Below, piece after piece: positions 1 to 64,000 of a DNA stretch of 64,000 bases. The DNA is from an uncultured Ruminococcus sp. GTDB lineage: Bacteria > Bacillota > Clostridia > Oscillospirales > CAG-272. The first letter of the stretch is position 1, and each line of letters begins with the position of its first letter. The notes beneath the pieces were generated by a model. It was not told the DNA's origin. It did not search any database and worked only from the letters and a program-made list of their open reading frames with translations. The stretch spans positions 62,001-126,000 of the forward strand of contig CADBKZ010000005.1 of assembly GCA_902795355.1 (NCBI GenBank), read 5' to 3'. Made by a program: the position numbers and the translations under genes.

Positions 1-64
1 CGGATTACGCAGGAATTTCATAAAGAAATTCCATGAAAAAAGGAAAAATTATCTTGAAAACCTA

Positions 65-92
65 TTGACTTTTTTCGCCGAAATGCTATAAT
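65..92 (+). promoter_or_regulatory. Sigma-A promoter of rhaB
   Basis: TTGACT at 65-70 and TATAAT at 87-92 with a 16-base spacer form a near-consensus housekeeping promoter. It fires toward the rhamnulokinase gene, whose ATG lies about 55 bases beyond the expected transcript start. Confidence 0.8.
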
Positions 93-117
93 ATAAGTGA
101 GAGTTTGCTTCGGCGAA
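74..117. promoter_or_regulatory. Twin palindromic operator candidate
   Basis: TTCGCCGAA at 74-82 and TTCGGCGAA at 109-117 are exact reverse complements, and each fits the odd palindrome TTCGNCGAA. The first lies in the promoter spacer and the second just after the expected transcript start, with centres 35 bases apart. Two dimer sites straddling a promoter suit a repressor of the rhamnose gene. The regulator is not identified in the window. Confidence 0.5.
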
Positions 118-154
118 CCGATGAACGAAAATTCCGGTAAATCGGGGGAATTGA

Positions 155-1627
155 ATGATGTCAGAACGCAAAATGCTCGCAATTGATCTCGGCGCTTCCA
201 GCGGCCGCGGCATTGTGGGCACTTTTAACGGGTCGCGGTTAAAATTGGAAGAAAACCATCGTTTCTCAAACGACCCCGTTATCCTGAACGGAACCATGTA
301 TTGGGACATTCTCCGGATTTTCCATGAAATTAAGCAATCCATCGGGAAAACCGTGGTTGCGGGGGAGAATGTGGCTTCCATGGGGATTGACACATGGGGC
401 GTTGACTATGCGCTCCTCGGCCGGAACGGGCAGATGCTCGGGAACCCCGTCCACTACCGCGACGCGCGCACCGTCGGCGTTCAGGAAAAGGTTTCCGAGG
501 TGTTGGACCCGAAAGAACACTACCGCATTGCGGGCATTCAAACGCTTGATTTCAACACGGTTTACCAGCTTTTCGTGGAGCGGCCCGAGCTTCTTTCCGA
601 GGCCGATCGGATGCTGAATATTCCGGACCTGCTCAACTACTTTTTAACGGGAAAGATGTGCAATGAATACACCATTCTTTCCACCGGCGCGCTGTTGAAT
701 GCCGAAAAGCGGGATTACGCTTGGAGCGTGATCGACCGTTTGGGGCTTCCGCGCCGCCTCTTCGGCAAAATTGTTCCGGCGGGAACCGATCTCGGCGCGT
801 TGCTCCCGCAGGTGCAGGGAGAGACCGGAAAAACCGACCTGCGCGTGCTGACGGTCGCCTCGCATGATACCGCCAGCGCGGTGGTTGCCGTTCCGACCCG
901 CGAAAAAGATTTTATCTACATCAGCAGCGGCACATGGTCGCTGATGGGAACGGAGCTTTCCGAGCCGCTGATCAACGATATGAGCCGCGAACTCAACTTT
1001 ACCAACGAGGGCGGCGCGCTCGGAACCATCCGGTTCTTAAAAAATATTATGGGGCTTTGGATTATTCAGGAATCCCGTCGGCAGTGGAAGCGGGAAGGAA
1101 ACGAATATTCCTTTGCGCAAATGGAAGCGTGGGCCAAAGAGGCCGAGCCTCTGCGCTGCTTTGTGAATGTGGACGATCCCTCTTTCTCCGCTCCCGGGAA
1201 TATGCCCGAGCGCATCCGCAATTTTTGCCGCAGAACGGGGCAGTATGTTCCGCAAACCGTTGGCGAGGTGGTGCGCTGTATCTACGAGAGCCTTGCGCTC
1301 AAATATCGCGAGGTTGCGGAGAAGATCCAGAAGCTCCAAGGAAAAACGGCCAAGGTGATCCATGTGGTCGGCGGCGGCACAAAGGACCGGTTCCTTTCCG
1401 CCATGACCGCGGACGCCTGCGGGATCCCCGTTGCGGCCGGACCCGAAGAAGCGACCGCAATCGGAAACCTGATGGTGCAGGCGATTGCGCTCGGAGATGT
1501 GAAAGACCTTGCGGAAGCACGGGAGATTGTTTCCGCGTCCTTTGAACTGAAACGGTATGAGCCTTCCCCCGAACGGAATTTGTGGGATGACGCATACGGC
1601 AGATACTGCGGTTTACAACACGCGTAA
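155..1627 (+). CDS. rhaB: Rhamnulokinase
   Basis: FGGY-family sugar kinase of 490 residues, the usual size for rhamnulokinase (ATP + L-rhamnulose to L-rhamnulose 1-phosphate, cytoplasmic). The N-terminal phosphate-binding loop AIDLGASSGRG is seen near residue 10, with SSGTWSLMG in the middle and the C-terminal VVGGGTKDRFL adenosine-site motif with ACGIPV. AIDLGASSGR is the RhaB form rather than the glycerol or xylulose kinase form. The start is ATG 155, with a second ATG at 158. No isomerase or aldolase gene for rhamnose is adjacent, but a GH78-like rhamnosidase lies at 17.4 kb on the same strand. The substrate is inferred from family and that context. Confidence 0.88.
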   Translation: MMSERKMLAIDLGASSGRGIVGTFNGSRLKLEENHRFSNDPVILNGTMYWDILRIFHEIKQSIGKTVVAGENVASMGIDTWGVDYALLGRNGQMLGNPVHYRDARTVGVQEKVSEVLDPKEHYRIAGIQTLDFNTVYQLFVERPELLSEADRMLNIPDLLNYFLTGKMCNEYTILSTGALLNAEKRDYAWSVIDRLGLPRRLFGKIVPAGTDLGALLPQVQGETGKTDLRVLTVASHDTASAVVAVPTREKDFIYISSGTWSLMGTELSEPLINDMSRELNFTNEGGALGTIRFLKNIMGLWIIQESRRQWKREGNEYSFAQMEAWAKEAEPLRCFVNVDDPSFSAPGNMPERIRNFCRRTGQYVPQTVGEVVRCIYESLALKYREVAEKIQKLQGKTAKVIHVVGGGTKDRFLSAMTADACGIPVAAGPEEATAIGNLMVQAIALGDVKDLAEAREIVSASFELKRYEPSPERNLWDDAYGRYCGLQHA

Positions 1628-1736
1628 GCGTTTTGTATAAAAAACATCCGACGAAAACATACCCGTCGGAGCCGCCGCGGGATCTTCCGCCGCGGTCATC
1701 GGGGCAAAAAGAAAAAACAAAATTCCGGAGGTACGT

Positions 1737-2891
1737 ATGAAGGACAATCGTTGCGGAGAGCTCGCCGTAATCGGCATGAAAGGGTGCGAGACATTTGCGG
1801 GGCAGGTTGATTATTATTTAAGGGATTGGCGCCGCCACGGCGGGGAAGCGTCGTTTCTGATTGAGGCCGCGTGCCCGCGTTTCGGCTCGGGCGAGGCCAA
1901 GGGAATGATCAACGAATCCATGCGCGGAAAGGATGTTTATATCCTTTGCGATACGTTTAATTACGGCGTAACATACAAAATGTACGGGCAAATGGTTCCC
2001 ATGAGCCCCGACGAACATTATGCCGATCTCAAACGCATCATTGCCGCCATTGGCGGAAAAGCCCGCAGAATCACGGTGATTATGCCCATGCTCTATGAGG
2101 GCAGACAGCATCGCCGCGCGCACCGCGAATCGCTCGACTGCGCGCTGATGCTCCAAGAATTGGTTTCCATGGGCGTTTCCAATATTCTGACGTTTGACGC
2201 GCACGATCCGCGCATCTGCAACGCGATCCCGCTCTCCGGCTTCGATAACGTTCAGCCGACCTATCAGATGATCAAAGCGTTGGTCCGCGCCGTTCCCGAC
2301 GTTGTGATCGATAAGGACCATGCGGCCATCATTTCGCCCGACGAGGGCGCCATGCACCGCTGCATGTATTACAGCTCGGTGCTGGGGCTTGACATCGGCA
2401 TGTTCTATAAACGCCGCAACTATTCGGTCGTGGTCAACGGGCGCAACCCCATTGAGGCGCACGAGTACCTCGGGCAGGATCTCCACGGGAAGGACGCGAT
2501 TGTGGTGGACGATATGATCTCTTCCGGCGAATCAATGATCGACGTTTGCCGGCAGTTGAAGGAGAAGGGCGCCGCGCGCGTGTTCTGCTTTGCCACTTTC
2601 GGGCTTTTCACCGAAGGGTGCGATAAATTCGATCAGGCCTATAAGGACAGTGTGATCGACAAAGTGCTGACCACCAACCTGATCTACCGCCGCCCCGAGC
2701 TTGCGGAACGGCCTTGGTATGTGGAAGTGAATATGTGCAAATACGTTGCTTATCTGATCGATACGCTGAACAACGATGAAAGCATCAGCGCGCTTCTCAA
2801 CCCCGTTAAGCGGATTCAGAACCTGATGGACAAGCACCGCGCCGCGCTTGCTTCCCAAATGCAGATGAACTTCGATAGCGACAGGTCCTGA
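1737..2891 (+). CDS. prs: Ribose-phosphate pyrophosphokinase (long form)
   Basis: PRPP synthetase: ATP + ribose 5-phosphate to PRPP, feeding nucleotide, NAD, His and Trp synthesis. The PRPP-binding loop VVDDMISSGESM is near residue 258, and the middle carries MPMLYEGRQHRR and LTFDAHDP, matching the catalytic flexible-loop and metal-site regions of the family. At 384 residues it is about 70 longer than the classical enzyme (around 315), with added stretches at both ends. It may be the extended clostridial form or a second, specialised paralog. An AGGAGG-like site (ggaggtacgtatg) precedes ATG 1737. The 109 bases after rhaB contain short inverted repeats but no clear terminator. Confidence 0.85.
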   Translation: MKDNRCGELAVIGMKGCETFAGQVDYYLRDWRRHGGEASFLIEAACPRFGSGEAKGMINESMRGKDVYILCDTFNYGVTYKMYGQMVPMSPDEHYADLKRIIAAIGGKARRITVIMPMLYEGRQHRRAHRESLDCALMLQELVSMGVSNILTFDAHDPRICNAIPLSGFDNVQPTYQMIKALVRAVPDVVIDKDHAAIISPDEGAMHRCMYYSSVLGLDIGMFYKRRNYSVVVNGRNPIEAHEYLGQDLHGKDAIVVDDMISSGESMIDVCRQLKEKGAARVFCFATFGLFTEGCDKFDQAYKDSVIDKVLTTNLIYRRPELAERPWYVEVNMCKYVAYLIDTLNNDESISALLNPVKRIQNLMDKHRAALASQMQMNFDSDRS

Positions 2892-2915
2892 TCGGCTTTC
2901 CCGCAACAAAAGAGT

Positions 2916-2947
2916 CTCCGGCCGCGGAAAACGGCCGGAGATTTTTC
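2916..2947 (+). terminator. Terminator after prs
   Basis: A 9-bp stem CTCCGGCCG / CGGCCGGAG (2916-2924, 2932-2940) is followed by ATTTTTC, a typical intrinsic terminator. Confidence 0.85.
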
Positions 2948-3025
2948 TTGCGCGGGAGTCGGAAACGCGCCTTTCGGGCGGGAGAAAACAAAGGCTTGTT
3001 TTTTTCGCGGAAACGCCGCTTTCTA

Positions 3026-3054
3026 TTGACAAACAAGCCTTTTTGTGGTAAAAT
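3026..3054 (+). promoter_or_regulatory. Promoter of trkA-trkH
   Basis: TTGACA (3026-3031), a 17-base spacer and TAAAAT (3049-3054) lie 68 bases ahead of the trkA start. Confidence 0.8.
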
Positions 3055-3121
3055 AAAAGTAATGTTTTGGAACCCCTGATTCGGAGATTGCGGAACCGGA
3101 TCGGTGGGAAAGGAGTATCGT

Positions 3122-4480
3122 ATGAAAATACTCATCGCGGGCGACGGAAAGCTCGGAGAAACGCTGGCAAGGCAGCTTTCCGCGGAAGGACACGCGGTAA
3201 CGTTGGTGGATTCCGACCCTGCGGTTCTGGAAAACAGCGTGAACCGCTACGACGTTATGGCGGTGCAGGGCAACTGCGCGGCCATGGATGTCTTGCGGGA
3301 CGCCGGCGTGGAAACCGCCGATCTGCTTGTTGCGGTAACGGGGACCGACGAGGTCAACCTTCTTTGCTGCACCACCGCCCACTGGATGAACCCCGCCCTG
3401 CATACCATTGCGCGCATCCGCAACCCCGAATACACGGAGCAAGCTTATTCCATGCGCGACGCGTTTGCCATTTCCATGACCGTCAATCCGGATTTGCAGG
3501 CCGCGGTGGAGATCGAGCGACTTTTGAAGTACCCCGGGTTCCTCAAACGGGATACGTTTGCCAAAGGACGAATGGAGATTGTGGAACTGCGGTTGGATGA
3601 AACCAGCAAGCTCTGCAACGTAACGTTGAGCAGCCTGAACAGCATTGTGAAATGCAAGGTGTTGGTTTGCGCCATCCTGCGGGAAGGCGTTGCCATTACG
3701 CCGAACGGCAATTTTGTCCTGCGGGAAGGGGACAGGCTGTTTGTAACGGCCTCTACCGACACGCTTTCGGTGCTTTTGAAGAACCTCGGCATCATCACGC
3801 ATCGCGTCCAGCGCGTAATGATCGTCGGCGGCGGAAAAGTCAGCTACTATCTGGCGGACGCGCTCCGCAACAGCCATATTGACGTGCAGTTGATCGAACT
3901 CAACCGCGACCGTTGCCTGACCTTGGCGGATCAGCTCCCGGGGATCAATGTGATCCAAGGCGACGCGAGCGACCAATCGGTGCTTGAAAGCGAGGGGCTG
4001 GCGTCCAGCTCGGCGCTCGTCGCGCTGACGGGGTTGGACGAGTTGAATATGGTCGTCGCGCTTTACGGCAAGCGGAACAACGTTCCGCAGATCATCACCA
4101 AAATGAGCCGCATTGAGGACACCTCGGTAATCGACAACCTTTCGCTGGGAAGCGTTATCAGCCCGAGAAACCTCTGCTGCAACACCATCGTCCGCTATGT
4201 CCGCGCCATGCAGAATCAGGTCGGGGCGGCCATTACCGTTCATTCCATTGCCGATGGAAAAGCGGAAGCAACCGAATTTCTGATCGACGCGGAAACGCCG
4301 CATTGCGGGGAACCGCTGAAAAACCTGAAATTGCGCGAAAATGTGCTTGTGGTGGGGATCAACCGCGGAAACTCCACCGAAATTCCGAACGGCGATTCCG
4401 TGTTCCATGCGGGCGATTCGGTGGTTATCGTTTCCAGCGGAACCGGCGTTATCGGGCATTTCAGCGATATTTTCGCTTGA
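3122..4480 (+). CDS. trkA: Trk system potassium uptake regulator TrkA
   Basis: Peripheral, nucleotide-gated regulatory subunit of the TrkH potassium channel, 452 residues. Two RCK_N/RCK_C tandem units are visible. The first Rossmann fold begins at MKILIAGDGKLGETLA with the acidic strand-2 end LVDSDP. The second begins near residue 234 with RVMIVGGGKVSYYLA and LIELNRDR. ATG 3122 is chosen because AAAGGAG sits 6 bases upstream; an upstream in-frame start at 3104 would place that ribosome site inside the gene. trkH follows after 15 bases, so the two are co-transcribed. Confidence 0.93.
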   Translation: MKILIAGDGKLGETLARQLSAEGHAVTLVDSDPAVLENSVNRYDVMAVQGNCAAMDVLRDAGVETADLLVAVTGTDEVNLLCCTTAHWMNPALHTIARIRNPEYTEQAYSMRDAFAISMTVNPDLQAAVEIERLLKYPGFLKRDTFAKGRMEIVELRLDETSKLCNVTLSSLNSIVKCKVLVCAILREGVAITPNGNFVLREGDRLFVTASTDTLSVLLKNLGIITHRVQRVMIVGGGKVSYYLADALRNSHIDVQLIELNRDRCLTLADQLPGINVIQGDASDQSVLESEGLASSSALVALTGLDELNMVVALYGKRNNVPQIITKMSRIEDTSVIDNLSLGSVISPRNLCCNTIVRYVRAMQNQVGAAITVHSIADGKAEATEFLIDAETPHCGEPLKNLKLRENVLVVGINRGNSTEIPNGDSVFHAGDSVVIVSSGTGVIGHFSDIFA

Positions 4481-4495
4481 TACGAGGTTGCGCCT

Positions 4496-5965
4496 ATGAA
4501 CTTTCGCATGATCGGGAAAATCAACGCGTTTCTGCTTTTGATTGAAAGCGCGTTTATGATTCCCGCGTTGATTTTTGCTTTGTACGACCGCGATCTTGCC
4601 GTGGTGCGCGCGTTTCTCCTTTCCATGGGGATCATCGTTGCGGTCGCCGTTGTTCTGTATTTGCTTTGCAGGAACGCCAAAAAGGGCTTTTATGCGCGAG
4701 AAGGGTTTGTTTGCGTGGGCCTCGGATGGATCCTGATCAGTTTGTTCGGCTCGTTTCCGTTCTGGCTTTCGGGTCAGATCCCGAATTTCGTCAACGCGAT
4801 CTTTGAAACGGTGTCCGGCTTCACCACAACCGGCGCGTCCATTGTAAATGGGGTCGAAAGCCTTGCCCGCGCCGTCAACTATTGGCGGTGTTTCACGCAT
4901 TGGCTCGGCGGCATGGGCGTTCTGGTGTTCCTGCTTGCCATTGCGCCGATCGGCGGGGACAGCGAGGGCTTCACCCTGCATCTGCTCCGCGCGGAAAGCC
5001 CGGGGCCGAGCGTTGGCAAGCTGGTTCCGCGCATGCGGCGAACGGCGGGCATCCTTTATATCATTTATGTCCTGCTCACGTTCGTGAACTTCCTGTTTCT
5101 GCTCTGCGGCGGAATGCCGGCGTTCGATTCACTCTGTACGGCGTTCGCAACCGCGGGAACGGGCGGCTTCGGCATTAAAAACGACAGTCTTGCGAGTTAC
5201 AGCCCCTATATTCAGAATGTTTGCACGGTGTTCATGCTGCTGTTCGGCGTCAATTTCAGCTGCTATTATCTGATCCTGCTCCGGCAGGTCAAAAACGTGT
5301 TCAAGGATGAAGAGTTCCGCCTGTATTGGGGAATTGTGGTGGCGGCAACGCTGTTGATTACATGGAATTTGCGCGGCGCTGCAACGGCTTTGGGCTACAC
5401 CTCTTTCGGGGAAACGCTCCGCCATGCCGCGTTTCAGGTATCTTCCATTATTACCACCACCGGCTTCGCCACCACCGATTTTGACCTTTGGCCGACCTTC
5501 TCCAAAACGATTTTGCTCTGTTTAATGGCGCTCGGCGCGTGCGCCGGAAGCACGGGCGGCGGGTTCAAATGCGCGCGGCTTCTGATTCTGATCAAAGCGT
5601 TGGCAAGAAACATCCGGCAGCTTCTGCACCCGAACAGCGTCAAGGTAATCCATATCAACGGGCGGAAGATGGACGAGCGCACCATTTCCAATACCAACGC
5701 GTATCTTGCTGCGTATGTGGCGGTAATCGTGGTCAGTTTTCTGGTGGTGTCGCTGGATCATGTGTCGGTTCTGACGAGTTTTACCTCGGTGCTCGCCTGC
5801 ATGAACAATGTCGGCCCGGGGCTTGACGCCGTTGGACCGACCTGCAACTACGCGGGTTTGAGCGCGCTTTCCAAAATCGTTCTGATTATTGATATGCTGG
5901 CGGGGAGACTTGAAATTTTCCCGATTATGATCCTGTTCAGCGGGCGCACATGGAAACGCTATTGA
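4496..5965 (+). CDS. trkH: Trk potassium uptake channel TrkH
   Basis: Membrane pore subunit of the Trk/Ktr superfamily, 489 residues, with many hydrophobic segments arranged as four M1-P-M2 repeats. Selectivity-filter-like P-loops are visible: ETVSGFTTTGAS near residue 105, FATAGTGGFG near 220, SSIITTTGFATTDF near 318, and a degenerate fourth repeat, MNNVGPGLDAVGP, near 436. The conserved WLGGMGVLVF motif follows the first loop. It pairs with TrkA just upstream. The gene ends 9 bases before a perfect palindromic terminator. Confidence 0.93.
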   Translation: MNFRMIGKINAFLLLIESAFMIPALIFALYDRDLAVVRAFLLSMGIIVAVAVVLYLLCRNAKKGFYAREGFVCVGLGWILISLFGSFPFWLSGQIPNFVNAIFETVSGFTTTGASIVNGVESLARAVNYWRCFTHWLGGMGVLVFLLAIAPIGGDSEGFTLHLLRAESPGPSVGKLVPRMRRTAGILYIIYVLLTFVNFLFLLCGGMPAFDSLCTAFATAGTGGFGIKNDSLASYSPYIQNVCTVFMLLFGVNFSCYYLILLRQVKNVFKDEEFRLYWGIVVAATLLITWNLRGAATALGYTSFGETLRHAAFQVSSIITTTGFATTDFDLWPTFSKTILLCLMALGACAGSTGGGFKCARLLILIKALARNIRQLLHPNSVKVIHINGRKMDERTISNTNAYLAAYVAVIVVSFLVVSLDHVSVLTSFTSVLACMNNVGPGLDAVGPTCNYAGLSALSKIVLIIDMLAGRLEIFPIMILFSGRTWKRY

Positions 5966-5974
5966 TTGCAACAG

Positions 5975-6012
5975 AAAAGCCGTTCCCACCGGCCGGTGGG
6001 AACGGCTTTTTT
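5975..6012. terminator. Bidirectional terminator, trkH / 6014-6418
   Basis: A 36-base perfect palindrome (5975-6010) runs from AAAAGCC to GGCTTTT and is followed by more Ts. It can end transcription from both sides and separates convergent genes. Confidence 0.88.
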
Positions 6013-6013
6013 G

Positions 6014-6418
6014 CTATTGGAGGTTCGGGGAAAGCTCCTGTTCGCCGAGCAGAACGCGGAGATCGGCGGACGACGCAATTACAAACCGCGTTTCCAAGCG
6101 GTCGCGATTGCGGGCGATCAAGCGCGCGTGCGTTCGTGTGGCGGGGATCAGGTAAAGGATTACATCGGCGTTGCGAACATTGTCGGCAAAGTCTTCCAAA
6201 GCGGTAATCGCCAATTCGTCGTGAACGGCGTGGCGGAAAAGATGAAACTTCAAAATCGGCGAAAAGCGGCGGATCAGCGGCGCGCGGTCGCAGAACACAT
6301 GCGAGATCAGCCGGTATTGCCGGAAGAGCCGGCGCGCAATCCCGTCGGCCTGCGGAGAATAGCCGAACAGAACGGGGGAAAGCTCTTCGGAAAGAATGGT
6401 TTGCGAGAGATAATTCAT
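6014..6418 (-). CDS. Hypothetical protein, possible Rossmann-like fold
   Basis: 134 residues, not recognised. A clear AAAGGAGA ribosome site sits 7 bases before its ATG (6418), and the gene stops against the palindromic terminator, so it looks real. The N-terminal SPVLFGYSPQADGIARRLF followed by a basic helix and strand resembles a small nucleotide-binding beta-alpha-beta unit, and ADVILYLIP reads like a buried strand. It has no signal peptide or membrane segment. Its position beside trkA-trkH invites comparison with TrkA_N domains, but that is only a resemblance. No good promoter was found upstream; it must start in 6419-6560. Confidence 0.6.
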   Translation of the reverse strand: MNYLSQTILSEELSPVLFGYSPQADGIARRLFRQYRLISHVFCDRAPLIRRFSPILKFHLFRHAVHDELAITALEDFADNVRNADVILYLIPATRTHARLIARNRDRLETRFVIASSADLRVLLGEQELSPNLQ

Positions 6419-6516
6419 GGCGGTCTCCTTTCCGCATGGTTTCCATTTATTTTACCACATTTTTCAGAAAAATGGAAGCATAAAATGAAATTTTTTCAAA
6501 TTCCGCCCAAAAAGAC

Positions 6517-6545
6517 TTGCAATTCGTGCGGATTCCGATTATAAT
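6517..6545 (+). promoter_or_regulatory. Promoter of the GNAT gene
   Basis: TTGCAA (6517-6522), a 17-base spacer and TATAAT (6540-6545) lie just ahead of the acetyltransferase gene at 6578. Confidence 0.72.
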
Positions 6546-6577
6546 AGGAAGAGAATACCAACCAAAGGAAACCGATT

Positions 6578-7165
6578 ATGAAAAAAGAAACCGTATATCG
6601 CGTTTTTTCACGCATGCCGGAGCTGAAAACCGAACGATTGACGCTTCGGAAAATGCAGGTCGGGGACGCCGAGGATATGTTTGAATACGCATGCCGAGAG
6701 GACGTTACCCGCTACCTGACGTGGAATCCGCACCCCGATTTTGCGTATACCCGCGAGTATCTCGAATATCTCGGCGGCCGTTATTCCGCCGGTATGTTTT
6801 ACGATTGGGCGGTGGTTTACCGCCCAGACGCGAAAATGATCGGCACCTGCGGCTTTACATCGTTCAATTGCACGCACGATAGCGCCGAGGTCGGCTATGT
6901 CGTCAACCCCGCGTATTGGGGGCACGGCATTGCGGGGGAAGCGTTGGAGTGCGTTCTGCAATTCGGGTTCGAGGATCTGAAACTGCACCGCATCGAGGCA
7001 AAATTCATCAAAGGAAACGAGCGTTCGCGGCATGTTATGGAAAAGGCGGGTATGGTGTTCGAGGGCTACCAGCGCGACGCCATGCGCGTGAAGGGAAGTT
7101 ACGTTACCGTTGGCGTTTGCGCAATTCTCGCCGCTGATTGGCGATTGAAAAACCCGCCGCTCTGA
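6578..7165 (+). CDS. GNAT N-acetyltransferase, RimJ/RimL type
   Basis: 195 residues of the GNAT fold that transfers acetyl from acetyl-CoA to an N-terminus or small amine. TERLTLRKMQVGDAEDMFEY near residue 18 is the usual RimJ/L opening. EVGYVVNPAYWGHGIAGEAL near residue 108 contains the acetyl-CoA loop (family Q/RxxGxG/A), and NERSRHVMEKAGMVFEG near 147 is the C-terminal signature. The substrate is unknown: ribosomal protein S5, S18 or L7/L12 acetylation and small-molecule detoxification are both common in this family. It is monocistronic, bounded by its own promoter and a terminator. Confidence 0.88.
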   Translation: MKKETVYRVFSRMPELKTERLTLRKMQVGDAEDMFEYACREDVTRYLTWNPHPDFAYTREYLEYLGGRYSAGMFYDWAVVYRPDAKMIGTCGFTSFNCTHDSAEVGYVVNPAYWGHGIAGEALECVLQFGFEDLKLHRIEAKFIKGNERSRHVMEKAGMVFEGYQRDAMRVKGSYVTVGVCAILAADWRLKNPPL

Positions 7166-7261
7166 TAAAAAAAGAGAACCCAAAAAGAACACCCCGCGGG
7201 GCGTATTCCGTTGGAAAATCGGAAAATCCGTTTTTTATGAAATACATTTGCGGGACGCCGC

Positions 7262-7293
7262 AAAACCGGACTTGAGGAATCAAGTCCGGTTTT
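7262..7293. terminator. Bidirectional terminator
   Basis: A perfect 14-bp stem (AAAACCGGACTTGA and its complement) with a GGAA loop and flanking A and T runs sits between the convergent GNAT gene and the AraC-family gene. Confidence 0.88.
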
Positions 7294-7322
7294 GTTGAAT
7301 CATCCGCCGTTTCGCGTCCCTT

Positions 7323-8239
7323 TTATTTCACTTCGTTCTTGTCAATTTTCTCCCGAACGGCGTTTTCGGCATCCGGACGGGGAAGGTTGCGGTATCTCTT
7401 GCGGTATTCGTATGGCGACATCCGCATCAACGCTTTGAACGCCCTGTGGTAGGCGGTGGTATCCGGATAGCCGACGGCAAGCGCAATCTCCCCAACCGAT
7501 TGCGAGCCGTTCAGCAACAGGCGGCAGCTCTCTTCCACGCGCGTTTTTTCAGATATTCCGAAAAGGTCATTCCCATGTCGTGTTTGAAGCATTTGCTCAT
7601 GTAGGGCAAGCTGTATTGCTTGTGCGGAAACGTATCCTCGATGCGAACGCGCTCGGCGTAATGCGAGCGAATATACTCCGCAATCATAAAGGAACGGTTT
7701 TCGTTGTCTTTCATGCCTTTCATTCCGATATTCCGCATCATGGAAATCAGAATCAGCAGCAAATAACAGCGAACGGTTTCCAAAAAGCCGGTTTTCTGTG
7801 CGGCGTACCCCGATTGAATGGCGTTCATGTGGCCGAGAATCAGCCCGTTCGGGTCGTTGTGAATCGTGCGCAGCGGGGAAAGGCAAAGGGCTTCTTTTTC
7901 AAAATGGATCAGATAATGGGAAAGAAGATCGTCGAAATGGTGAAAGCCGACCAGCCCGGGGTCGATGAAGTCGGGTGCGAACATGATGTTCACCATGGAA
8001 AACGGCTCGTTCGAAATGCGGTGGTATTCATGCGGCAGATCGTAGTCGATCAAATAGAAATTTCCCTCGCGGACAACCGTATGGTCGCGAGGGGTGGCAT
8101 ATTCTGTTTGACCCTTGACAATATAGACCAGCTCAAACCACTTGTGCGTGTGGAGCGGGACGTTGGAGTTTGCGCTTGTTTTTACGGTAACGCCTTGCTT
8201 TTCAATCCTGCGGGCGCATTCCTTCATGTTGGGGTACAT
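7323..8239 (-). pseudogene. AraC-family regulator split by a frameshift
   Basis: Transcriptional regulator with an N-terminal cupin sensor domain and a C-terminal double helix-turn-helix. The first frame (8239 to 7511) holds the cupin (HTHKWFELVYIVKGQ, FYLIDYDLPHEYHRI) and the first HTH up to MTFSEYLKK, then derails into RAWKRAAACC and stops. The second HTH and family signature (SVGEIALAVGYPDTTAYHRAFKALMRMSPYEYRKRY) continue in the -1 frame down to 7323. The junction is an A6 run on the coding strand (T at 7544-7549): one extra A, or a -1 slip, gives LKKTRVEES and one protein of about 305 residues. It is divergent from the exported operon at 8463. Mutation, assembly error or slippage cannot be told apart here. 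Confidence 0.85.
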
Positions 8240-8277
8240 GGTTCCGTTTTCCTTTCGCGATGTCGGCGATCAATTAT

Positions 8278-8306
8278 ATTCTATCATCCGTTGCCGGAAA
8301 AGTCAA
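8278..8306 (-). promoter_or_regulatory. Promoter of the AraC-family gene
   Basis: On the minus strand, TTGACT (8306-8301), a 17-base spacer and TAGAAT (8283-8278) lie 39 bases before the regulator's ATG. Confidence 0.72.
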
Positions 8307-8350
8307 GTGTTTTTAATTGAATTTTCCTATATTTTGCCCCCAAAATGTTA

Positions 8351-8382
8351 AAATTTCATGTAAAACGGAAAAATTTCATGTA
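8351..8382 (+). promoter_or_regulatory. Direct-repeat operator candidate for the AraC regulator
   Basis: AAATTTCATGTA occurs at 8351-8362 and again at 8371-8382, exactly 20 bases apart (two helical turns), ending at the -35 region of the exported operon and near the divergent AraC-family gene. Tandem direct repeats abutting a poor -35 box are the usual arrangement for AraC activators. Confidence 0.65.
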
Positions 8383-8409
8383 GATTTTTGCGCCCGAATT
8401 TGTTATACT
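8381..8409 (+). promoter_or_regulatory. Activator-dependent promoter of the exported operon
   Basis: TATACT at 8404-8409 is a good -10. The hexamer 17 bases upstream (TAGATT, 8381-8386) is a weak -35 that touches the second direct repeat. The layout suggests activator dependence. Confidence 0.6.
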
Positions 8410-8462
8410 GAATGCAACGGGCGGGGGGTTGCTCCGCCGCCCGAAAAAAGGAGGAATATGAT

Positions 8463-10319
8463 ATGAAAAAGCTACTATCCCTCGCGCTTTCCGTCGCCTT
8501 GCTGCTGGGGCTCCTGATTTGCCCCGCCGCGGGCGAAGGAACCGCCGACCCTGAACCTGCCGCCCTGCTGTCGATTGACTTTGAGGACGGTTTTACCACT
8601 GACATGGCGGGTTCCGCCATCAAGGAAAAATTGGGGTGGACCGATTGGGATCTTTCGGTTGCCGACCTGAAAATTGTGGAAACCGTGTATTTCCGCGAGG
8701 TCAATGCCAAGGTGGGCGGAACGGTTGCGAGCGATCTCGCCGCCGCCAAAGCGATCCATGCGGGGCAAACGGGCGCATACAACCACGTAACCGTGGACAT
8801 TGCGCTTCTGAAAACGCTGGACAAATACAAGGACGTTGACTTTACCCAATACGCGACTTACAGCAAGAAACTCGCCGTTGTTCCGCAGGCGGACGCGGCG
8901 GACAATTCGGTTTCGGTTATGCTCGCCGAAAACGTTCCGGTTTCCAACAAGGGGCTGGATTCCCTGACGCTGGACTTTGAACTGACCCCCGATTACTACG
9001 GAACGCTGTCCGACCCCTCGACCTTCGGTAGCGGATCCTCGCTCGGTCTGCGCGTTTCCGGCGGCAGAGGAGACCTCTCACAATCGTTGCTGATTACGGG
9101 CGCGCTCCGCTTTACGGCGACCGCCAAGGACGGAACCGAAACGGTCAATTCCATAAAAGCGGATGATTGGTACATCAACAGCGGCGTTCGCACGAGCGCG
9201 AACGGCTACGGCGGCCTCGGGACCAACGATACCGTTGCCGTGACCTACAAGGATGGCGAGGGGGTCGGGCATCTGTTCTGCAATTCCGAAACCTCTACCA
9301 CCACCATGCATGGCTACGTCTTTGCGTTCCGCACGGTTTTAACCGAAGGGCAGATCGAAACATACGTTCAGCGCGTGTACGGAAATAACGCGGGCGAAAC
9401 CTACCGCGCGGGCCAGTGGGTATCCACCGCGGCCTACCGCACGGCCGAGTTCAACGCCGCCGCGGCCGCCGTTACCGCCGGAACGGGCGTTGGCAGCGTC
9501 AGTTTGGATTATTCCCATTCCGGCGTTGGTTTCTGGCTCGACGACATCAAAGTGGTCAAAACCGTGGACGGAAATGCAAAAGAAGTGGAAATTCTGGTCA
9601 ACGGGAAAACCGTAAAGGCGGTGGAAGGACGTAATATGGCCGTTGTTTCGCTGGCGCCCAATCCAACGGGGCTTCTCTATGCGGTGGTCAAAAACGGAAC
9701 TTCGGAGCGCAAGCTCTCCGCAACCGATTATGTAACCGTGGAAGCGGGCTTGGAAATCACCATGTATTCCGTCGATCTGGGCACCACCGCGGCGTCTATC
9801 CGCCCCGAGGATCCGGCGGGCATCCGCTGGACAACGACCATTGCAAAATCGAGCGTGGATCTTATCAACTCTCTGCTGGCCGAAGGAACGCTGAAAAAGG
9901 TGGAGTCGGGAACCATCATCACGCCCAAGTCCTATGCCGATAAGGCGGGCGGCTGCACCATGGAAAAGCTCGCAACGCTCAATTCCAATTATCCGTATCT
10001 CACCGCAACCGCAACATGGGGGAAATGGTACGCGCAGGATAACGAAAGCGTTACCATTGCCGGCTCGCTCGTTAAGCTCCGCAACACGGAAACCGCCGCG
10101 CACTACGGAATGGATTACACGGCGCGCGCGTTCGTAACCCTGACCATGGCGGATGGCTCGGCGGTAACCATTTATGCCGCGCAGAGCGAAGCGGAAACGG
10201 TTGCGAACGCCGCCGCGCTCGCACAAGCGGCCGTTGCGGCAAACGAGTTGCCGGCCGAATCCATTGAAGCGATCCGTGCGTTCCTGCCCGAAGGCGACGC
10301 ATACACGCTTTCCTATTAA
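8463..10319 (+). CDS. Secreted two-domain protein, paralog 1
   Basis: 618 residues. ATG 8463 follows AAAGGAGG by 8 bases and begins a Sec signal peptide (MKKLLSLALSVALLLGLL, cleavage near AAGEG). The N-terminal part (about residues 30-370) opens with SIDFEDGFTTDMAG and KLGWTDWDLSVADLKIVE and looks beta-rich, like a LamG/jelly-roll binding module. The C-terminal part (about 400-600) carries RPEDPAGIRWTT, GTIITPKSY and a GKWYAQ/IAGSL stretch. The same two halves recur in the protein at 12152-13927. I do not recognise an enzyme active site. There is no lipobox, cell-wall anchor or dockerin. It is first in the run controlled by the AraC-type promoter. The function is unknown; surface glycan binding is a guess. 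Confidence 0.8.
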   Translation: MKKLLSLALSVALLLGLLICPAAGEGTADPEPAALLSIDFEDGFTTDMAGSAIKEKLGWTDWDLSVADLKIVETVYFREVNAKVGGTVASDLAAAKAIHAGQTGAYNHVTVDIALLKTLDKYKDVDFTQYATYSKKLAVVPQADAADNSVSVMLAENVPVSNKGLDSLTLDFELTPDYYGTLSDPSTFGSGSSLGLRVSGGRGDLSQSLLITGALRFTATAKDGTETVNSIKADDWYINSGVRTSANGYGGLGTNDTVAVTYKDGEGVGHLFCNSETSTTTMHGYVFAFRTVLTEGQIETYVQRVYGNNAGETYRAGQWVSTAAYRTAEFNAAAAAVTAGTGVGSVSLDYSHSGVGFWLDDIKVVKTVDGNAKEVEILVNGKTVKAVEGRNMAVVSLAPNPTGLLYAVVKNGTSERKLSATDYVTVEAGLEITMYSVDLGTTAASIRPEDPAGIRWTTTIAKSSVDLINSLLAEGTLKKVESGTIITPKSYADKAGGCTMEKLATLNSNYPYLTATATWGKWYAQDNESVTIAGSLVKLRNTETAAHYGMDYTARAFVTLTMADGSAVTIYAAQSEAETVANAAALAQAAVAANELPAESIEAIRAFLPEGDAYTLSY

Positions 10320-10355
10320 CCTTTGCAAAATCGATTGAAGAAAGGAGAAACCACC

Positions 10356-10598
10356 GTGAAAAAGCTGTTTGCCATTCTGCTGTTGCTGGTTGTTTTGGCT
10401 CTCGCCGTCGCCGCCTGCGCACCAAAAACCGAACCGGCGGACACCGCAGCCGCCTCGGGCGGGGAAACCATTCCTTCCGTTACCACGGGCGAGGGAACTT
10501 CCGCCGAGCCGACGGTAACAACCGAACCGACGGCTGCCACGACAATGGACCCCGCCGATCCATACGTCAAGGACGCATTGTTCCCATCGCTGGATTGA
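10356..10598 (+). CDS. Small Thr-rich lipoprotein
   Basis: 80 residues starting at GTG 10356, 8 bases after AAAGGAG. The signal peptide ends in a lipobox VAAC with the modified Cys at residue 21. The rest is a low-complexity Thr/Ala/Pro/Glu linker (TEPTVTTEPTAATT) and a short tail, DPYVKDALFPSLD. With no globular domain, it could be a spacer-like surface lipoprotein or a remnant that lost its domain. It lies 36 bases after the secreted paralog and 25 bases before the binding lipoprotein. Confidence 0.7.
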   Translation: MKKLFAILLLLVVLALAVAACAPKTEPADTAAASGGETIPSVTTGEGTSAEPTVTTEPTAATTMDPADPYVKDALFPSLD

Positions 10599-10623
10599 TC
10601 GAAAACACAATAAGGAGATTTTT

Positions 10624-12105
10624 ATGAAAAGACTACTGCTGATTTTCTGCTGTCTTGCTCTCGCGCTCGGCATGTTGGCCGCCTGCGGAACCGCAAAGGA
10701 AAATCCCACGGAAACGACCGGCGTCGCAACCGGAACCGAGGAGACCACCGCGGGAGACGACACCCCCGAAAACAAAAGGCTCGGGCTGAACCTTTCCGAG
10801 CTGAATTTCAACAACGAGGAAGTAACCATTGTTCAGCGCAACAACACCGAAATGGAGATCAAAGGGGATAACGACGTTACGGCGGGCCTTGTGAATCAAA
10901 AGGTGTATTCCCGCAACGAGCGCGTTATGGCGAACCTCAATGTGTATCTCAATTTCAAAACCGTTCCCGGAACGGTGAACGACATTCAGGAATACGTTTC
11001 CAAGATCCGCATTGCGTCCATGTCGGATACGCCCGAATACGATATTTCTTCCTGCTATGCCTATTTTTCGGTGCAAATTGCAAAAGAGGGAACGCTGGCA
11101 AACCTGCTCGAATTGCCGCATGTGGATTTGAGCAAGGCTTGGTGGAACCAGAGCTTTGTGGCGGTGAACACCCTGAACGGCCGGTTGTATTCGCTAACGG
11201 GCGACATCACCACCTCTCTGATCGACGAAACCGAGGTCGTGTTCTTCAACCGTTCGCTGGTGGACACCAATTTCCCCGAGGGCGAGGATCTTTACGACGT
11301 GGTTCTCGCGGGCGATTGGACGCTGGAAGAATTGGAAAAGCGCGTTCATTCGGTTGGCTATCAGGAATCGTTCGGAACGCTGCTCGTCGGCTATAATTCC
11401 AATGCCGTGGACGGATTGCTGATGGGAACGGACGTTAAAATCTGCTCCCGCAACGCAAATAACCAATATCAAATGGCCATGGCAAGCGATGTCAATTACA
11501 CCATGGTGGAGCGGCTGAAAACGCTGGTGCATAACGAATCGGACGGCGTGTTCGGAACGGGCAGCGGCGCGGCGACCTCCGCGTACCGGTATAATTATGT
11601 CAACAGCTTTGCAAACGGGCAGGGGATGTTCTTTATCTTCCGCATGTCCCATGCAAGAAACGTTCTTTCGGGCTACGTGCTCGATTACGGGATTCTGCCT
11701 ATGCCCAAAGCAAACGCGGAGCAGGATAACTACCAATGCACCCCGCACGATGAATACAGCGCGCTCGCGGTATTCAACAATGTCAGCGCGGAGCGCAAGG
11801 AACGCGCAGGTGCGGTTTTGGAACTGATGGGCTATTATTCCAATTCGGAAATCCGCCCGCTGGTTTACGAAACCATGTATAAACTCCGCACGTTCGACGA
11901 GCAGACCTCGAAAATTTTCGATCTGATTGTGGATAACACCACTTTCGATTTCGGCTATGTCTGGTCGAATGTAATCGGCGATCCCGTTCATGTGTTCCGC
12001 AACTACATCTGGCAGAACGAGGACGGCTTGGCAAGCAAGGTCAGCGGTTTAACGTCCGACCGCCTGATTGCCGAACTGATGGACTATTTTTACAGCGAGG
12101 ATTGA
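10624..12105 (+). CDS. Extracellular solute-binding lipoprotein, sugar type (orphan)
   Basis: 493 residues with a lipoprotein signal ending LAAC (Cys21), then a Thr/Glu-rich linker. The body reads like a family 1 sugar-binding protein of an ABC importer: NLNVYLNFKTVPGTVNDIQEYV, the VVFFNRSLVD hinge region, DVVLAGDWTLEELEK, and a C-terminal SAERKERAGAVLELMGYYS. Such proteins capture oligosaccharides outside the cell and hand them to two permeases. No permease or ATPase gene lies in this window, so it either serves a distant transporter or acts as a sensor or binding protein. The preceding gene ends 25 bases upstream. Confidence 0.82.
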   Translation: MKRLLLIFCCLALALGMLAACGTAKENPTETTGVATGTEETTAGDDTPENKRLGLNLSELNFNNEEVTIVQRNNTEMEIKGDNDVTAGLVNQKVYSRNERVMANLNVYLNFKTVPGTVNDIQEYVSKIRIASMSDTPEYDISSCYAYFSVQIAKEGTLANLLELPHVDLSKAWWNQSFVAVNTLNGRLYSLTGDITTSLIDETEVVFFNRSLVDTNFPEGEDLYDVVLAGDWTLEELEKRVHSVGYQESFGTLLVGYNSNAVDGLLMGTDVKICSRNANNQYQMAMASDVNYTMVERLKTLVHNESDGVFGTGSGAATSAYRYNYVNSFANGQGMFFIFRMSHARNVLSGYVLDYGILPMPKANAEQDNYQCTPHDEYSALAVFNNVSAERKERAGAVLELMGYYSNSEIRPLVYETMYKLRTFDEQTSKIFDLIVDNTTFDFGYVWSNVIGDPVHVFRNYIWQNEDGLASKVSGLTSDRLIAELMDYFYSED

Positions 12106-12151
12106 CCTTGCGTCAACCGCTTTCCAACATCAATTAAAAAAGGAGATTGTT

Positions 12152-13927
12152 ATGAAAACCAAAAAACTACTTTCCGTTCTGCTGGCGGTTCTGCTGGTTG
12201 CGGGAATGATCCCAGCGGCGGCCCTGACCGTCAGCGCGGACGGCGTTTACACCGATTACTATTATGAAGATTTTGAAGGTTTTTCCACCGATATGAACAC
12301 GGCGGAAATTTCCGAACGGCTCGGCTGGACAACATGGGACGCTTCCGTTGCCAATTTGAAGATTGTGAACGTCAACAATAATCTGAAATTGCAGATTGTT
12401 CCCGTTGCTGCAAACAGGAGTACTTCTGCCACGTTGATTTCCGGTATTGACATTCGGGAGGCGGGCGTACTCCTTGCAGATTTCGAGATCATTCCCGTAA
12501 AAGCAGATACAATATCGGATACAACCCAATATGAAAGCGGTTCCCGTTTGATGATGGCAATTACCTTCCCGATTACCGGAGAAAGCGGCGCAAACCGCAT
12601 TGAGCAGGGGCTTTCCGTTGCGGGCAGACAAGTAAAACGTGCGGTTATAAACGGCTCAACGTATGCAAAAGCCAACAATTCTAATTCGTGGAATACATGG
12701 TATAATACAGCTACTCGCTTAAATAAACCATATGGCACTATTGGCGTGAATAATACAAATGTAACTTATTATAATGGCGAAACCAACAACTATCTTTTCA
12801 CCGATAGTGCAAATGCAGACGGTTATCCCTTTATTTACCGTATGCGGATTGATACAACCAATTCCATATCGTTCCGTTCTTACGTAGCCACCTACACTAA
12901 CAGTAAAACGGCTACCGCTTCCAGCAATTTCATTTGGACTCCGGTAGTAGGCAACACAGAAGACAGCGAAGCTGCTATTATCGCCAAGGGTTATACGACA
13001 TCACAATATCCGGGGGATATGTGTACTCCCGTGACTAATTTCCTGAACGATGGAAATTTCACCGGAAAGGTGGACGTTTCATTCCGATATGAAGCGAGCG
13101 GCGTTTCCTTTTATGTGGATAACATTTTGGTTTCCAACCGAGATACCACAACGGGAAATTCCTTAACAACCATCACGGTGGACGGCGCCGCGCGCAAGGT
13201 TGTGGACGGCGTGACCGTCTTGGTCAACGATTTCACCCCCGCCGGCAAGCAACTGCTCTATGCCGAGGTGAACGGCGCAATCAAGTACGCGGATGATACG
13301 GTCACGCTCGCCGAGGGAACGACGATCACCACCCATGCCGTGGAAATTTCCATGGTTTCGGGCGCGCAGGCTCGGCTGAATGATCCTTCCGGCTTGCGTT
13401 GGCAAACCAAACTCAACCAAGCGGATCTTGACGCGCTTGCCGCCGACGCCAATCTTTCCAACCTGACCATTGGCACCGTAATTCTTCCGGAATCCTATTA
13501 CAACACGCTGGAAAGCCTTTCTTTTGCCAATCTGGAATCCATTGAGGTGGTTTCCGGCGCGAAATACCTGAACGTGGACGCAACGGTCGGCAAATGGTTC
13601 GATACGGACGCGGAGAACTACATTTTCGCAGGTTCGCTGGCGGAAATCAAAGAGAGCCACTACGAAACCGATTTTATCGGCGTTGGCTATCTGACAGCGG
13701 AGATTGACGGGCGCACGGTGGAGCTGTTTGCCGAACCTTCCGGAGCGAGAAGCGTTCGGTATGTTGCGAACGCCGCGCTGGCCGACGTCAGCGCAACGCA
13801 AGAGGAAATCTACCAATATGCCGTTTCCCAATACCGTACCGCGGGCGGCGACGTGGTAAACGGGGACGCATACAGCCCCTATACCGAAGCGGAACGCGCC
13901 ATCCTTTGGGGTTTTTTTGGGCAATGA
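12152..13927 (+). CDS. Secreted two-domain protein, paralog 2
   Basis: 591 residues with a Sec signal peptide (MKTKKLLSVLLAVLLVAGM, cut near VSADG). Same architecture as the 8463 protein: the N-terminal DFEGFSTDMNTAEISERLGWTTWD matches its DFEDGFTTDM...KLGWTDWD, and the C-terminal half repeats RLNDPSGLRWQTKL, IGTVILPESYYN, GKWFDTDAENYIFAGSL and a YTEAERAILWGFF end. DNA around 12660-12780 falls to about one third GC, against about 55% in the 3' part, so the N-terminal module may be a recombined patch. The stop TGA (13925-13927) overlaps the next ATG, and T7 lies just before it (see 13912-13927). No function assigned. Confidence 0.8.
   Translation: MKTKKLLSVLLAVLLVAGMIPAAALTVSADGVYTDYYYEDFEGFSTDMNTAEISERLGWTTWDASVANLKIVNVNNNLKLQIVPVAANRSTSATLISGIDIREAGVLLADFEIIPVKADTISDTTQYESGSRLMMAITFPITGESGANRIEQGLSVAGRQVKRAVINGSTYAKANNSNSWNTWYNTATRLNKPYGTIGVNNTNVTYYNGETNNYLFTDSANADGYPFIYRMRIDTTNSISFRSYVATYTNSKTATASSNFIWTPVVGNTEDSEAAIIAKGYTTSQYPGDMCTPVTNFLNDGNFTGKVDVSFRYEASGVSFYVDNILVSNRDTTTGNSLTTITVDGAARKVVDGVTVLVNDFTPAGKQLLYAEVNGAIKYADDTVTLAEGTTITTHAVEISMVSGAQARLNDPSGLRWQTKLNQADLDALAADANLSNLTIGTVILPESYYNTLESLSFANLESIEVVSGAKYLNVDATVGKWFDTDAENYIFAGSLAEIKESHYETDFIGVGYLTAEIDGRTVELFAEPSGARSVRYVANAALADVSATQEEIYQYAVSQYRTAGGDVVNGDAYSPYTEAERAILWGFFGQ
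13912..13927 (+). other. T7 slip site with ATGA overlap
   Basis: In the frame of the upstream gene the codons read GGT TTT TTT GGG CAA TGA, so the seven Ts form the heptamer T TTT TTT of a -1 slippery site. A -1 slip, or one more T, would fuse the secreted paralog to the MBL protein as one chain of about 990 residues. Without slippage the genes overlap as ATGA. No strong ribosome site precedes the ATG at 13924. Confidence 0.55.
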
Positions 13928-15114
13928 CACTTCCGCGACCCTCGGGAGTGTCCGTCCCCGAAACCGATTGCGCGGACGGATTTACCGCAACCGTATATGA
14001 AAACAAGACCGCCGACGATTTCTCGGCCTATTGCGCGTCCTTGCAGGCGCATGGCTGGTCGCCGGTTGCGCAGAGCAATTTCGACTCCGCGCTTGTCTCC
14101 GCAACCTTTGCGGGCTTTGGCAAAACGGTGCATACCTACTTTGCCGCGGCCGAGGGGTGCATCCGGCTGGTCGTTGGGGACGCCTCGCCCGCTTCGCTCT
14201 CGCAACCCTATGCCGCGGAATTAACCGCAACCGCGCCGAAAGCCGCCATGCTCGGCCTGAACTGCAACAACGGCATGGCGTTGGTATTCTCCCTCTCGGA
14301 TGGCTCGTACATCGTTTATGATGGCGGCGAGACCGCGGCCGACGCGGACCTGCTCTATCAATATCTGTCCGAAAACAACCGCCGCGCCGACGGCGAGATC
14401 GTTGTTGCCGCATGGGTCGTCACCCATGAACACACCGACCATTACGGCGCGCTCCCGTTCTTTGCCGCGGCATACGGCAATCGGGTCCGGGTGGAGAACT
14501 TTCTGGTCAACGGGTACGCGCCCGCAAGTGTGAACCCTGCCATTTCTTCCTATGCCGGTTTCCTCTCCGATCCGGCGAACGGATCCGAGGCGGCCATTCG
14601 CGGAATTGCCCGCACGCTTGGCGCGCAGGTTGTCAAAGCGCATACGGGGCAGGTGTTTGAGATCCGCGACGCGGAGTTGAAAATCCTGTTTACGCACGAG
14701 GACCTTTACCCGAACGCCGATCCCGGCGCCCCGATCAACGGGCGCACAATGGATGCCAACGATCTTTCCGTGGTTTCCATGCTCACGCTCGGCGGCAAAA
14801 AATTCCTGTTGGCGGGCGACGCGCTCGATTTTGCCCTTCGGAAACTGGTGGAATATTACGGCGAAAGCGATGTGCTTGTCTGCGACGTTCTGCAAGTCCC
14901 GCACCACGGCAACCTCGGCGGCATTCGCTGCAACCCCGATGGGGAGAACACCGGCGGGCTGTTTATTGCCGCCGCAAACCCCTCTGTTGCGTGGTTCTCC
15001 ACTGATGAAGCGAGCTTTGCGGGTTACTGCAACAGCGCGTTCAACACCCTTCTTCTGGCTCGGGTCGGCAGCTGCCAAACGGCGGCCGAAACCCGCGAGA
15101 TGATTTTGAATTGA
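13924..15114 (+). CDS. ComEC-like metallo-beta-lactamase-fold protein
   Basis: 396 residues from ATG 13924. The metal-binding HEHTDH motif starts near residue 168 (preceded by AAWVVT), with DGG in FSLSDGSYIVYDGGE near 140, a LAGDA strand near 300, and PHHG near 326. The PHHG form is typical of the ComEC C-terminal nuclease-like MBL group. Residues 1-110 form an extra domain that aligns with residues 310-410 of the lipoprotein at 15340. It has no signal peptide of its own, although all its neighbours are exported, and homology seems to begin right at the junction. It may therefore be translated by coupling, or as a fusion with the upstream secreted protein. Confidence 0.75.
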   Translation: MTLPRPSGVSVPETDCADGFTATVYENKTADDFSAYCASLQAHGWSPVAQSNFDSALVSATFAGFGKTVHTYFAAAEGCIRLVVGDASPASLSQPYAAELTATAPKAAMLGLNCNNGMALVFSLSDGSYIVYDGGETAADADLLYQYLSENNRRADGEIVVAAWVVTHEHTDHYGALPFFAAAYGNRVRVENFLVNGYAPASVNPAISSYAGFLSDPANGSEAAIRGIARTLGAQVVKAHTGQVFEIRDAELKILFTHEDLYPNADPGAPINGRTMDANDLSVVSMLTLGGKKFLLAGDALDFALRKLVEYYGESDVLVCDVLQVPHHGNLGGIRCNPDGENTGGLFIAAANPSVAWFSTDEASFAGYCNSAFNTLLLARVGSCQTAAETREMILN

Positions 15115-15129
15115 GAAAGGAACCGTACC

Positions 15130-15255
15130 ATGAAAAAGCAATATGAAATTCCCGTTTTATTGTTGATCGTTCTGGATCCCGCCGACCTGTTGACTGCTTC
15201 GGGGGATCCGCAAGGAGACCTGAACGACCGTTTTTGCATTGATATTTTCCGTTAA
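15130..15255 (+). CDS. 41-residue peptide with DLLTASG motif
   Basis: Small gene between the two MBL genes: ATG 15130, 9 bases after AAAGGA, stop at 15253. The sequence starts MKKQYEIPVLLLIVL and continues DPADLLTASGDPQGDL. It resembles the short MKK.YE.P...DVITASG peptides I associate with many clostridial genomes, whose role is not established. It has no signal peptide. A strong terminator hairpin follows 11 bases downstream. This could be a precursor or signalling peptide, or a leader. The identification rests on the motif and gene signals only. Confidence 0.5.
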   Translation: MKKQYEIPVLLLIVLDPADLLTASGDPQGDLNDRFCIDIFR

Positions 15256-15266
15256 ATCCCTTGTCC

Positions 15267-15318
15267 GGAAGCCCGCGAAATTTCCAATGCGGAAATTTCG
15301 CGAGGCTTTCCGCGTTTT
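15267..15318 (+). terminator. Terminator-like hairpin
   Basis: A stem of about 19 bp (15267-15285 with 15291-15311, one bulge) with loop AATGC is followed by GCGTTTTC. It probably ends or attenuates the exported operon ahead of the second MBL gene. Confidence 0.65.
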
Positions 15319-15339
15319 CTCCATTGTAAGGAGCTACCT

Positions 15340-17406
15340 ATGAAAATCAGACAATTATCCGCGCTTCTTTGCGCAATTGTATTGCTGTCGGCCGCGGCAA
15401 TCTCCTGCGGCAAAAGCGAACGGAACGTTCCCGCCGAAACGGGGGTTGTTACCACCGGCGAATCGGCGGAGTTTCCGCTGGAATCGGTTACGATTGTTCG
15501 CCCCGACAGCCCTACCGACAATGAAAAAGCCGCGGCAACCGCCATTCGGCTGGCGTTGGCGGAGCGGGGAATTACCGCAAAAGTCAGCGGCGAGGCCGCA
15601 CTGGACGCGAAAAACCGGAATTATGAAATTCTGGTCGGCAAGGTCTCCCGTCCCGAAACCGAGCAGGTTCTTTCCGAATTGGGAACGCAGGCGGTTTGGG
15701 CGGTACGCGCTGTGGGCAATAAAATCGTAATCGCATCGCCGTTTCAACTGCTGCTTGGCGAAGCCGTTGAGCGGTTTGTTTCCATGCTCGGCGCGGCAAG
15801 CGGAAAAACGCTTGCCTTGCCCCTTGCCATGCAGAGCGACCCGCACGGAACGGTTGCGCTGGTGGAAAACGGGAAACAGAAATATCGCCTTGTCTATTCC
15901 GCCGATATTCCCGCGCAGACCTACAACGCCATGTCCGAGCTTTCGTCCGTCCTCTTTGCCGCAACCGGCAGAACGGTCGCCTCTTTGACCGACGCGTCCG
16001 TTGCGAGCGTTGACCGCGCCGCGGTCAACGAACTTTTAATCGGTTCAACCTGCCTTCCCGAAAGCGTTCGGGAAGCGGAAGCCCTTGCGCCGTCCGATTA
16101 TGGCATCGCCTTGCGCGGCAATAAACTGTTGGCTTTGGGGCGAACCGAGCTTTCCGGCAAGCTCGCGGTGGATTTATTGCGCTCTCTGCTCCAAACGTTT
16201 ACGAACGCGGATGGAACCAAAAGCGTTTATCTGCTGTACGACGCGCCGATTGTATACTCGCTGGATGGCTATTATCTGGATTTTCCGCGTCCGGAAGATC
16301 TTTCGGAAACCGCAAATCTGGACGCGGCGAACGGTAACATGCAATTTGTCTATCAAAATGCGTCGGCGGTTGATTTCATCGGCTATTGCGCCGCGCTCGA
16401 AGCCCACGATTTTGAGCTTTACGATTCCAATATCATCGGTTCCAACCGATACGCCGCCTATACCTCGGAGAGCGGGATCCTGTACCTTTCCTATACCGCC
16501 GCCGTTTCTACGCTCCGCGTGGTCAGCGCGCCGAAGGAGAGCGCGCTGTATCCGGTCTCGGCAGAATCCTATACCGCTGTTACAACGCCCGACGTTGCAT
16601 TGCTCTCCCTGACCTACAACGAGGCGAGCAACAACGGCATGTGCATGGTGTTCACGCTTTCGGACGGCTCTTATCTTGTCTGGGACGGCGGGGAGAACAG
16701 CAGCCACGCGGGCATCCTTTTTGAATATCTCGAACAGCACAATCGGCGGGCGGACGGAAAAATTGTGATTGCGGGGTGGTTTCTGACCCATGCGCACACC
16801 GACCATTACGGCGCGTTTCCGCTGTTTGCGTCCTCGTTCGGCAAACGGGTCGAGGTCGAGGCAATCTATGCCAACGGGTACAGCGAATGGGCGGTGACAT
16901 GCACGGTCAACACCGCGCTTTCGTCCCTGATCCCCACCTATGCCAACGCGTTTGCCAACGGGAAAGCCAAGTTTGTAAAGGTTCATACGGGGGAGAAGCT
17001 CCGCATTCGCGACGCAACGGTGGAAATTCTGCTCACCCACGAGGATTTTTGCCCCGACCTGATCAACGACGCAAACGACACTTCCACCGTTTGCATGGTC
17101 ACGCTGGGAGGGAAGCGCGTGCTGGTAACGGGCGACGCCCATAACAAGGCGAACGCTTTGCTTGTCCGCAATTTCGGGTCGTCGCTCGCGTGCGATATTT
17201 TTCAGGTTCCACACCATGGTCACAGCGGAATGTCGGTCTCCCTTGCGGATGCGGCAAGCCCGTCGATCGCGCTCTTTCCAACGGGCGAGTACGGCTACAA
17301 CAAGTATAAAAACCAAACGGAGAACCGCTACCTGATCGGCAAAGTCGGCGAATCGAACGTTTATTACGCGGATGGAATGCACAAGATCTTTTCGCTCGGG
17401 AGCTGA
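15340..17406 (+). CDS. ComEC-like MBL-fold lipoprotein
   Basis: 688 residues. The signal peptide ends in lipobox AISC (Cys23), so the protein should be anchored outside the membrane. The N-terminal 300 residues form a domain of unknown fold (ESVTIVRPDSPTDNEKAA, GKVSRPETEQVL, ELLIGST), followed by the 100-residue module shared with the 13924 protein. The MBL domain has HAHTDH near residue 484, VTGDAH near 594 and PHHG near 624. Known proteins with this MBL type hydrolyse phosphodiesters or lactones, and an extracellular nuclease or phosphodiesterase is a reasonable guess. It follows the terminator hairpin by 21 bases, with AAGGAG before ATG 15340. Confidence 0.8.
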   Translation: MKIRQLSALLCAIVLLSAAAISCGKSERNVPAETGVVTTGESAEFPLESVTIVRPDSPTDNEKAAATAIRLALAERGITAKVSGEAALDAKNRNYEILVGKVSRPETEQVLSELGTQAVWAVRAVGNKIVIASPFQLLLGEAVERFVSMLGAASGKTLALPLAMQSDPHGTVALVENGKQKYRLVYSADIPAQTYNAMSELSSVLFAATGRTVASLTDASVASVDRAAVNELLIGSTCLPESVREAEALAPSDYGIALRGNKLLALGRTELSGKLAVDLLRSLLQTFTNADGTKSVYLLYDAPIVYSLDGYYLDFPRPEDLSETANLDAANGNMQFVYQNASAVDFIGYCAALEAHDFELYDSNIIGSNRYAAYTSESGILYLSYTAAVSTLRVVSAPKESALYPVSAESYTAVTTPDVALLSLTYNEASNNGMCMVFTLSDGSYLVWDGGENSSHAGILFEYLEQHNRRADGKIVIAGWFLTHAHTDHYGAFPLFASSFGKRVEVEAIYANGYSEWAVTCTVNTALSSLIPTYANAFANGKAKFVKVHTGEKLRIRDATVEILLTHEDFCPDLINDANDTSTVCMVTLGGKRVLVTGDAHNKANALLVRNFGSSLACDIFQVPHHGHSGMSVSLADAASPSIALFPTGEYGYNKYKNQTENRYLIGKVGESNVYYADGMHKIFSLGS

Positions 17407-17407
17407 A

Positions 17408-19684
17408 ATGGGAAATCGGTTGAAACCTGTTTGGCCTGTCGGCGCGCAGGATCGGGTTCATACGCATTATGCTTTTTTGCTCCGCGCCGAGCATTTGAAG
17501 GAAAGCGCGGTTCTTCGCCTTGCGGCGGAGAATCTTTACCGCGTTCATATCGGCGGTCGCTGTGCGGGGGCCGGACCTGTTCGCTGTGCGCACGGCGTCA
17601 GCCAAATCGATGAATTTCCGCTGTCGCCCTATCTTTCGGGCGGCTTCGCGGTCGTCTGCGTGGAAGTTACGGGGTATGGCATTTCGGTGCTTTCCGATGT
17701 GAACGACCCACCCTTTTTTGCAGCTGAAATCGTTGCGGGAGAAACGGTCTGTTATTCTTCTTCCGATTTTGTTGCCTATCTGCTCTCCGATGTTCTGCGG
17801 CGCGTTCCGCGGTATAGCTGGCAGCGGTATTTTCTCGAATGTTACCGCATGGAGCAGGACCGCGCGGGGCTTTGGAACGGCGATGCAGAGGGGTTGCGCT
17901 CCGTTCCGTGCGAAGCGGTTGCGGGGAACCGCCTTGTTCCGCGCGACGTTTCCTACCCGCGTTACGAAACGCAGACCGTGTCGGGGCCGATCGCGGTGGG
18001 AACGGTGGGAGAACAAACGGATCCCGCCCCCTATCCCGAACGGTACCTTTACGAGATCGGGGAAAACGGATTCCCCTATGAAACCATTCCCGATTCCCCG
18101 ATCGAGGAATATTTGCGGATGAAGTTTACGGTTGGGGGCGAGCGGACGACCGGCGGGCGATTCGCGCTCTACGATCTGGGGCGCGACCTTTCGGGGTTTC
18201 TGCTCCTGCGAATCCGCGTTACCGCTCCCGCGCGCGTCTTTCTGCTGTGGGACGAGGTTTTAAGCGATGCGGGAACGGTGGATCCGCTCCGCATGCGCAT
18301 GGCAAATATGATTCGCTACGATCTTGCCGTTGGCGACTATCTGCTCGAATCCATGGAGCCGTACACCCTGCGCTATGCCGAGGCGGTTTTGGCGTCGGGC
18401 GAGGCAACGGTGGCGGCGGTCGGCGTGCGGCGGTATGAAAATCCGGACGCGGCGCGCTTGACCGTTGAGGGGGAAAACCGTGCGCTTTCAGTCTTAACAG
18501 AAGCGGCGCGGGCAACGCCGGCGCAGAACGCGGTGGATATTCTGACCGATTGCCCCTCGCGGGAGCGCGTTGGCTGGCTGTGCGATTCGTTCTTCACAGG
18601 CGCGGCCGAAGCGCTTTTTACGGGGGAAAACCGCGTGGAACGGCACTTTTTGGAGACCTATCTGCAATGCGGGCAATCGCCGTATCTGCCGCAGGGTATG
18701 CTTCCGAAAAGCTACCCGGGGGAGTTTCCGCTCACCAAGAATTTCATTCCCAATTGGGCCATGTGGTATGTGTTGGAGCTATGCGCGTACCGGAACCGCA
18801 CAGGCGATACGGAGATCGCGCTGCAAGCCCGCGGACAAGTTGAAGCTCTGCTGCGCTATTTTGCTCGGTTTGAAAACGAAATCGGTTTGCTGGAAGATCT
18901 GGAAAGCTGGATTTTTGTGGAGTGGAGCCGCGCAAACGACTTTGTAGACGGGGTCAATTTCCCGAGCAATATGCTGTATAGCGGAATGTTGGACGCGGCG
19001 GCGGAACTTTACGGGCTCCCCCGATTGGCGGAAAAGGCGGCGACGATCCGAAAAACGGTGCGCGAACTTTCCCGCGGGAAGGATGGATTTTACCGTGATC
19101 ATGCCGTTCGGGAAAAAGGCGAGTTGAAAACAGCGCCGGAGCGGAGCGAAACCTGCCAATATTACGCGCTGGCGTTCGGCGTTGCCGACCGTGAACGCGA
19201 CGCGGTGCTGGTGGAAATACTCCTGCGCGATTTCGGCCCGCATCGGGACGCGGACGCCGTATATCCGGACGTTTATCCGTCCAACGCGTTCATCGGCAAC
19301 CTGCTCCGATTGATTTGGCTTTCGGACCACGGCTATGCGGAAGATGTTTTTGCGCAAATATCCGGTTATTACCTCGGCATGGCGCAAAAAACGGGAACTT
19401 TATGGGAATACGACAGCCCCCAAAAAAGCTGCTGCCATGGCTTTGCCGCCTGCATTGCCGTTCTCCTGCTCCGCGCGCAAATTGGTTATGTCGGCCGATC
19501 CGGCAATCGGCTGCGGTTTCTTCCAACCTTTCTCCAAACGGATTGCCGCGTCGTTCTGCCGCTTCCAAGCGGGAAATCGGCAACCGTAACGGTTCAAAAT
19601 GGAAAGCGGACGATTTGCATTCCGGAAGGGTATCGGATCGAAGAATCCAATGAAGGCTTTTTTGGGCGAAAGGAGAGGATGTAG
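17408..19684 (+). CDS. Alpha-L-rhamnosidase-like glycoside hydrolase (GH78 type)
   Basis: 758 residues, no signal peptide, so likely cytoplasmic. It starts at ATG 17408, one base after the preceding stop. N-terminal beta-domains (GRFALYDLGRDLSGFLLLRIRVTAPARV) lead into an (alpha/alpha)6 barrel with the family signature DCPSRERVGWLCDS near residue 381; its acidic residues and RE pair match the rhamnosidase DCPQRxERxGWxGD motif. Trp-rich barrel segments (NWAMWYVLELCAYR, ESWIFVEWSRANDFVDG) follow. It would release L-rhamnose from imported oligosaccharides, linking to rhaB at 155. It is shorter than many GH78 enzymes, and activity on another deoxyhexose is possible. Confidence 0.78.
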   Translation: MGNRLKPVWPVGAQDRVHTHYAFLLRAEHLKESAVLRLAAENLYRVHIGGRCAGAGPVRCAHGVSQIDEFPLSPYLSGGFAVVCVEVTGYGISVLSDVNDPPFFAAEIVAGETVCYSSSDFVAYLLSDVLRRVPRYSWQRYFLECYRMEQDRAGLWNGDAEGLRSVPCEAVAGNRLVPRDVSYPRYETQTVSGPIAVGTVGEQTDPAPYPERYLYEIGENGFPYETIPDSPIEEYLRMKFTVGGERTTGGRFALYDLGRDLSGFLLLRIRVTAPARVFLLWDEVLSDAGTVDPLRMRMANMIRYDLAVGDYLLESMEPYTLRYAEAVLASGEATVAAVGVRRYENPDAARLTVEGENRALSVLTEAARATPAQNAVDILTDCPSRERVGWLCDSFFTGAAEALFTGENRVERHFLETYLQCGQSPYLPQGMLPKSYPGEFPLTKNFIPNWAMWYVLELCAYRNRTGDTEIALQARGQVEALLRYFARFENEIGLLEDLESWIFVEWSRANDFVDGVNFPSNMLYSGMLDAAAELYGLPRLAEKAATIRKTVRELSRGKDGFYRDHAVREKGELKTAPERSETCQYYALAFGVADRERDAVLVEILLRDFGPHRDADAVYPDVYPSNAFIGNLLRLIWLSDHGYAEDVFAQISGYYLGMAQKTGTLWEYDSPQKSCCHGFAACIAVLLLRAQIGYVGRSGNRLRFLPTFLQTDCRVVLPLPSGKSATVTVQNGKRTICIPEGYRIEESNEGFFGRKERM

Positions 19685-19685
19685 T

Positions 19686-20474
19686 TTGAACGCAAAATGG
19701 ATCAGGCCGTTTCCGCCGTTCCGGCTTGCGGACGATCTTTGCTATGTCGGAACCGACGGCGGCCCCGCGTATCTGCTCGCGACCGGCGACGGGCTTGTGA
19801 TGATCGACGCGAGCTACCCCGAAACCTTTTCGTCGGTTACGGCGGGGATCCGCCAAATGGGCTACGACCCCGCGGACATCCGCCATATTCTGTTGACGCA
19901 CGGGCATTTGGACCATGTTGGCGGCGCGGCGGCATTGGCCGCGGAGACCAAGGCAAAAATCTACATCGGCGCGCCGGACGCGGACGCCGTTGCCGGAAAG
20001 AACGACTTGATTTTTGCCGACGGGGAAACGATTGCGGATGTTCCGTATTTCACACCGGATGTCCTGCTGTCGGACGGCGATGTGCTGCGCTTCGGAAACA
20101 CCGAAATCCGGTGCGTTTCCACCGCGGGACACACGGCGGGCGCAATGTCCCTTTTCTTTCCCGTGCATCTCGCGGGAAAGGAATACCGCGCGGGAATGTT
20201 CGGCGGAGCGGGTTTGAACACGCTGACCGCGGCCTATCTGGATCGCCACGGGTTGCCGCGCGCCCTGCGGAGCGATTACCTGCGCAGCATTGAAAAAATT
20301 TACGGGGAGCCGGTGGAGTTTCATGTCGGCAACCATTTGAGCGACAACCGCTCCCGCGAAAAAATGAAACGCGTTGGGGAAGAACCCAACCCCTTTCTTG
20401 CGGAAAACACCTATCGGTCCTTTTTGGAAACGAAACGCACGGCGGCGTTGGAACTGTTCCGAAAAGAGCCGTAA
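19686..20474 (+). CDS. Metallo-beta-lactamase-fold hydrolase
   Basis: 262 residues from TTG 19686, which directly follows the TAG of the rhamnosidase gene and sits 10 bases after AGGAG. ATG 19650 is the alternative, but it would lie far inside the previous gene. Motif THGHLDHVGG near residue 75 and TAGHTAGAMSLFF near 150 give the classical HxHxDH...H site, followed by a C-terminal FHVGNHLSDN. This subgroup includes glyoxalase II-like and lactone hydrolases and differs from the two ComEC-like MBLs upstream. Cytoplasmic. In this context a sugar-lactone hydrolase is attractive but unproven. Confidence 0.78.
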   Translation: MNAKWIRPFPPFRLADDLCYVGTDGGPAYLLATGDGLVMIDASYPETFSSVTAGIRQMGYDPADIRHILLTHGHLDHVGGAAALAAETKAKIYIGAPDADAVAGKNDLIFADGETIADVPYFTPDVLLSDGDVLRFGNTEIRCVSTAGHTAGAMSLFFPVHLAGKEYRAGMFGGAGLNTLTAAYLDRHGLPRALRSDYLRSIEKIYGEPVEFHVGNHLSDNRSREKMKRVGEEPNPFLAENTYRSFLETKRTAALELFRKEP

Positions 20475-20495
20475 AACCATTCAGGGAGAAGAAAA

Positions 20496-21149
20496 ATGAA
20501 CGAACAACAATTGATTGAAGAAATACAGGAAAGCAAAATCATCACCATTTTGCGCGGTCTGGATGAACAGGCGCTGGTCAAAACCGTGGAAGCCATGGCA
20601 AAGGGCGGGATCCGTTTTGCGGAAGTCACTTTCAGCGCAACGGGAGAACCGTCCGATGAAACCGTTGCGGAATATATCCGCGTGTTGGCGTCCCGCTTTG
20701 CCGGAAGGGTACATATCGGCGCTGGAACCGTTCTGACCGAGCGGCAGGTCGCGCTTGCCGCAAACGCGGGCGCGGAATTTATCATTTCGCCGGACACCAA
20801 TCCGGAAATCATCCGAAAGACAAAATCCCTCGGTTTGGTCTCCATTCCGGGCGCGTTCACGCCGAGCGAAGCCACCGCGGCAAACCGTGTCGGCGCGGAT
20901 TTTATCAAACTGTTTCCGAACAGCGAGGTCAAAATCTCCTATCTCAAAGCGTTGGCGGTCCCGCTTTCCCATATCCGCTTTCTCGCGGTTGGGGGCGTGA
21001 ACGACGAGAACTTGCCGGAATACCTCGCGGCAGGCGCAAAAGGCGTTGGAATTGCAACCGGAATCGTCAATAAAAAACTGATTGCGGCAGGCGATTTTGA
21101 AGGAATTACCGCGTTGGCGGAAAAATATGTGCGTGCTGCGAGCATTTGA
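20496..21149 (+). CDS. eda: KDPG/KHG-type aldolase
   Basis: 217 residues, class I Schiff-base aldolase of the Entner-Doudoroff type, splitting 2-keto-3-deoxy acids or their phosphates to pyruvate and an aldehyde. The sequence shows KIITILRG at the N-terminus, GGIRFAEVTFSA with the catalytic Glu near residue 44, GAGTVLT near 75, and the Schiff-base lysine in DFIKLFPNSE near 134. The middle ISPDTNPEII and C-terminal GGVN/GVGIATG phosphate loop are typical. Exact substrate is uncertain. It sits 21 bases after the MBL gene and 13 bases before a hydroxyacid dehydrogenase, suggesting catabolism of a sugar acid. Confidence 0.86.
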   Translation: MNEQQLIEEIQESKIITILRGLDEQALVKTVEAMAKGGIRFAEVTFSATGEPSDETVAEYIRVLASRFAGRVHIGAGTVLTERQVALAANAGAEFIISPDTNPEIIRKTKSLGLVSIPGAFTPSEATAANRVGADFIKLFPNSEVKISYLKALAVPLSHIRFLAVGGVNDENLPEYLAAGAKGVGIATGIVNKKLIAAGDFEGITALAEKYVRAASI

Positions 21150-21162
21150 AAAGGAGACTTAT

Positions 21163-22113
21163 ATGAAACCGATTGTAGCCATGCCTTTCCGCCACCACGC
21201 AAGCCATGTTTGCGCGGAAGCCAGAAAAATGCTCGCGGACGCGGGGTTTGAACTTGTTTGCAACAACACGGGAGAGAAGCTTTCTCCCGAGGCACAGCAT
21301 GAAATGATTCGGGGTGCCTTTGCCGTAATCGCGGGCACCGAGACCTACGACGCGGCTATGCTGCGGGATTGCGGGAACCTGAAAGCGGTTATGCGGTTTG
21401 GCGTGGGAACCGACAATTTTGATTTGACAACCATGAAAAACATGGGAATCAAGGTCGGCGTAATCGCCAATTATAACGCGGTCGCGGAACATGCGCTGTT
21501 GCTGATGCTTGCGGTAATGCGGAATTTTCCGCGGTCGGAGCGGGAAGTGCGGGCCGGCGGATGGGGCAGATTCCCGCAGCGCGAACTCAACGGAAAAACC
21601 GTTGGTTTGATCGGCTTCGGAAGGATTGGAAAGCGGCTTGCGGAATTGTTAAAGGGGTTTGAGGTCAGACTGTTGGTGTTTGATCCGTTTGTCCCCGCGG
21701 AAAAAATCGCGGCCTGCGGCGGAATGCCGGCGGCTCTGGACGAGTTGCTCGCAAATTCCGATGTGGTGTCGCTCCATGTTCCGGCAACGCCGGAAAATCA
21801 TCATCTCATCCGGCAGGAAACCATTTCCAAAATGAAAGAAGGCGCTTTCCTGATCAACACGGCAAGGGGCGCTTTGGTGGATGAAAAAGCCCTTGCGGAA
21901 GCCCTGCAAAGCGGCAGGCTTTCCGGCGCGGGGCTGGATGTTTATGAAACCGAACCCGTCCATGCGGAGAATCCCCTGTTTGCGCTGCCCAACACGGCGT
22001 TAACGCCGCATTGCTCCGCAATCACTTATGAAACGAATTATAATGGCGGCATTATTTGCGCGGAGTCCATCATCCGTGTTCTGAACGGCGGACACCCCGT
22101 TTACGAAATTTAA
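21163..22113 (+). CDS. D-2-hydroxyacid dehydrogenase (SerA-like)
   Basis: 316 residues from ATG 21163, with AAAGGAG 8 bases upstream. It belongs to the NAD-dependent D-isomer-specific 2-hydroxyacid dehydrogenases: substrate-domain ends flank a Rossmann fold with GLIGFGRIGKRLAELL near residue 149. The catalytic triad is visible as Arg in INTARGALVDE, Glu in YETEPV and His in LTPHCSA. It lacks the ACT domain of long SerA, so a role in oxidising or reducing a sugar-derived 2-hydroxyacid is more likely than serine synthesis. Last gene of the carbohydrate run. Confidence 0.85.
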   Translation: MKPIVAMPFRHHASHVCAEARKMLADAGFELVCNNTGEKLSPEAQHEMIRGAFAVIAGTETYDAAMLRDCGNLKAVMRFGVGTDNFDLTTMKNMGIKVGVIANYNAVAEHALLLMLAVMRNFPRSEREVRAGGWGRFPQRELNGKTVGLIGFGRIGKRLAELLKGFEVRLLVFDPFVPAEKIAACGGMPAALDELLANSDVVSLHVPATPENHHLIRQETISKMKEGAFLINTARGALVDEKALAEALQSGRLSGAGLDVYETEPVHAENPLFALPNTALTPHCSAITYETNYNGGIICAESIIRVLNGGHPVYEI

Positions 22114-22159
22114 TTTGCAACGGGGGGAGAAGCAATTTCCGCTCTTGCGAAATCGAAAA

Positions 22160-22243
22160 AAGGAAGAGTGGCATAGCGATGTGCTATGCCACTCTTCCTT
22201 GCAGGGATTCAATCCCTGCGAAAGGCACCGTAAAGGGTGTTCT
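22160..22243. repeat. Cluster of three hairpins between convergent genes
   Basis: First, a perfect 18-bp stem (22160-22177 / 22183-22200, loop GATGT). Then GCAGGGA-TTCAA-TCCCTGC (22201-22219), then GGCACC-GTAAAG-GGTGTT with a T7 run. The first and third can act as terminators for the dehydrogenase (+); the A run before the first can serve uraA (-). Three different hairpins back to back is more than termination needs and resembles a small interspersed palindromic unit. Confidence 0.7.
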
Positions 22244-22257
22244 TTTTTTATAAATAA

Positions 22258-23661
22258 TTATTCCGCCTTGTCGGTTTCCGGCTCTTCCGCTTTTTCTTCG
22301 GCAGGGGCGGCAACTTCTTCCGCCTTCTTGCCGCGGTTCAGGAGCAGGTTGGTCAAAATTCCGAGGATCAGCGCGCAGGCGATCGAAGTGATCGTCACTT
22401 TTCCGAATTTCAACGCCATACCGCCGATGCCGGTAATCAAAATCACGGAAACGGTGAAGAGGTTGCGGTTGTCGCCGAGGTCCACGTTCTGAATCATCTT
22501 CAAGCCCGAAACCGCGATAAAGCCGTAAAGCGCAATGCAAACGCCGCCCATTACGCAAGCGGGAATCGTTGCAAGGAAGGTTACAAAGGGCGCGACGAAC
22601 GCGGCGATAATCGAAATGCAGGCGGTTACGAAAATGGTCACAACCGAGGCGTTCCCCGAAATTGCCACGCAACCGATGGACTCGCCGTAGGTGGTGTTGG
22701 GGCAGCCGCCGAAGAACGCGCCTGCAATGGAGCCAACGCCGTCGCCGAGCAGGGTGTTGGAAAGTCCGGGATCTTCAAGCAGGTCTTTCTCAATAATGGA
22801 AGAAATGTTTTTGTGGTCGGCAAGGTGTTCCGCAAATACCACAAACGCAACGGGAATGTAGGCAACCGCAATGGTTCCGATGTAGGCGGGGGTCAGATCC
22901 TTAAAGCCTTTGAACGCTTTGATAAAGGTAAAGTCGGGAACCCATTGCATGTTCTTGAACAGGGAGAAGTTGATGATTTGGAGCGCTTCCTTGTCGGCCG
23001 CGATCCCGATTACGGTAATGATGGTTGCAACAACGTATCCCGCGAGGATCCCGAGAATAAAGGGGATCATCTTCATCATCTTCTTGCCGAACACCGAGCA
23101 GATCATAACGGTGCAGAGCGTCACCAGCGCGCAAATCAGGCAGAGAACGCCGTTGAGGTTCATCACATACGCGCCGTCGTTCGCAACATGATTTACCGCG
23201 TCGCCAACCGCGTTGCCCGCGAGAGAAAGACCGATAATGGCAACCGTTGGGCCGACCACAACCGCCGGCATCAGCTTGGAAATCCATTTAACGCCTGCAA
23301 ACTTGGTAATCAGGGCAATGGCAACATACACAAGACCCGCAAAAACCGCGCCGATCAACAGGCCGGCATATCCGGCAACGGTGTTGGCATAGGCTCCGGC
23401 AAAAGCAACGCCCATGGAGCCGAGGAACGCAAAGGACGAGCCGAGGAACACAGGGCTTTTGAAGCGGGTGAAGAGCAGGTACACCAACGTACCGACGCCC
23501 GCGCCGAACAGCGCGGCGGATTGGGACATACCGTTTCCGACAATTGCGGGAACGGCAATGGTTGCGGCAAGGATCGCGAGCATCTGCTGCAATGCGAACA
23601 CCAACAGTTTGCCGTATCCGATGTCGCGCGGTTTCGCATCAACATTGTAAACGAGTTTCAT
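22258..23661 (-). CDS. uraA: NCS2-family uracil/xanthine permease
   Basis: 467-residue integral membrane nucleobase:cation symporter with about 12-14 hydrophobic segments. It opens with DIGYGKLLVFALQQMLAILAATIAVPAIVG, the family's first helix. FAEHLADHKNISSII carries the key Glu of helix 8, and GCPNTTYGESIG is the NCS2 substrate-site motif. Helix 3 shows LGSSFAFLGSM. The C-terminus is an acidic tail rich in Glu and Ala. ATG 23661 is preferred over 23676 because GGGGGGA lies 6 bases before it. Uracil is the best guess from similarity; xanthine is possible. Expression appears controlled by the attenuator leader upstream. Confidence 0.86.
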   Translation of the reverse strand: MKLVYNVDAKPRDIGYGKLLVFALQQMLAILAATIAVPAIVGNGMSQSAALFGAGVGTLVYLLFTRFKSPVFLGSSFAFLGSMGVAFAGAYANTVAGYAGLLIGAVFAGLVYVAIALITKFAGVKWISKLMPAVVVGPTVAIIGLSLAGNAVGDAVNHVANDGAYVMNLNGVLCLICALVTLCTVMICSVFGKKMMKMIPFILGILAGYVVATIITVIGIAADKEALQIINFSLFKNMQWVPDFTFIKAFKGFKDLTPAYIGTIAVAYIPVAFVVFAEHLADHKNISSIIEKDLLEDPGLSNTLLGDGVGSIAGAFFGGCPNTTYGESIGCVAISGNASVVTIFVTACISIIAAFVAPFVTFLATIPACVMGGVCIALYGFIAVSGLKMIQNVDLGDNRNLFTVSVILITGIGGMALKFGKVTITSIACALILGILTNLLLNRGKKAEEVAAPAEEKAEEPETDKAE

Positions 23662-23742
23662 TCTTTTTCCCCCCATAAGAGATTTTTAATTTATCAAAAC
23701 GGCTCGTTTGCACCGTTATGATCCCGTGATGTCCCGCGGCAT

Positions 23743-23864
23743 AAAGAAAACACCGCCTTGGAAACCAACTTTTTGATTTCGGCAGTGTTGCGCCATGGTT
23801 TGCCCCCTATCCTCGGGCTATTCGATTCTTCCACCAACGCATCTGCCGTTTGTGTTCCCAACTA
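23743..23864 (-). ncRNA. Leader RNA with mutually exclusive terminator (riboswitch or attenuator candidate)
   Basis: Read on the minus strand from the expected transcript start. An 8-bp stem pairs UUGGGAAC (23861-23854) with GUUUCCAA (23765-23758). Inside it CGGCAG (23848-23843) pairs with CUGCCG (23785-23780), with further UGCG/CGCA and GCCC/GGGC pairs. The 3' strand of the outer stem overlaps a second structure, ACACUGCC-GAAAUC...GGUUUC-CAA-GGCGGUGU (23788-23750), followed by UUUUCUUU, a good terminator. The outer fold and the terminator exclude each other, the hallmark of an expression switch. I could not match it to a known class; the PyrR-loop and purine-aptamer consensus were not seen. 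Confidence 0.65.
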
Positions 23865-23872
23865 TATAAAAG

Positions 23873-23898
23873 TATATCATATTTTTTCCAAATGTCAA
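23873..23898 (-). promoter_or_regulatory. Promoter of uraA
   Basis: On the minus strand TTGACA (23898-23893) and TATACT (23878-23873) flank a 14-base spacer by these positions; the downstream TATATA gives an alternative -10 (about 23869-23864). Transcription would start just before the folded leader. The 23899-24032 stretch between this promoter and spoIVA is AT-rich with no feature that I can see. Confidence 0.7.
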
Positions 23899-24032
23899 GG
23901 CCTTTTTGAACTTTTTTGGAATGAATGGCAAATTCCGTCGATTTGACGGGTTTTCGCTTTCCTGCGAGGTCAAAAAACGTCTTTTTTTGTGGAAATATCA
24001 TGAAAAGAAAACTCGGCGTAGCGCCCCCGTGC

Positions 24033-24063
24033 GGTTCTAAACGCCGCGAGGGGATCATATACT
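24033..24063 (+). promoter_or_regulatory. Possible sigma-E promoter of spoIVA
   Basis: CATATACT at 24056-24063 resembles the mother-cell sigma-E -10 (CATACAAT-like), 42 bases ahead of spoIVA. The matching -35 (around TTCTAAA, 24035-24041) is poor. It is proposed mainly because spoIVA is a sigma-E gene in known spore formers. Confidence 0.35.
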
Positions 24064-24104
24064 GTACCAAACTTTGACCGAGGAAAAGCGAGGGAGGTAT
24101 CGAA

Positions 24105-25583
24105 ATGCCTGATTTTGCGATCTACCAAGACATTGCCGAGCGAACGGGCGGCGACATTTATGTGGGCGTTGTCGGTCCCGTGCGGAGCGGCAAATCCACC
24201 TTTATCAAACAGTTCATGGAATCCATCGTCCTGCCCAACATGGGAGAAGGGGCGTCCCGCGACCGCGCCCGCGACGAGCTTCCGCAATCGGCGGCCGGAA
24301 AAACCGTTATGACCACCGAACCCAAATTCATTCCCGAGGAAGCCGTTCCCATTACCGTTGGGGAAAACGCGAATATGCGGGTCCGGATGATCGATTGCGT
24401 GGGGTATCTCGTTCCCGACGCTATGGGAACCGTTGAGGACGGCGCGCCGCGCATGGTGCGAACGCCTTGGCAGGAAGAGCCCATGCCGTTTGCCGAGGCC
24501 GCCGAAACGGGTACGCGCAAGGTGATTACCGACCATTCCACCATCGGCATGCTCGTAACCACCGACGGCACCATTGGCGAGATCCCGCGCGAATCCTATG
24601 TGGAAGCCGAGGAGCGGATTGTCGGCGAGCTGAAAGCAATCGGAAAGCCGTTCGCCATTATCCTGAATTCCAAGGAACCGACTTCCGAGGCCGCAACGTC
24701 GCTCGCTTACGAACTGGAAGCGAAATACGGCGTTCCCGTCGCGCTCGTCAGCTGTCTGGAACTTGACGCCGAGGACATCCGCGAAATTCTGGGGCTTGTG
24801 CTGGAAGAATTTCCCGTAACCGAAATAACGGTTTCTCTCCCCGCGTGGACGGCCGCGCTGGACGACACCCACCCGATCCGCGCGTCGGTTATGGAAGCCG
24901 TTTGCCGCTGCGCCGCGCGCGTTACCAAAGTTGGAAACGTTCGCGATGCCTTTTCCGAAATGAACGAAAACGAGTATATCCAAAACGCCGATGTGGAAAA
25001 CCTCGATCTCGGAACGGGGAAAGCCCGCATCGCACTTGAAACGGTTCCCGAGCTTTATTATAAGGTGATCGGCGAACTGACGGGGTTGACCGTCGGCGAT
25101 GAAAAAGAACTGATGGAAACGCTCCGCGCGCTGGCCGAAACCAAAGCCAAGTACGATAAAGTGGCGGAAGCTCTGCGCGAGGTGGAAGAAACCGGCTATG
25201 GTATCGTAATGCCGAATGTGGAAGAACTGCGCCTTGAAGAGCCGAAAATCGCCAAGCAGTCGGGCGGTTACGGGGTCAAACTCCGCGCGGCGGCGCAATC
25301 CATCCACATGATCCGCGCCAATATCGAAACCGAAATCAACCCCATTGTGGGAACCGAACAGCAATCCGAGGACCTGATCAAATATCTGCTGCGCGAATTT
25401 GAATCCGACCCGCGCAGTATCTGGGATTCCAACCTGTTCGGCAAGTCGCTCTATGAATTGATCAACGACGGGTTGCATGCCAAACTCGACCACATGCCCG
25501 AGGCGTCGCGCAAAAAGCTCTCCGAAACGCTCGAACGCATCATCAACGAGGGGAGCAACGGCCTGATCTGCATTTTGCTGTGA
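24105..25583 (+). CDS. spoIVA: Stage IV sporulation protein A
   Basis: 492 residues, the standard length for SpoIVA, the ATPase that polymerises on the outer forespore membrane as the basement layer of the spore coat. The N-terminal IYQDIAERTGGDIYVGVVGPVRSGKST contains the Walker A loop (GPVRSGKST, near residue 25). MIDCVGYLVP is the switch/Walker B region, and TTDGTIGEIPRESY with the ILNSKEP element follows. The C-terminal GSNGLICILL ends in the short hydrophobic tail typical of the family. A mother-cell gene; firm evidence that the organism makes endospores. Confidence 0.97.
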   Translation: MPDFAIYQDIAERTGGDIYVGVVGPVRSGKSTFIKQFMESIVLPNMGEGASRDRARDELPQSAAGKTVMTTEPKFIPEEAVPITVGENANMRVRMIDCVGYLVPDAMGTVEDGAPRMVRTPWQEEPMPFAEAAETGTRKVITDHSTIGMLVTTDGTIGEIPRESYVEAEERIVGELKAIGKPFAIILNSKEPTSEAATSLAYELEAKYGVPVALVSCLELDAEDIREILGLVLEEFPVTEITVSLPAWTAALDDTHPIRASVMEAVCRCAARVTKVGNVRDAFSEMNENEYIQNADVENLDLGTGKARIALETVPELYYKVIGELTGLTVGDEKELMETLRALAETKAKYDKVAEALREVEETGYGIVMPNVEELRLEEPKIAKQSGGYGVKLRAAAQSIHMIRANIETEINPIVGTEQQSEDLIKYLLREFESDPRSIWDSNLFGKSLYELINDGLHAKLDHMPEASRKKLSETLERIINEGSNGLICILL

Positions 25584-25596
25584 GTTTTCGCCCGAA

Positions 25597-25631
25597 AAGG
25601 AGCTTTTCCCAACCGAAAGGCTCCTTTTTTG
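25597..25631 (+). terminator. Terminator after spoIVA
   Basis: Stem AAAAGGAGC (25597-25605) / GCTCCTTTT (25621-25629), followed by further Ts, 14 bases after the spoIVA stop. Confidence 0.8.
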
Positions 25632-25674
25632 GCAGATTGGAAGAAAAGAAACAAGAAATTTGCGCGCTTTCTCT

Positions 25675-25703
25675 TGACGGAAACGCGTTTTTATTATATA
25701 ATG
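25675..25703 (+). promoter_or_regulatory. Promoter of the DUF5662 gene
   Basis: TTGACG (25675-25680), a 17-base spacer and TATAAT (25698-25703), 33 bases before the start codon. Confidence 0.78.
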
Positions 25704-25735
25704 GATAGGATGAAAAAGAGCAAAGGGGAAGCAAC

Positions 25736-26347
25736 ATGATTCATCCGATCCGGCATTTGAAAACCATAACCGAACACCGCCACCTTGTAATTGCGCATTG
25801 TTTCCGCGCCGGAATCGGCGCGCAGGGCCTTTTCCACGATCTTTCCAAATACGAGCCGGCGGAATTGTTCGCGGGTTTCCGCTTCTATCAAGGAACGCGA
25901 AGCCCCAACGAGCGGGAACGGGAAGTTTACGGCTATTCTTATGCTTGGATGCACCATAAAGGAAGAAACCGCCACCATTTTGAGTATTGGAGCGACCTGA
26001 ACCCGAAAACCAAACGCTATGAAGCGGTTCGCATGCCGATGCGGTATGTAAAGGAGATGTTCTGCGACCGCGTTGCGGCAAGCAAGATCTACCAAGGGAA
26101 AAACTACTGCAATCGCCACCCGCTCGACTACTATCTGCGCGGAAACGCCCGCTCGCGCATGCACCCCGACACCGCCGACCTGCTGGAATCATGGCTGGCG
26201 ATGTTGGCCGAAAAAGGGGAGAACGCAACCTTTGCGCACCTGCGCTCCATTCCGAACGATCGCGCATACGGGCGTCGGCCTGCCTTAATGCAACCGCAAC
26301 TTTTTGCGGAAAGTACCGCGAAAAACACCGAAAATGCCGGAAAATGA
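25736..26347 (+). CDS. DUF5662 family protein
   Basis: 203 residues, soluble, helical. It begins with HLKTITEHRHLVIAHCFRAGIGAQGLFHDLSKYEPAEL, where HDLSKY looks like the HD pair of an HD-domain-like metal site. AWMHHKGRNRHHFEYW adds a histidine cluster near residue 80. These His/Asp clusters are characteristic of the uncharacterised clostridial DUF5662 family, whose substrate is not known to me. The C-terminal 20 residues are low in order. Monocistronic, with its own promoter; the ribosome site is AAAGGGGAAG. Confidence 0.75.
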   Translation: MIHPIRHLKTITEHRHLVIAHCFRAGIGAQGLFHDLSKYEPAELFAGFRFYQGTRSPNEREREVYGYSYAWMHHKGRNRHHFEYWSDLNPKTKRYEAVRMPMRYVKEMFCDRVAASKIYQGKNYCNRHPLDYYLRGNARSRMHPDTADLLESWLAMLAEKGENATFAHLRSIPNDRAYGRRPALMQPQLFAESTAKNTENAGK

Positions 26348-26389
26348 ACAAACGCAACCGCTGGTTGACAAATTTCCAAGTTTGATTGA

Positions 26390-26417
26390 TAGACTTTTTT
26401 TGAGAAAATGCTATAAT
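26390..26417 (+). promoter_or_regulatory. Promoter of the XRE membrane regulator
   Basis: TATAAT at 26412-26417 with TAGACT at 26390-26395 (16-base spacer). A TTGACA at 26364 is too far away to pair with it. Confidence 0.6.
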
Positions 26418-26461
26418 GATGTTGTCAGCAAACAAATCCAAAAAAGCGAGGACTTACCGAA

Positions 26462-27499
26462 ATGATATTATCTGACAAAATCATGATCCTGCGCCGTCGG
26501 AACGGGTGGTCGCAGGAAGAACTTGCGGAACGGCTCGACGTTTCCCGCCAATCGGTTTCCAAATGGGAGATGGGGCAAAGCGTTCCCGAATTGGATAAGA
26601 TTGTGCAATTGAGCAACCTGTTCGGCGTCAGCTCCGATATCTTGATCCGCGATGAAATCGAGCTTTCGGAACCGGCGACGCAGGCGCGGCAGGGGTCGGA
26701 TTCCGACCCGTTTGCCGAGGAATCGGAGCGGAAAACGGCCGAAGAACCCGTTGGAAATCTTCTTTCGGAAGACGACGCGAAAAACCTGCTTCGGAGCGCG
26801 CGGCGCAAGAATTTGCTGACCGCGTTAGGCGTTGCGTTCTGCATTCTGTCGCCCATTTTGCTGATTATGCAATATCTGACCGCGGGTCTGATCGCCCTGT
26901 TTGTTCTTGTGGCGGCCGCGGTTGCGCTCTTTATCGCGGCGGATCATATTTGGAAGGGAACGCCGTATTCCTCTTATACCAGAGGAGATCGCCTATCCGC
27001 CGATGCCGCCGCATTCGTGCGGGAAAAGGAACCCGCCGCCGCGCGCCGTTTCCTGATTTTTGATATTGCCGGCGTTGTTCTGTGCATTCTTTCCGTAATT
27101 CCGTTGCTGACAATGGCGCTCCGGTTTGATGAAAAGCTAACCGACCGCATGGCGGAAACCTGCGTTGCCATTCTGCTCGGCATGGTTGCCTGCGGCGTGT
27201 TTCTGATTCTGCTGCGCGGCGCCGAACTGACGGTTTGGGGGCGTTTCCGCGCGATATTGGACGGAAAGATTCCCGCCGACATTCGGGACGGGGAAGAACC
27301 GAAAGAGGCGCGCGAACGGGAAGAGGAACGCCGCCACCCGTTCCATAAAATTTATTGGTCGTTTACCACCGCGCTCTATCTTGCAATCTCGTTTCTGACG
27401 CTGCGCTGGGATATTACTTGGATCATCTGGCCGGTCGCCGCCACTCTCTGCGTTGCAATCGAGGCGATCTGGAACTTTGCACACCGCGAAAAGTACTGA
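26462..27499 (+). CDS. XRE-family HTH protein with membrane domain
   Basis: 345 residues. The N-terminal 65 residues form a Cro/CI-type helix-turn-helix (MILRRRNGWSQEELAERLDVSRQSVSKWEMGQSVP), a common form in Bacillota. A charged linker (residues 70-110) leads to about four to five hydrophobic segments (ALGVAFCILSPILLIMQY, GLIALFVLVAAAVALF, IAGVVLCILSVIPLL, ILLGMVACGVFLILL and a C-terminal pair). Membrane-tethered XRE regulators of this kind are frequent in Clostridia; signal and targets are unknown. Autoregulation is plausible but no operator stood out. A strong terminator follows. Confidence 0.85.
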   Translation: MILSDKIMILRRRNGWSQEELAERLDVSRQSVSKWEMGQSVPELDKIVQLSNLFGVSSDILIRDEIELSEPATQARQGSDSDPFAEESERKTAEEPVGNLLSEDDAKNLLRSARRKNLLTALGVAFCILSPILLIMQYLTAGLIALFVLVAAAVALFIAADHIWKGTPYSSYTRGDRLSADAAAFVREKEPAAARRFLIFDIAGVVLCILSVIPLLTMALRFDEKLTDRMAETCVAILLGMVACGVFLILLRGAELTVWGRFRAILDGKIPADIRDGEEPKEAREREEERRHPFHKIYWSFTTALYLAISFLTLRWDITWIIWPVAATLCVAIEAIWNFAHREKY

Positions 27500-27522
27500 C
27501 GGGTTTTCGCAAAATAAAAAAC

Positions 27523-27572
27523 TGCCCGAAGCCGCGATTCCCTATGGGAACTGCGGCTTCGGGCATTTTTTT
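27523..27572. terminator. Bidirectional terminator, XRE / pheT
   Basis: Stem TGCCCGAAGCCGC (27523-27535) / GCGGCTTCGGGCA (27553-27565) with an inner TTCCC-TAT-GGGAA extension, a T7 run on the plus side and an A-rich stretch on the other. It separates convergent genes. Confidence 0.85.
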
Positions 27573-27577
27573 GCGTT

Positions 27578-29977
27578 TCAGGATCGCAGGGTCAAGCCCA
27601 TTTTGAATTTCAGGTCGTTCAGAATCTTTTTGCAAACCTTGTCGGCTTCTTCCACCGTCAGCGTGCGGTCGGGCGCGCGGAGTGTGATGCGCAGGGAGAC
27701 CGACTTTTTGCCCTCGCCGAGCTGTTCGCCGCGGTAAATATCGAACAGCGCGATTTTTTCCACGAGCTTGCCGCCCGCGCGCTTCATAACGCCCTCGATT
27801 GCGCCTACTTCGGTATCTTCGTCGCAAACAAAGGAGAAATCGCGGGTGGTTGCGGGGTATTTGGGCAGGGGCTTGTAGGTCTTTTTCGGGTTGACGCGCG
27901 CAAACATTTCGTCAAACGCGAGCTCCGCTGCCAAAACGGGCTGGGTAAACCCGTAATTGGCCGCCATGCGCGGGTCCGCCTGACCGACCACGCCGAGAAC
28001 GGTTCCATCCTCTGCCGTAATCTTGGCGCAACGCCCGGGATGGTAGGACGGGTTTTCGGTTTCCGCAACAAACTCCGCGGCGATCCCCGCACGGTTCAAA
28101 AGCGCCTCGCAAACGCCCTTGATCGTGTAAAAATCGGCGTTTCCGTAAAGGCCGAGCGTTAAAACGCGCTTTTCGTCGGGAAGCTCGTTGGGGTTTTCAT
28201 GCGGCAAATAAACGGTTGCAAGCTCAAACAGCCGCACATTTTCGTTGTTGAAGTTGTTGTTGCGCGCCAAAACTTCCATCATCGAGGGGAGCGCGGTGGT
28301 GCGCATTACGCCGGTATCCTCGCCCAAGGGGTTGGAAATGACCACCGAACGGCGGAGCGGGCTATCCGCGGGCATGCGGATCTTATCGTAGGACTTGGGG
28401 CTGATGAACGAGAACGTGTGGATCTGCGAAAGGTCCAACCCTGTTAGTTGAAGCTCGGTTTCCCATTCATATTGCTGTCTCGCGGAGCGGCCGCCAAGCG
28501 TGGTTTCGGCATTCATGCGCGAGGCTTCGATCTTGTCGTATCCCCAAACGCGAACCACCTCTTCGGCAATATCGTTCATGCAGGCGAGGTCGGCGCGGTA
28601 AGAGGGAACGGTAATTTTTCCGTCCGAGACCTTGCAGCCGAGGTTTTGAAGCGTTTTCACCATGTGCCCTTCGGGAATTTGCGTTCCGAGGAACTTGTTG
28701 TAGCGGTCGGGCGTAAAGGGAAGCACGGTCAGGGGCTTGACAGAGGGGTAAACGTCGATGATCCCGTCCACAACGTCGCCCGCGCCCAGCAGCTCCACCA
28801 GCTCGCAGGCGCGTTCCAGACCTGCCATGCAGTTTTCGGGATCCAGCCCTTTCTCAAAGCGGGAAGACGATTCGGTGCGCATGCCGTTCTTCTTGGCGGT
28901 AACGCGTACCGACGCGCCGTTGAAGCAGGCCGATTCAAACACAACGGTTGCGGTCTGCTCGGTAATTTCGGAGTTTGCGCCGCCCATAACGCCCGCGAGC
29001 GCGCAGGCTTTCTTTTCGTCGGCGATTACGAGCATGGTGGAATCCAGCACATGGTCCGCATCGTCGAGCGAACGGAAGGTTTCGCCATCGGCCGCGCGGC
29101 GAACATGAATGGCCGCGCCTTCAAGACACCGGTAATCGAATGCGTGCATCGGCTGGCCGTATTCGAGCATAACATAGTTGGTAATATCCACAATGTTGTT
29201 GATAGGGCGGACGCCGGAAGCGCGCAGGCGCATCCGCATCCAGAGCGGGGACGGCGCAATTTTCACGTTTTTGACAACGCGCGCGCAATAGCGATAGCAA
29301 AGGTCGGGATCGTTGATCTCCACGTTCAGATAGTTGCCGATCTTGTCGCCGTCCTTCGCCCCTTTCACATGGGGAACGGGAACGGTCAGCGGCCGGTCAA
29401 AGGAGACCGCCGTTTCGCGCGCGAGACCGATGACCGAAAGGCAATCGGGGCGGTTGGAAGTAATTTCAAACTCCACCACCGTATCGCGCAGGAGCAGGAC
29501 GTCGCGAATATCCATGCCGAGTTTGTCGGCGCAATCATCATCGAGGATCAGAATGCCATTTTCTTCTTTGTTCGGCATATCGTGCGAGGTCAGCCGCAAT
29601 TCGCCCATGGAGCAGAGCATACCGTTGGAGTCCACTCCGCGCAGCTTGCCCGCCTTAATAACCACGTCGTTCGGCAATTTCGCAACGGGAAGCGCGGCGG
29701 GAACCAACGCCCCCACAAACACGTTTTGCGCGCCGGTAACAATTTGAATATCGTGTCCGCGTTCTCCCGCGTCGAGCTTGCAGACCCAAAGGTGATCCGA
29801 GTCGGGGTGGCGTTCCATGGCGGTCACTTTTGCAACCACCACATTTTCAATGTCCGAAGCAAGCGTTTCAAAGCCCTCAACCTTCGAGCCGGTAGCGGTC
29901 AGGCGGTCGCAGTAGGCGTGGTCGTCAATGTCTTTCACGTTCACAAAGTCGGAAAGCCAATTTCTGGAAAGATTCAT
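27578..29977 (-). CDS. pheT: Phenylalanyl-tRNA synthetase beta subunit
   Basis: 799 residues, the usual bacterial length. Together with PheS it forms the alpha2beta2 enzyme that charges tRNA-Phe. Domains in order: N-terminal MNLSRNWLSDFV with an EMAP-like tRNA-binding OB fold (residues about 40-150, HLWVCKLDAG, ELRLTSHDMPN); the B3/B4 editing region (about 210-400, with DYRCLEGAAIHVRRA); B5 (PFTPDRYNKFLG); the synthetase-like core (VRVWGYDKIEAS onward); and the C-terminal FDX-ACB anticodon-binding domain (KYPATTRDFSFVCDEDTEVG). It lies 18 bases after pheS in the same transcript. Confidence 0.97.
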   Translation of the reverse strand: MNLSRNWLSDFVNVKDIDDHAYCDRLTATGSKVEGFETLASDIENVVVAKVTAMERHPDSDHLWVCKLDAGERGHDIQIVTGAQNVFVGALVPAALPVAKLPNDVVIKAGKLRGVDSNGMLCSMGELRLTSHDMPNKEENGILILDDDCADKLGMDIRDVLLLRDTVVEFEITSNRPDCLSVIGLARETAVSFDRPLTVPVPHVKGAKDGDKIGNYLNVEINDPDLCYRYCARVVKNVKIAPSPLWMRMRLRASGVRPINNIVDITNYVMLEYGQPMHAFDYRCLEGAAIHVRRAADGETFRSLDDADHVLDSTMLVIADEKKACALAGVMGGANSEITEQTATVVFESACFNGASVRVTAKKNGMRTESSSRFEKGLDPENCMAGLERACELVELLGAGDVVDGIIDVYPSVKPLTVLPFTPDRYNKFLGTQIPEGHMVKTLQNLGCKVSDGKITVPSYRADLACMNDIAEEVVRVWGYDKIEASRMNAETTLGGRSARQQYEWETELQLTGLDLSQIHTFSFISPKSYDKIRMPADSPLRRSVVISNPLGEDTGVMRTTALPSMMEVLARNNNFNNENVRLFELATVYLPHENPNELPDEKRVLTLGLYGNADFYTIKGVCEALLNRAGIAAEFVAETENPSYHPGRCAKITAEDGTVLGVVGQADPRMAANYGFTQPVLAAELAFDEMFARVNPKKTYKPLPKYPATTRDFSFVCDEDTEVGAIEGVMKRAGGKLVEKIALFDIYRGEQLGEGKKSVSLRITLRAPDRTLTVEEADKVCKKILNDLKFKMGLTLRS

Positions 29978-29995
29978 GATTCGGGTTCTCCTTTC

Positions 29996-31012
29996 TTAAA
30001 ATTGGTCCAGAAAACGTTGGTCGTTTTCATAGAAGAGGCGAATGTCGTCGATCCCGCGGGAGATCATGGTAATGCGTTCAATGCCGAGGCCAAACGCGAA
30101 TCCCGAATATTCCTCGGGGTCAATTCCGCAGTTGGAGAGCACGAACGGATGGACCATTCCCGCGCCGAGGATCTCGATCCAGCCCTCGCCCTTGCAGAGG
30201 CGGCAGCCTTTTCCGCCGCAAACGAAACAGGAAGCGTCCACCTCGGCGGAAGGCTCGGTAAAGGGGAAGTGGTGCGGGCGGAAGCGGATGCGCGTGTTCT
30301 CGCCGAACATTTTCTTTGCGAACGTTTCCAGCGTGCCTTTCAGGTCGCCCATGGTAATCCCTTTGTCCACCACCAACCCTTCCAATTGGTGGAAGAGCGG
30401 CGAATGGGTGGAATCGAGCGCGTCCGAACGGTACACGCGCCCGGGGGAAATGATGCGGATCGGCGGTTTCATATGCTCCATGGTGCGCACCTGAACGGGC
30501 GAGGTCTGCGACCGGAGCAGGATGTTGTCGGTGATATAGAACGTGTCCTGCGTATCGCGCGCGGGATGGTTCTCGGGAATGTTGAGCGCTTGGAAGTTGT
30601 AGTAGTCAAGCTCCACTTCCGGCCCTTCCACCACTTGGAACCCCATGCCGATAAAGATGTCTTCCAGATCGCGGCGAACCTTTGTCAGCGGGTGGATATG
30701 CCCCGCGGGGAGCGCGGTCCCGGGCATGGTAACGTCCACTTTTTCGGCTTTCAGCTTGCGTTCCAGAGCCTTTGCCTGCGCTTCCTGCACCTTTTTGGCA
30801 ATGGCGGCTTCAATGCTTTCGCGAATTTCGTTGGCAAGCTGCCCGATTTTCGGGCGTTCTTCGGGAGTCAGCGACCCCATTCCGCGCAGAACCGCAGTCA
30901 ACTCGCCCTTCTTTCCGAGATAGCGGACCTTGATTTGCTCCAACGTTGCGTCGGTGGCGTCGTCAATGGATTTCAACGCCGCTTCCCGGATTTCCGTTAA
31001 TTTCTCTTTCAT
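29996..31012 (-). CDS. pheS: Phenylalanyl-tRNA synthetase alpha subunit
   Basis: 338 residues, catalytic subunit of PheRS. The N-terminal coiled-coil ([44 protein letters not shown]) binds tRNA. Class II motif 2 appears as [25 protein letters not shown], motif 3 as [11 protein letters not shown], and a [14 protein letters not shown] stretch near residue 255 is the usual Cys-containing insertion. Start ATG 31012 follows AAAGGAA; the longer upstream frame is the T-box leader and is rejected. Expression should rise when uncharged tRNA-Phe accumulates. Confidence 0.97.
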
Positions 31013-31067
31013 TTTTGATTCCTTTCTTTCCTGATGTTCGTTATGCGCTTCTTCGGAGCGGTAAAAA

Positions 31068-31315
31068 AGAGAAAATCCCGCCCCAAATACATTGGGACGA
31101 GACGCAAAGCACCCCGCGGTACCACCCGATTTCCGGCACAAAGCCAACACTTTGACGGCGGATAACGGCGCCTGCCGGATCGGGCTATCGCAGCCAAATT
31201 TCACCCGATCTGCTCCGAAGGGAAATGCGCACCGCAACGGTTTATCCCGCTTTCAGCCTTGGCGGGGCTCTCTGAAAAGCCGTTTTTTGCGGATTGCCGA
31301 CTTCATCCACGCATG
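31068..31315 (-). promoter_or_regulatory. T-box riboswitch leader of pheST
   Basis: Read on the minus strand. A stem I apical AGAGAGC and GGCTGAAAG pair lies near 31275-31245. The invariant antiterminator bulge sequence GGGTGGTACCGCGG lies at 31128-31113, followed by a terminator stem CGTCCCAA / TTGGGGCG (about 31103-31080) with a T-rich tail. UUC triplets in the stem I region (for example at about 31222) could be the Phe specifier codon. Uncharged tRNA-Phe would favour readthrough. The leader fills most of the 450-base gap upstream of pheS. Confidence 0.88.
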
Positions 31316-31324
31316 TACAAGAAT

Positions 31325-31353
31325 AGTATAGCATTTTTTACCGCTTTTTTCAA
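31325..31353 (-). promoter_or_regulatory. Promoter of pheST
   Basis: On the minus strand TTGAAA (31353-31348), a 17-base spacer and TATACT (31330-31325) lie just ahead of the T-box. The 31354-31413 stretch upstream is AT-rich and holds nothing I can name. Confidence 0.82.
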
Positions 31354-31413
31354 GTCTTTTTTTGAATTTTCTTCATTTTTTTATTTTGCGCGGTCTGTTT
31401 GCCGCCGGAATAC

Positions 31414-31444
31414 AAAGAGCCGCCCGTTTTGCGGGCGGCTCTCT
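31414..31444 (-). terminator. Terminator of the peptide-binding lipoprotein gene
   Basis: A 13-bp stem AAAGAGCCGCCCG / CGGGCGGCTCTTT around a TTTTG loop, 17 bases beyond the stop of the reverse-strand gene. Confidence 0.75.
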
Positions 31445-31460
31445 TTGGAAGAACAGGAGC

Positions 31461-33623
31461 TTAATCCTTGGGTTCTTCTTTCAATCCGAAGTAATCCCAA
31501 TTCTTTGAAGCGGGGAACTTATAGAACACGTAAGTGTATTTCCAACCGTTCTTCAATTTGGTCTTTTGGAAGTATGCGGGGATATAATAGTTGCCCTTGG
31601 TGTTGGAAAGGAATTTGGTGTTGGTAATGGTTGCGTTTTTGTTGAACACAACGGGAATTACCGGCATATCTTCCAACAGCAGCTTTTCGGCCTCGTGGAG
31701 CAGCGTTGCCTTTTGCGCCGCCCATTTGTTCGATTTATTGGTGGGCGTAATGCCGTATTTCGCGTAAACTTCCGTAATCATATTGTAAAGTTCCACGTAA
31801 TCGGCGTGGTTGTCAAGCCCGAAGCCGAGGTAGGGGTTGGGGTTCTGGTCGGGGTCGGGGTCGTCGCTCTCGAACAGCGCGGGATCGGGGTTGGCTTCCA
31901 TTTTGGAATAATAGGGAATGAAGTAGATCGCTTCCATCAGCTTGTTGTATTCGGCGCTGTTGTAGCCGGTGTTATGCGCGTTGAGCGTATACTCGGTGGT
32001 TTCGGCGTCCATCGCCGCGCCGGAGAAGCCGAAAGCAAAGCCCGAAAGCATGGAGTAGGCCGTTGGAGCAAAGGCGTTCAGATCGTAAACGATCGCTTCA
32101 TATTTCTTTCTTTGAATCGATTCCACAAACAGATCATCGCAAACGTTGGTGTCCACCGTTACCTGATCGGATTCCACGCGATCATCGTTGTTCTGAATGG
32201 TTTCCACTTCTTCCACGGTAACGTTGAAGCCGAGTTCTTTCCACGCGTCCGCCATCAGATTCGCCATAACGATGTGAACCTCGTCGTAGCTTGCCACTTT
32301 GAGCGTGAAGGGGAAGTTTGCGGCGTTGAAGCCGGATTGCGCAAGCTCATCGCGCGCCGCGGAGAGATCGGCGGTTGCGGAGAGGATGTCGCCGCCCGTT
32401 TTGCGGAAGGAACCGGACGTTCCTTTTTCAAAAACGGCGGGGCCGACAAGCGCGGTGGCCGCTTCGGCGTAAACAACCGCCTCGGCGATCGCTTCGCGGT
32501 CGAGCGCAAGGGAGAGCGCGCGGCGCACATGCGGGTTGGCGAAGAGTTTCTCGCCGTTGATCTCGGCTTCTTCATTCAGCGCGCAAATAAAGGTGGAGAG
32601 CGCGTCGGTCACTTTCGCTTTCTGCGCCACAAACGAATCGTTGCGCAGGGAAAGCGGGATCGACCCGATATAGAAGAGATGTTCGTTTTGGTATTCCTCC
32701 AACAACTCTTCGTCCGACATGGTGCAATCCACAACAATGCGATAGGGGGTAACGTATTTATCGAGCTTATCGCGCTCGGTATCGCGGTAATAGTAGGGGT
32801 TGCGTTCCAGAATGAACGACATCACCTTTTGAACCTTGTAGTTGGTTACGATGATTTCGCCGGTATTCGAGTTCCGCTTTTGGTTCCCGTCAATGTCAAG
32901 GGCGTAATCGTCCTGCACTCTGCGGTCTCTTCCGTTTTCATCTTCCGCCACCGCATAGGTGATTTTCGCCATTTTGAACGGGCCGCTGGTAATCAGCGTT
33001 GAGGCCTTCTTTGCCCAGTCGGCGTTCTTTTTCGCCGCCGCTTCCAGAATCGGGGCGGTTGCAACGTTGGTCAGGTTGAGCAGGAACGCGTTCACATCCA
33101 CATTGTCCTCGAATGTGATTCTGACCACCTGCTGTTCCACCACTTCAATGCCGAGCGCTTCCACCGAGATCCAACCCTGATTGTAGGCGCGCGCGTTTTT
33201 CACGTCGAAGAGCAGAGAAGCCGCCGCATAGCCGTTTTCGGGGTTCAGAAGCCGCTTCCATGCAAACAGGCAGTCGTTCGCCGTCAGCGCGTAGGTTCCG
33301 TTGCTCCAAGAGGTGGGACGAAGCGTAATTTCCATTGCGAATTCGCCGTTTTCATCGGTAAACGTTTTGTAGCTCTGCGCCAAAGCGTTCTTGATTTTTC
33401 CGCTTGAAGTCAGGGTGAACAACGTTTCGTACATCAACCCGAGCACATTGACCGCGTCGGTGTTATAGTACGCGTCCGCCGGATCGAAATTGTAAATTTC
33501 ATCGGTCAGGTACATGGCGATGTAAGAGCCTTTGTCGTCGGTGGATTTGCTGCCGCCGCACCCTGCCAACACACCCGCCAGCATGGCCAAACAGAGAATA
33601 AGAGCCGAAATACGCTTTGTCAT
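31461..33623 (-). CDS. Peptide-type ABC transporter substrate-binding lipoprotein (orphan)
   Basis: 720 residues from ATG 33623 (AGGAGG 13 bases before). The signal peptide ends in lipobox LAGC (near residue 22). The mature protein is a family 5 (OppA-like) binding protein: DEIYNFDPADAYYNTDAVNVLGLMYETLF at the N-terminus, LRPTSWSNGTYALTANDCLFAWKRLLNP, VRRALSLALDREAIAEAVV and EAEKLLLEDMPVIPVVFNKNA at the C-terminus. It is larger than the usual 530-600 residues. No oligopeptide permease or ATPase genes are near, so its partner transporter is elsewhere or absent. A candidate AraC-type site lies upstream. Confidence 0.86.
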   Translation of the reverse strand: MTKRISALILCLAMLAGVLAGCGGSKSTDDKGSYIAMYLTDEIYNFDPADAYYNTDAVNVLGLMYETLFTLTSSGKIKNALAQSYKTFTDENGEFAMEITLRPTSWSNGTYALTANDCLFAWKRLLNPENGYAAASLLFDVKNARAYNQGWISVEALGIEVVEQQVVRITFEDNVDVNAFLLNLTNVATAPILEAAAKKNADWAKKASTLITSGPFKMAKITYAVAEDENGRDRRVQDDYALDIDGNQKRNSNTGEIIVTNYKVQKVMSFILERNPYYYRDTERDKLDKYVTPYRIVVDCTMSDEELLEEYQNEHLFYIGSIPLSLRNDSFVAQKAKVTDALSTFICALNEEAEINGEKLFANPHVRRALSLALDREAIAEAVVYAEAATALVGPAVFEKGTSGSFRKTGGDILSATADLSAARDELAQSGFNAANFPFTLKVASYDEVHIVMANLMADAWKELGFNVTVEEVETIQNNDDRVESDQVTVDTNVCDDLFVESIQRKKYEAIVYDLNAFAPTAYSMLSGFAFGFSGAAMDAETTEYTLNAHNTGYNSAEYNKLMEAIYFIPYYSKMEANPDPALFESDDPDPDQNPNPYLGFGLDNHADYVELYNMITEVYAKYGITPTNKSNKWAAQKATLLHEAEKLLLEDMPVIPVVFNKNATITNTKFLSNTKGNYYIPAYFQKTKLKNGWKYTYVFYKFPASKNWDYFGLKEEPKD

Positions 33624-33693
33624 AACAACAAAAAAACCTCCTCGTGTGTGAAAAAATCGGATCGATTCCGTTTCATAAACGATATACATCTAT

Positions 33694-33722
33694 ATTTTAT
33701 CATATTTTCTTCCGAATTTCAA
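33694..33722 (-). promoter_or_regulatory. Promoter of the peptide-binding lipoprotein gene
   Basis: On the minus strand TTGAAA (33722-33717), a 17-base spacer and TAAAAT (33699-33694). Confidence 0.72.
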
Positions 33723-33735
33723 TAGGTATCCGAAG

Positions 33736-33755
33736 ATTTTCATGTATATTTTGTG
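33736..33755. promoter_or_regulatory. Third TTTCATGTA site
   Basis: TTTCATGTATATTTT at 33738-33752 resembles the repeat at 8371 (TTTCATGTAGATTTT, 14 of 15 the same). It lies about 15 bases upstream of the -35 of the orphan binding protein, in the position of an activator site. Confidence 0.35.
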
Positions 33756-33813
33756 AATATTCTTGGGAAATTATTTTTAACTTTGTGCGAAAGGAAGCGG
33801 AATCAGGAAAAAT

Positions 33814-34710
33814 ATGGAAGAATATACAGGGACCGATCTTGCCTCGGAGAGCCTTGCCGAGGGAGAGGATCTGCCTGCCGGAATCCGGCGGAGCGAGCAT
33901 CAAAGCGGGGGATTTACCGTTCAGACCATTCGGGTTTGCAACCGCTCCGCCGCCGAACAGATCGGGAAACCGATCGGAACCTATCTGACGCTCGATTGCG
34001 GGAGAACCGACCGATTGGACGCGGATGGTCGGGAGCGGCTTGCGCACGTTCTCTCGGGAGAATTGCGCGGGCTTTGCGAAGCAGCCTGCGGAAAACGGCC
34101 GGATCCGGAGCTGAATCTGCTGATCGTGGGGCTTGGAAACGCGTCGCTGACCGCGGACGCCATCGGCCCCCTGACCGTTCGACGCCTGACCGCGACCGCG
34201 CATCTGCGCGCCTGCGATCCCGACCTTTACCGCAAGCTCGGCTGTTGTTCGGTTTCCATCCTTGCCGCCGGCGTGTTGGGGCAGAGCGGCATAGAGGCGG
34301 GAACGCTTGTGAAAACCGTGGTGCGGGAGATCTCGCCCGACGCGGTTCTGGCCATTGACGCGCTCGCGGCGCGGGATCTGGAACGCTTGGCGTCCACGGT
34401 GCAGCTTTCGGACGCGGGCATCGTCCCGGGGTCGGGCGTCGGGAACCGCCGGTCGGAGCTGACGCGCGACGCGCTCGGAGTTCCCGTTCTGGCTTTGGGG
34501 ATCCCGACGGTGGTCGGCTCTTCCACCTTGGTTTGGGACGCGTTGGCGCGCGCCGGGATTCGGGAGCCGAGCCCCGAATTGCGCGACGTTCTCAATAACG
34601 GAAAAGATTTTTTTGTCTCTCTGAAAGAAAGCGACGCCGTGACCGAGCAGACCTGCGCCATTTTCGCGCGCGCCGTTTCGCTGGCGTTTCTCGGCGGCAT
34701 CGAGGCGTAA
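33814..34710 (+). CDS. gpr: Germination protease GPR
   Basis: 298 residues, aspartic-like endopeptidase of family A25 that degrades small acid-soluble spore proteins at germination. The self-cleaved propeptide region is the first 15-20 residues (MEEYTGTDLASESL). Core motifs include LLIVGLGNASLTADAIGPLTVRRL near residue 105, PDAVLAIDALAARDLERL near 180, and GSGVGNRRSELTRDALGVPVLALGIPTVV near 205. It is shorter than the B. subtilis enzyme (368), mainly through missing loops. spoIIP follows after 75 bases, the gene pair seen in B. subtilis. Confidence 0.94.
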   Translation: MEEYTGTDLASESLAEGEDLPAGIRRSEHQSGGFTVQTIRVCNRSAAEQIGKPIGTYLTLDCGRTDRLDADGRERLAHVLSGELRGLCEAACGKRPDPELNLLIVGLGNASLTADAIGPLTVRRLTATAHLRACDPDLYRKLGCCSVSILAAGVLGQSGIEAGTLVKTVVREISPDAVLAIDALAARDLERLASTVQLSDAGIVPGSGVGNRRSELTRDALGVPVLALGIPTVVGSSTLVWDALARAGIREPSPELRDVLNNGKDFFVSLKESDAVTEQTCAIFARAVSLAFLGGIEA

Positions 34711-34785
34711 CGCGGCATAAACGCGGCCTGCGCCGCATAAACTGAAAACGGACGGAAAGAAACAGAGAAAAAAGGAGAACAGCCC

Positions 34786-35826
34786 ATGAAAGAGGAAACC
34801 GGATCCGCATTGCCCGCGCCGCCGGAACGCGTTCGGTTGGAACGGCCGACCGGCCGGCCGATTTTCCGCATACTCGCGTTTATCGTTTGCCTTGCCGTTC
34901 TTGTGGCGGCCTTTGCCGTAAGCGAAATATGGTCAAGCCCAAGCTCGGCCGTCGGAACATGGATCCGCGGATTGTTCCGCCGCGGCCGCGTTACCGAACC
35001 GCTGCCGGATCAGGTCGCCGATCCGCCCGCGCAAACCGAGGAAACGGACCCGACCGACCCCGCGTTGCCGCAGGACCCGCCGGACGGGGCGATTTCGGTT
35101 TTTGCCGCCACGTTGAGCGAGCCGGCAACGGCATTGCCGGAACCCGCCTCGGAGTGGTATCTTCCCCTGCCGGAAGAGGGGCCTGCGGTCCTGATTGTAC
35201 ATACCTGCCCGAGCGAGGCCTATCTTGCGGAGCCGGTTGCATGGCTGGCGGGGGAGATCGGCGACGCGACCTATTCCGACGATCCCGCCCGCTGCGTTAC
35301 GGCGGTTGGAGAAGTCCTGCGGGAAACGCTTCTTGCCAACGGAATTTCTGCCGTTTGCTGCGACGCGCCGCTCTCCGGCGGCGAAGCCGCTTTGAACGGC
35401 TCCTATGAACGAACGGCCGCGATCATTGCCGAGCAGTTGGAGCGGTATCCGAGCGTCCGGTATGTTGTGGACATCCGCCGCGATTCCCTGATGGACGCGC
35501 AGGGCCGCTATCTCCGCGCCGTGGCAATGGGAGAGGGAGAACCGACGGCGCAGGTACTCGCCGTTGTCGGAACCGACCGCAGCGGCGTCGCGTGTCCCGC
35601 GTGGCGGGAAAATCTGGCGTTTGCCGAGGCGCTCGGCGAACGGCTCGACCGCGAACAGCCGACGGTCTTTCGCGGCGTAACTTTGCGGAATGCTCCCTGC
35701 AACCAGCAGTTGGCCCCGCGCTCCCTGCAACTTCGGATCGGGACAGGAGCCAATACCGCGGCGGAAGCGGCGCGCGCCGCCCGATTGGTCGGGAACGCGC
35801 TTTCCGATCTGTTGTTATGCCGCTAA
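34786..35826 (+). CDS. spoIIP: Stage II sporulation protein P
   Basis: 346 residues. One transmembrane helix near residue 25-45 (IFRILAFIVCLAVLVAAFAV), an acidic Pro/Thr/Asp-rich linker (about 70-120), then the SpoIIP amidase/endopeptidase domain that degrades septal peptidoglycan with SpoIID and SpoIIM during engulfment. The first metal motif reads VLIVHTCPSEAYL, where family members usually show HTHxxE. Further conserved stretches are NGISAVCCDAPL, YVVDIRRDSL and AVVGTDRSG. The change of the second His to Cys is notable. A clear AAAAGGAG precedes ATG 34786; a 22-bp terminator follows. Confidence 0.9.
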   Translation: MKEETGSALPAPPERVRLERPTGRPIFRILAFIVCLAVLVAAFAVSEIWSSPSSAVGTWIRGLFRRGRVTEPLPDQVADPPAQTEETDPTDPALPQDPPDGAISVFAATLSEPATALPEPASEWYLPLPEEGPAVLIVHTCPSEAYLAEPVAWLAGEIGDATYSDDPARCVTAVGEVLRETLLANGISAVCCDAPLSGGEAALNGSYERTAAIIAEQLERYPSVRYVVDIRRDSLMDAQGRYLRAVAMGEGEPTAQVLAVVGTDRSGVACPAWRENLAFAEALGERLDREQPTVFRGVTLRNAPCNQQLAPRSLQLRIGTGANTAAEAARAARLVGNALSDLLLCR

Positions 35827-35872
35827 AACGGAAAAGCCGCCGCAACGTGCGTTGCGGCGGCTTTTCCGTTTT
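35825..35872. terminator. Bidirectional terminator, spoIIP / 35876-36187
   Basis: A perfect 22-bp stem (35825-35846 / 35851-35872) with loop GTGC and flanking A and T tracts, between convergent genes. Confidence 0.88.
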
Positions 35873-35875
35873 CAT

Positions 35876-36187
35876 TTATTTATTTTTACGAAGAAAGAGA
35901 ACGAGAATCGCGGAGCAGAGCGAGGCGAGCAAAAGCCCCGAAACAATGGGAAGCAGACCCGTTTCCAAAAGGCCGGCGACCGCAAAAAGCCCCGCGGCGG
36001 AAACCGAAACCGCCGCAATCCGGATGGCTCGGATTGACCGCAGCCGCCCCGCGAACGCGCAAACCGAAGCGCAAACGCGCGCGAAAACCCCGCGCTTGGC
36101 AAAGCGACGCTTCGGTTCCCGATAAATCCGGCCGTAAATTCCACTATTGGAAATATAATAGGGGTATGTTTCAAAAGATTTGTTCAT
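35876..36187 (-). CDS. Small membrane protein, unknown
   Basis: 103 residues, not recognised. A basic N-terminal half with Tyr-rich start (SFETYPYYISNSGIYGRIYREPKRR) is followed by two predicted membrane segments (AIRIAAVSVSAAGLFAVAG and LLPIVSGLLLASLCSAILVLFL) and ends LRKNK. It has its own consensus promoter, divergent from the XRE/S24 regulator, and an operator-like palindrome over its -10. This suggests control by that regulator. Confidence 0.62.
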   Translation of the reverse strand: MNKSFETYPYYISNSGIYGRIYREPKRRFAKRGVFARVCASVCAFAGRLRSIRAIRIAAVSVSAAGLFAVAGLLETGLLPIVSGLLLASLCSAILVLFLRKNK

Positions 36188-36219
36188 AAAAACCTCGAAA
36201 AATGCCGAAAATGGAATTT

Positions 36220-36257
36220 TGTGATGTTATTATATCACATGAAATCCGGTTTGTCAA
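36220..36257 (-). promoter_or_regulatory. Promoter with palindromic operator
   Basis: On the minus strand TTGACA (36257-36252), a 17-base spacer and TATAAT (36234-36229). The palindrome TGTGAT-N8-ATCACA (36220-36239) covers the -10, so bound protein would block transcription of the small membrane protein gene. Confidence 0.72.
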
Positions 36258-36297
36258 TAGGTTTTTTCCAAAAAAAGAAATTTTTTTCAAAAAACTC

Positions 36298-36326
36298 TTT
36301 ACAAACCGTTTTTTTTATGATATAAT
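36298..36326 (+). promoter_or_regulatory. Promoter of the XRE/S24 regulator
   Basis: TTTACA (36298-36303), a 17-base spacer and TATAAT (36321-36326). The transcript would carry an untranslated leader of about 105 bases before ATG 36441. Confidence 0.75.
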
Positions 36327-36440
36327 AAATCCATAATCAGAAAACCGAGAGGGGAACCGCGGTTGGCGGTGCGGCGGGCGCAATGGGCGCAAGCCGCGGC
36401 CGGAACGCGCAAATCCGCAATCGGAACACGGAGGGGTTTT

Positions 36441-37265
36441 ATGGAAACCTATATCGACCGGATCAAGCAAATGAAAACCGCGCGCAAGCTCACCAACGAT
36501 CGCTTGGCGGAACTTTCGGGAATCCCGCTCGGAACATTGAGCAAGCTGATGGCGGGAATGAGCGAATCTCCGAAGCTCTCCAACATTGTGGCAATTTGCA
36601 ACGCGCTGGATTGCTCGGTGGATTATATTGTAACCGGCAACCCCGAGAACACCAATAACTACACGCTCTCGCCGGACGAAATGCGGCTGATCGAGGAATA
36701 CCGCGCGCTGGATCGCTGGGGGCGGGAATTGACCGAGGAGGTAATCGCCCGCGAAACCGCGCGCGTGGAAAGCATGAACGGCCGGAGCGGCGAAAAAACC
36801 GCCGCGGAATCGGAGCGTTCCGCGGCTTCTTCGGCGCGGATCCTCAAACCCATCAAACCTGCCGGACGTTTCGCGGGCGCGCAGCCGCAAACAGGCAAAC
36901 GCACGGTTTTGCTGTACGAGCTGCCGGTTTCCGCGGGCGTTGGCGTCTATCTGGACGACAGCCGCGCCGAGCGCGTGAGCATTCCGAACAACGAAAAAAC
37001 CGCCGAGGCGGACTATGCGCTGCGCATCAGCGGCAACAGCATGGAGCCGAAATACCACAACGGCGATGTGCTTCTCGTGCAGAACGCCGATTCGGTGGAG
37101 ATCGGCGAAGCGGGAATTTTCCTGCTGGACGGGAGCGGGTTCTTCAAAATTTACGGGGGAGATCGCTTGATCTCGCTCAATCCCGATTACGGCCCGATCC
37201 TGCTCAAAGATTTTGCCGACGTGCAGTGCCGCGGCCGCGTGGTCGGTCGGTTGCGGAGAAAATAA
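36441..37265 (+). CDS. LexA-like XRE regulator with S24 peptidase domain
   Basis: 274 residues from ATG 36441 (ggagggg site). The N-terminal HTH (MKTARKLTNDRLAELSGIPLGTLSKLMAGMSESPKLSNIVAICNALDCSVDYIVTG) is followed by a variable linker and a C-terminal S24 LexA/CI-type domain: ALRISGNSMEPKYHNGDVLLVQN carries the nucleophile Ser (near 199) and FFKIYGGDRLISLNPDYGPI the general-base Lys (near 236). Such regulators self-cleave on DNA damage or act as stable repressors. An upstream in-frame start would add a basic tail with no ribosome site, so it is not used. Likely target: the divergent promoter with the palindrome. Confidence 0.88.
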   Translation: METYIDRIKQMKTARKLTNDRLAELSGIPLGTLSKLMAGMSESPKLSNIVAICNALDCSVDYIVTGNPENTNNYTLSPDEMRLIEEYRALDRWGRELTEEVIARETARVESMNGRSGEKTAAESERSAASSARILKPIKPAGRFAGAQPQTGKRTVLLYELPVSAGVGVYLDDSRAERVSIPNNEKTAEADYALRISGNSMEPKYHNGDVLLVQNADSVEIGEAGIFLLDGSGFFKIYGGDRLISLNPDYGPILLKDFADVQCRGRVVGRLRRK

Positions 37266-37280
37266 AAACACGGGACACCA

Positions 37281-37321
37281 AAAAGCCCCTTTGGAAAACA
37301 ACTGTTTCCAAAGGGGTTTTT
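37281..37321. terminator. Bidirectional terminator
   Basis: Stem CCCCTTTGGAAA / TTTCCAAAGGGG with A5 and T5 flanks, between the convergent XRE/S24 gene and the cyclophilin-like lipoprotein gene. Confidence 0.85.
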
Positions 37322-37332
37322 GATATTCTCGT

Positions 37333-37860
37333 TTACGGAAGGGAGAAGGTGATTTCAACGGTCCCGCTCCCGAGCGCGGCTTTGAGCGTTCCGCCGTCCG
37401 CGTCCCGAATGCGGCCGAGGCGGGTAAAGGTCCATGAATTGGTATCATAATAAACCGTAATCCGGTTTCCGAGATATAGAATCAGGTCTCCCGCTTCCGT
37501 GGTAATCGGTTCATCGTTGCGCGGGAGCGTGCGGGAGAGCGGGCCAACCTTTTCAAAATTGCCGTAATCTTCCATGGAAACGGTGATAGGTCCTTCGGCC
37601 AGCCATGCAAGAAACGCGTCGCCCGAGGAATTTTTTGCAATGTCGGCAAGCATTTCCGTGCCGTTGAAGCGAAGCAAAACGGCGCGGCTTTCGGGGGTTG
37701 CGGTTTGTTCGGTGTGTTCCATAGCGGTGGTAAGCTCTCCTTCCGTTTCAATTGGGGCGGTTTGGGGTGGAATCGGCGCGTCGGCGGTTGCGCACGCGCA
37801 AAGCAGAACTGCAAAAACAGCCGCCAACCAAAGGCATGGGAAGCGTTGGATCATTTTCAT
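37333..37860 (-). CDS. Cyclophilin-like fold lipoprotein
   Basis: 175 residues. The signal peptide ends CAC (lipobox LLCAC, Cys23), then a Thr/Pro/Glu linker. The body (residues 60-175) matches the small cyclophilin-like family: VLLRFNGTEMLADIAKNSSGDAFLAWL, ITVSMEDYGNFEKVGPLSRTLP, AGDLILYLGNRITVYYDTNSWTFTRLGRI. This family is a beta-barrel often fused to or near redox proteins; enzymatic activity is not established. It has its own TTGCAA/TATAAT promoter. Confidence 0.82.
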   Translation of the reverse strand: MKMIQRFPCLWLAAVFAVLLCACATADAPIPPQTAPIETEGELTTAMEHTEQTATPESRAVLLRFNGTEMLADIAKNSSGDAFLAWLAEGPITVSMEDYGNFEKVGPLSRTLPRNDEPITTEAGDLILYLGNRITVYYDTNSWTFTRLGRIRDADGGTLKAALGSGTVEITFSLP

Positions 37861-37913
37861 TCAATCGCCGCCTTTCCGCAAGTGGATTTCGTCAATTGCT
37901 CCGTTCATGGAAT

Positions 37914-37942
37914 ATTATAGCAGATTTTGCCGCGTTTTGCAA
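37914..37942 (-). promoter_or_regulatory. Promoter of the cyclophilin-like lipoprotein gene
   Basis: On the minus strand TTGCAA (37942-37937), a 17-base spacer and TATAAT (37919-37914). Confidence 0.8.
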
Positions 37943-38002
37943 GTCCTTTTCGCGTCGAATTTCGGGAGAATGCCCGATAAAGTGTCAAAATACGGCGGCG
38001 CG

Positions 38003-38010
38003 CATAGAAT
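38003..38010 (+). promoter_or_regulatory. Possible sporulation-type -10 element
   Basis: CATAGAAT resembles the sigma-E -10 consensus. It would start a transcript just before the folded leader of the Cys-rich gene. No convincing -35 is present. Confidence 0.28.
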
Positions 38011-38030
38011 GATAGCGAGGAGCTTTAAGA

Positions 38031-38106
38031 CAATACCGCGCAATTCTGACGGAACAGACGCAAGTTTACGCGCCGTCAAGGCGCAAGCCGCGGATGCGCG
38101 GTATTG
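38031..38106 (+). ncRNA. Foldable three-way leader element
   Basis: A perfect 11-bp outer stem, CAATACCGCGC (38031-38041) with GCGCGGTATTG (38096-38106), encloses UGACGG/CCGUCA (38047-38052, 38073-38078) and a GGC-GCAA-GCC tetraloop hairpin (38080-38089). The three helices meet in a compact junction 45 bases upstream of ATG 38151. It has no U-run. It could be a structured 5' leader, a small RNA or a palindromic repeat; class not recognised. Confidence 0.5.
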
Positions 38107-38150
38107 CCTTAATTCACCCGATAACAAATCAAGTAAGGAGATTTACGGTT

Positions 38151-39008
38151 ATGGCGGAAAACAGATTCCCGAATTTGCCGCGGGAAACGGTTTGCATTGA
38201 GACCAACCGCGTGCTGGACTCTTGCCGCGATCGCGACTGTTTCGAAAACGTTCGGGTTTACCTTTCCGATTTCGGAAACGAAGTTTTGGAACGCGCGGGA
38301 GCGGTTCGCGCCAAAAACGCGGAGATTCTTTGGACCAACATCACCATTGATCCGATCGCGTTCAATCGCGGGTTCTATGCGGTGAACATCCGGTTCTATA
38401 TTCGCGTGGAGTGCGAGGCTTGCGTGGGCCACGGCGGCCGTGGCGGCGGTCACGGCGGGCAATCGCAGGATATTGAAGGGCTTGCGGTGGTGGAGAAGCG
38501 CGTAATCCTCTATGGTGGCGAAAACGGCGCGATGACGTTCCGGAGCAACCAGAACAACGACTTCTGCTCGTTCGGCAACGCGGGCGAGGGAAGCCGCAAC
38601 ACCCCCACCGCGGTGGTGGAAGTGGTGGACCCCGTTTTGCTCGGCACCAAGGTTATGGAGCGGCCCGAGCGCCCCTGCGGTTGTTGCTGCTGCCACGAAG
38701 GCGAGCTTCCCGAATCGCTTTTGGCGGGATTGCAGGCCCCCGTTATTTTTGACGACGACGACAACAACAGAAACCGCTTCCTGACGGTTTCTCTCGGTAT
38801 TTTCTCGGTGATTCGCATCGTTCGCCCCGCGGAATACCTGATTCAGGCGGCCGAATATGTGATTCCCGAAAAGGAATGCCTTGCGGCGGAAGAGGACGAT
38901 CCCTGCCACATTTTCAAAAGCATGCCGTTCCCGATGGGAGAATTTTCTTCCCAAGGGTACCAGCCCGAATCCCAACGCCCCGATCGGCATTGCGGATGCG
39001 GCGGATAA
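38151..39008 (+). CDS. Cys-rich conserved clostridial protein, possible spore-surface protein
   Basis: 285 residues from ATG 38151 (AAGGAG 10 bases before). Two similar-looking beta-rich halves: VCIETNRVLDSCRDRDCFENVRVYLSDFG and WTNITIDPIAFNRGFYAVNIRFYIRVECEACVG, then a Gly/His linker, GLAVVEKRVILYGGENG, VVEVVDPVLLGTKV, a CGCCCCHEG cluster near 180, and a CGCGG end. No signal peptide or membrane segment. It resembles a hypothetical family I associate with spore-forming Clostridia. The cysteine clusters and His/Gly linker would suit a cross-linked coat layer, but that is inference. Confidence 0.72.
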   Translation: MAENRFPNLPRETVCIETNRVLDSCRDRDCFENVRVYLSDFGNEVLERAGAVRAKNAEILWTNITIDPIAFNRGFYAVNIRFYIRVECEACVGHGGRGGGHGGQSQDIEGLAVVEKRVILYGGENGAMTFRSNQNNDFCSFGNAGEGSRNTPTAVVEVVDPVLLGTKVMERPERPCGCCCCHEGELPESLLAGLQAPVIFDDDDNNRNRFLTVSLGIFSVIRIVRPAEYLIQAAEYVIPEKECLAAEEDDPCHIFKSMPFPMGEFSSQGYQPESQRPDRHCGCGG

Positions 39009-39033
39009 ACGCCCGAAGCGAGCGCGGATAATC

Positions 39034-39076
39034 AAAAAGCCATCCCGATTGCGGTATGCTTTCGGGATGGCTTTTT
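39034..39076. terminator. Bidirectional terminator, Cys-rich gene / clpX
   Basis: Stem AAAAAGCCATCCCGA (39034-39048) / TCGGGATGGCTTTTT (39062-39076), between convergent genes. Confidence 0.85.
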
Positions 39077-39091
39077 ACGGTATTTTTCGCA

Positions 39092-40435
39092 TTAAGCGTC
39101 CTTTTTGGGGGCGGGAAGTTCTTCCGGCGGCTCGGGAACGGGGAGATCGCGCAAGAGCGTATAATTGCATTCTCCCGTGCCGCGAATACAATCGGGCGTA
39201 ATCTCCACTTTTGCAATATCATGCCGCGAAGGAATTTCATACATCAGCTTGGTCATGGAGTTTTCGAGAATCGCGCGCAGCCCGCGCGCGCCTGTTCCGC
39301 GCTCCAAAGCGAGATCGGCCACCGCCTGCAACGCTTCCTCGGAAAAGGTCAGCTCCACGCCGTCCATCCGGAACAGCTTCTGATATTGGCGGATCAGCGA
39401 GTTTTTCGGCTCGGTCAGAATCCGGACAAGCGCGCCGCGGTCCAGATCCGAAAGGGGAACGATAACGGGAATACGACCCACCAGCTCGGGAATCATGCCG
39501 AATTTTACAATATCGTGCGGAATCACGTCGCGGAAAATGCCCGTGTCTTTCTTTTCGGATTTGGTCAGAATTTCGCCGCCGAACCCGATGGTCGAGTTGC
39601 CTTTGCGGCGTTCGATTACCTGATCCAGCCCCTCGAACGCGCCGCCGCAGATAAAGAGGATGTTTTGCGTATTGACCTGAATAAATTCCTGATTTGGGTG
39701 CTTCCGGCCGCCCTGCGGGGGAACGTTTGCAATGGTTCCTTCCAGAATTTTCAAAAGTGCCTGCTGAACGCCCTCGCCGGAAACATCGCGCGTAATGGAG
39801 CGGTTTTCGCTCTTGCGGGCAATCTTATCGATCTCGTCGATATATATGATCCCGCGTTCCGCGAGTTCCACGTCGTAATCCGCCGCTTGAATCAGGCGGA
39901 GCAGAATGTTTTCCACGTCCTCGCCCACATATCCGGCCTCGGTCAGCGTGGTGGCGTCCGCAATGGCGAAAGGAACCTTCATGGTGCGCGCCAGAGTTTG
40001 CGCCAAATAGGTTTTTCCAACGCCCGTTGGACCGATCAGAAGCACGTTGCTTTTTTGCAGTTCCACATCGTCGGTCGTTTCCTGCAATTTTTTGCCGACC
40101 TTCCCGCGCGACTTTTTGCCGTCCCGCGAGAGGATGCGTTTGTAGTGGTTGTATACCGCAACGGAAAGCGCAACTTTCGCGCTGTCCTGCCCGATTACAT
40201 ACTGATCGAGCGAAGCCTTGATCTGCGCGGGACGGGGAAGATCGTCGAGCGTGAATTTATCGAACTGTTCGTTCTGCGCCTCGTTTTCGTAGATTACGCG
40301 GTTGCAGGCCTCAATGCAGAAATCGCAGAGATAGGCTCCGGTGGGGGACGGGATCAAAAAATTGACCTGCCGCTCGTTTCTGCCGCAGAAGGAGCAATGC
40401 CGCAGACCTTTTCCGTTGTTGTTTGAGTTTGCCAT
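39092..40435 (-). CDS. clpX: ATP-dependent Clp protease ATP-binding subunit ClpX
   Basis: 447 residues, hexameric AAA+ unfoldase delivering substrates to ClpP. The N-terminal zinc-binding domain has Cys pairs at 14/17 and 37/40. Walker A GPTGVGKT near residue 135, Walker B IIYIDEID, the pore loop GYVGED, sensor 1 and the [13 protein letters not shown] sensor 2 region are all visible. The IGF-type loop for ClpP docking appears as STIGFGG. clpP lies 39 bases upstream on the same strand, and tig precedes clpP, the classical order tig-clpP-clpX. Confidence 0.97.
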
Positions 40436-40474
40436 CTTTGTGCAGAACTCCTTTCCGTCAGAATTTTGCGGGGA

Positions 40475-41083
40475 TTATCGGTGTTCGATAATCTTATCGA
40501 TCAACCCGTATTCAAGGGCCTGCTGCGCGGTCATGTAGTTGTCGCGGTCGGTGTCCTTTTCAATGGTTTCCAGCGGCTTGCCCGTGTTTTCGGCAAGAAT
40601 TTCATTCAGCGTGCGTTTGATGCGCAGGATCTGCTCGGCCTGAATCTGAATATCGGTTGCCTGACCCTTTGCGCCGCCAAGCGGTTGGTGGATCATAATT
40701 TCGCTGTGGGGAAGCGCAATGCGCTTTCCTTTGGTTCCCGAGGAGAGCAGGAACGCGCCCATGCTCGCCGCCATACCGATGCAAATGGTGGAAACGTCGC
40801 ATTTGATGAATTTCATGGTGTCGTAAATCGCCATGCCGGCGGTAACGGAGCCGCCCGGGGAATTGATATAGAAAGAAATTTCCTTGTCGGGGTCCTGCGC
40901 TTCCAGAAAGAGCATTTGCGCCACAACAAGAGAGGCCGTGGTGTCGTTCACCTCGTCGGAGAGGAACACAATGCGGTCGTTGAGCAAACGGGAGAAAATA
41001 TCATACGAACGCTCGCCGCGGTTGGTTTGCTCCACAACCATAGGAACGAGCGCGTTTTGCGCGTTGTTTCGAAAATCGAACAT
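40475..41083 (-). CDS. clpP: ATP-dependent Clp protease proteolytic subunit ClpP
   Basis: 202 residues, serine peptidase forming the tetradecameric barrel. The catalytic triad is visible as Ser in [15 protein letters not shown], His in [14 protein letters not shown] and Asp in [12 protein letters not shown]. The N-terminal [26 protein letters not shown] and [18 protein letters not shown] are family hallmarks. It lies between tig and clpX, probably one transcript read from the tig promoter. Confidence 0.97.
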
Positions 41084-41172
41084 AACATTTTTCCTTTCTG
41101 TGTCTGATGTTTTGAGAAACAGAAACCGGAAGCGGCAAAACCGTTTCCGGCCTCTGTTCGGAAAGCCGCCGA

Positions 41173-42462
41173 TTACGCTTTGATCACTGCTTTTTCCTTT
41201 ACGAGATCCATTGCCTTTTTCACTTTCATATCCTCGGCAACGGATTCTTCGGGAACCATTTCGCGGACTTTATCTGGCTCCATCTGGTAGGAGTCGGCGA
41301 TCCGTTGGATCTCCTCGTTAATGTCCTTTTTCGTAACTTTGATTTTTTCGAGCTTGGCGATCTTTTCGAGGGCCAAACGGAGTTTGACCTGCTTTTCAGC
41401 CTGCGGGCGGAGCTGCTCGCGGAGCTTTTCCACGGTCATGCCTGTATACTTGAAGTAGGTGTCAAGGTCGAGACCCTGCATCCGCAACCGGTTTTCGTAA
41501 TCGCGGACGAAATTGTCGGTTTCGGCGGCGAACATGGCCTCGGGAATATCCGCTTTCATTTTTTCAATGAGCGAATCGAGAATCTGCTCCTCGAATTTGT
41601 TGTCGGCTTCGGTTTCGTGTCTCTTTTCGATTTTTGCCTTGACGTCGGCGCGGTATTCATCCATAGTGTCAAATTCGGAAACGTCCTTGGCAAAATCGTC
41701 GTCGAGGTCGGGAAGCTCAATGTGGCGGATCTTGTGGATCACGGTTTTGAACACAGCGGCTTTGCCGGCGAGTTCCTTTGCGTGGTAATCCTCTGGGAAG
41801 GTGACGTTGACATCGAACGGCTCTTCCGCCTTATGTCCGGCAACCTGCTCTTCAAACCCGGGAATAAAGTTTCCGGAGCCGAGCTTGAGCGGGTAATCGG
41901 AGCCTTTTCCGCCGTCGAACGGAACGCCGTCCACCGAGCCTTCGTAGTCGATGTGGCAAATATCGCCCATCACGCTTTCGCCGTCGGTAATTTCGGTTTC
42001 GCGGGCGTTTCTCTCGCGAATGGTGTTAATCTCCGCGTCCACCTCTTCGTCGGTTACGGGAGCCACAGCTTTTTCCGCCTCGATGCCGAAGTAGTCCTCG
42101 ATTTTGACGTCGGGTTTGACCGATACTTTTGCGGTGAACACAACGCCGTTTGCGTCGTCCACGGACTCCACGTCGAATTCGGGGTTGCCCACCGCCTGCA
42201 ATTTGCTCTCTTTCAAAGCCTCTTCCCAAGCGGCGGGAAGCACCTCGTTGAAAGCGTCCTCATAGAAAAATCCTTTTCCGTACATCTTTTCGATAACCGA
42301 ACGGGGCGCCTTGCCGCGCCGGAATCCCGGAACGTTGATTTTGGCTACCTGCTTATGGTAAGCGTTGGAAACCGCTTTTGCAAAGGTATCCTTATCAACC
42401 GAGAATTTCAACGTGTAAACGTTTTTCTCGTTCTTGGATTTTTCGGATTTGATCAGACTCAT
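41173..42462 (-). CDS. tig: Trigger factor
   Basis: 429 residues, ribosome-associated chaperone with peptidyl-prolyl isomerase domain. The ribosome-binding tail signature is [19 protein letters not shown] near residue 44. The FKBP-like domain (about 155-240) shows [41 protein letters not shown]. The C-terminal helical arms follow ([28 protein letters not shown]). Strong promoter and AGGAGG-like site (ttggaggatg) upstream. First gene of tig-clpP-clpX. Confidence 0.97.
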
Positions 42463-42500
42463 TTTTTAACATCCTCCAAAAGAATAATACATACCAATAT

Positions 42501-42529
42501 ATTTTACCTTTTTTCCCTCGATTTGTCAA
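42501..42529 (-). promoter_or_regulatory. Promoter of tig-clpP-clpX
   Basis: On the minus strand TTGACA (42529-42524), a 17-base spacer and TAAAAT (42506-42501). Confidence 0.8.
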
Positions 42530-42567
42530 TGCTTTTTCGGAAAAAAAGAGAAAAACAAAAGTTTTTT

Positions 42568-43305
42568 TCACGCTTCGGCCGGTAAACGGACGGGAATCGG
42601 GGTAAAATGCAGATAATCGGCCGCGCAGAGAACAAAATCGATTTCCTCGAAACGGCTTACGGGCGGCGCATAGTACGCGCCGTGGATATGGCCGAAATAG
42701 CAGATCCGGATCCGGAAATCGTGCAAAACATCCATAATCTCGCGGCAAACGATCCCGTTCCAAACCGGCGGAAAGTGCAAAAACGGGATGATCGGCAGGT
42801 TGCCGCCGTCGGCTTCGCGCAGGCGAACGGCCTCGTTCAGGCTCATCCGCAGACGGACAACCTCGCGGTTGACGATTTTGGCGTAGTCCACCTCGTCCTT
42901 GGTGTGTTGCTGCGTTTCTTCCGTAAACCAGCCGCGCGAGCCGCAAACCACGCAGTTTTCCGCAAGATACGCGTTGTTGTAAAGGATATGCAGGGAATCG
43001 AACCCGTGTGCTTTCCAGAAAGCGGAAACCTTGGAATTGGTGGAAAACCAGAAATCGTGGTTTCCTTTTCCAACGAGCTTTTGGCCGTTCAGGGCGTTGA
43101 GAAAGCGGAAATCGTCCTCGGAATCTTCCATGCGAAGCGCCCATGAAATGTCGCCCGGGAGAACCACGGTATCGGCCGGTTCCACAACGGCGTTCCAATT
43201 GCGGCGGAGTTTTTCCATGTGGTCCTTCCAACGGTCGCCGAAAATCGCCATGGATTTGGAGCGGTCGGAAGAGAGGTGCAGGTCTGCGATCACATAAAGC
43301 GCCAT
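42568..43305 (-). CDS. Calcineurin-like metallophosphoesterase
   Basis: 245 residues, cytoplasmic. The five metal motifs are present: VIADLHL (Asp, His), LPGDIS, GKGNHDFW, an FLHFPP His and YFGHIHG. Family members hydrolyse phosphomonoesters or diesters such as cyclic nucleotides, but the substrate here is unknown. Monocistronic on the reverse strand, with AAAGGA before ATG 43305. The tig promoter lies downstream of it, so it is transcribed separately. Confidence 0.86.
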   Translation of the reverse strand: MALYVIADLHLSSDRSKSMAIFGDRWKDHMEKLRRNWNAVVEPADTVVLPGDISWALRMEDSEDDFRFLNALNGQKLVGKGNHDFWFSTNSKVSAFWKAHGFDSLHILYNNAYLAENCVVCGSRGWFTEETQQHTKDEVDYAKIVNREVVRLRMSLNEAVRLREADGGNLPIIPFLHFPPVWNGIVCREIMDVLHDFRIRICYFGHIHGAYYAPPVSRFEEIDFVLCAADYLHFTPIPVRLPAEA

Positions 43306-43424
43306 CGGAACGGTTCCTTTCTCGGGTGGAGTGAATAAACGGTTTTGCGGCAGGGAAAAATAGCGGATGAAGGCTCTGCCTTTTCGGGCTTTGCCCGAAC
43401 CAAACGAATCGAGGGAGAAAAATT

Positions 43425-43616
43425 ATGGAACACTACGGCAACGAACAGGAAAAGAAGCACTGCAGGATTGAGGGCATCCGATGCAATGTGGAGAACTGCT
43501 ACTACCACGACCAAAAGACCGATTGCACCGCGCGTGAAATTTCGGTTGGACCGGATTGCGCGCATTGCTCGGACGAAACCGTTTGCTCAACTTTCAAGCC
43601 GAAAGAAGAGCAGTAA
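43425..43616 (+). CDS. DUF1540 small Cys-rich protein
   Basis: 63 residues with seven cysteines in the spacing of the DUF1540 family: HCRIEGIRCNVENCYYHD, DCTAREISVG and CAHCSDETVCSTF. These small proteins are common in spore-forming Bacillota and are thought to bind metal; their role is not settled. ATG 43425 follows GAGGGAGAAA. A good terminator starts 20 bases after the stop. Confidence 0.85.
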   Translation: MEHYGNEQEKKHCRIEGIRCNVENCYYHDQKTDCTAREISVGPDCAHCSDETVCSTFKPKEEQ

Positions 43617-43635
43617 TTCCACCGCCTTCCAAGCG

Positions 43636-43667
43636 AAACGGCGCCAGCCACGGCTGCGCCGTTTTTT
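43636..43667. terminator. Terminator after the DUF1540 gene
   Basis: Stem AAACGGCGC (43636-43644) / GCGCCGTTT (43656-43664) with an inner AGCC/GGCT pair and T6. It may also stop thrC transcripts from the other side, though with fewer Ts. Confidence 0.8.
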
Positions 43668-43698
43668 GCGGTACTTTTTTGAATTTTACGGTACTTTT
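43668..43698 (+). repeat. GCGGTACTTT-type oligonucleotide, two tandem copies
   Basis: GCGGTACTTTT at 43668-43678 and ACGGTACTTTT at 43688-43698, 20 bases apart, between the terminator and the end of thrC. The same decamer occurs at 46044 and 53708, and its complement at 26308. Confidence 0.5.
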
Positions 43699-43706
43699 GC
43701 GGTTTT

Positions 43707-45185
43707 TTACCGCGCGAACGACAGCACTTGCTCCGCCATTTCATCCCGATTGCAAACCCCGCGGAAGCGAACGGGACGGGACGAAAGCCCCGCCAGCGGA
43801 TAGGGGATTCCGGTTCCGGTCAAGGCCGAAAGTTCGTCCAACGCTTCAAGGTCGCCGGACGCCTCTTTGCCGACGATCGAACGGTAAACGTTGTTTGCGA
43901 ACTTGTAGGGGCTTGCGGTGGAATCCACAACAAGGGGGATTTGGCTTTGCGTTTGGGCAAGATAGCGTTCGGCGGCGGTCAACGCAACGGCCGTGTGCGG
44001 GTCGGAAAGATAGCCGTCGCGCTCCCATAATTTGCGAATGGTCTCGGCAGTGGCCGTTTCATCGGCGTAATATCCCGTAAAATCGCGCCGGATGGCGGCC
44101 AGAACGTCGGCCCCCACCTCGTAACGCCCTGTTTCGCGGAGCTGTTTCATGTAGCCCGCCGTTTTTTCGGGGCCGGCAACAAACCAGAGCAGGCGTTCGA
44201 GGTTGCTCGAAATCAGAATGTCCATCGAGGGGGACATGGTCAGGTAGAAGCGGCGGTTGCGATCATAAACGCCGGTTTCGAGGAAGTCGGTCAGAATGTT
44301 GTTGGCGTTGGAAGCGCAGATCAGACGGCGGATGGGAAGCCCCATGCGCTTGGCGAGGTAGGCGGCGAAAATGTTGCCGAAATTGCCGGTTGGAACGCAA
44401 ACGTCAAACGGCTCTCCAACGGCGCGTTTTCCGGCGTTGATCAGGTCGCAAAAGGCAGATACATAATAGACGATCTGCGGGGCGAGACGCCCCCAATTGA
44501 TCGAGTTTGCGCTGGAAAGAAAATATCCTTTCCCGTTCAGCTTTTCGGCAATGGCGGCGTCCCCGAAAATTTCTTTTACGCCGTTTTGCGCGTCGTCAAA
44601 ATTGCCGCGGATGGCGCAAACCGAAAGGTTTTGCCCCTCTTGCGTGGCCATTTGCAGCTTCTGAACGCGGCTGACCCCGTCCACGGGATAGAATACGATC
44701 ATTTTGATTTGCGGAATGTCTCTGTAACCTTCCAGAGCGGCTTTTCCCGTGTCTCCCGAGGTTGCAACAAGGATCAGCGCGGTGCGCTTCTCTCCGGTTT
44801 TTGCAAGGGCGCGGGAGAGCAGGCGCGGCATAATTTGCAGCGCCATGTCCTTGAACGCGGCGGTAGGCCCGTGCCAAAGCTCCATAACCTCGATGGGGGC
44901 ATGCACGCCGACCAACGGGGCGGTTCCGCCGACAAACGCGGCTTCGGAATACGCCGCGCGGCAATCGGCAAGCAGTTCTTCCTCGGTATAGTCGGTGAGG
45001 AACATGGAAAGGATCCGCGCGGCGCGCTCGGGGTAGGAGAGGGCGCATAGCGCGTTCAAATCCTGCGCGGAAAGCGTTGGAACGGATTCGGGAACAAACA
45101 GTCCGCCGTCCGCGGCGAGGCCTTGTTTTATGGCTTGTGCGGCGGAAACGGGCGTTCCCGTTCCGCGCGTGCTGATGTACTTCAT
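43707..45185 (-). CDS. thrC: Threonine synthase
   Basis: 492 residues, PLP enzyme converting O-phosphohomoserine to threonine. The N-terminal MKYISTRG is typical of the long form. The PLP lysine is in LWHGPTAAFKDMALQ near residue 112, the phosphate-binding region is SGDTGKAALEGY near 150, and VCVPTGNFGNIFAAYLAKRMGLP follows near 265. The start ATG overlaps the stop of the M19 peptidase gene by four bases. It is the last gene of a seven-gene reverse-strand run whose first gene, apgM, may encode a homoserine kinase. Confidence 0.96.
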   Translation of the reverse strand: MKYISTRGTGTPVSAAQAIKQGLAADGGLFVPESVPTLSAQDLNALCALSYPERAARILSMFLTDYTEEELLADCRAAYSEAAFVGGTAPLVGVHAPIEVMELWHGPTAAFKDMALQIMPRLLSRALAKTGEKRTALILVATSGDTGKAALEGYRDIPQIKMIVFYPVDGVSRVQKLQMATQEGQNLSVCAIRGNFDDAQNGVKEIFGDAAIAEKLNGKGYFLSSANSINWGRLAPQIVYYVSAFCDLINAGKRAVGEPFDVCVPTGNFGNIFAAYLAKRMGLPIRRLICASNANNILTDFLETGVYDRNRRFYLTMSPSMDILISSNLERLLWFVAGPEKTAGYMKQLRETGRYEVGADVLAAIRRDFTGYYADETATAETIRKLWERDGYLSDPHTAVALTAAERYLAQTQSQIPLVVDSTASPYKFANNVYRSIVGKEASGDLEALDELSALTGTGIPYPLAGLSSRPVRFRGVCNRDEMAEQVLSFAR

Positions 45186-46150
45186 CTTTCGGTTCCTCCA
45201 AAGGGTTCAATTTTGCGGTTGCCGCCGGCAAGATACCGCGAGGCAAACGAATAAGCGTTTTCAAAAAACAGATTGCGGATCAGCGACTCGGAATAGTTGC
45301 GCCGCAAGAGAAGCTCGGCAACTTGGGCAACGTCGGCAGCCGTCCGGACCTCGGACGGAAGCGCCGCGCCGTCCCAATCCCCGCCGAAGCAGAGGGCGCG
45401 CTCCGCGCCGAGTTCCAGAAAATGCTCGACGTGGGGAAGCAGGTCGGAAATGCGCGCCGAACCGCTCCCGCAAAGGAATTTGGTGTAGAGATTCAGCCCG
45501 ACAACGCCGCCTGACGCGAGAATTTTGCGGATCTGACCGTCCGAAAGGTTTCGGGAGACCGGACAAACCGCTTTGGCGTTGGAATGCGAGGCGATTACGG
45601 GGCGGCCGTGCTTTGCGGCAATTTCGATGATCTCATTCGCGGACGGCTCGGACGCGTGCGAAAGATCGGGAATCATGCCGAGGAACACGGCGCGGTCGAT
45701 CGCGCTTCTGCCGAAATCGGTCAGGCCGGCCGACGTATCGTGCGAACCGCCAATGCAGGTTTCGCCCGCCCAAAGCGGGGTCAGAATCCGAATGCCGAGG
45801 CGGTAGGCTTCGTCCACGCGCCCGAGGTCGTTTGCAAAAATACGCGCGTCCTCAATGCCGAAGAGCAGGGCGGGTTTCCCGTTTCTCGGCGGGCAGGCGG
45901 TAACGCAATCGACTTTGCCGGACCGAACGGCGGGGTCGGAAAGCAGATTTTCGCGCAGTTGTTTCATGCGCGTCCAGCCCGACTCGTCGTTCAGGCGGAA
46001 GTCGGTCCAAAAGGCCATTACTTGGATGTATTGGCCGAAATTCGCGGTACTTTCCAACGAAATTGCCAGATGATTGCGTTCCAGCCCCTGCTTTTTCGCA
46101 AACATTTCGCAGGCGGTATCGCAATGCAGATCGAAAAGAGAAAGGTTCAT
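45182..46150 (-). CDS. Membrane dipeptidase family protein (peptidase M19)
   Basis: 322 residues of the amidohydrolase-fold renal dipeptidase family. The metal motif HxD is in LFDLHCDTACEMF near residue 9. Other elements are GIEDARIFANDL, a C-terminal ALCFGGDWDGA and PVIASHSNAKAVCPVSRNLSD (His). These zinc enzymes cleave dipeptides, often with a D-residue. No signal peptide, so probably cytoplasmic. It starts 15 bases after yraN and overlaps thrC. Confidence 0.9.
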   Translation of the reverse strand: MNLSLFDLHCDTACEMFAKKQGLERNHLAISLESTANFGQYIQVMAFWTDFRLNDESGWTRMKQLRENLLSDPAVRSGKVDCVTACPPRNGKPALLFGIEDARIFANDLGRVDEAYRLGIRILTPLWAGETCIGGSHDTSAGLTDFGRSAIDRAVFLGMIPDLSHASEPSANEIIEIAAKHGRPVIASHSNAKAVCPVSRNLSDGQIRKILASGGVVGLNLYTKFLCGSGSARISDLLPHVEHFLELGAERALCFGGDWDGAALPSEVRTAADVAQVAELLLRRNYSESLIRNLFFENAYSFASRYLAGGNRKIEPFGGTER

Positions 46151-46165
46151 GCGAGGTTCCTTTTT

Positions 46166-46546
46166 TCAGTATGCGTCGGGAATATGCCGGACGCGGGAGA
46201 TTTTTCCGTCCGTGATCCAAACTTCCATTACGTCCATGCGCGGGCGTTTTCCCGTGGGATGTTCCCGCAGGTAGCGGGCGGCCGCGGCGCGCGTGAAGCG
46301 GACTTTATCCGCGTCCACCGCATAAGAGGGCGGAACGGGGTCGGTCAGATCCTCGGCGCGGTAGCTGCGGGTTTTCACTTCCACAAACGCAATGGTGCGG
46401 AGCGAAACGGCAATCAGGTCGATCTCGTATTTTCCGGCGCGGTAATTCCGTTCCTTAATCCAATAGCCGCGGCGCATCAGATAGCGGGCTGCTTTCCGCT
46501 CGCCGAGATCGCCGATCTGTTTTGCGGATTTACGATTCTGTTTCAT
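46166..46546 (-). CDS. yraN: YraN family endonuclease-like protein
   Basis: 126 residues from ATG 46546, close to the usual 120. The family motif is visible as [27 protein letters not shown], then [22 protein letters not shown], the (D/E)...ExK nuclease-like core also found in Holliday-junction resolvases. Biological role not firmly known. The start lies within the 3' end of rnhB (17-base overlap), an arrangement common for rnhB-yraN. Confidence 0.9.
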
Positions 46547-47150
46547 TCGGCTTTTCATCGAGAAAACGGATGAACAATTTGCGGTGGATGGGCGACGGGC
46601 CGTATTGCCGGAGCGCGTCCATGTGGGCTTTTGTTCCATAGCCCTTGTGCTTTGCGATTCCGTATTGCGGATAGGCGCGGTCAAGCTCTTCGCAAAGGCG
46701 GTCTCGGTGAACCTTGGCCAGCACCGAGGCGGCCGCAATGCTCGGGGAGATCGCGTCGCCGTGGATCACCGCGCGCGCCGGAATGGGGAAGTCGCGCGCA
46801 ATATTACCGTCGATCAAAGCGTAATCGGCGGGGATTTGCAATCCCGCAACGGCGCGGCGCATGGCGAGCAAATCGGCTTCCAGAATGTTCAATCGGTCGA
46901 TCTCTTCCACGTCGGCTTCGGCAATGCACCACGCAAGCGAAACCTTTTTGATTTCGTCAAACAGCAATTCGCGCTTTTTCGGCGTGAGTTTTTTGGAGTC
47001 GTTCAAGCCGTCGATTGCGGCATCCGGCGGGAGAATGACGGCCGCCGCGACCACAGGACCGCATAGAGGACCGCGGCCGGCTTCATCCACGCCGCAAACC
47101 GCGCGGAAGCCGGCCGCGCGCAATTCGGACTCAATGGTCTGTTCCAGCAT
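46530..47150 (-). CDS. rnhB: Ribonuclease HII
   Basis: 206 residues from ATG 47150, removing misincorporated ribonucleotides and RNA from DNA hybrids. The signature [22 protein letters not shown] carries the DEAGRG active site; an Asp in IDGN and the [22 protein letters not shown] region complete the metal site. Start chosen because it overlaps the rbgA stop by 20 bases and gives standard length. Confidence 0.95.
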
Positions 47151-48027
47151 CAGAAACGCCCCCTGCGATGTCCGCCGGATCCAATGTGATCCTGCCGATT
47201 TTTGCGGCGCGGAACTCGTCGAGCAAAACGGCCGCCGTTCGTTCGGTGTCAATCTCGCCGCCGCTGATCAGAAAGCCGCGCTTTCGACCGATTTTGAGAA
47301 ATAACTCGTCGTTCTTCAATTGCAAATCTTCGTCCGAAAGCTTATAGCGCGCGGCAAGCAAAGCCGGATAATTCTTTTTCAGACGCCCGCAGAGCAGGGC
47401 GGCAAGCCCTTCGGTATCAAGAATATCATCCTTGATCGCGCCCGTGAGCGCGAGGTTTTCGCCAACGCGCGGATCCTCGAATTTCGGCCAAAGGATCCCG
47501 GGCATATCCAAAAGGTCCACGCCGATGCCGGTGGGCACCCACTGCTTTTCGCGCGTGACCCCCGGGCGGTCTTCCACACGCGTTTTTTTGTTGCCCGAGA
47601 TGCGGTTGATTAACGAGGATTTTCCAACGTTCGGAATCCCGAGTACCATGGCGCGAACGCGGCGACCCGACATTCCCTTTTCGGCATATCGGCTCAGCTT
47701 TTCGGCCAGAATCCGCTTGATGGCGGGTTCAAGGCGGTTCAGCCCCTCGCCCGTGGCGCAATCGGTCAGAATGGTCAAGGTGTTCCGATTGGTAAGGCGG
47801 TTGAGCCAGAGTCGGTTTTGCGCGGGATCGGCGAGCGAAGCTTTGTTCAGCAACAGCAAGGTCGGCTTTCCGGACGTCAACCGCGCGATTTCCGGATTCC
47901 GCGAGGAATACGGAATGCGCGCGTCGAGAAGCTCGATCACAAGATCCACATTTCCGAGGTTTTCCGAGATTATCCGGCGGGTTTTCGCCATATGCCCGGG
48001 GAACCATTGGATGGTTTCAAATGCCAT
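47131..48027 (-). CDS. rbgA: Ribosome biogenesis GTPase RbgA (YlqF)
   Basis: 298 residues, circularly permuted GTPase for late 50S assembly. Motif order is permuted as expected: G4 LLNKASLAD (near 58) precedes G1 [15 protein letters not shown] (near 125) and G3 LDMPGILWP (near 180). N-terminal [13 protein letters not shown] is the family start. ATG 48027 is preferred, with GAGG 8 bases upstream; it lies 16 bases after lepB. The gene order lepB-rbgA-rnhB-yraN is widespread in Bacillota. Confidence 0.95.
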
Positions 48028-48043
48028 TGCATACGCCTCGCTT

Positions 48044-48700
48044 TCAGTGAAATACCGTGAACGGCCGCAGGCGCAATACCACCCCGCCGAGAATACATCG
48101 TTCATCCACAAACCCCACCGTTGGGTTGCGGCTATCCTTGGAGTTGTTGCGGTTATCGCCCATTACAAATACACATCCTTCCGGAACCGTTGCGCGGTAG
48201 ACGCCGGTTGCGGAATCGAAATGATCGAAAAACAGACCCCATACCTCGTATTGGTCCGTAATTGCGTCGGTGGAGCGGTTTTTCAGCACCGAATGGGAAT
48301 CCTCGTAAACAACGCCGTCCACGGTGATGGTTGCGGTGTTGGTGTCGATCATCACATCCTGCCCGCCGAGGGCGATTACGCGCTTGACGAGCGTTTTTTC
48401 CATATTGTTGTCGGAATCGGTCAAATGGAACACCACAATGTCGTCCTGCTCGGGTTTATAGAACGCGGAACGGAGCAGGAGCATCTGGTTTTCATAGAGC
48501 GTGTTTTCCATGGATTGCCCGTCCACGCGGCAAACGCGGAACAGAAACGTAAAGACGATCATCACCACGAACAATGCCCACGCGAAAAGCTCTACGTAAT
48601 CAAAGAGAACGGCGGAAAGCGAACGGGGAGCCTTTTGGGGCGCGCTGTCGGGCGTTGGCGCGGCCGGTTCCTCGCGCGCGTTCATCGGTTCTTCGTTCAT
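48044..48700 (-). CDS. lepB: Signal peptidase I
   Basis: 218 residues. An acidic/Pro-rich N-terminus is followed by one transmembrane helix (near 35-55, ELFAWALFVVMIVFTFLF). The S26 catalytic Ser is in DGQSMENTL near residue 63, the catalytic Lys in TLVKRVIALGGQ near 107, and box E is GDNRNNSKDSR. It removes signal peptides from exported proteins, of which this window encodes several. Its ATG overlaps the apgM stop by four bases. Confidence 0.95.
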   Translation of the reverse strand: MNEEPMNAREEPAAPTPDSAPQKAPRSLSAVLFDYVELFAWALFVVMIVFTFLFRVCRVDGQSMENTLYENQMLLLRSAFYKPEQDDIVVFHLTDSDNNMEKTLVKRVIALGGQDVMIDTNTATITVDGVVYEDSHSVLKNRSTDAITDQYEVWGLFFDHFDSATGVYRATVPEGCVFVMGDNRNNSKDSRNPTVGFVDERCILGGVVLRLRPFTVFH

Positions 48701-49923
48701 ATCGGTCTCCTTTCGGGATCCAGCAAGAGTTCCATCAGGCGGTAGCCGTTGGGGAGATAGAACCGCTTTGCCGCGGCGGTTTCCTCGTTGTAGGCGGAAA
48801 CGCCGTTTCTCTTTCGGTCGGAAGAATAAATAAAGAACGGAACGGGGTCAATGGTGTGCGTGCGCAGGCGGATGGGCGTTGGGTGGTCGGGAAGGACCAT
48901 AATGCGGAACGCCTCGCCGGACGCGGCGAGGTATTCGTAAACCGGCGTCAAAATCTCCGCGTCAATTTTCTCAACCGAAAGAATCTTGTTTTCCAGCTCC
49001 GCGCGGTGACCGCATTCGTCGGGGGCTTCCACATGGACGTATACATAATCGTATCCGTCGCGGAACGCTTGGATCGCCGCTTCGGCCTTGCCGCGATAGT
49101 TGGTGCGAACGTTGCCGGTCGCGCCTTCAACGTCAATGGACTTCATTCCCGCGCAAAGGCCGATCCCCTTAATCAGATCCACCGCGGAGATCACCGCGCC
49201 GTTCAGCCCCCATTTTTCCTTGAAGTTGGGCATTTGCGGCTTTTTCCCGGGGCTCCAAAGCCATGCGGAGTTGGCGGGTTTCAGGCCGCGCGCGCGGCGC
49301 GCCTCGTTAACGGGGTGGCGATCGAGAATTTCAAAGCTATCCCGCATCAGGCGGTAAAATTCCTCGCCGCCGTTTTCCTTTTTGGGAAGGTACTCGCCAA
49401 TGCGCTTGCCGAGAATATCGTGCGGGCGCATGAAAGGATATTGGTCGTTGCCGTTTTTCCAGATCAGGCAATGGCGGTAGCTCACGCCCGTGTAGAATTT
49501 GCGCGTTTCGTTTCCGAGCTTTTCATCCAGCGTTGCAATCAGCTCGGCGGCCTCGGGCGTGGAAATTTCGTCGGCGCTGTGGTCGAGGATGATTTTATCG
49601 TCGTAATCGCCGCCTTCCGAAAGGGTGACGACATTGCAGCGGTAGGCGGTTTCGTCGGGCTGCATTTCAATTCCCATGCTGACCGCTTCCAGCGGGGAGC
49701 GGCCTTTGGAATAGACGCGCGGATTGAAGGAGAGGATTGCCATATTGGCGGTGTCGCTTTCGGGAACCATGCCCTCGGGAACATTGGAAACGGTTCCCAC
49801 AAGCGCGTCGGCCGCGAGCCGATCCATCATCGGTTTGCGCGCGGCTTCCATGGGGGTGCGGTTGCCGATGGATTCTATTTTTTCATCCGCCATTCCGTCG
49901 GGGATCAGGACCAGATATTTCAT
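48697..49923 (-). CDS. apgM: ApgM-type phosphoglycerate mutase or homoserine kinase-like enzyme
   Basis: 408 residues of the alkaline-phosphatase superfamily, archaeal-type cofactor-independent phosphoglycerate mutase. KYLVLIPDGMADE has the first metal Asp, VPESDTANMAILSFNP carries the nucleophile Ser region, and the C-terminal VLPDHPTPIRLRTHTIDPVPFFIY has the metal-binding Asp/His cluster. A branch of this family is predicted to be an alternative homoserine kinase in organisms lacking ThrB. Here it heads a compact run that ends with thrC, which fits that role; the mutase role cannot be excluded. Own promoter at 49991-50019. Confidence 0.85.
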   Translation of the reverse strand: MKYLVLIPDGMADEKIESIGNRTPMEAARKPMMDRLAADALVGTVSNVPEGMVPESDTANMAILSFNPRVYSKGRSPLEAVSMGIEMQPDETAYRCNVVTLSEGGDYDDKIILDHSADEISTPEAAELIATLDEKLGNETRKFYTGVSYRHCLIWKNGNDQYPFMRPHDILGKRIGEYLPKKENGGEEFYRLMRDSFEILDRHPVNEARRARGLKPANSAWLWSPGKKPQMPNFKEKWGLNGAVISAVDLIKGIGLCAGMKSIDVEGATGNVRTNYRGKAEAAIQAFRDGYDYVYVHVEAPDECGHRAELENKILSVEKIDAEILTPVYEYLAASGEAFRIMVLPDHPTPIRLRTHTIDPVPFFIYSSDRKRNGVSAYNEETAAAKRFYLPNGYRLMELLLDPERRPI

Positions 49924-49990
49924 AAAAAGAGCGCCTCCGTTTTGCGGGCAACGGTCGGTTGCGCCGCGAGAATCATATAATCAATACAAT

Positions 49991-50019
49991 ATTATATCAT
50001 ATTCCAAAGAAAAGTACAA
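49991..50019 (-). promoter_or_regulatory. Promoter of the apgM-to-thrC run
   Basis: On the minus strand TTGTAC (50019-50014), a 17-base spacer and TATAAT (49996-49991). Confidence 0.72.
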
Positions 50020-50141
50020 GAAGAATCCGAAAACTTTTTTGAAAAACTTGATTTCCCGCGGAAAATATGATAGAATAAAAGCGGCGGAGATCGCGGAGCC
50101 GAGGTTTTCGTGTTTTTTTCGGAAAATTTTCGGGAAACCTA

Positions 50142-50170
50142 TTGACAATCAAAAGATTGTGTGATATAAT
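50142..50170 (+). promoter_or_regulatory. Consensus promoter of nfeD-SPFH
   Basis: TTGACA (50142-50147), a 17-base spacer and TATAAT (50165-50170): a perfect housekeeping promoter, so strong constitutive expression is expected. Confidence 0.88.
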
Positions 50171-50201
50171 CTATTTACAACAAATAGAAAGGAGAGTCCG
50201 G

Positions 50202-50699
50202 ATGAGAGAATTTCTGATCCAACACGGAGCGTTCCTTTTTTGGGCGGCGGTTGCCGTTGTTTCGCTGATTATAGAGGCGGTAACGGCGGAATTGGTGTCC
50301 TGTTGGTTTGCTCCGAGCGCCATTGTTTCCATGATCCTCTCGGGGTTTGTGGACATCTTCTGGGTGCAGTTGCTCGTCTTTTTGGTTCTTTCGGCAATCC
50401 TGCTCGCGGTTGCGCGAAAGCTCGTCAAAAAGCGGCTTGCAACCAAGGGGGAACCCGCTTTGAATGCCGACGGCCTGATCGGGCGAACGGGCGTTGTGCA
50501 GGAAGCGGTGAACAACATTGCCGAAACGGGAAGCGTGAAAGTCGGCGGTCTGGTCTGGACAGCCCGCTCGCTCGGCGAAGAGGAGATCCCGCCCGAAACC
50601 GTGGTCGCAATTCGGGAGATCCGCGGCGTCAAGCTGATCTGCGAACCTGTTTCCGAAGCCCAAAAAGCCCAAAACACCAATCAAAACGAAAAGGAGTAA
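50202..50699 (+). CDS. NfeD-like membrane protein
   Basis: 165 residues from ATG 50202 (AAAGGAGA upstream). Two to three membrane segments (FLFWAAVAVVSLIIEAV, WFAPSAIVSMILSGFV, WVQLLVFLVLSAILLAV) precede a C-terminal OB-fold domain (LIGRTGVVQEAVNNIAETGSVKVGGLVWTARS). NfeD proteins pair with SPFH/stomatin proteins in membrane microdomains. The SPFH gene follows after six bases. Confidence 0.9.
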   Translation: MREFLIQHGAFLFWAAVAVVSLIIEAVTAELVSCWFAPSAIVSMILSGFVDIFWVQLLVFLVLSAILLAVARKLVKKRLATKGEPALNADGLIGRTGVVQEAVNNIAETGSVKVGGLVWTARSLGEEEIPPETVVAIREIRGVKLICEPVSEAQKAQNTNQNEKE

Positions 50700-50705
50700 A
50701 AAACA

Positions 50706-51647
50706 ATGCCGGGAATTATTATTGCACTAATTATCGTTGTTGCGGCGATTCTTGCGCTTGTAATCGCCAATATCAAAATCGTCCCGCAGTCGCAGGCGTA
50801 TGTAATCGAGCGGCTGGGCGCGTATCATCAGACATGGAAAACGGGGATCCATTGGAAAATCCCGTTTATTGAACGGATCGCCAAGCGGATCAACCTGATG
50901 GAGCAGGTTGCGGACTTTCCGCCCCAGCCTGTGATTACAAAAGATAACGTCCGCATGCAGATTGACACGGTGGTGTTCTTCCAGATTACCGATTGCAAGC
51001 TCTACGCCTACGGACACACCACGCCGATGACGGCCATTGAAAACCTGACCGCGACCACGCTCCGAAACATCATCGGTGAATTGGAACTTGACAACACGCT
51101 GACTTCGCGCGACATCATCAACACCAAAATGCGCTCCATCCTTGACGAAGCCACCGACCCGTGGGGAATTAAGGTTACGCGCGTGGAGTTGAAGAACATT
51201 ATTCCGCCCAAGGAAATTCAGGACGCAATGGAAAAGCAGATGAAAGCGGAACGCGAGCGCCGCGAAGCCATTCTGCGGGCCGAGGGCGAAAAGAATTCGA
51301 CCATTCTTGTGGCGCAGGGCAAGAAAGAATCCATGATTCTGCAAGCCGAGGCGGAAAAGCAATCGCAAATTCTGAAAGCCGAGGCGAACAAGGAAGCCAA
51401 GATCCGCGAGGCGGAAGGCGAAGCCGAGGCGATTCTTGCCATTCAGAAGGCGACCGCCGACGGTATCCGCATGATCAACGAGGCCGCTCCGAGCGAGGGA
51501 ATGATCGCCCTGCGGAGCTTGGAAGCGTTTGAGAAAGCGGCGGATGGTCAATCCACCAAGATCATCATTCCTTCCGAAATTCAAAACATCACCTCGCTGG
51601 TTGCGGGGGTCAAGGAAGCGGCGGAGAAAACCGCGAAAAACAAATAA
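50706..51647 (+). CDS. SPFH/stomatin-like membrane scaffold protein
   Basis: 313 residues. N-terminal membrane anchor (IIIALIIVVAAILALVIA), band-7/PHB domain (residues about 25-190: VPQSQAYVIERLGAYHQTWKTGIHWKIPFIERIAKRINLMEQ; VRMQIDTVVFFQITD; NIIGELELD; VELKNIIPPKEIQDAME), then a long alanine/glutamate-rich coiled coil (about 190-265) and a short tail. Stomatin-type proteins oligomerise in membrane microdomains with NfeD partners. AAAGGAG lies 9 bases before ATG. Confidence 0.94.
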   Translation: MPGIIIALIIVVAAILALVIANIKIVPQSQAYVIERLGAYHQTWKTGIHWKIPFIERIAKRINLMEQVADFPPQPVITKDNVRMQIDTVVFFQITDCKLYAYGHTTPMTAIENLTATTLRNIIGELELDNTLTSRDIINTKMRSILDEATDPWGIKVTRVELKNIIPPKEIQDAMEKQMKAERERREAILRAEGEKNSTILVAQGKKESMILQAEAEKQSQILKAEANKEAKIREAEGEAEAILAIQKATADGIRMINEAAPSEGMIALRSLEAFEKAADGQSTKIIIPSEIQNITSLVAGVKEAAEKTAKNK

Positions 51648-51664
51648 TCAACGCCGACGCCGCA

Positions 51665-51698
51665 CGCCGCACCCGAGAAACGGGTGCGGCGTTTTTTT
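51665..51698 (+). terminator. Terminator after the SPFH gene
   Basis: Stem CGCCGCACCCG (51665-51675) / CGGGTGCGGCG (51681-51691), loop AGAAA, then T7. Confidence 0.88.
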
Positions 51699-51786
51699 GT
51701 TTGGTAAATAATGGCCGTGCCGCGACTGAATAAACCGATTCCGCCGTCGGCAATACTTGCTTTGAATACAAGCAAGGGAGCAGAGA

Positions 51787-52560
51787 ATGTATCGAAACAA
51801 GGTGGAGATTTGCGGGATCAATACGTCCGAACTGAAAGTCCTTTCCGAGGAGGAAAAGACCGATCTTTTGCGGCGCGCGCGGAACGGGGACGAGGCCGCG
51901 CGCCGGGATTTGATTTACGGCAATTTGCGGTTGGTCCTCTCCATCATCCAGCGGTTTTCGGGGCGGCGGGAGAGCATGGACGACCTGTTTCAGGTCGGCT
52001 GCATCGGGCTGGTCAAAGCCGTGGATCATTTCAACACCGAAATGGACGTGAAGTTTTCCACGTATGCCGTACCCATGATCATCGGCGAGATCCGCCGCTA
52101 TCTGCGCGATAACAACACCATCCGCATCAGCCGTTCGGTGCGGGAACTTGCCTACCGCTCTTTGCAGGCGCGGGAAGAGCTGATTGCGATGAAGGAGCGG
52201 GAACCGACCGTGGACGAGATTGCGGCGCGGCTCGGGGAAAAGCGGGAAGCGGTTTTGCACGCAATGGAAGCCATTGTGGAGCCGATTTCGCTTTACGAAC
52301 CCGTTTACAGCGACAGCGGGGACACGCTTTACCTGATGGATCAGCTGGCGGATACGAGCAACGGGGACGAAACATGGCTTGAAAACATGGTTTTGCGCGA
52401 GGCGGTGGGGAAGCTCTCCGAGCGGGAGCAGCGCATTATCCGGCTCCGCTTTTACGCGAATAAAACGCAAATGGAGATTGCCGGCGAAATCGGCATTTCG
52501 CAGGCGCAGGTTTCCCGATTGGAAAAAGCGGCCTTGGAAAAAATCCGCAAAGAACTGTAA
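51787..52560 (+). CDS. sigG: RNA polymerase sigma-G factor
   Basis: 257 residues, late forespore sigma factor. The N-terminal MYRNKVEICGINTSELKVL is diagnostic for sigma-G. Region 2 (DLIYGNLRLVLSIIQRF, DLFQVGCIGLVKAVDHFN, KFSTYAVPMIIGEIRRYLRD), region 3 (REPTVDEIAARLG) and region 4 (LSEREQRIIRLRFYANKTQMEIAGEIGISQAQVSRLEK) are complete. In B. subtilis sigG follows spoIIGA-sigE; here it stands alone between the SPFH gene and nadE. Its own promoter was not convincingly seen. Confidence 0.96.
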   Translation: MYRNKVEICGINTSELKVLSEEEKTDLLRRARNGDEAARRDLIYGNLRLVLSIIQRFSGRRESMDDLFQVGCIGLVKAVDHFNTEMDVKFSTYAVPMIIGEIRRYLRDNNTIRISRSVRELAYRSLQAREELIAMKEREPTVDEIAARLGEKREAVLHAMEAIVEPISLYEPVYSDSGDTLYLMDQLADTSNGDETWLENMVLREAVGKLSEREQRIIRLRFYANKTQMEIAGEIGISQAQVSRLEKAALEKIRKEL

Positions 52561-52561
52561 A

Positions 52562-52600
52562 AAAACATGCGCCCGCCGAATCTCGGCGGGCGCATGTTTT
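52562..52600. terminator. Bidirectional terminator, sigG / nadE
   Basis: Stem AAAACATGCGCCCGCCGA (52562-52579) / TCGGCGGGCGCATGTTTT (52583-52600), perfect 18 bp with a 3-base loop region, two bases after the sigG stop. Confidence 0.85.
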
Positions 52601-52649
52601 GCAAAAAGGAACAGAACGCCGGCAACTCGCGGCGACTCCTTTCTGCCGC

Positions 52650-54587
52650 TCAATTCATCGTTTTTTCGGCTTCGGCAAGCCACGCGGCGGCGGAAGCGTC
52701 GCTCGGCATGCGCCAATCCCCGCGCGGGGAGAGTGCAATGGAGCCGACTTTCGGCCCGTCGGGCAGGCAGGAACGCTTGAACTGCTGCGAGAAGAAACGA
52801 CGCAGGAAAACCACAAGCCATTTATGAAGCGTTTCGGGCGCGTAAACGTCGCCGAGCGCGTAGACGGCCATGCGGAAGAGCTTTTCGGGGGAATAGCCGA
52901 ACCGCACAAAATAGTAAAGGTAGAAATCGTGGATCTCGTAGGGGCCAACGATGTCCTCGGTTTTCTGCGAGATTTCGCCGTTGGAATCGGCGGGGAGCAG
53001 TTCGGGGGAAACGGGGGTGTTCAGAACGTCGCGAAGCGCGGCGGCGAGCTCGGTTTCTCCTGTTTCCTCGGCGCGGTCGGCATAATAGGCCACGATATGG
53101 CGCACCAGCGTTTTGGGAACCGAGGAATTGACCCCGTACATGGACATGTGGTCCCCGTTATACGTCGCCCAGCCGAGGGCAAGCTCGGAAAGGTCGCCCG
53201 TTCCAACCACCAATCCGCCGCAGTCGTTGGCAATGTCCATCAGAATCTGCGTGCGTTCGCGCGCCTGACTGTTTTCATAGGCGACGTTGCGGTTTTCGGG
53301 GTTGTGTCCGATGTCCTTGAAATGTTGGGTCACGGCCGCGTGAATATCCACGGTGCGGAAATCAACGCCCAATTTTTCGCAAAGCGTCGTCGCGTTGCTT
53401 TTGGTTCGCTTGGTGGTCCCGAAGCAGGGCATGGTTACGGCAACGACATCCCGCCGCGGGCGGTTGAGCGCGTCGATCGCGCGAACCGAAACCAGCAGGG
53501 CAAGTGTGGAATCAAGCCCGCCCGAAATGCCGAGGACGAGTTTTTTTGCGTGCGCGCATTCCATCCGCTTTTGCAGGCCGTGCGCTTGGATCGAGAGAAT
53601 GGTTTCGCAGCGTTTTGCGCGTTCGCCGCCGTCGGCGGGAACAAACGGGCGCGGGTCAATCGGGCGGGTCAATTTTGTTTCTGTAACCGGAAGGGAAAAC
53701 GGAATTTCGCGGTACTTTTCGCAAAAAGTCGGGGAAAATGTGTTCATGCGCAACCGTTCGTGAGCCAGCCGTTCCACGTCAATCTCGCTGATCAAAAGCT
53801 CTTTCCCCGCCTCAAACGGAGCCCGTTCCGCAAGCATGGTTCCGTTCTCCGCAATCATCCCGTGTCCGCCGTAAACCACATCGGTCGTGGATTCGCCGTC
53901 CCCGCAGGAAGCGTAAATATAAGCGCAAACGGCGCGCGCCGATTGCATTCTGACCAGATCGCGCCGATATTCGCTTTTCCCGACGGTTTCGTTGGAAGCG
54001 GACGGGTTGCAGATGACCGTGGCTCCCGCGGCGGCATGGCGGGAAGACGGCGGAATATTGACCCAAAGATCCTCGCAAAGCTCGGCGGCGAGTTTCAGCG
54101 CGGGAACTTCGCGGCAGGTAAACAGCAGTTCCGAGCCGAAGGGAACGTTCTCAAAGCGGTCGAAAGAGACCGTTTCGGGCGTTCCGCTATCGCCCGCGAA
54201 CCAACGCGCTTCATAATATTCCGCGTAATTGGGGATCTCGGTTTTCGGAACAATGCCAAGCAGGGAGCCGGATTGGCAGAACGCGGCGCAATTATAGAGC
54301 TTTCCCTGAACCGCAAGGGGAAGCCCGACCACCGATAACAGCGCGGTTTCGGCCGTTTCGTCCAAATAGCGCGCAAGTCCCCCCCGCGCGGCGGCGAGCA
54401 GCGTGTCGTTCAGAAAAAGATCGGCGCAGGTGTAGCCGGTCAGGTTCAGCTCGGGGAATACCAGCGCCTTCACCGCTTCCGCTTCAGCGCGCAGGCAAAG
54501 GCGGATCGCCTCGTCGGTATTGGCTTTGGGGTCGGCTACCTTCACGCGCGGAAGCGCGGCGGCCGCCTTAATCCATCCGTTTTTCAT
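52650..54587 (-). CDS. nadE: Glutamine-dependent NAD+ synthetase
   Basis: 645 residues, two-domain enzyme: deamido-NAD + glutamine + ATP to NAD. The N-terminal nitrilase-type glutaminase shows FPELNLTGYTCADLF (Glu), a Lys in GIVPKTEIPNY and the nucleophile Cys in LAAELCEDLWVNIPP. The C-terminal synthetase has the PP-loop LVLGISGGLDSTLALL near residue 357, RTKSNATTLCEKLG, VVGTGDLSELALGW and MSMYGVNSSVPKTLVR. It is divergent from pncB, which supplies nicotinate mononucleotide to the same pathway. Confidence 0.96.
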   Translation of the reverse strand: MKNGWIKAAAALPRVKVADPKANTDEAIRLCLRAEAEAVKALVFPELNLTGYTCADLFLNDTLLAAARGGLARYLDETAETALLSVVGLPLAVQGKLYNCAAFCQSGSLLGIVPKTEIPNYAEYYEARWFAGDSGTPETVSFDRFENVPFGSELLFTCREVPALKLAAELCEDLWVNIPPSSRHAAAGATVICNPSASNETVGKSEYRRDLVRMQSARAVCAYIYASCGDGESTTDVVYGGHGMIAENGTMLAERAPFEAGKELLISEIDVERLAHERLRMNTFSPTFCEKYREIPFSLPVTETKLTRPIDPRPFVPADGGERAKRCETILSIQAHGLQKRMECAHAKKLVLGISGGLDSTLALLVSVRAIDALNRPRRDVVAVTMPCFGTTKRTKSNATTLCEKLGVDFRTVDIHAAVTQHFKDIGHNPENRNVAYENSQARERTQILMDIANDCGGLVVGTGDLSELALGWATYNGDHMSMYGVNSSVPKTLVRHIVAYYADRAEETGETELAAALRDVLNTPVSPELLPADSNGEISQKTEDIVGPYEIHDFYLYYFVRFGYSPEKLFRMAVYALGDVYAPETLHKWLVVFLRRFFSQQFKRSCLPDGPKVGSIALSPRGDWRMPSDASAAAWLAEAEKTMN

Positions 54588-54634
54588 ATCGTTTCATTCC
54601 TTTCCGCAAAGGAGACTGTGGTTCTTTTGCTATT

Positions 54635-54663
54635 ATTATAGCGTGATTTGCCCCGAAAAACAA
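54635..54663 (-). promoter_or_regulatory. Promoter of nadE
   Basis: On the minus strand TTGTTT (54663-54658), a 17-base spacer and TATAAT (54640-54635). Confidence 0.65.
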
Positions 54664-54724
54664 GACTTTTTCCGAAAAAAACCAATCTTTTTGGGGAAAA
54701 GACGCCGAATTTTTGCGAGAAGCA

Positions 54725-54753
54725 TTGAAATTCCGTCGGTTTTGTGGTATGAT
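54725..54753 (+). promoter_or_regulatory. Promoter of pncB
   Basis: TTGAAA (54725-54730), a 17-base spacer and TATGAT (54748-54753), 33 bases ahead of the pncB start. Confidence 0.72.
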
Positions 54754-54786
54754 AGTATCAATCATCCTTTGGAGGTTTTACCGATT

Positions 54787-56256
54787 ATGAAAGACCTTTC
54801 CCGCAATCTGACCATGCTTTGCGATTTCTACGAACTGACCATGAGCAACGGTTATTTCGAAAAAGGCATGCAGGATAAGATCGTTTATTTCGACGTTTTT
54901 TACCGCGACAATCCCGATAACGGCGGGTTTGCCGTTGTCGCGGGGTTGGAACAGGTCGTCGAGTATATCAACAACCTGCGGTTCGACGAGGACGACATTG
55001 CGTTTCTGCGGAGCAAAAAATGCTTTTCGGAAGCGTTTCTCTCCTATCTTTCCGAGTTCCGCTTTACGGGCGACATCTGGGCGGTTCCCGAGGGAACGGT
55101 GGTGTTCCCGAACGAGCCGCTGATGACCGTTCGCGCGAGGACCGTGGAAGCGCAGTTCATTGAGACTTATGTGTTAATGGCGATCAACCATCAATCGCTC
55201 ATCGCCACCAAAGCGGCGCGCATTACGCGGGCGGCCAAGGGAAGAGCCGTCAGCGAGTTCGGTTCCCGCCGCGCGCAGGGGGCGGACGCGGCCATTCTCG
55301 GCGCGCGGGCGGCCTACATCGGCGGTTGCGGGTCCACGGCCTGCACCATTACCGACGAGGCCTACGGCGTTCCCGCAACGGGTACCATGGCGCATTCGTG
55401 GGTGCAGATGTTCGATTCGGAATACGAGGCTTTCAAATCGTATTGCGAAATTTACCCGAACAACGCCACGCTCCTTGTTGACACCTATAATGTTCTCGAA
55501 TCGGGCATTCCGAACGCGATCAAGGCGTTCAACGAGGTTTTGAAACCGCGCGGGATCACCCGCTGCGGCATCCGCATCGATTCGGGGGACATTACCTACC
55601 TTACCGTGAAAGTCCGCAAAATGCTGGACGACGCGGGGTGGCCGGAATGCCGGATCATCATTTCCAACTCGCTGGACGAATACCTGATCCGCGAGCTGAT
55701 CCGCCAAGGCGCGTGCGTGGACGCGTTCGGCGTTGGGGAGCGGCTGATCACCGCGAAGAGCGATCCCGTTTTCGGCGGCGTTTACAAGCTCTGCGCCGTG
55801 GAAGACGAGCAGGGAAACATCATTCCGAAAATCAAGATCAGCGAAAACGTGGGAAAGATCACAACGCCGCATTTCAAAAAGGTTTACCGCCTGCGCGGCA
55901 GGGATACGGGAAAGGCCGAAGCCGACCTGATCTGCGTTTACGACGAGACCGTTGACGATACGAAACCGATTGAGCTTTTCGACCCGCAGCACACTTGGAA
56001 ACGGAAAATCCTCGAAAATTATACGGCAACCGAGCTGTTGCTTCCCGTTTTCCGGAACGGGAAGCAGGTTTACCGCCTGCCGACCCTTTCCGAGATCCGC
56101 CGGCATTGCGAGGAAGAGATCAACGGCATGTGGGATGAAGTCCGCCGCTTCAACAACCCGCATAACTATTATGTGGACCTTTCCCAGAAGCTATGGGACA
56201 TCAAACAGCAAATGTTGCAGGCGAGAGGCGTCTGGAAGCCCGCGAAGAACGGCTGA
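54787..56256 (+). CDS. pncB: Nicotinate phosphoribosyltransferase
   Basis: 489 residues from ATG 54787 (TTTGGAGG upstream). It converts nicotinate and PRPP to nicotinate mononucleotide in the NAD salvage route. N-terminal LTMLCDFYELTMSNGYFEKGM, GRAVSEFGSRRAQGADAAILGARAAYIGGC near residue 155, ATGTMAHSWVQMF near 197, and the phosphate-binding GIRIDSGDITYL and GVGERLIT segments are all family features. The length fits the long bacterial form. Divergent nadE completes NAD synthesis. Confidence 0.96.
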   Translation: MKDLSRNLTMLCDFYELTMSNGYFEKGMQDKIVYFDVFYRDNPDNGGFAVVAGLEQVVEYINNLRFDEDDIAFLRSKKCFSEAFLSYLSEFRFTGDIWAVPEGTVVFPNEPLMTVRARTVEAQFIETYVLMAINHQSLIATKAARITRAAKGRAVSEFGSRRAQGADAAILGARAAYIGGCGSTACTITDEAYGVPATGTMAHSWVQMFDSEYEAFKSYCEIYPNNATLLVDTYNVLESGIPNAIKAFNEVLKPRGITRCGIRIDSGDITYLTVKVRKMLDDAGWPECRIIISNSLDEYLIRELIRQGACVDAFGVGERLITAKSDPVFGGVYKLCAVEDEQGNIIPKIKISENVGKITTPHFKKVYRLRGRDTGKAEADLICVYDETVDDTKPIELFDPQHTWKRKILENYTATELLLPVFRNGKQVYRLPTLSEIRRHCEEEINGMWDEVRRFNNPHNYYVDLSQKLWDIKQQMLQARGVWKPAKNG

Positions 56257-56269
56257 AACCGGATCCGGC

Positions 56270-56298
56270 GGGGACGGAATTTTTCCGTCCCCGTTTTT
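56270..56298 (+). terminator. Terminator after pncB
   Basis: Stem GGGGACGGAA (56270-56279) / TTCCGTCCCC (56283-56292) followed by GTTTTT. Confidence 0.82.
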
Positions 56299-56333
56299 CG
56301 ACAAAATTTTTTTGATTTTTTTCCGAAAACCTA

Positions 56334-56362
56334 TTGGATTTTTCGGTGCGGTATGATATAAT
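56334..56362 (+). promoter_or_regulatory. Promoter of the cdaA-to-rel run
   Basis: TTGGAT (56334-56339), a 17-base spacer and TATAAT (56357-56362); the leader to cdaA is about 105 bases. Confidence 0.72.
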
Positions 56363-56480
56363 AATTAATATAATATCATCTTTTCGCCCGCGCGTTCGTT
56401 GTCGGAAAGCCTCGCGGGCGGAATCCGGCGGCTTTCAACGGCGCCGATCTATTTTTCGGATTTTTTTACGGAGGCGGATC

Positions 56481-57500
56481 ATGTCGGAAAACTTGCGCTC
56501 TTTATGGGAGAAAACGGAAGATTTTGTTCTCCGTTATGTTGTGGAGCCTTTTCGCCATTTCGGCCCGCTCGACCTGCTTGATATTCTGATTCTGACCGTT
56601 CTGCTCTATGCGCTTTATCGCTTTGCGAAAACGCGCCGCGCGGGGCGCGTGGTGGCGGGTCTTTGCGTGGTGGTTGTTATGAGCCTGCTGGTAACGCTTT
56701 TGCATTTGCCCGCGCTCACCTATATTGTCCGTCTGTTCGCGTCCGCGTTTTTCTTCTGCTTTGTTCTGATCTTCCAGCCCGAAATCCGGGACGCGCTCGA
56801 ACGCATCGGAAACTCCCGCTTGGCCGCTCCGCGAAGCGATACGATCCCCAAAAAGCTCTATCCGCTGGCCAAAGAGGTCACGGCGGAAACGCTCGACGCG
56901 GTTTTTGAAATGTCCGAGAGCTGCACGGGCGCGCTGATCGTATTCGAGGGGTTGACCAAACTCGGCGATTATGTGGAAAGCGGCAAGTATGTGGACGCGC
57001 GCGTGACCTCGCACCTGCTTTCCAACATCTTTTTCGACAAAGCGCCTTTGCATGATGGCGCCGTGATCATCCGCAATTTCCGCATCTATGCCGCGAGCGT
57101 GGTCTTGCCGTCCACCAAGAGCACCATGGATTTCGGCAGCATGGGAACGCGGCATCGCGCCGCGGTCGGCGTCAGCGAGGTCAGCGACGCGTTGGTCGTT
57201 GTGGTTTCGGAACAGAGCGGAAAAGTTTCCGTGGCGCAGGAAGGAAGGCTTTTGCGCGGAGTGGACCGCGATATGCTGGAAGACATTCTGATGACCTACC
57301 TTGCCGGAAACCTCTATTTGAGAACCCGCCGCGCCGAATCGAAAAAGCTGTTTCTGGAACGTCTTGAAAAGCTCACCAATACGCCCGTAACCGATCGGGA
57401 AGAGCCGAAGCTCGAAGCGGAGCAGCTCGAAATGCCGCTTCCGAAGCCGGGGATCCCCGAATTGTACGACGAAGAAGATATGCCGACCAAAGGAGACTGA
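56481..57500 (+). CDS. cdaA: Diadenylate cyclase CdaA
   Basis: 339 residues from ATG 56481 (ggaggcgg upstream), membrane-bound synthase of the second messenger c-di-AMP. Three transmembrane helices (about residues 30-100), then the DAC domain with the substrate motifs LHDGAVIIRN (DGA near residue 191) and GTRHRAAVGVSE (near 223). A C-terminal charged tail after residue 275 is longer than in B. subtilis. c-di-AMP controls potassium import, and trkA-trkH sits elsewhere in this window. The next gene is a stub of the usual partner CdaR. Confidence 0.96.
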   Translation: MSENLRSLWEKTEDFVLRYVVEPFRHFGPLDLLDILILTVLLYALYRFAKTRRAGRVVAGLCVVVVMSLLVTLLHLPALTYIVRLFASAFFFCFVLIFQPEIRDALERIGNSRLAAPRSDTIPKKLYPLAKEVTAETLDAVFEMSESCTGALIVFEGLTKLGDYVESGKYVDARVTSHLLSNIFFDKAPLHDGAVIIRNFRIYAASVVLPSTKSTMDFGSMGTRHRAAVGVSEVSDALVVVVSEQSGKVSVAQEGRLLRGVDRDMLEDILMTYLAGNLYLRTRRAESKKLFLERLEKLTNTPVTDREEPKLEAEQLEMPLPKPGIPELYDEEDMPTKGD

Positions 57501-57505
57501 CCGAA

Positions 57506-57712
57506 ATGAAAGCCAAAAACGCATTGGGACATATGTCCCTGAAAAAAGAATCCACGGAAAGTCGCGTCCGCCGGCTGCGCATCCTGCCGAAGCTGCTTTG
57601 CCTCGTAATCGCAATCCTGATCTGGCTGCTTGTGGTCAACCTTGCGGACGTGGATATTACCAAATACGCATTTTTTGACGTTTCCCCGAAATACACGCAA
57701 TCGCAACCATGA
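57506..57712 (+). CDS. Short CdaR-like membrane anchor protein
   Basis: 68 residues: a basic N-terminus, one transmembrane helix (LPKLLCLVIAILIWLLVVNLAD) and 20 more residues (ITKYAFFDVSPKYTQSQP). The helix and its exit match the start of CdaR/YbbR proteins, which usually follow cdaA, but no YbbR repeats follow. It overlaps the next gene as ATGA. Either a natural minimal partner of CdaA or a truncated cdaR; its clean embedding in the run favours a functional gene. Confidence 0.7.
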   Translation: MKAKNALGHMSLKKESTESRVRRLRILPKLLCLVIAILIWLLVVNLADVDITKYAFFDVSPKYTQSQP

Positions 57713-59358
57713 AAGAGAAGGCCGTTTATCGCTATCTGATCAGCGGTGTTTCCACGCCGGTTTCGGCGAATACGGATGAAATATGCAACGAAGCAAGAAT
57801 CCGAATGAAGCGGAGGGGAATCGATACCCGAACGCTTCATTTTCGGCTTTATAAACGGTCTGTGGACGCGCGGCGGCGGAATGATGTCCGCTTCGTCAGC
57901 GCGGTTTTGGTCGAGTCCGGCTCCCCGATCCCCGCCGCGGCGCGGGAGCGGCTCGGCCTGCGCGAATGGAGCGACGAAAAGCCGGCCTGTCCGCATGGAA
58001 CCGAGCCGCTCGGCGCGCCGCCGCTGGTGGTGGGAATGGGGCCTGCGGGCCTGTTCGCCGCCCTGTTGCTGGCGGAAAACGGGTATCGGCCGATTCTGAT
58101 TGACCGCGGCGACAATGTGGAAGATCGCGTGCGCGCCGTGGAACGCTTTCGGCAAAACGCGATCCTCGATCCCGAAAGCAATATTCAGTTCGGGGCCGGC
58201 GGCGCGGGAACCTTTTCGGACGGCAAACTCGTAACGCGCATTCACGACCCGTATTGTCGGTATGTTCTGGAAACGTTCCGCCGCTTCGGCGCGCCAGAAG
58301 AAATTCTGATGCTCGCCAAACCGCATATCGGCACCGATGTGCTGCGGAATGTGGTTTCGGCCATCCTTTCCGAAATCGGGCGTCTCGGCAGCAGGGTGAT
58401 TTACCGCTGCCGCATGGATGATTTTTCCGAATCGGCGGACGGAACGATTTCGGTTCGCACCGCCGCGGGGGATCTGCGGTGCGGCGCGTTGTTTTTGGCG
58501 CTCGGACACAGCGCGCGGGATACCTACCGCGTGCTTCTGGAAAAGCAATTTGCCATAGAGCCGAAGCCCATGTCGGTCGGCGTTCGCGCGGAACACCTGC
58601 AAAGCGACATTGACCGCGCCATGTACGGCTCATTCGCGGGGCATCCGAACCTCGGGCATGCCGAATACGCGCTGTCCGATACCAAAGGCGAACGCGGCGT
58701 ATATACGTTTTGCATGTGCCCCGGGGGCGAGGTGGTTCCCGCGGCGTCCGAGAGCGGGGGATTGGTCGTCAACGGCATGAGCAATCATGCGCGGGACGGG
58801 AAGAACGCCAACGCCGCCGTTGCCGTTTCGCTTTCCTGCAACGATTATGAGTCCGTGGACGGAAGCCGCGTGCTGGGTGCGATCGCCCTGCAACGGAAAA
58901 TCGAGCGCGCCGCGTTTGCGGCCGGCGGTTCGGACTACGCCGCGCCTGTGACGACGCTCGGCGATTTTCTCGGAAAAACGCACGGGAGCGAACCGACCCG
59001 CGTCGTTCCGTCCTATCGCGGCGGGATTGTGCGCGTAACCGACCTTGCGCCCGTTTTTCCGGCCGATGTGGTGCGCGCCCTGCGCTACGCGTTTGCGTCG
59101 TTCGGCCGATCTTTGGAAGGATTCGACGCGCCGGACACGGTGCTGACCGCCGCGGAATCCCGAACTTCCGCGCCTTTGCGGATTTTGCGGTTGCCGGAAA
59201 CGATGGCGGCCGTCGGCCATGATCGCGTATACCCCTGCGGAGAGGGAGCCGGATACGCCGGCGGAATTACCAGCGCGGGCGTGGACGGTTTGCGCGCCGC
59301 GCTTGCCATGATGAAACGATTTGGAGGACCGGATGAAAACCACGGCTACGGTTGTTGA
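57709..59358 (+). CDS. FAD-dependent protein (COG2509-like oxidoreductase)
   Basis: 549 residues. The N-terminal 90 residues are an extra ferredoxin-like domain (VCNEA-type RIRMKRRGIDTRTLHFRLYKRSVDARRRNDVRFV). Then the dinucleotide-binding GPAGLFAALLLAENGYRPILIDRG near 105, FGAGGAGTFSDGKL near 165, and a C-terminal EGAGYAGGITSAGVDGLRAA FAD site. Substrate is unknown for this widespread family. ATG 57709 overlaps the preceding stop. Confidence 0.88.
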   Translation: MKEKAVYRYLISGVSTPVSANTDEICNEARIRMKRRGIDTRTLHFRLYKRSVDARRRNDVRFVSAVLVESGSPIPAAARERLGLREWSDEKPACPHGTEPLGAPPLVVGMGPAGLFAALLLAENGYRPILIDRGDNVEDRVRAVERFRQNAILDPESNIQFGAGGAGTFSDGKLVTRIHDPYCRYVLETFRRFGAPEEILMLAKPHIGTDVLRNVVSAILSEIGRLGSRVIYRCRMDDFSESADGTISVRTAAGDLRCGALFLALGHSARDTYRVLLEKQFAIEPKPMSVGVRAEHLQSDIDRAMYGSFAGHPNLGHAEYALSDTKGERGVYTFCMCPGGEVVPAASESGGLVVNGMSNHARDGKNANAAVAVSLSCNDYESVDGSRVLGAIALQRKIERAAFAAGGSDYAAPVTTLGDFLGKTHGSEPTRVVPSYRGGIVRVTDLAPVFPADVVRALRYAFASFGRSLEGFDAPDTVLTAAESRTSAPLRILRLPETMAAVGHDRVYPCGEGAGYAGGITSAGVDGLRAALAMMKRFGGPDENHGYGC

Positions 59359-59788
59359 ACTGAACGGAGGCATCGCCACGGTGGAGACCGAACGGACTTC
59401 GGCCTGCGAGGGATGCCATAAAATGAGCGAAGGGAACGGTTGCTCGGTCTGTTCGCTGATGGGAAGCGGACGGAAGATCCGATCCAAAGCCGAAAACCGC
59501 GCGCAAGCGAAAATCGGCGATCGGGTCGTGGTGGAAACCGCCACATCGCGCGTGTTGCTCTATGCCGCGCTGGTGTTTGTCCTGCCCATTCTGCTGGCGG
59601 TCGCTGGGTGGTTTGTCGCAGGAATTTTCTCGTCCGGAACGCTTTGGCGCGGGATCGGCGCCGCAATCGGATTTGTGCTTACGTTTGTCGGCCTGCGCAT
59701 CTATTCCGGCGCAATCGGAAAAAGAAAGGCCGACGCGGTGATCACCGCGGTGGTTGCGCCGGCGTCGGTCGACCGCTCGGAGCAGTAA
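59333..59788 (+). CDS. RseC/SoxR-reducing-type membrane protein
   Basis: 151 residues from ATG 59333 (GGAGG 6 bases before), starting inside the end of the previous gene. A cysteine cluster near residue 22-38 (SACEGCHKM, CSVCSL) is followed by the VVVETATSRVLLYAALVF helix and a second membrane segment (IGAAIGFVLTFVGLRIY). This is the RseC/RsxC-associated fold that helps reduce SoxR or modulate Rnf-type electron transfer. No rnf genes are present here. Confidence 0.84.
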   Translation: MKTTATVVELNGGIATVETERTSACEGCHKMSEGNGCSVCSLMGSGRKIRSKAENRAQAKIGDRVVVETATSRVLLYAALVFVLPILLAVAGWFVAGIFSSGTLWRGIGAAIGFVLTFVGLRIYSGAIGKRKADAVITAVVAPASVDRSEQ

Positions 59789-59827
59789 CCGAGCGATCCA
59801 TCTGTTCGGAAAGGAGTGAGAGTTCTC

Positions 59828-61996
59828 ATGGGAAGCGATTCCGAATATTCCGAAAAGCAATGGCGTCTGCTCTTCCGAGAGGACGATCCGGAAGCGAAAC
59901 GCGCGGTTGCCGAGCTTTCCTCGGCAATGGGAGTTACGCCTACCACGGCAAAACTCCTGTTTTTGCGCGGTTACCGGACGGTTCCCGCCGCGGAACGCTT
60001 TTTCCGCATGGAGAACGAGACCCCGCACGACCCGTTTTCCATGCGGGATATCCGACCCGCCGTGGAGCGCGTCCGCCGTGCGATCGAGCGAAAAGAACGC
60101 ATCGCGATTTACGGGGATTACGACGTGGACGGCGTAACTTCCACCTCGCTGCTCTATCTCTATCTTTCCGAGTACGGAGCCGACGTCGGATATTATATTC
60201 CAAGCCGCGGCAAAGAGGGTTACGGCGTTTCCAAAGGCGCGATCGACATTTTGCATGAAAAAGGCGTTTCCTTGATGATTACCGTGGATACGGGCGTTAC
60301 GGCGGTTGAGGAGATCGCCTATGCGGCCTCTCTCGGCATGGAAACGGTTGTTACCGACCACCACGAATGCCGGCCGGAGCTTCCCGCGGCGTGCGCCGTG
60401 GTCAATCCGCACCGAGCGGACGACGAATATCCCTTCAAGGAGCTCGCCGGCGTGGGCGTCGCGTTCAAATTGGTATGCGCCATGGAAACGGTGCGGTGCG
60501 AAGAAGAAGGGAAAAGCGTTGTCGATGGCATTCTGCGCCTCTGCAACGATTATGCCGATCTTGTGGCGGTGGGAACGATTGCCGACGTGATGCCTGTGAC
60601 TGATGAAAATCGTTTGTTCATTGCAAAAGGTCTTTCGGTCATGGAACATCGGTGTCGTCTCGGCTTACGCGCGCTCATGGAATCGGCCGGTGCGGGGCGA
60701 ACGCGACCGCAAAAGTTGACGTCGTCCTATATCGGGTTTACCATCGCTCCCCGCATGAACGCCGCGGGGCGGGTTGCCGACGCGTCCATTGCCGTGGAAT
60801 TGCTTCTTTCGGATTCCAAAGAGCAGGCGGACGCGCTTGCCAGCCGCTTGTGCGAACTCAACGCGGAGCGGCAGGCAGAGGAAAACCGGATTGCCGAAAC
60901 CGCCTTCCGGCAGATTGAAACCATGCCGAAAGAAGAGCGGAGCGGCGTAATCGTGTTGGATCATGATGATTGGCATCAGGGAATCATCGGCATCGTTTCT
61001 TCCCGCGTTACCGAACGGTACGGCCTGCCGTCGATCCTGATTACATACGACGGAGCCGAGGACGGGGTCGGGAAAGGCTCCGGACGGAGCGTGAGGGGCC
61101 TGAATCTGGTAGAGGCGCTTTCCGCCTGTCAGGATCTGCTGGTCCGTTTCGGTGGTCATGAACTTGCCGCGGGGCTTTCGGTGCGGCGGCGCGATGTTCC
61201 CGCCCTGCGCCGCCGGTTGAACGAATATGCCGCGGAGCATCTTTCCGCGGAAGCGCGCGTCGTCCGGTTGGACGCCGATTGCGAGCTTTCGGTTCGGGAT
61301 ATGACCATGCGCCTCGCCGAGGAGATCGGGCGGTTGGAGCCGTTCGGAAACGGAAACGCCGCGCCCTCGTTTGTTCTGCGGGACGCGACCGTGCTTAAAA
61401 TTGTTGCGATGGGCGGCGGGAAACACGCGCGGATCACCGTGGAAAAGGACGGCGTTTCGGTTACGGCGGTTTGGTTCGGAAAGAGCGTTTCCGAACTCCC
61501 GTTCGGGGAAAAGGATCTTGCCGATTTCCTCTTCCGGCTCAATGTAAACGAATATAACGGGAGCTGTACGCTCCAGATGATCTTGCAGGACGCGCGCGCG
61601 GCGGAGAGCGAATCGAAGCGATTTGCCGCCGAAAAAAAGCGTTTTGAAGAGATCGAGGCGGGAAGTTCCTACTCTGCGGAAGAAGCGATTCTGCCCGACC
61701 GGAGCGATATTGCCGTTGTTTACCAATTTCTGCGCAGTGAAACGGGAAACGGGCATACGGGCTTTTCCATGCGCCGTTTGCTCGCGCAATTGAGCCGATA
61801 CGGCGGGGTTGATTTTTGCTATGCGAAGCTGCGCATCATTCTTTCTGTTTTGCGGGAACTCGGTCTTTGTGATTATACCGAAAAAATTCCCGATTATTTC
61901 CTGTTTGATTTTTGCCGAACGCCGTCGAGAACCGATCTGGAACAATCGTCGGTCCTGCGTCGGTTCCGCTCGCAGCAGCGGGCGTCCACCTTTTAA
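59828..61996 (+). CDS. recJ: Single-stranded-DNA exonuclease RecJ
   Basis: 722 residues from ATG 59828 (AAGGAG 11 bases before; GTG 59816 would be too close to that site). DHH-superfamily 5'-3' exonuclease in recombination and mismatch repair. RIAIYGDYDVDGVTSTSLL near 95 is motif I, TVDTGVT motif II, VTDHHECRPELPAA motif III (DHH), and VNPHRADDEYPFKELAGVGVAFKL motif IV. DHHA1 follows with GKGSGRSVRGLNLVEAL and FGGHELAAGLSV. A C-terminal winged-helix extension is seen. rel follows after 15 bases; apt, which often lies between them in Bacillota, is absent. Confidence 0.95.
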   Translation: MGSDSEYSEKQWRLLFREDDPEAKRAVAELSSAMGVTPTTAKLLFLRGYRTVPAAERFFRMENETPHDPFSMRDIRPAVERVRRAIERKERIAIYGDYDVDGVTSTSLLYLYLSEYGADVGYYIPSRGKEGYGVSKGAIDILHEKGVSLMITVDTGVTAVEEIAYAASLGMETVVTDHHECRPELPAACAVVNPHRADDEYPFKELAGVGVAFKLVCAMETVRCEEEGKSVVDGILRLCNDYADLVAVGTIADVMPVTDENRLFIAKGLSVMEHRCRLGLRALMESAGAGRTRPQKLTSSYIGFTIAPRMNAAGRVADASIAVELLLSDSKEQADALASRLCELNAERQAEENRIAETAFRQIETMPKEERSGVIVLDHDDWHQGIIGIVSSRVTERYGLPSILITYDGAEDGVGKGSGRSVRGLNLVEALSACQDLLVRFGGHELAAGLSVRRRDVPALRRRLNEYAAEHLSAEARVVRLDADCELSVRDMTMRLAEEIGRLEPFGNGNAAPSFVLRDATVLKIVAMGGGKHARITVEKDGVSVTAVWFGKSVSELPFGEKDLADFLFRLNVNEYNGSCTLQMILQDARAAESESKRFAAEKKRFEEIEAGSSYSAEEAILPDRSDIAVVYQFLRSETGNGHTGFSMRRLLAQLSRYGGVDFCYAKLRIILSVLRELGLCDYTEKIPDYFLFDFCRTPSRTDLEQSSVLRRFRSQQRASTF

Positions 61997-62011
61997 GAAA
62001 GGTTATCTGCC

Positions 62012-64000
62012 ATGAGCAACATGCCGGTTCAAACCGATATAACGCGGTTGTTGAGCATTCTTGCCGCAACCGGAAAAAAATACGATACCGAAAAAATTAC
62101 CCGCGCGTTCCGATATGCCGCGGAACTGCACGCGGGGCAGACCCGCGCCAGCGGCGAACCCTATATTTCGCATCCCGTGGCCGTTGCCGAGATCGTTGCG
62201 GGGCTCGAGCTTGACACCGATTCCATTTGCGCCGCCCTCTTGCACGATACGGTGGAAGATTGCTCCGAAAAAACCAGCCTGAAAGACCTTGAAAAGCTAT
62301 TCGGCAAGGATGTTGCCATGCTGGTGGACGGGCTGACGAAAATTGTGATCCTGCAAGTTGAGGACAAGGAAGAGGCCGACATTGAGAACCTGCGCAAAAT
62401 GCTGTTGGCAATGTCGCGCGACATCCGCGTAATCTTCATCAAGCTCTGCGACAGACTTCACAACATGCGTACCCTTGCCGCAAAGCCGGATGAAAAACGC
62501 CGCCTGACCGCCTTGGAAACCATGCATGTTTACGCCCCGCTCGCGCACCGGCTCGGAATCCAGCGCATCAAGCAGGAGCTTGAAAGTTTGAGCCTGCAAT
62601 ATCTGGATCCCATCGGCTACTCCGAAATTCAGCATTATATCGAGGAAAAATACGGTCAGAACCTCAATTTCATTGAAAAGATCCGTTCCCAAGTCAGCGA
62701 AAAAATGGCCGAGAACCACATTCATTTTACCCTTGAAGGGCGCATCAAGTCGGTCTATTCCATCTATAAAAAGATGTATACGCAGAACAAATCGTTCGAT
62801 GAAATCTATGATTTTTACGCTCTGCGGATCATTGTGGATACCGAGTTGGAGTGCTACACCGCGCTCGGGTTGATCCATGAAATGTTCAATTCGGTCCCGG
62901 GTCGGTTCAAGGACTATATTTCCACGCCGAAGCCCAATATGTACCGCTCGCTCCACACCACGGTAATCGGGCGGGACGGCATTCCGTTCGAGGTGCAGAT
63001 CCGGACATGGGAAATGCACCACATTGCCGAGTACGGCATCGCCGCGCATTGGAAATACAAATCCGGCGCGACCTCGAAAGAGGAGATGGATCGCAAGCTC
63101 GAATGGATCGCCGGCCTGATCGAGGCCGAGGACAGCACCCGAGATCCCGATGAATTTTTGAGCGCGCTCAAAACCGACATTTTCCACGACGAAGTTTATG
63201 TGTTCACGCCGAAAGGGGACGTAATCTCTCTTCCGAACGGAGCCAACGTGATTGACTTTGCCTATGCCGTTCACTCGGCGATCGGCAATAAAATGATCGG
63301 CGGCAAGATCAACGGAATGATTGTTCCGATTGATCGGACGTTGCAGAACGGCGAAATTGTTGAAATTCTGACGTCGGCCTCTTCCAAAGGACCGAGCCGC
63401 GATTGGCTGAATATCGTCAAAACCAGCGCCGCGCGCTCCAAGATCCGCGCATGGTTCAAAAAGGAACAGAGGGCCGACAACATCGTTCTCGGGCGAAACA
63501 CCGTGGATGCGGAGATCCGCAAACTGCGCCGCAACGTGACCGACGCACAGCGGGAAGAGATTGTGCGCGCGATTGCGGAACGCCTCGGATATAACAGCAA
63601 CGAGGATTTCTACAACGCCATCGGCTACGGGGGCTTGGCGGTTTCCAAATTCGTCAACCGCTTGGCGGACGAATGCGACCGCGTGGTGCGTCCGGAAGCC
63701 GAAGAACCGGTGCAGGAGCTGACCCCCGAGCAGGTTCAGGTGGTCGCCAAACCGCGCAACATCCGCTCCAACGGTGGAATTGTTGTGGATGGAGAACACG
63801 GGTGCATGGTAAAGTTTGCCAAATGCTGCAACCCGCTCCCCGGGGATGATGTAATCGGGTTTGTTACCAAAGGATTCGGCATTTCGATTCACAAAACCGA
63901 TTGCCCGAATGTTTTGGCGGGGCGCGATAACCCCGAAAACGCCGATCGGTGGAAGGAAGCGCATTGGGAGTCCTCGCAGGGCGGCGGCGAGAACGGGATT
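62012..64000 (+). CDS. rel: Bifunctional (p)ppGpp synthetase/hydrolase Rel, 3' end cut by window
   Basis: 663 residues visible; the frame is open to the window end. HD hydrolase domain (YISHPVAVAEIV; LLHDTVEDC near residue 71, with the HD pair intact), RelA/SpoT synthetase domain (EGRIKSVYSIYKKM near 246; FYALRIIVD; NMYRSLHTTV), TGS domain (FTPKGDVISLPNGANVIDFAYAVHS near 400), and the start of the zinc-finger/ACT region with CMVKFAKCCNPLPGDDVIGFV near 605. An intact HD site suggests both making and breaking ppGpp. ATG 62012 follows AAGAAAGG. The C-terminal ACT domain lies beyond the window. Confidence 0.95.
   Translation, partial: MSNMPVQTDITRLLSILAATGKKYDTEKITRAFRYAAELHAGQTRASGEPYISHPVAVAEIVAGLELDTDSICAALLHDTVEDCSEKTSLKDLEKLFGKDVAMLVDGLTKIVILQVEDKEEADIENLRKMLLAMSRDIRVIFIKLCDRLHNMRTLAAKPDEKRRLTALETMHVYAPLAHRLGIQRIKQELESLSLQYLDPIGYSEIQHYIEEKYGQNLNFIEKIRSQVSEKMAENHIHFTLEGRIKSVYSIYKKMYTQNKSFDEIYDFYALRIIVDTELECYTALGLIHEMFNSVPGRFKDYISTPKPNMYRSLHTTVIGRDGIPFEVQIRTWEMHHIAEYGIAAHWKYKSGATSKEEMDRKLEWIAGLIEAEDSTRDPDEFLSALKTDIFHDEVYVFTPKGDVISLPNGANVIDFAYAVHSAIGNKMIGGKINGMIVPIDRTLQNGEIVEILTSASSKGPSRDWLNIVKTSAARSKIRAWFKKEQRADNIVLGRNTVDAEIRKLRRNVTDAQREEIVRAIAERLGYNSNEDFYNAIGYGGLAVSKFVNRLADECDRVVRPEAEEPVQELTPEQVQVVAKPRNIRSNGGIVVDGEHGCMVKFAKCCNPLPGDDVIGFVTKGFGISIHKTDCPNVLAGRDNPENADRWKEAHWESSQGGGENGI

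Follow-up and report, generated by a model that had tools for sequence, protein, structure and literature searches.

The 41-residue peptide E, encoded in a 64,000-nucleotide stretch of DNA from an uncultured Ruminococcus sp. (the window), belongs to a family of short peptides with a fixed leader geometry. The genes of this family lie behind genes for exported proteins, and they share genomes, and in some cases neighbourhoods, with a cassette encoding HprK-like, PqqD and S26-peptidase-like proteins. As a tentative reading, to which we give slightly less than an even chance, the locus around E would be one instance of a surface operon type found repeatedly in sister species, with E the predicted leader-bearing precursor for the cassette located elsewhere in the genome.

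Organization of the locus

The genes described in the initial annotation were confirmed at their positions, among them an 80 aa linker-only lipoprotein and the 41-residue peptide. Together with the flanking genes, the locus is organized as follows:

7323..8239, minus strand: AraC-type regulator, divergent; two ORFs in differing frames (7511-8239 and 7323-7538)
8463..10319, plus strand: A, secreted, with a C-terminal CD ('GLRW/GLRF') domain (blastp to C, CD profile match)
10356..10598, plus strand: linker-only lipoprotein, 80 aa, GTG start (lipobox, low-complexity linker)
10624..12105, plus strand: B, orphan sugar-binding-type lipoprotein (profile to MalE)
12152..13927, plus strand: C, secreted, with a lectin-type N-domain (31-335) and a CD domain (about 350-545)
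13924..15114, plus strand: D, X-MBL protein lacking a signal peptide (Lactamase_B E 7e-11; 40% to F)
15130..15255, plus strand: E, 41-residue RiPP-like precursor-type peptide (family profile, E being among its seeds; leader Y-x-x-P ... D ... S)
15274..15310 (approximate limits), plus strand: stem-loop 3' of the E stop, 13-pair stem
15340..17406, plus strand: F, lipoprotein with two GH20/GH84-type N-domains, an X module and an MBL domain (model, PDB profiles, Foldseek)
17408-19684, plus strand: GH78-type rhamnosidase (Bac_rhamnosid6H E 4e-14)
19686-20474, plus strand: MBL-fold protein (Lactamase_B E 1e-19)
20496-21149, plus strand: KDPG-aldolase-like gene, named by eye from the translation
ending at 22113, plus strand: 2-hydroxyacid-dehydrogenase-like gene, named by eye from the translation

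Pfam found AraC_binding and HTH_AraC in the 7511-8239 ORF of the regulator, and the 7323-7538 ORF matches the same profile. The probable start of D is the ATG at 13924, which overlaps the stop of C. The stem-loop, whose 13 pairs lie within 110 bases 3' of the E stop, has a z of -3.5 against mononucleotide shuffles. The adjoining genes suggest a possible link of the locus to rhamnose.

The locus is one of many related gene sets for likely cell-surface proteins. In three loci from two sister species (L089, L103 and L104), a binding lipoprotein, a secreted 'GLRW/GLRF'-domain protein, a peptide of about 40 residues, a lipoprotein MBL and a second MBL occur in the same order, while in parallel loci an Exo_endo_phos pair replaces the MBL pair. 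With F as the query, the search for related loci yielded zero confirmed loci.

A peptide family with a fixed leader

Neither Pfam nor NCBIfam gave a family name to the scanned peptides. Regular-expression scans were dropped for their false hits and a profile was used instead. Over 1.14 Mb this profile matched 44 times at E<0.05, the 33 seeds included, with a reversed control reaching at most 6.8 bits. The family is characterised by Tyr, Pro, Asp and Ser at fixed spacing, followed by a variable tail. Among 51 Tyr-anchored peptides, a count that omits 2 of the 17 from the own genome, 44 carry a Pro at position +3, 49 an Asp at +14 and 50 a Ser at +19; beyond the Ser, the most frequent residue at any position reaches at most 13 of 49.

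The own genome carries 16 copies, mostly directly 3' of an exported-protein gene. In support of this, the genes close upstream of the peptides encode exported proteins in 12 of 15 cases, compared to 47 of 155 control pairs, and in the relatives the corresponding figures are 19/28 and 68/167. In the window, E lies directly behind D, which is not a secreted-protein gene.

Co-occurrence with the HprK-like/PqqD/S26-like cassette

In 156 genomes of the class, a full-length HprK-like gene was present in all 18 genomes with the peptide and in 7 of the 138 without it (both, peptide only, gene only and neither: 18/0/7/131). Full-length matches were separated from partial ones (canonical HPr-kinase-like) by an alignment start at or before residue 15, a split that was chosen after the table had been seen. 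When all HprK-like matches were counted, the same genomes gave 18/0/27/111, with a p of 1e-11 in a Fisher test that treats these non-independent genomes as independent. Presented in the same order, the counts were 36/2/1/21 among 60 relatives and 8/0/1/16 outside the genus. The set of genomes with the peptide family and the set with the kinase-like cassette gene almost coincide, and the two would thereby form an unrecognised kind of modified-peptide system tied to surface proteins.

The order HprK-like gene, PqqD, S26-peptidase-like gene was seen in 26 of 30 loci, and in eight genomes the peptide and kinase-like genes adjoin. The peptide was absent from most of the stretches examined around HprK-like genes, and in the own genome the cassette is far from every peptide. 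Two genomes with peptides gave zero HprK-like matches: G001, and G021, which has the most peptides (37) and also zero PqqD matches. Genes were called by codon bias, with 16 genes of the window as the training set, in place of a longest-ORF list that had picked wrong frames. Because this method fails on AT-rich stretches, with almost no genes called in L225, L226 and L228, the neighbourhoods in G133 and G136 were taken from coordinates instead of gene calls.

The kinase- and peptidase-like proteins gave weak family matches that fall below cut-off; Pfam PF27840.1 is present in homologs of the former. PqqD (PF05402) scored above cut-off in 6 of 8 genomes, with G021 not among these. Together with short precursors whose leader is conserved and whose tail varies (51 peptides), this is a feature shared with RiPP precursor systems. 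The pairing of HprK-like and PqqD proteins is also shared with the NCBIfam HPr-rel-A system (HprK-related kinase A and PqqD_rel_X), which our proteins match weakly (E 1e-3), with scores far below the curated cut-offs. Searches of one open-access library found no paper with both 'PqqD' and 'HprK', the related matches being work on lasso peptides.

An ordinary locus for sugar uptake or polysaccharide use, in which the tiny ORF is a translated, unmodified by-product of the operon end and the cassette co-occurs through shared ancestry, is in our view unlikely, perhaps one chance among several. The AraC regulator, the sugar-type binding lipoprotein, and the GH78-type and sugar-acid genes in series would all suit it, and a regulator, binding lipoprotein and glycosidase are indeed shared with Gram-positive polysaccharide-utilisation loci. 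However, none of the nine PF00528 permease matches in the genome is on the contig of the locus (C5), in line with the initial annotation, which had seen no permease in the locus, and phosphodiesterase-type enzymes at the surface set the locus apart from such systems. A by-product is also difficult to reconcile with leader residues that 44 to 50 of the 51 peptides share, or with the eight genomes in which the peptide and kinase-like genes directly adjoin. Related genomes are non-independent samples, which favours shared ancestry, but the 18/18 versus 7/138 contrast was obtained across class genomes from many families.

That the peptides are precursors of lasso-type or other bacteriocins, with the upstream surface proteins there by coincidence, we regard as quite improbable. 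We take the Y-x-x-P leader of the family to resemble lasso leaders. The peptides give sub-threshold matches to lasso families (E 0.23 and 0.096), and the models closest to the PqqD protein are lasso PqqD models (E 1.5e-9, below cut-off). Moreover, lasso systems with an HPr-type kinase, of the paeninodin kind, share with our loci the PqqD-type leader-binding protein, the HprK-like gene and a short precursor with a Y-x-x-P-type leader, and some related loci also have nucleotidyltransferase-like and ABC-exporter-like genes, as judged by eye. According to two reports (PMC7533575, PMC8498205), lasso clusters often contain genes for HPr kinase, PqqD and nucleotidyltransferase. By contrast, the lasso B2 family (PF13471) was above cut-off in none of the 8 genomes and below it in 2, our loci have an S26-peptidase-like gene, and the many scattered copies of the precursor are coupled to genes for exported proteins.

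The surface proteins and the MBL pair

A and C are paralogs, as had been proposed (blastp E 8e-34, 29% across 522 columns). Neither of them, nor B, had a Pfam match at E<0.05, and the NCBIfam matches of all three were below cut-off, as were the Pfam and NCBIfam matches of the linker lipoprotein. Alignment of C to PDB sequences gave nothing at E<=1, and at least one relative of C was listed among 7995 scored candidates. In the predicted model, fold comparison assigns a legume-lectin-type fold to the N-domain of C. The description of B as an orphan sugar-binding lipoprotein also held: a profile built from 14 B-type lipoproteins matched MalE weakly (E 7e-4), and no ABC permease gene lies beside B. 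The own genome contains 18 long matches to B, including B itself, and two permease pairs that we read as sugar-type.

D and F, in which Pfam detects Lactamase_B, are 40% identical across 396 columns and share a module that precedes the MBL domain, in agreement with the initial annotation. F is a lipoprotein whose model (pLDDT 86.9) contains two copies of a GH20/GH84-type N-domain, as assigned by Foldseek. Its ComEC-like character was borne out by PDB profiles (ComEC E 1e-10; Pce E 4e-9) and by fold (ComEC E 5e-13; Pce 2bib E 6e-11). Both proteins have the HxHxDH, GD and HHG motifs seen in ComEC, and the metal-motif residues H484, H486, D488, H489, D599, H625 and H626 are invariant across 25 sequences. 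Unlike ComEC, D and F had no membrane channel (Competence) domain in the Pfam scan, and here the MBL domain is on a lipoprotein with GH20/GH84-type N-domains (F) and on D, which lacks a signal peptide. With Pce/CbpE, the teichoic acid phosphorylcholine esterase, F shares the character of a surface MBL-fold enzyme but not the choline-binding repeats, none of which Pfam detected in F. Since this lipoprotein MBL resembles both ComEC and Pce, F is likely a surface phosphodiesterase, as judged from its sequence and model. That F and D are instead nucleases scavenging extracellular DNA or RNA, with the Exo_endo_phos paralogs doing likewise elsewhere, is very doubtful: ComEC is the top profile and fold match of F, its domain is reported to have metal-dependent nuclease activity (PMC8579336), and L054 has a nucleoside-hydrolase-like gene, named by eye, but the GH20/GH84-type N-domains, the lectin-type partner and the sugar-type binding protein suggest a glycan.

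The initial interpretation as a whole is partly supported. It had proposed an undescribed cell-surface system, to be abandoned if its modules belonged to known families or co-occurred in no other genome; A, B and C lack Pfam matches, and further species of the genus carry the modules together, so neither situation was found. The suggested binding or processing of an external polymer fits the lectin-type fold of C and the ComEC/Pce-type MBL, binding and activity being predictions from the models. That E belongs to a large family of precursor-like peptides with which the cassette co-occurs was not part of that interpretation, and we judge it the most telling and least expected point.

Discussion

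Returning to a surface operon with a putative modified peptide, we propose the following scheme. AraC would control the locus; A and C, predicted to be exported, would bind a glycan through lectin-type domains, as the modelled fold of C suggests. The substrate of Pce is teichoic acid. F, anchored in the membrane, may cut phosphodiesters of the bound polymer in a Pce-like manner, consistent with its fold and metal motifs. B would then capture the freed sugars and a shared permease would take them up, as the 18 long B matches against two sugar-type permease pairs may indicate, and D, having no signal peptide, would complete the hydrolysis inside the cell. In parallel, the PqqD protein would bind the Y-x-x-P leader, the kinase-like protein would phosphorylate the peptide and the S26-like peptidase would cut near the invariant Ser; the processed peptide might then exit the cell and act with its partner surface protein.

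With somewhat more reserve than for the locus itself, we suggest a new RiPP-like class in Clostridia-type genomes, in which a single cassette per genome would mature as many as dozens of precursors scattered over the genome. Every precursor would be encoded behind a particular secreted surface protein and would supply that protein with a dedicated modified peptide as ligand, cofactor or signal, in the present case within a surface phosphodiesterase operon. If this is true, a large group of nameless tiny ORFs would be modified-peptide precursors, identifiable from a simple rule on the leader and linked to one definite cassette, and the frequent presence of a 40-codon ORF behind surface-protein genes in these genomes would be explained. 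A testable role, the cleavage of phosphodiester-bearing polymers, would likewise fall to the surface lipoproteins that have ComEC/Pce-type and Exo_endo_phos domains.

The surface gene set

The gene set proposed in the initial annotation was borne out. The secreted paralogs A and C, both with signal sequences, the orphan binding lipoprotein B, the linker lipoprotein of 80 residues, the two mutually related MBL proteins D and F, and E, an ORF of 41 residues encoding the putative RiPP-like precursor, are all present. F is a lipoprotein and carries two GH20/GH84-type N-domains, whereas D lacks a signal peptide. Two other genes of the window are as follows:

7323-8239, minus strand: AraC regulator gene, broken into two ORFs that lie in different reading frames
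19686-20474, plus strand: MBL-fold protein without signal peptide, matching subclass B3 models at 160 bits (cut-off 240)

The AraC gene was split either by mutation or by an assembly error. The MBL-fold protein was not named a beta-lactamase because its match lies under every cut-off shown.

Since the genome of the window holds 18 long matches to B (B itself counted, plus one short match) against nine permease matches, of which two pairs on contig C1 read as sugar-type, it is plausible that a permease is shared among the B-type lipoproteins. The other permeases read as peptide-, polyamine- or nitrate/sulfonate-type, all neighbourhoods being judged by eye. On stretch L145 (G000:C1), two sugar-type permease pairs, a candidate shared transporter, are clustered with very large exported proteins.

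Recurrence in relatives

Among the 60 nearest genomes (own included), 14 encode C-type proteins and belong without exception to a single genus; F-type proteins are encoded in 32. In three stretches from two other species (L089, L103 and L104, from G021 and G034), the gene order is binding lipoprotein, C-domain protein, peptide, lipoprotein MBL and second MBL. L123 and L127 carry C-domain proteins, peptide, linker lipoprotein, binding lipoprotein and two Exo_endo_phos (EEP) proteins identified with a script profile; for the pair in L053, Pfam confirmed PF03372. Four own-genome loci (L052, L053, L055 and L058) combine lipoprotein and non-exported EEP proteins with a binding lipoprotein and an AraC gene, in parallel to the MBL pair in the window.

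Two neighbours on each side were in view for 24 of the 34 exported MBL or EEP genes with a GH20/GH84-type N-domain (GHb), and a crude export rule scored a same-family neighbour as non-exported near 16 of these 24. At L088 8782 and L107 14319 the only such neighbours look, by eye, exported or wrongly started, which would leave 14 of 24. Note that one GHb-EEP lipoprotein (L057, 1231-3836, minus strand) adjoins a glycerophosphodiester-phosphodiesterase-like gene, named by eye, and that L101 (3095-15450, minus strand) encodes three proteins of 1326-1361 residues in tandem, each ending in an X-MBL part. In G028, the MBL matches on contig C29 recur with equal scores on contig C37, which probably reflects a stretch duplicated in the assembly.

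Peptides often follow exported genes

A search of 1.14 Mb with a profile seeded by 33 peptides gave 44 matches at E<0.05, the seeds included; in the reversed-sequence control none scored above 6.8 bits. The next larger upstream gene was a C-domain gene for 26 of the 44, accounting for 24 of the 55 C-domain genes that a script profile found in the stretches examined; since many stretches had been picked around C-domain matches, 26/44 is not a genome-wide rate. The own-genome stretches hold 17 peptides, 15 of them with a gene within 60 bases upstream, and under a strict export rule 12 of these 15 genes are exported, compared to 47 among the remaining 155 close pairs (p 2e-4). The relatives gave 19/28 against 68/167 (p 0.007). 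In the window, the direct upstream neighbour of E is D, which overlaps C.

A stem-loop (15274-15310, z -3.5) lies 3' of the E stop, between the peptide and F, and may control the balance between the genes before and after it. Of 43 peptide stops examined, 17 are followed by a stem-loop with z at or below -3. Many other loci have a strong stem-loop in this place, in some instances with a T-run.

A cassette that co-occurs with the peptide

Because the Y-x-x-P leader resembles lasso leaders, and two sub-threshold matches point the same way, lasso parts were searched in eight genomes. The B2 family (PF13471) was over cut-off in none of the eight, PqqD in six. HprK-like and S26-peptidase-like genes flank the PqqD gene, an order kept in 26 of 30 loci. 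The HprK-like sequences have an intact P-loop; family matches of both flanking proteins are weak and under cut-off, and many HprK-like homologs match PF27840.1. By eye, nucleotidyltransferase-like genes are present in L205 and L209 to L211, and ABC-exporter-like genes in L198, L199, L203 and L212. In L207 (G049:C18), radical-SAM-like and ABC-like genes stand with HprK-like and PqqD genes; names other than those from profile matches were assigned by eye. From this content L207 is predicted to be another peptide-modification locus.

Co-occurrence of peptide and HprK-like gene (both / peptide only / HprK-like gene only / neither). Relatives and class samples overlap in at least five genomes (G000, G048, G049, G054, G058); G000 and G054 had supplied sequences to the second profile.
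60 relatives, peptide threshold 0.01: 36/2/1/21, p 7e-13
25 relatives outside the genus, same threshold, three of the eight (G036, G044, G054) at 0.002-0.01: 8/0/1/16, p 8e-6
156 class genomes, peptide threshold 0.001: 18/0/7/131, p 3e-18

In at least eight genomes the peptide is encoded on the same strand as the HprK-like gene and no more than about 1 kb away from it, as seen on stretches (G028, G010, G044, G054, G057) or from match coordinates (G098, G133, G136). In L227 (G098, another family), a C-domain protein, peptide, PqqD gene and ABC-exporter-like gene stand in a row, and long-tailed peptide variants adjoin the cassette in L210 (E 0.025) and L211 (E 0.065).

Other results argue against this link. 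G021 (listed completeness 94%) had no HprK-like or PqqD match despite having the most peptides of all, 37, and G001 has peptides and no HprK-like match. Within a set of 16 stretches, no peptide (E<0.01) was found around the HprK-like genes of L197, L198, L200, L201, L203, L206, L207, L209 and L212, and seven class genomes have a full-length HprK-like gene with no peptide detected.

Comparison with lasso systems

Published work, including a survey of ruminal bacteria (PMC7533575, PMC8498205), places HPr kinase/phosphorylase in about 58%, PqqD in about 46% and a nucleotidyltransferase in about 30% of the ruminal genomes analysed for lasso clusters, and states that HPr-type kinases are able to phosphorylate the precursor on its C-terminal Ser. 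The present system resembles lasso systems in its leader type and in having PqqD and a kinase-like gene. However, it lacks the B2 of lasso systems, and differs from them in that its precursors are numerous and scattered, and are paired with surface proteins. We rate the peptide and its cassette not as a new kind of system but as a variant of RiPP-type systems, with predicted modification.
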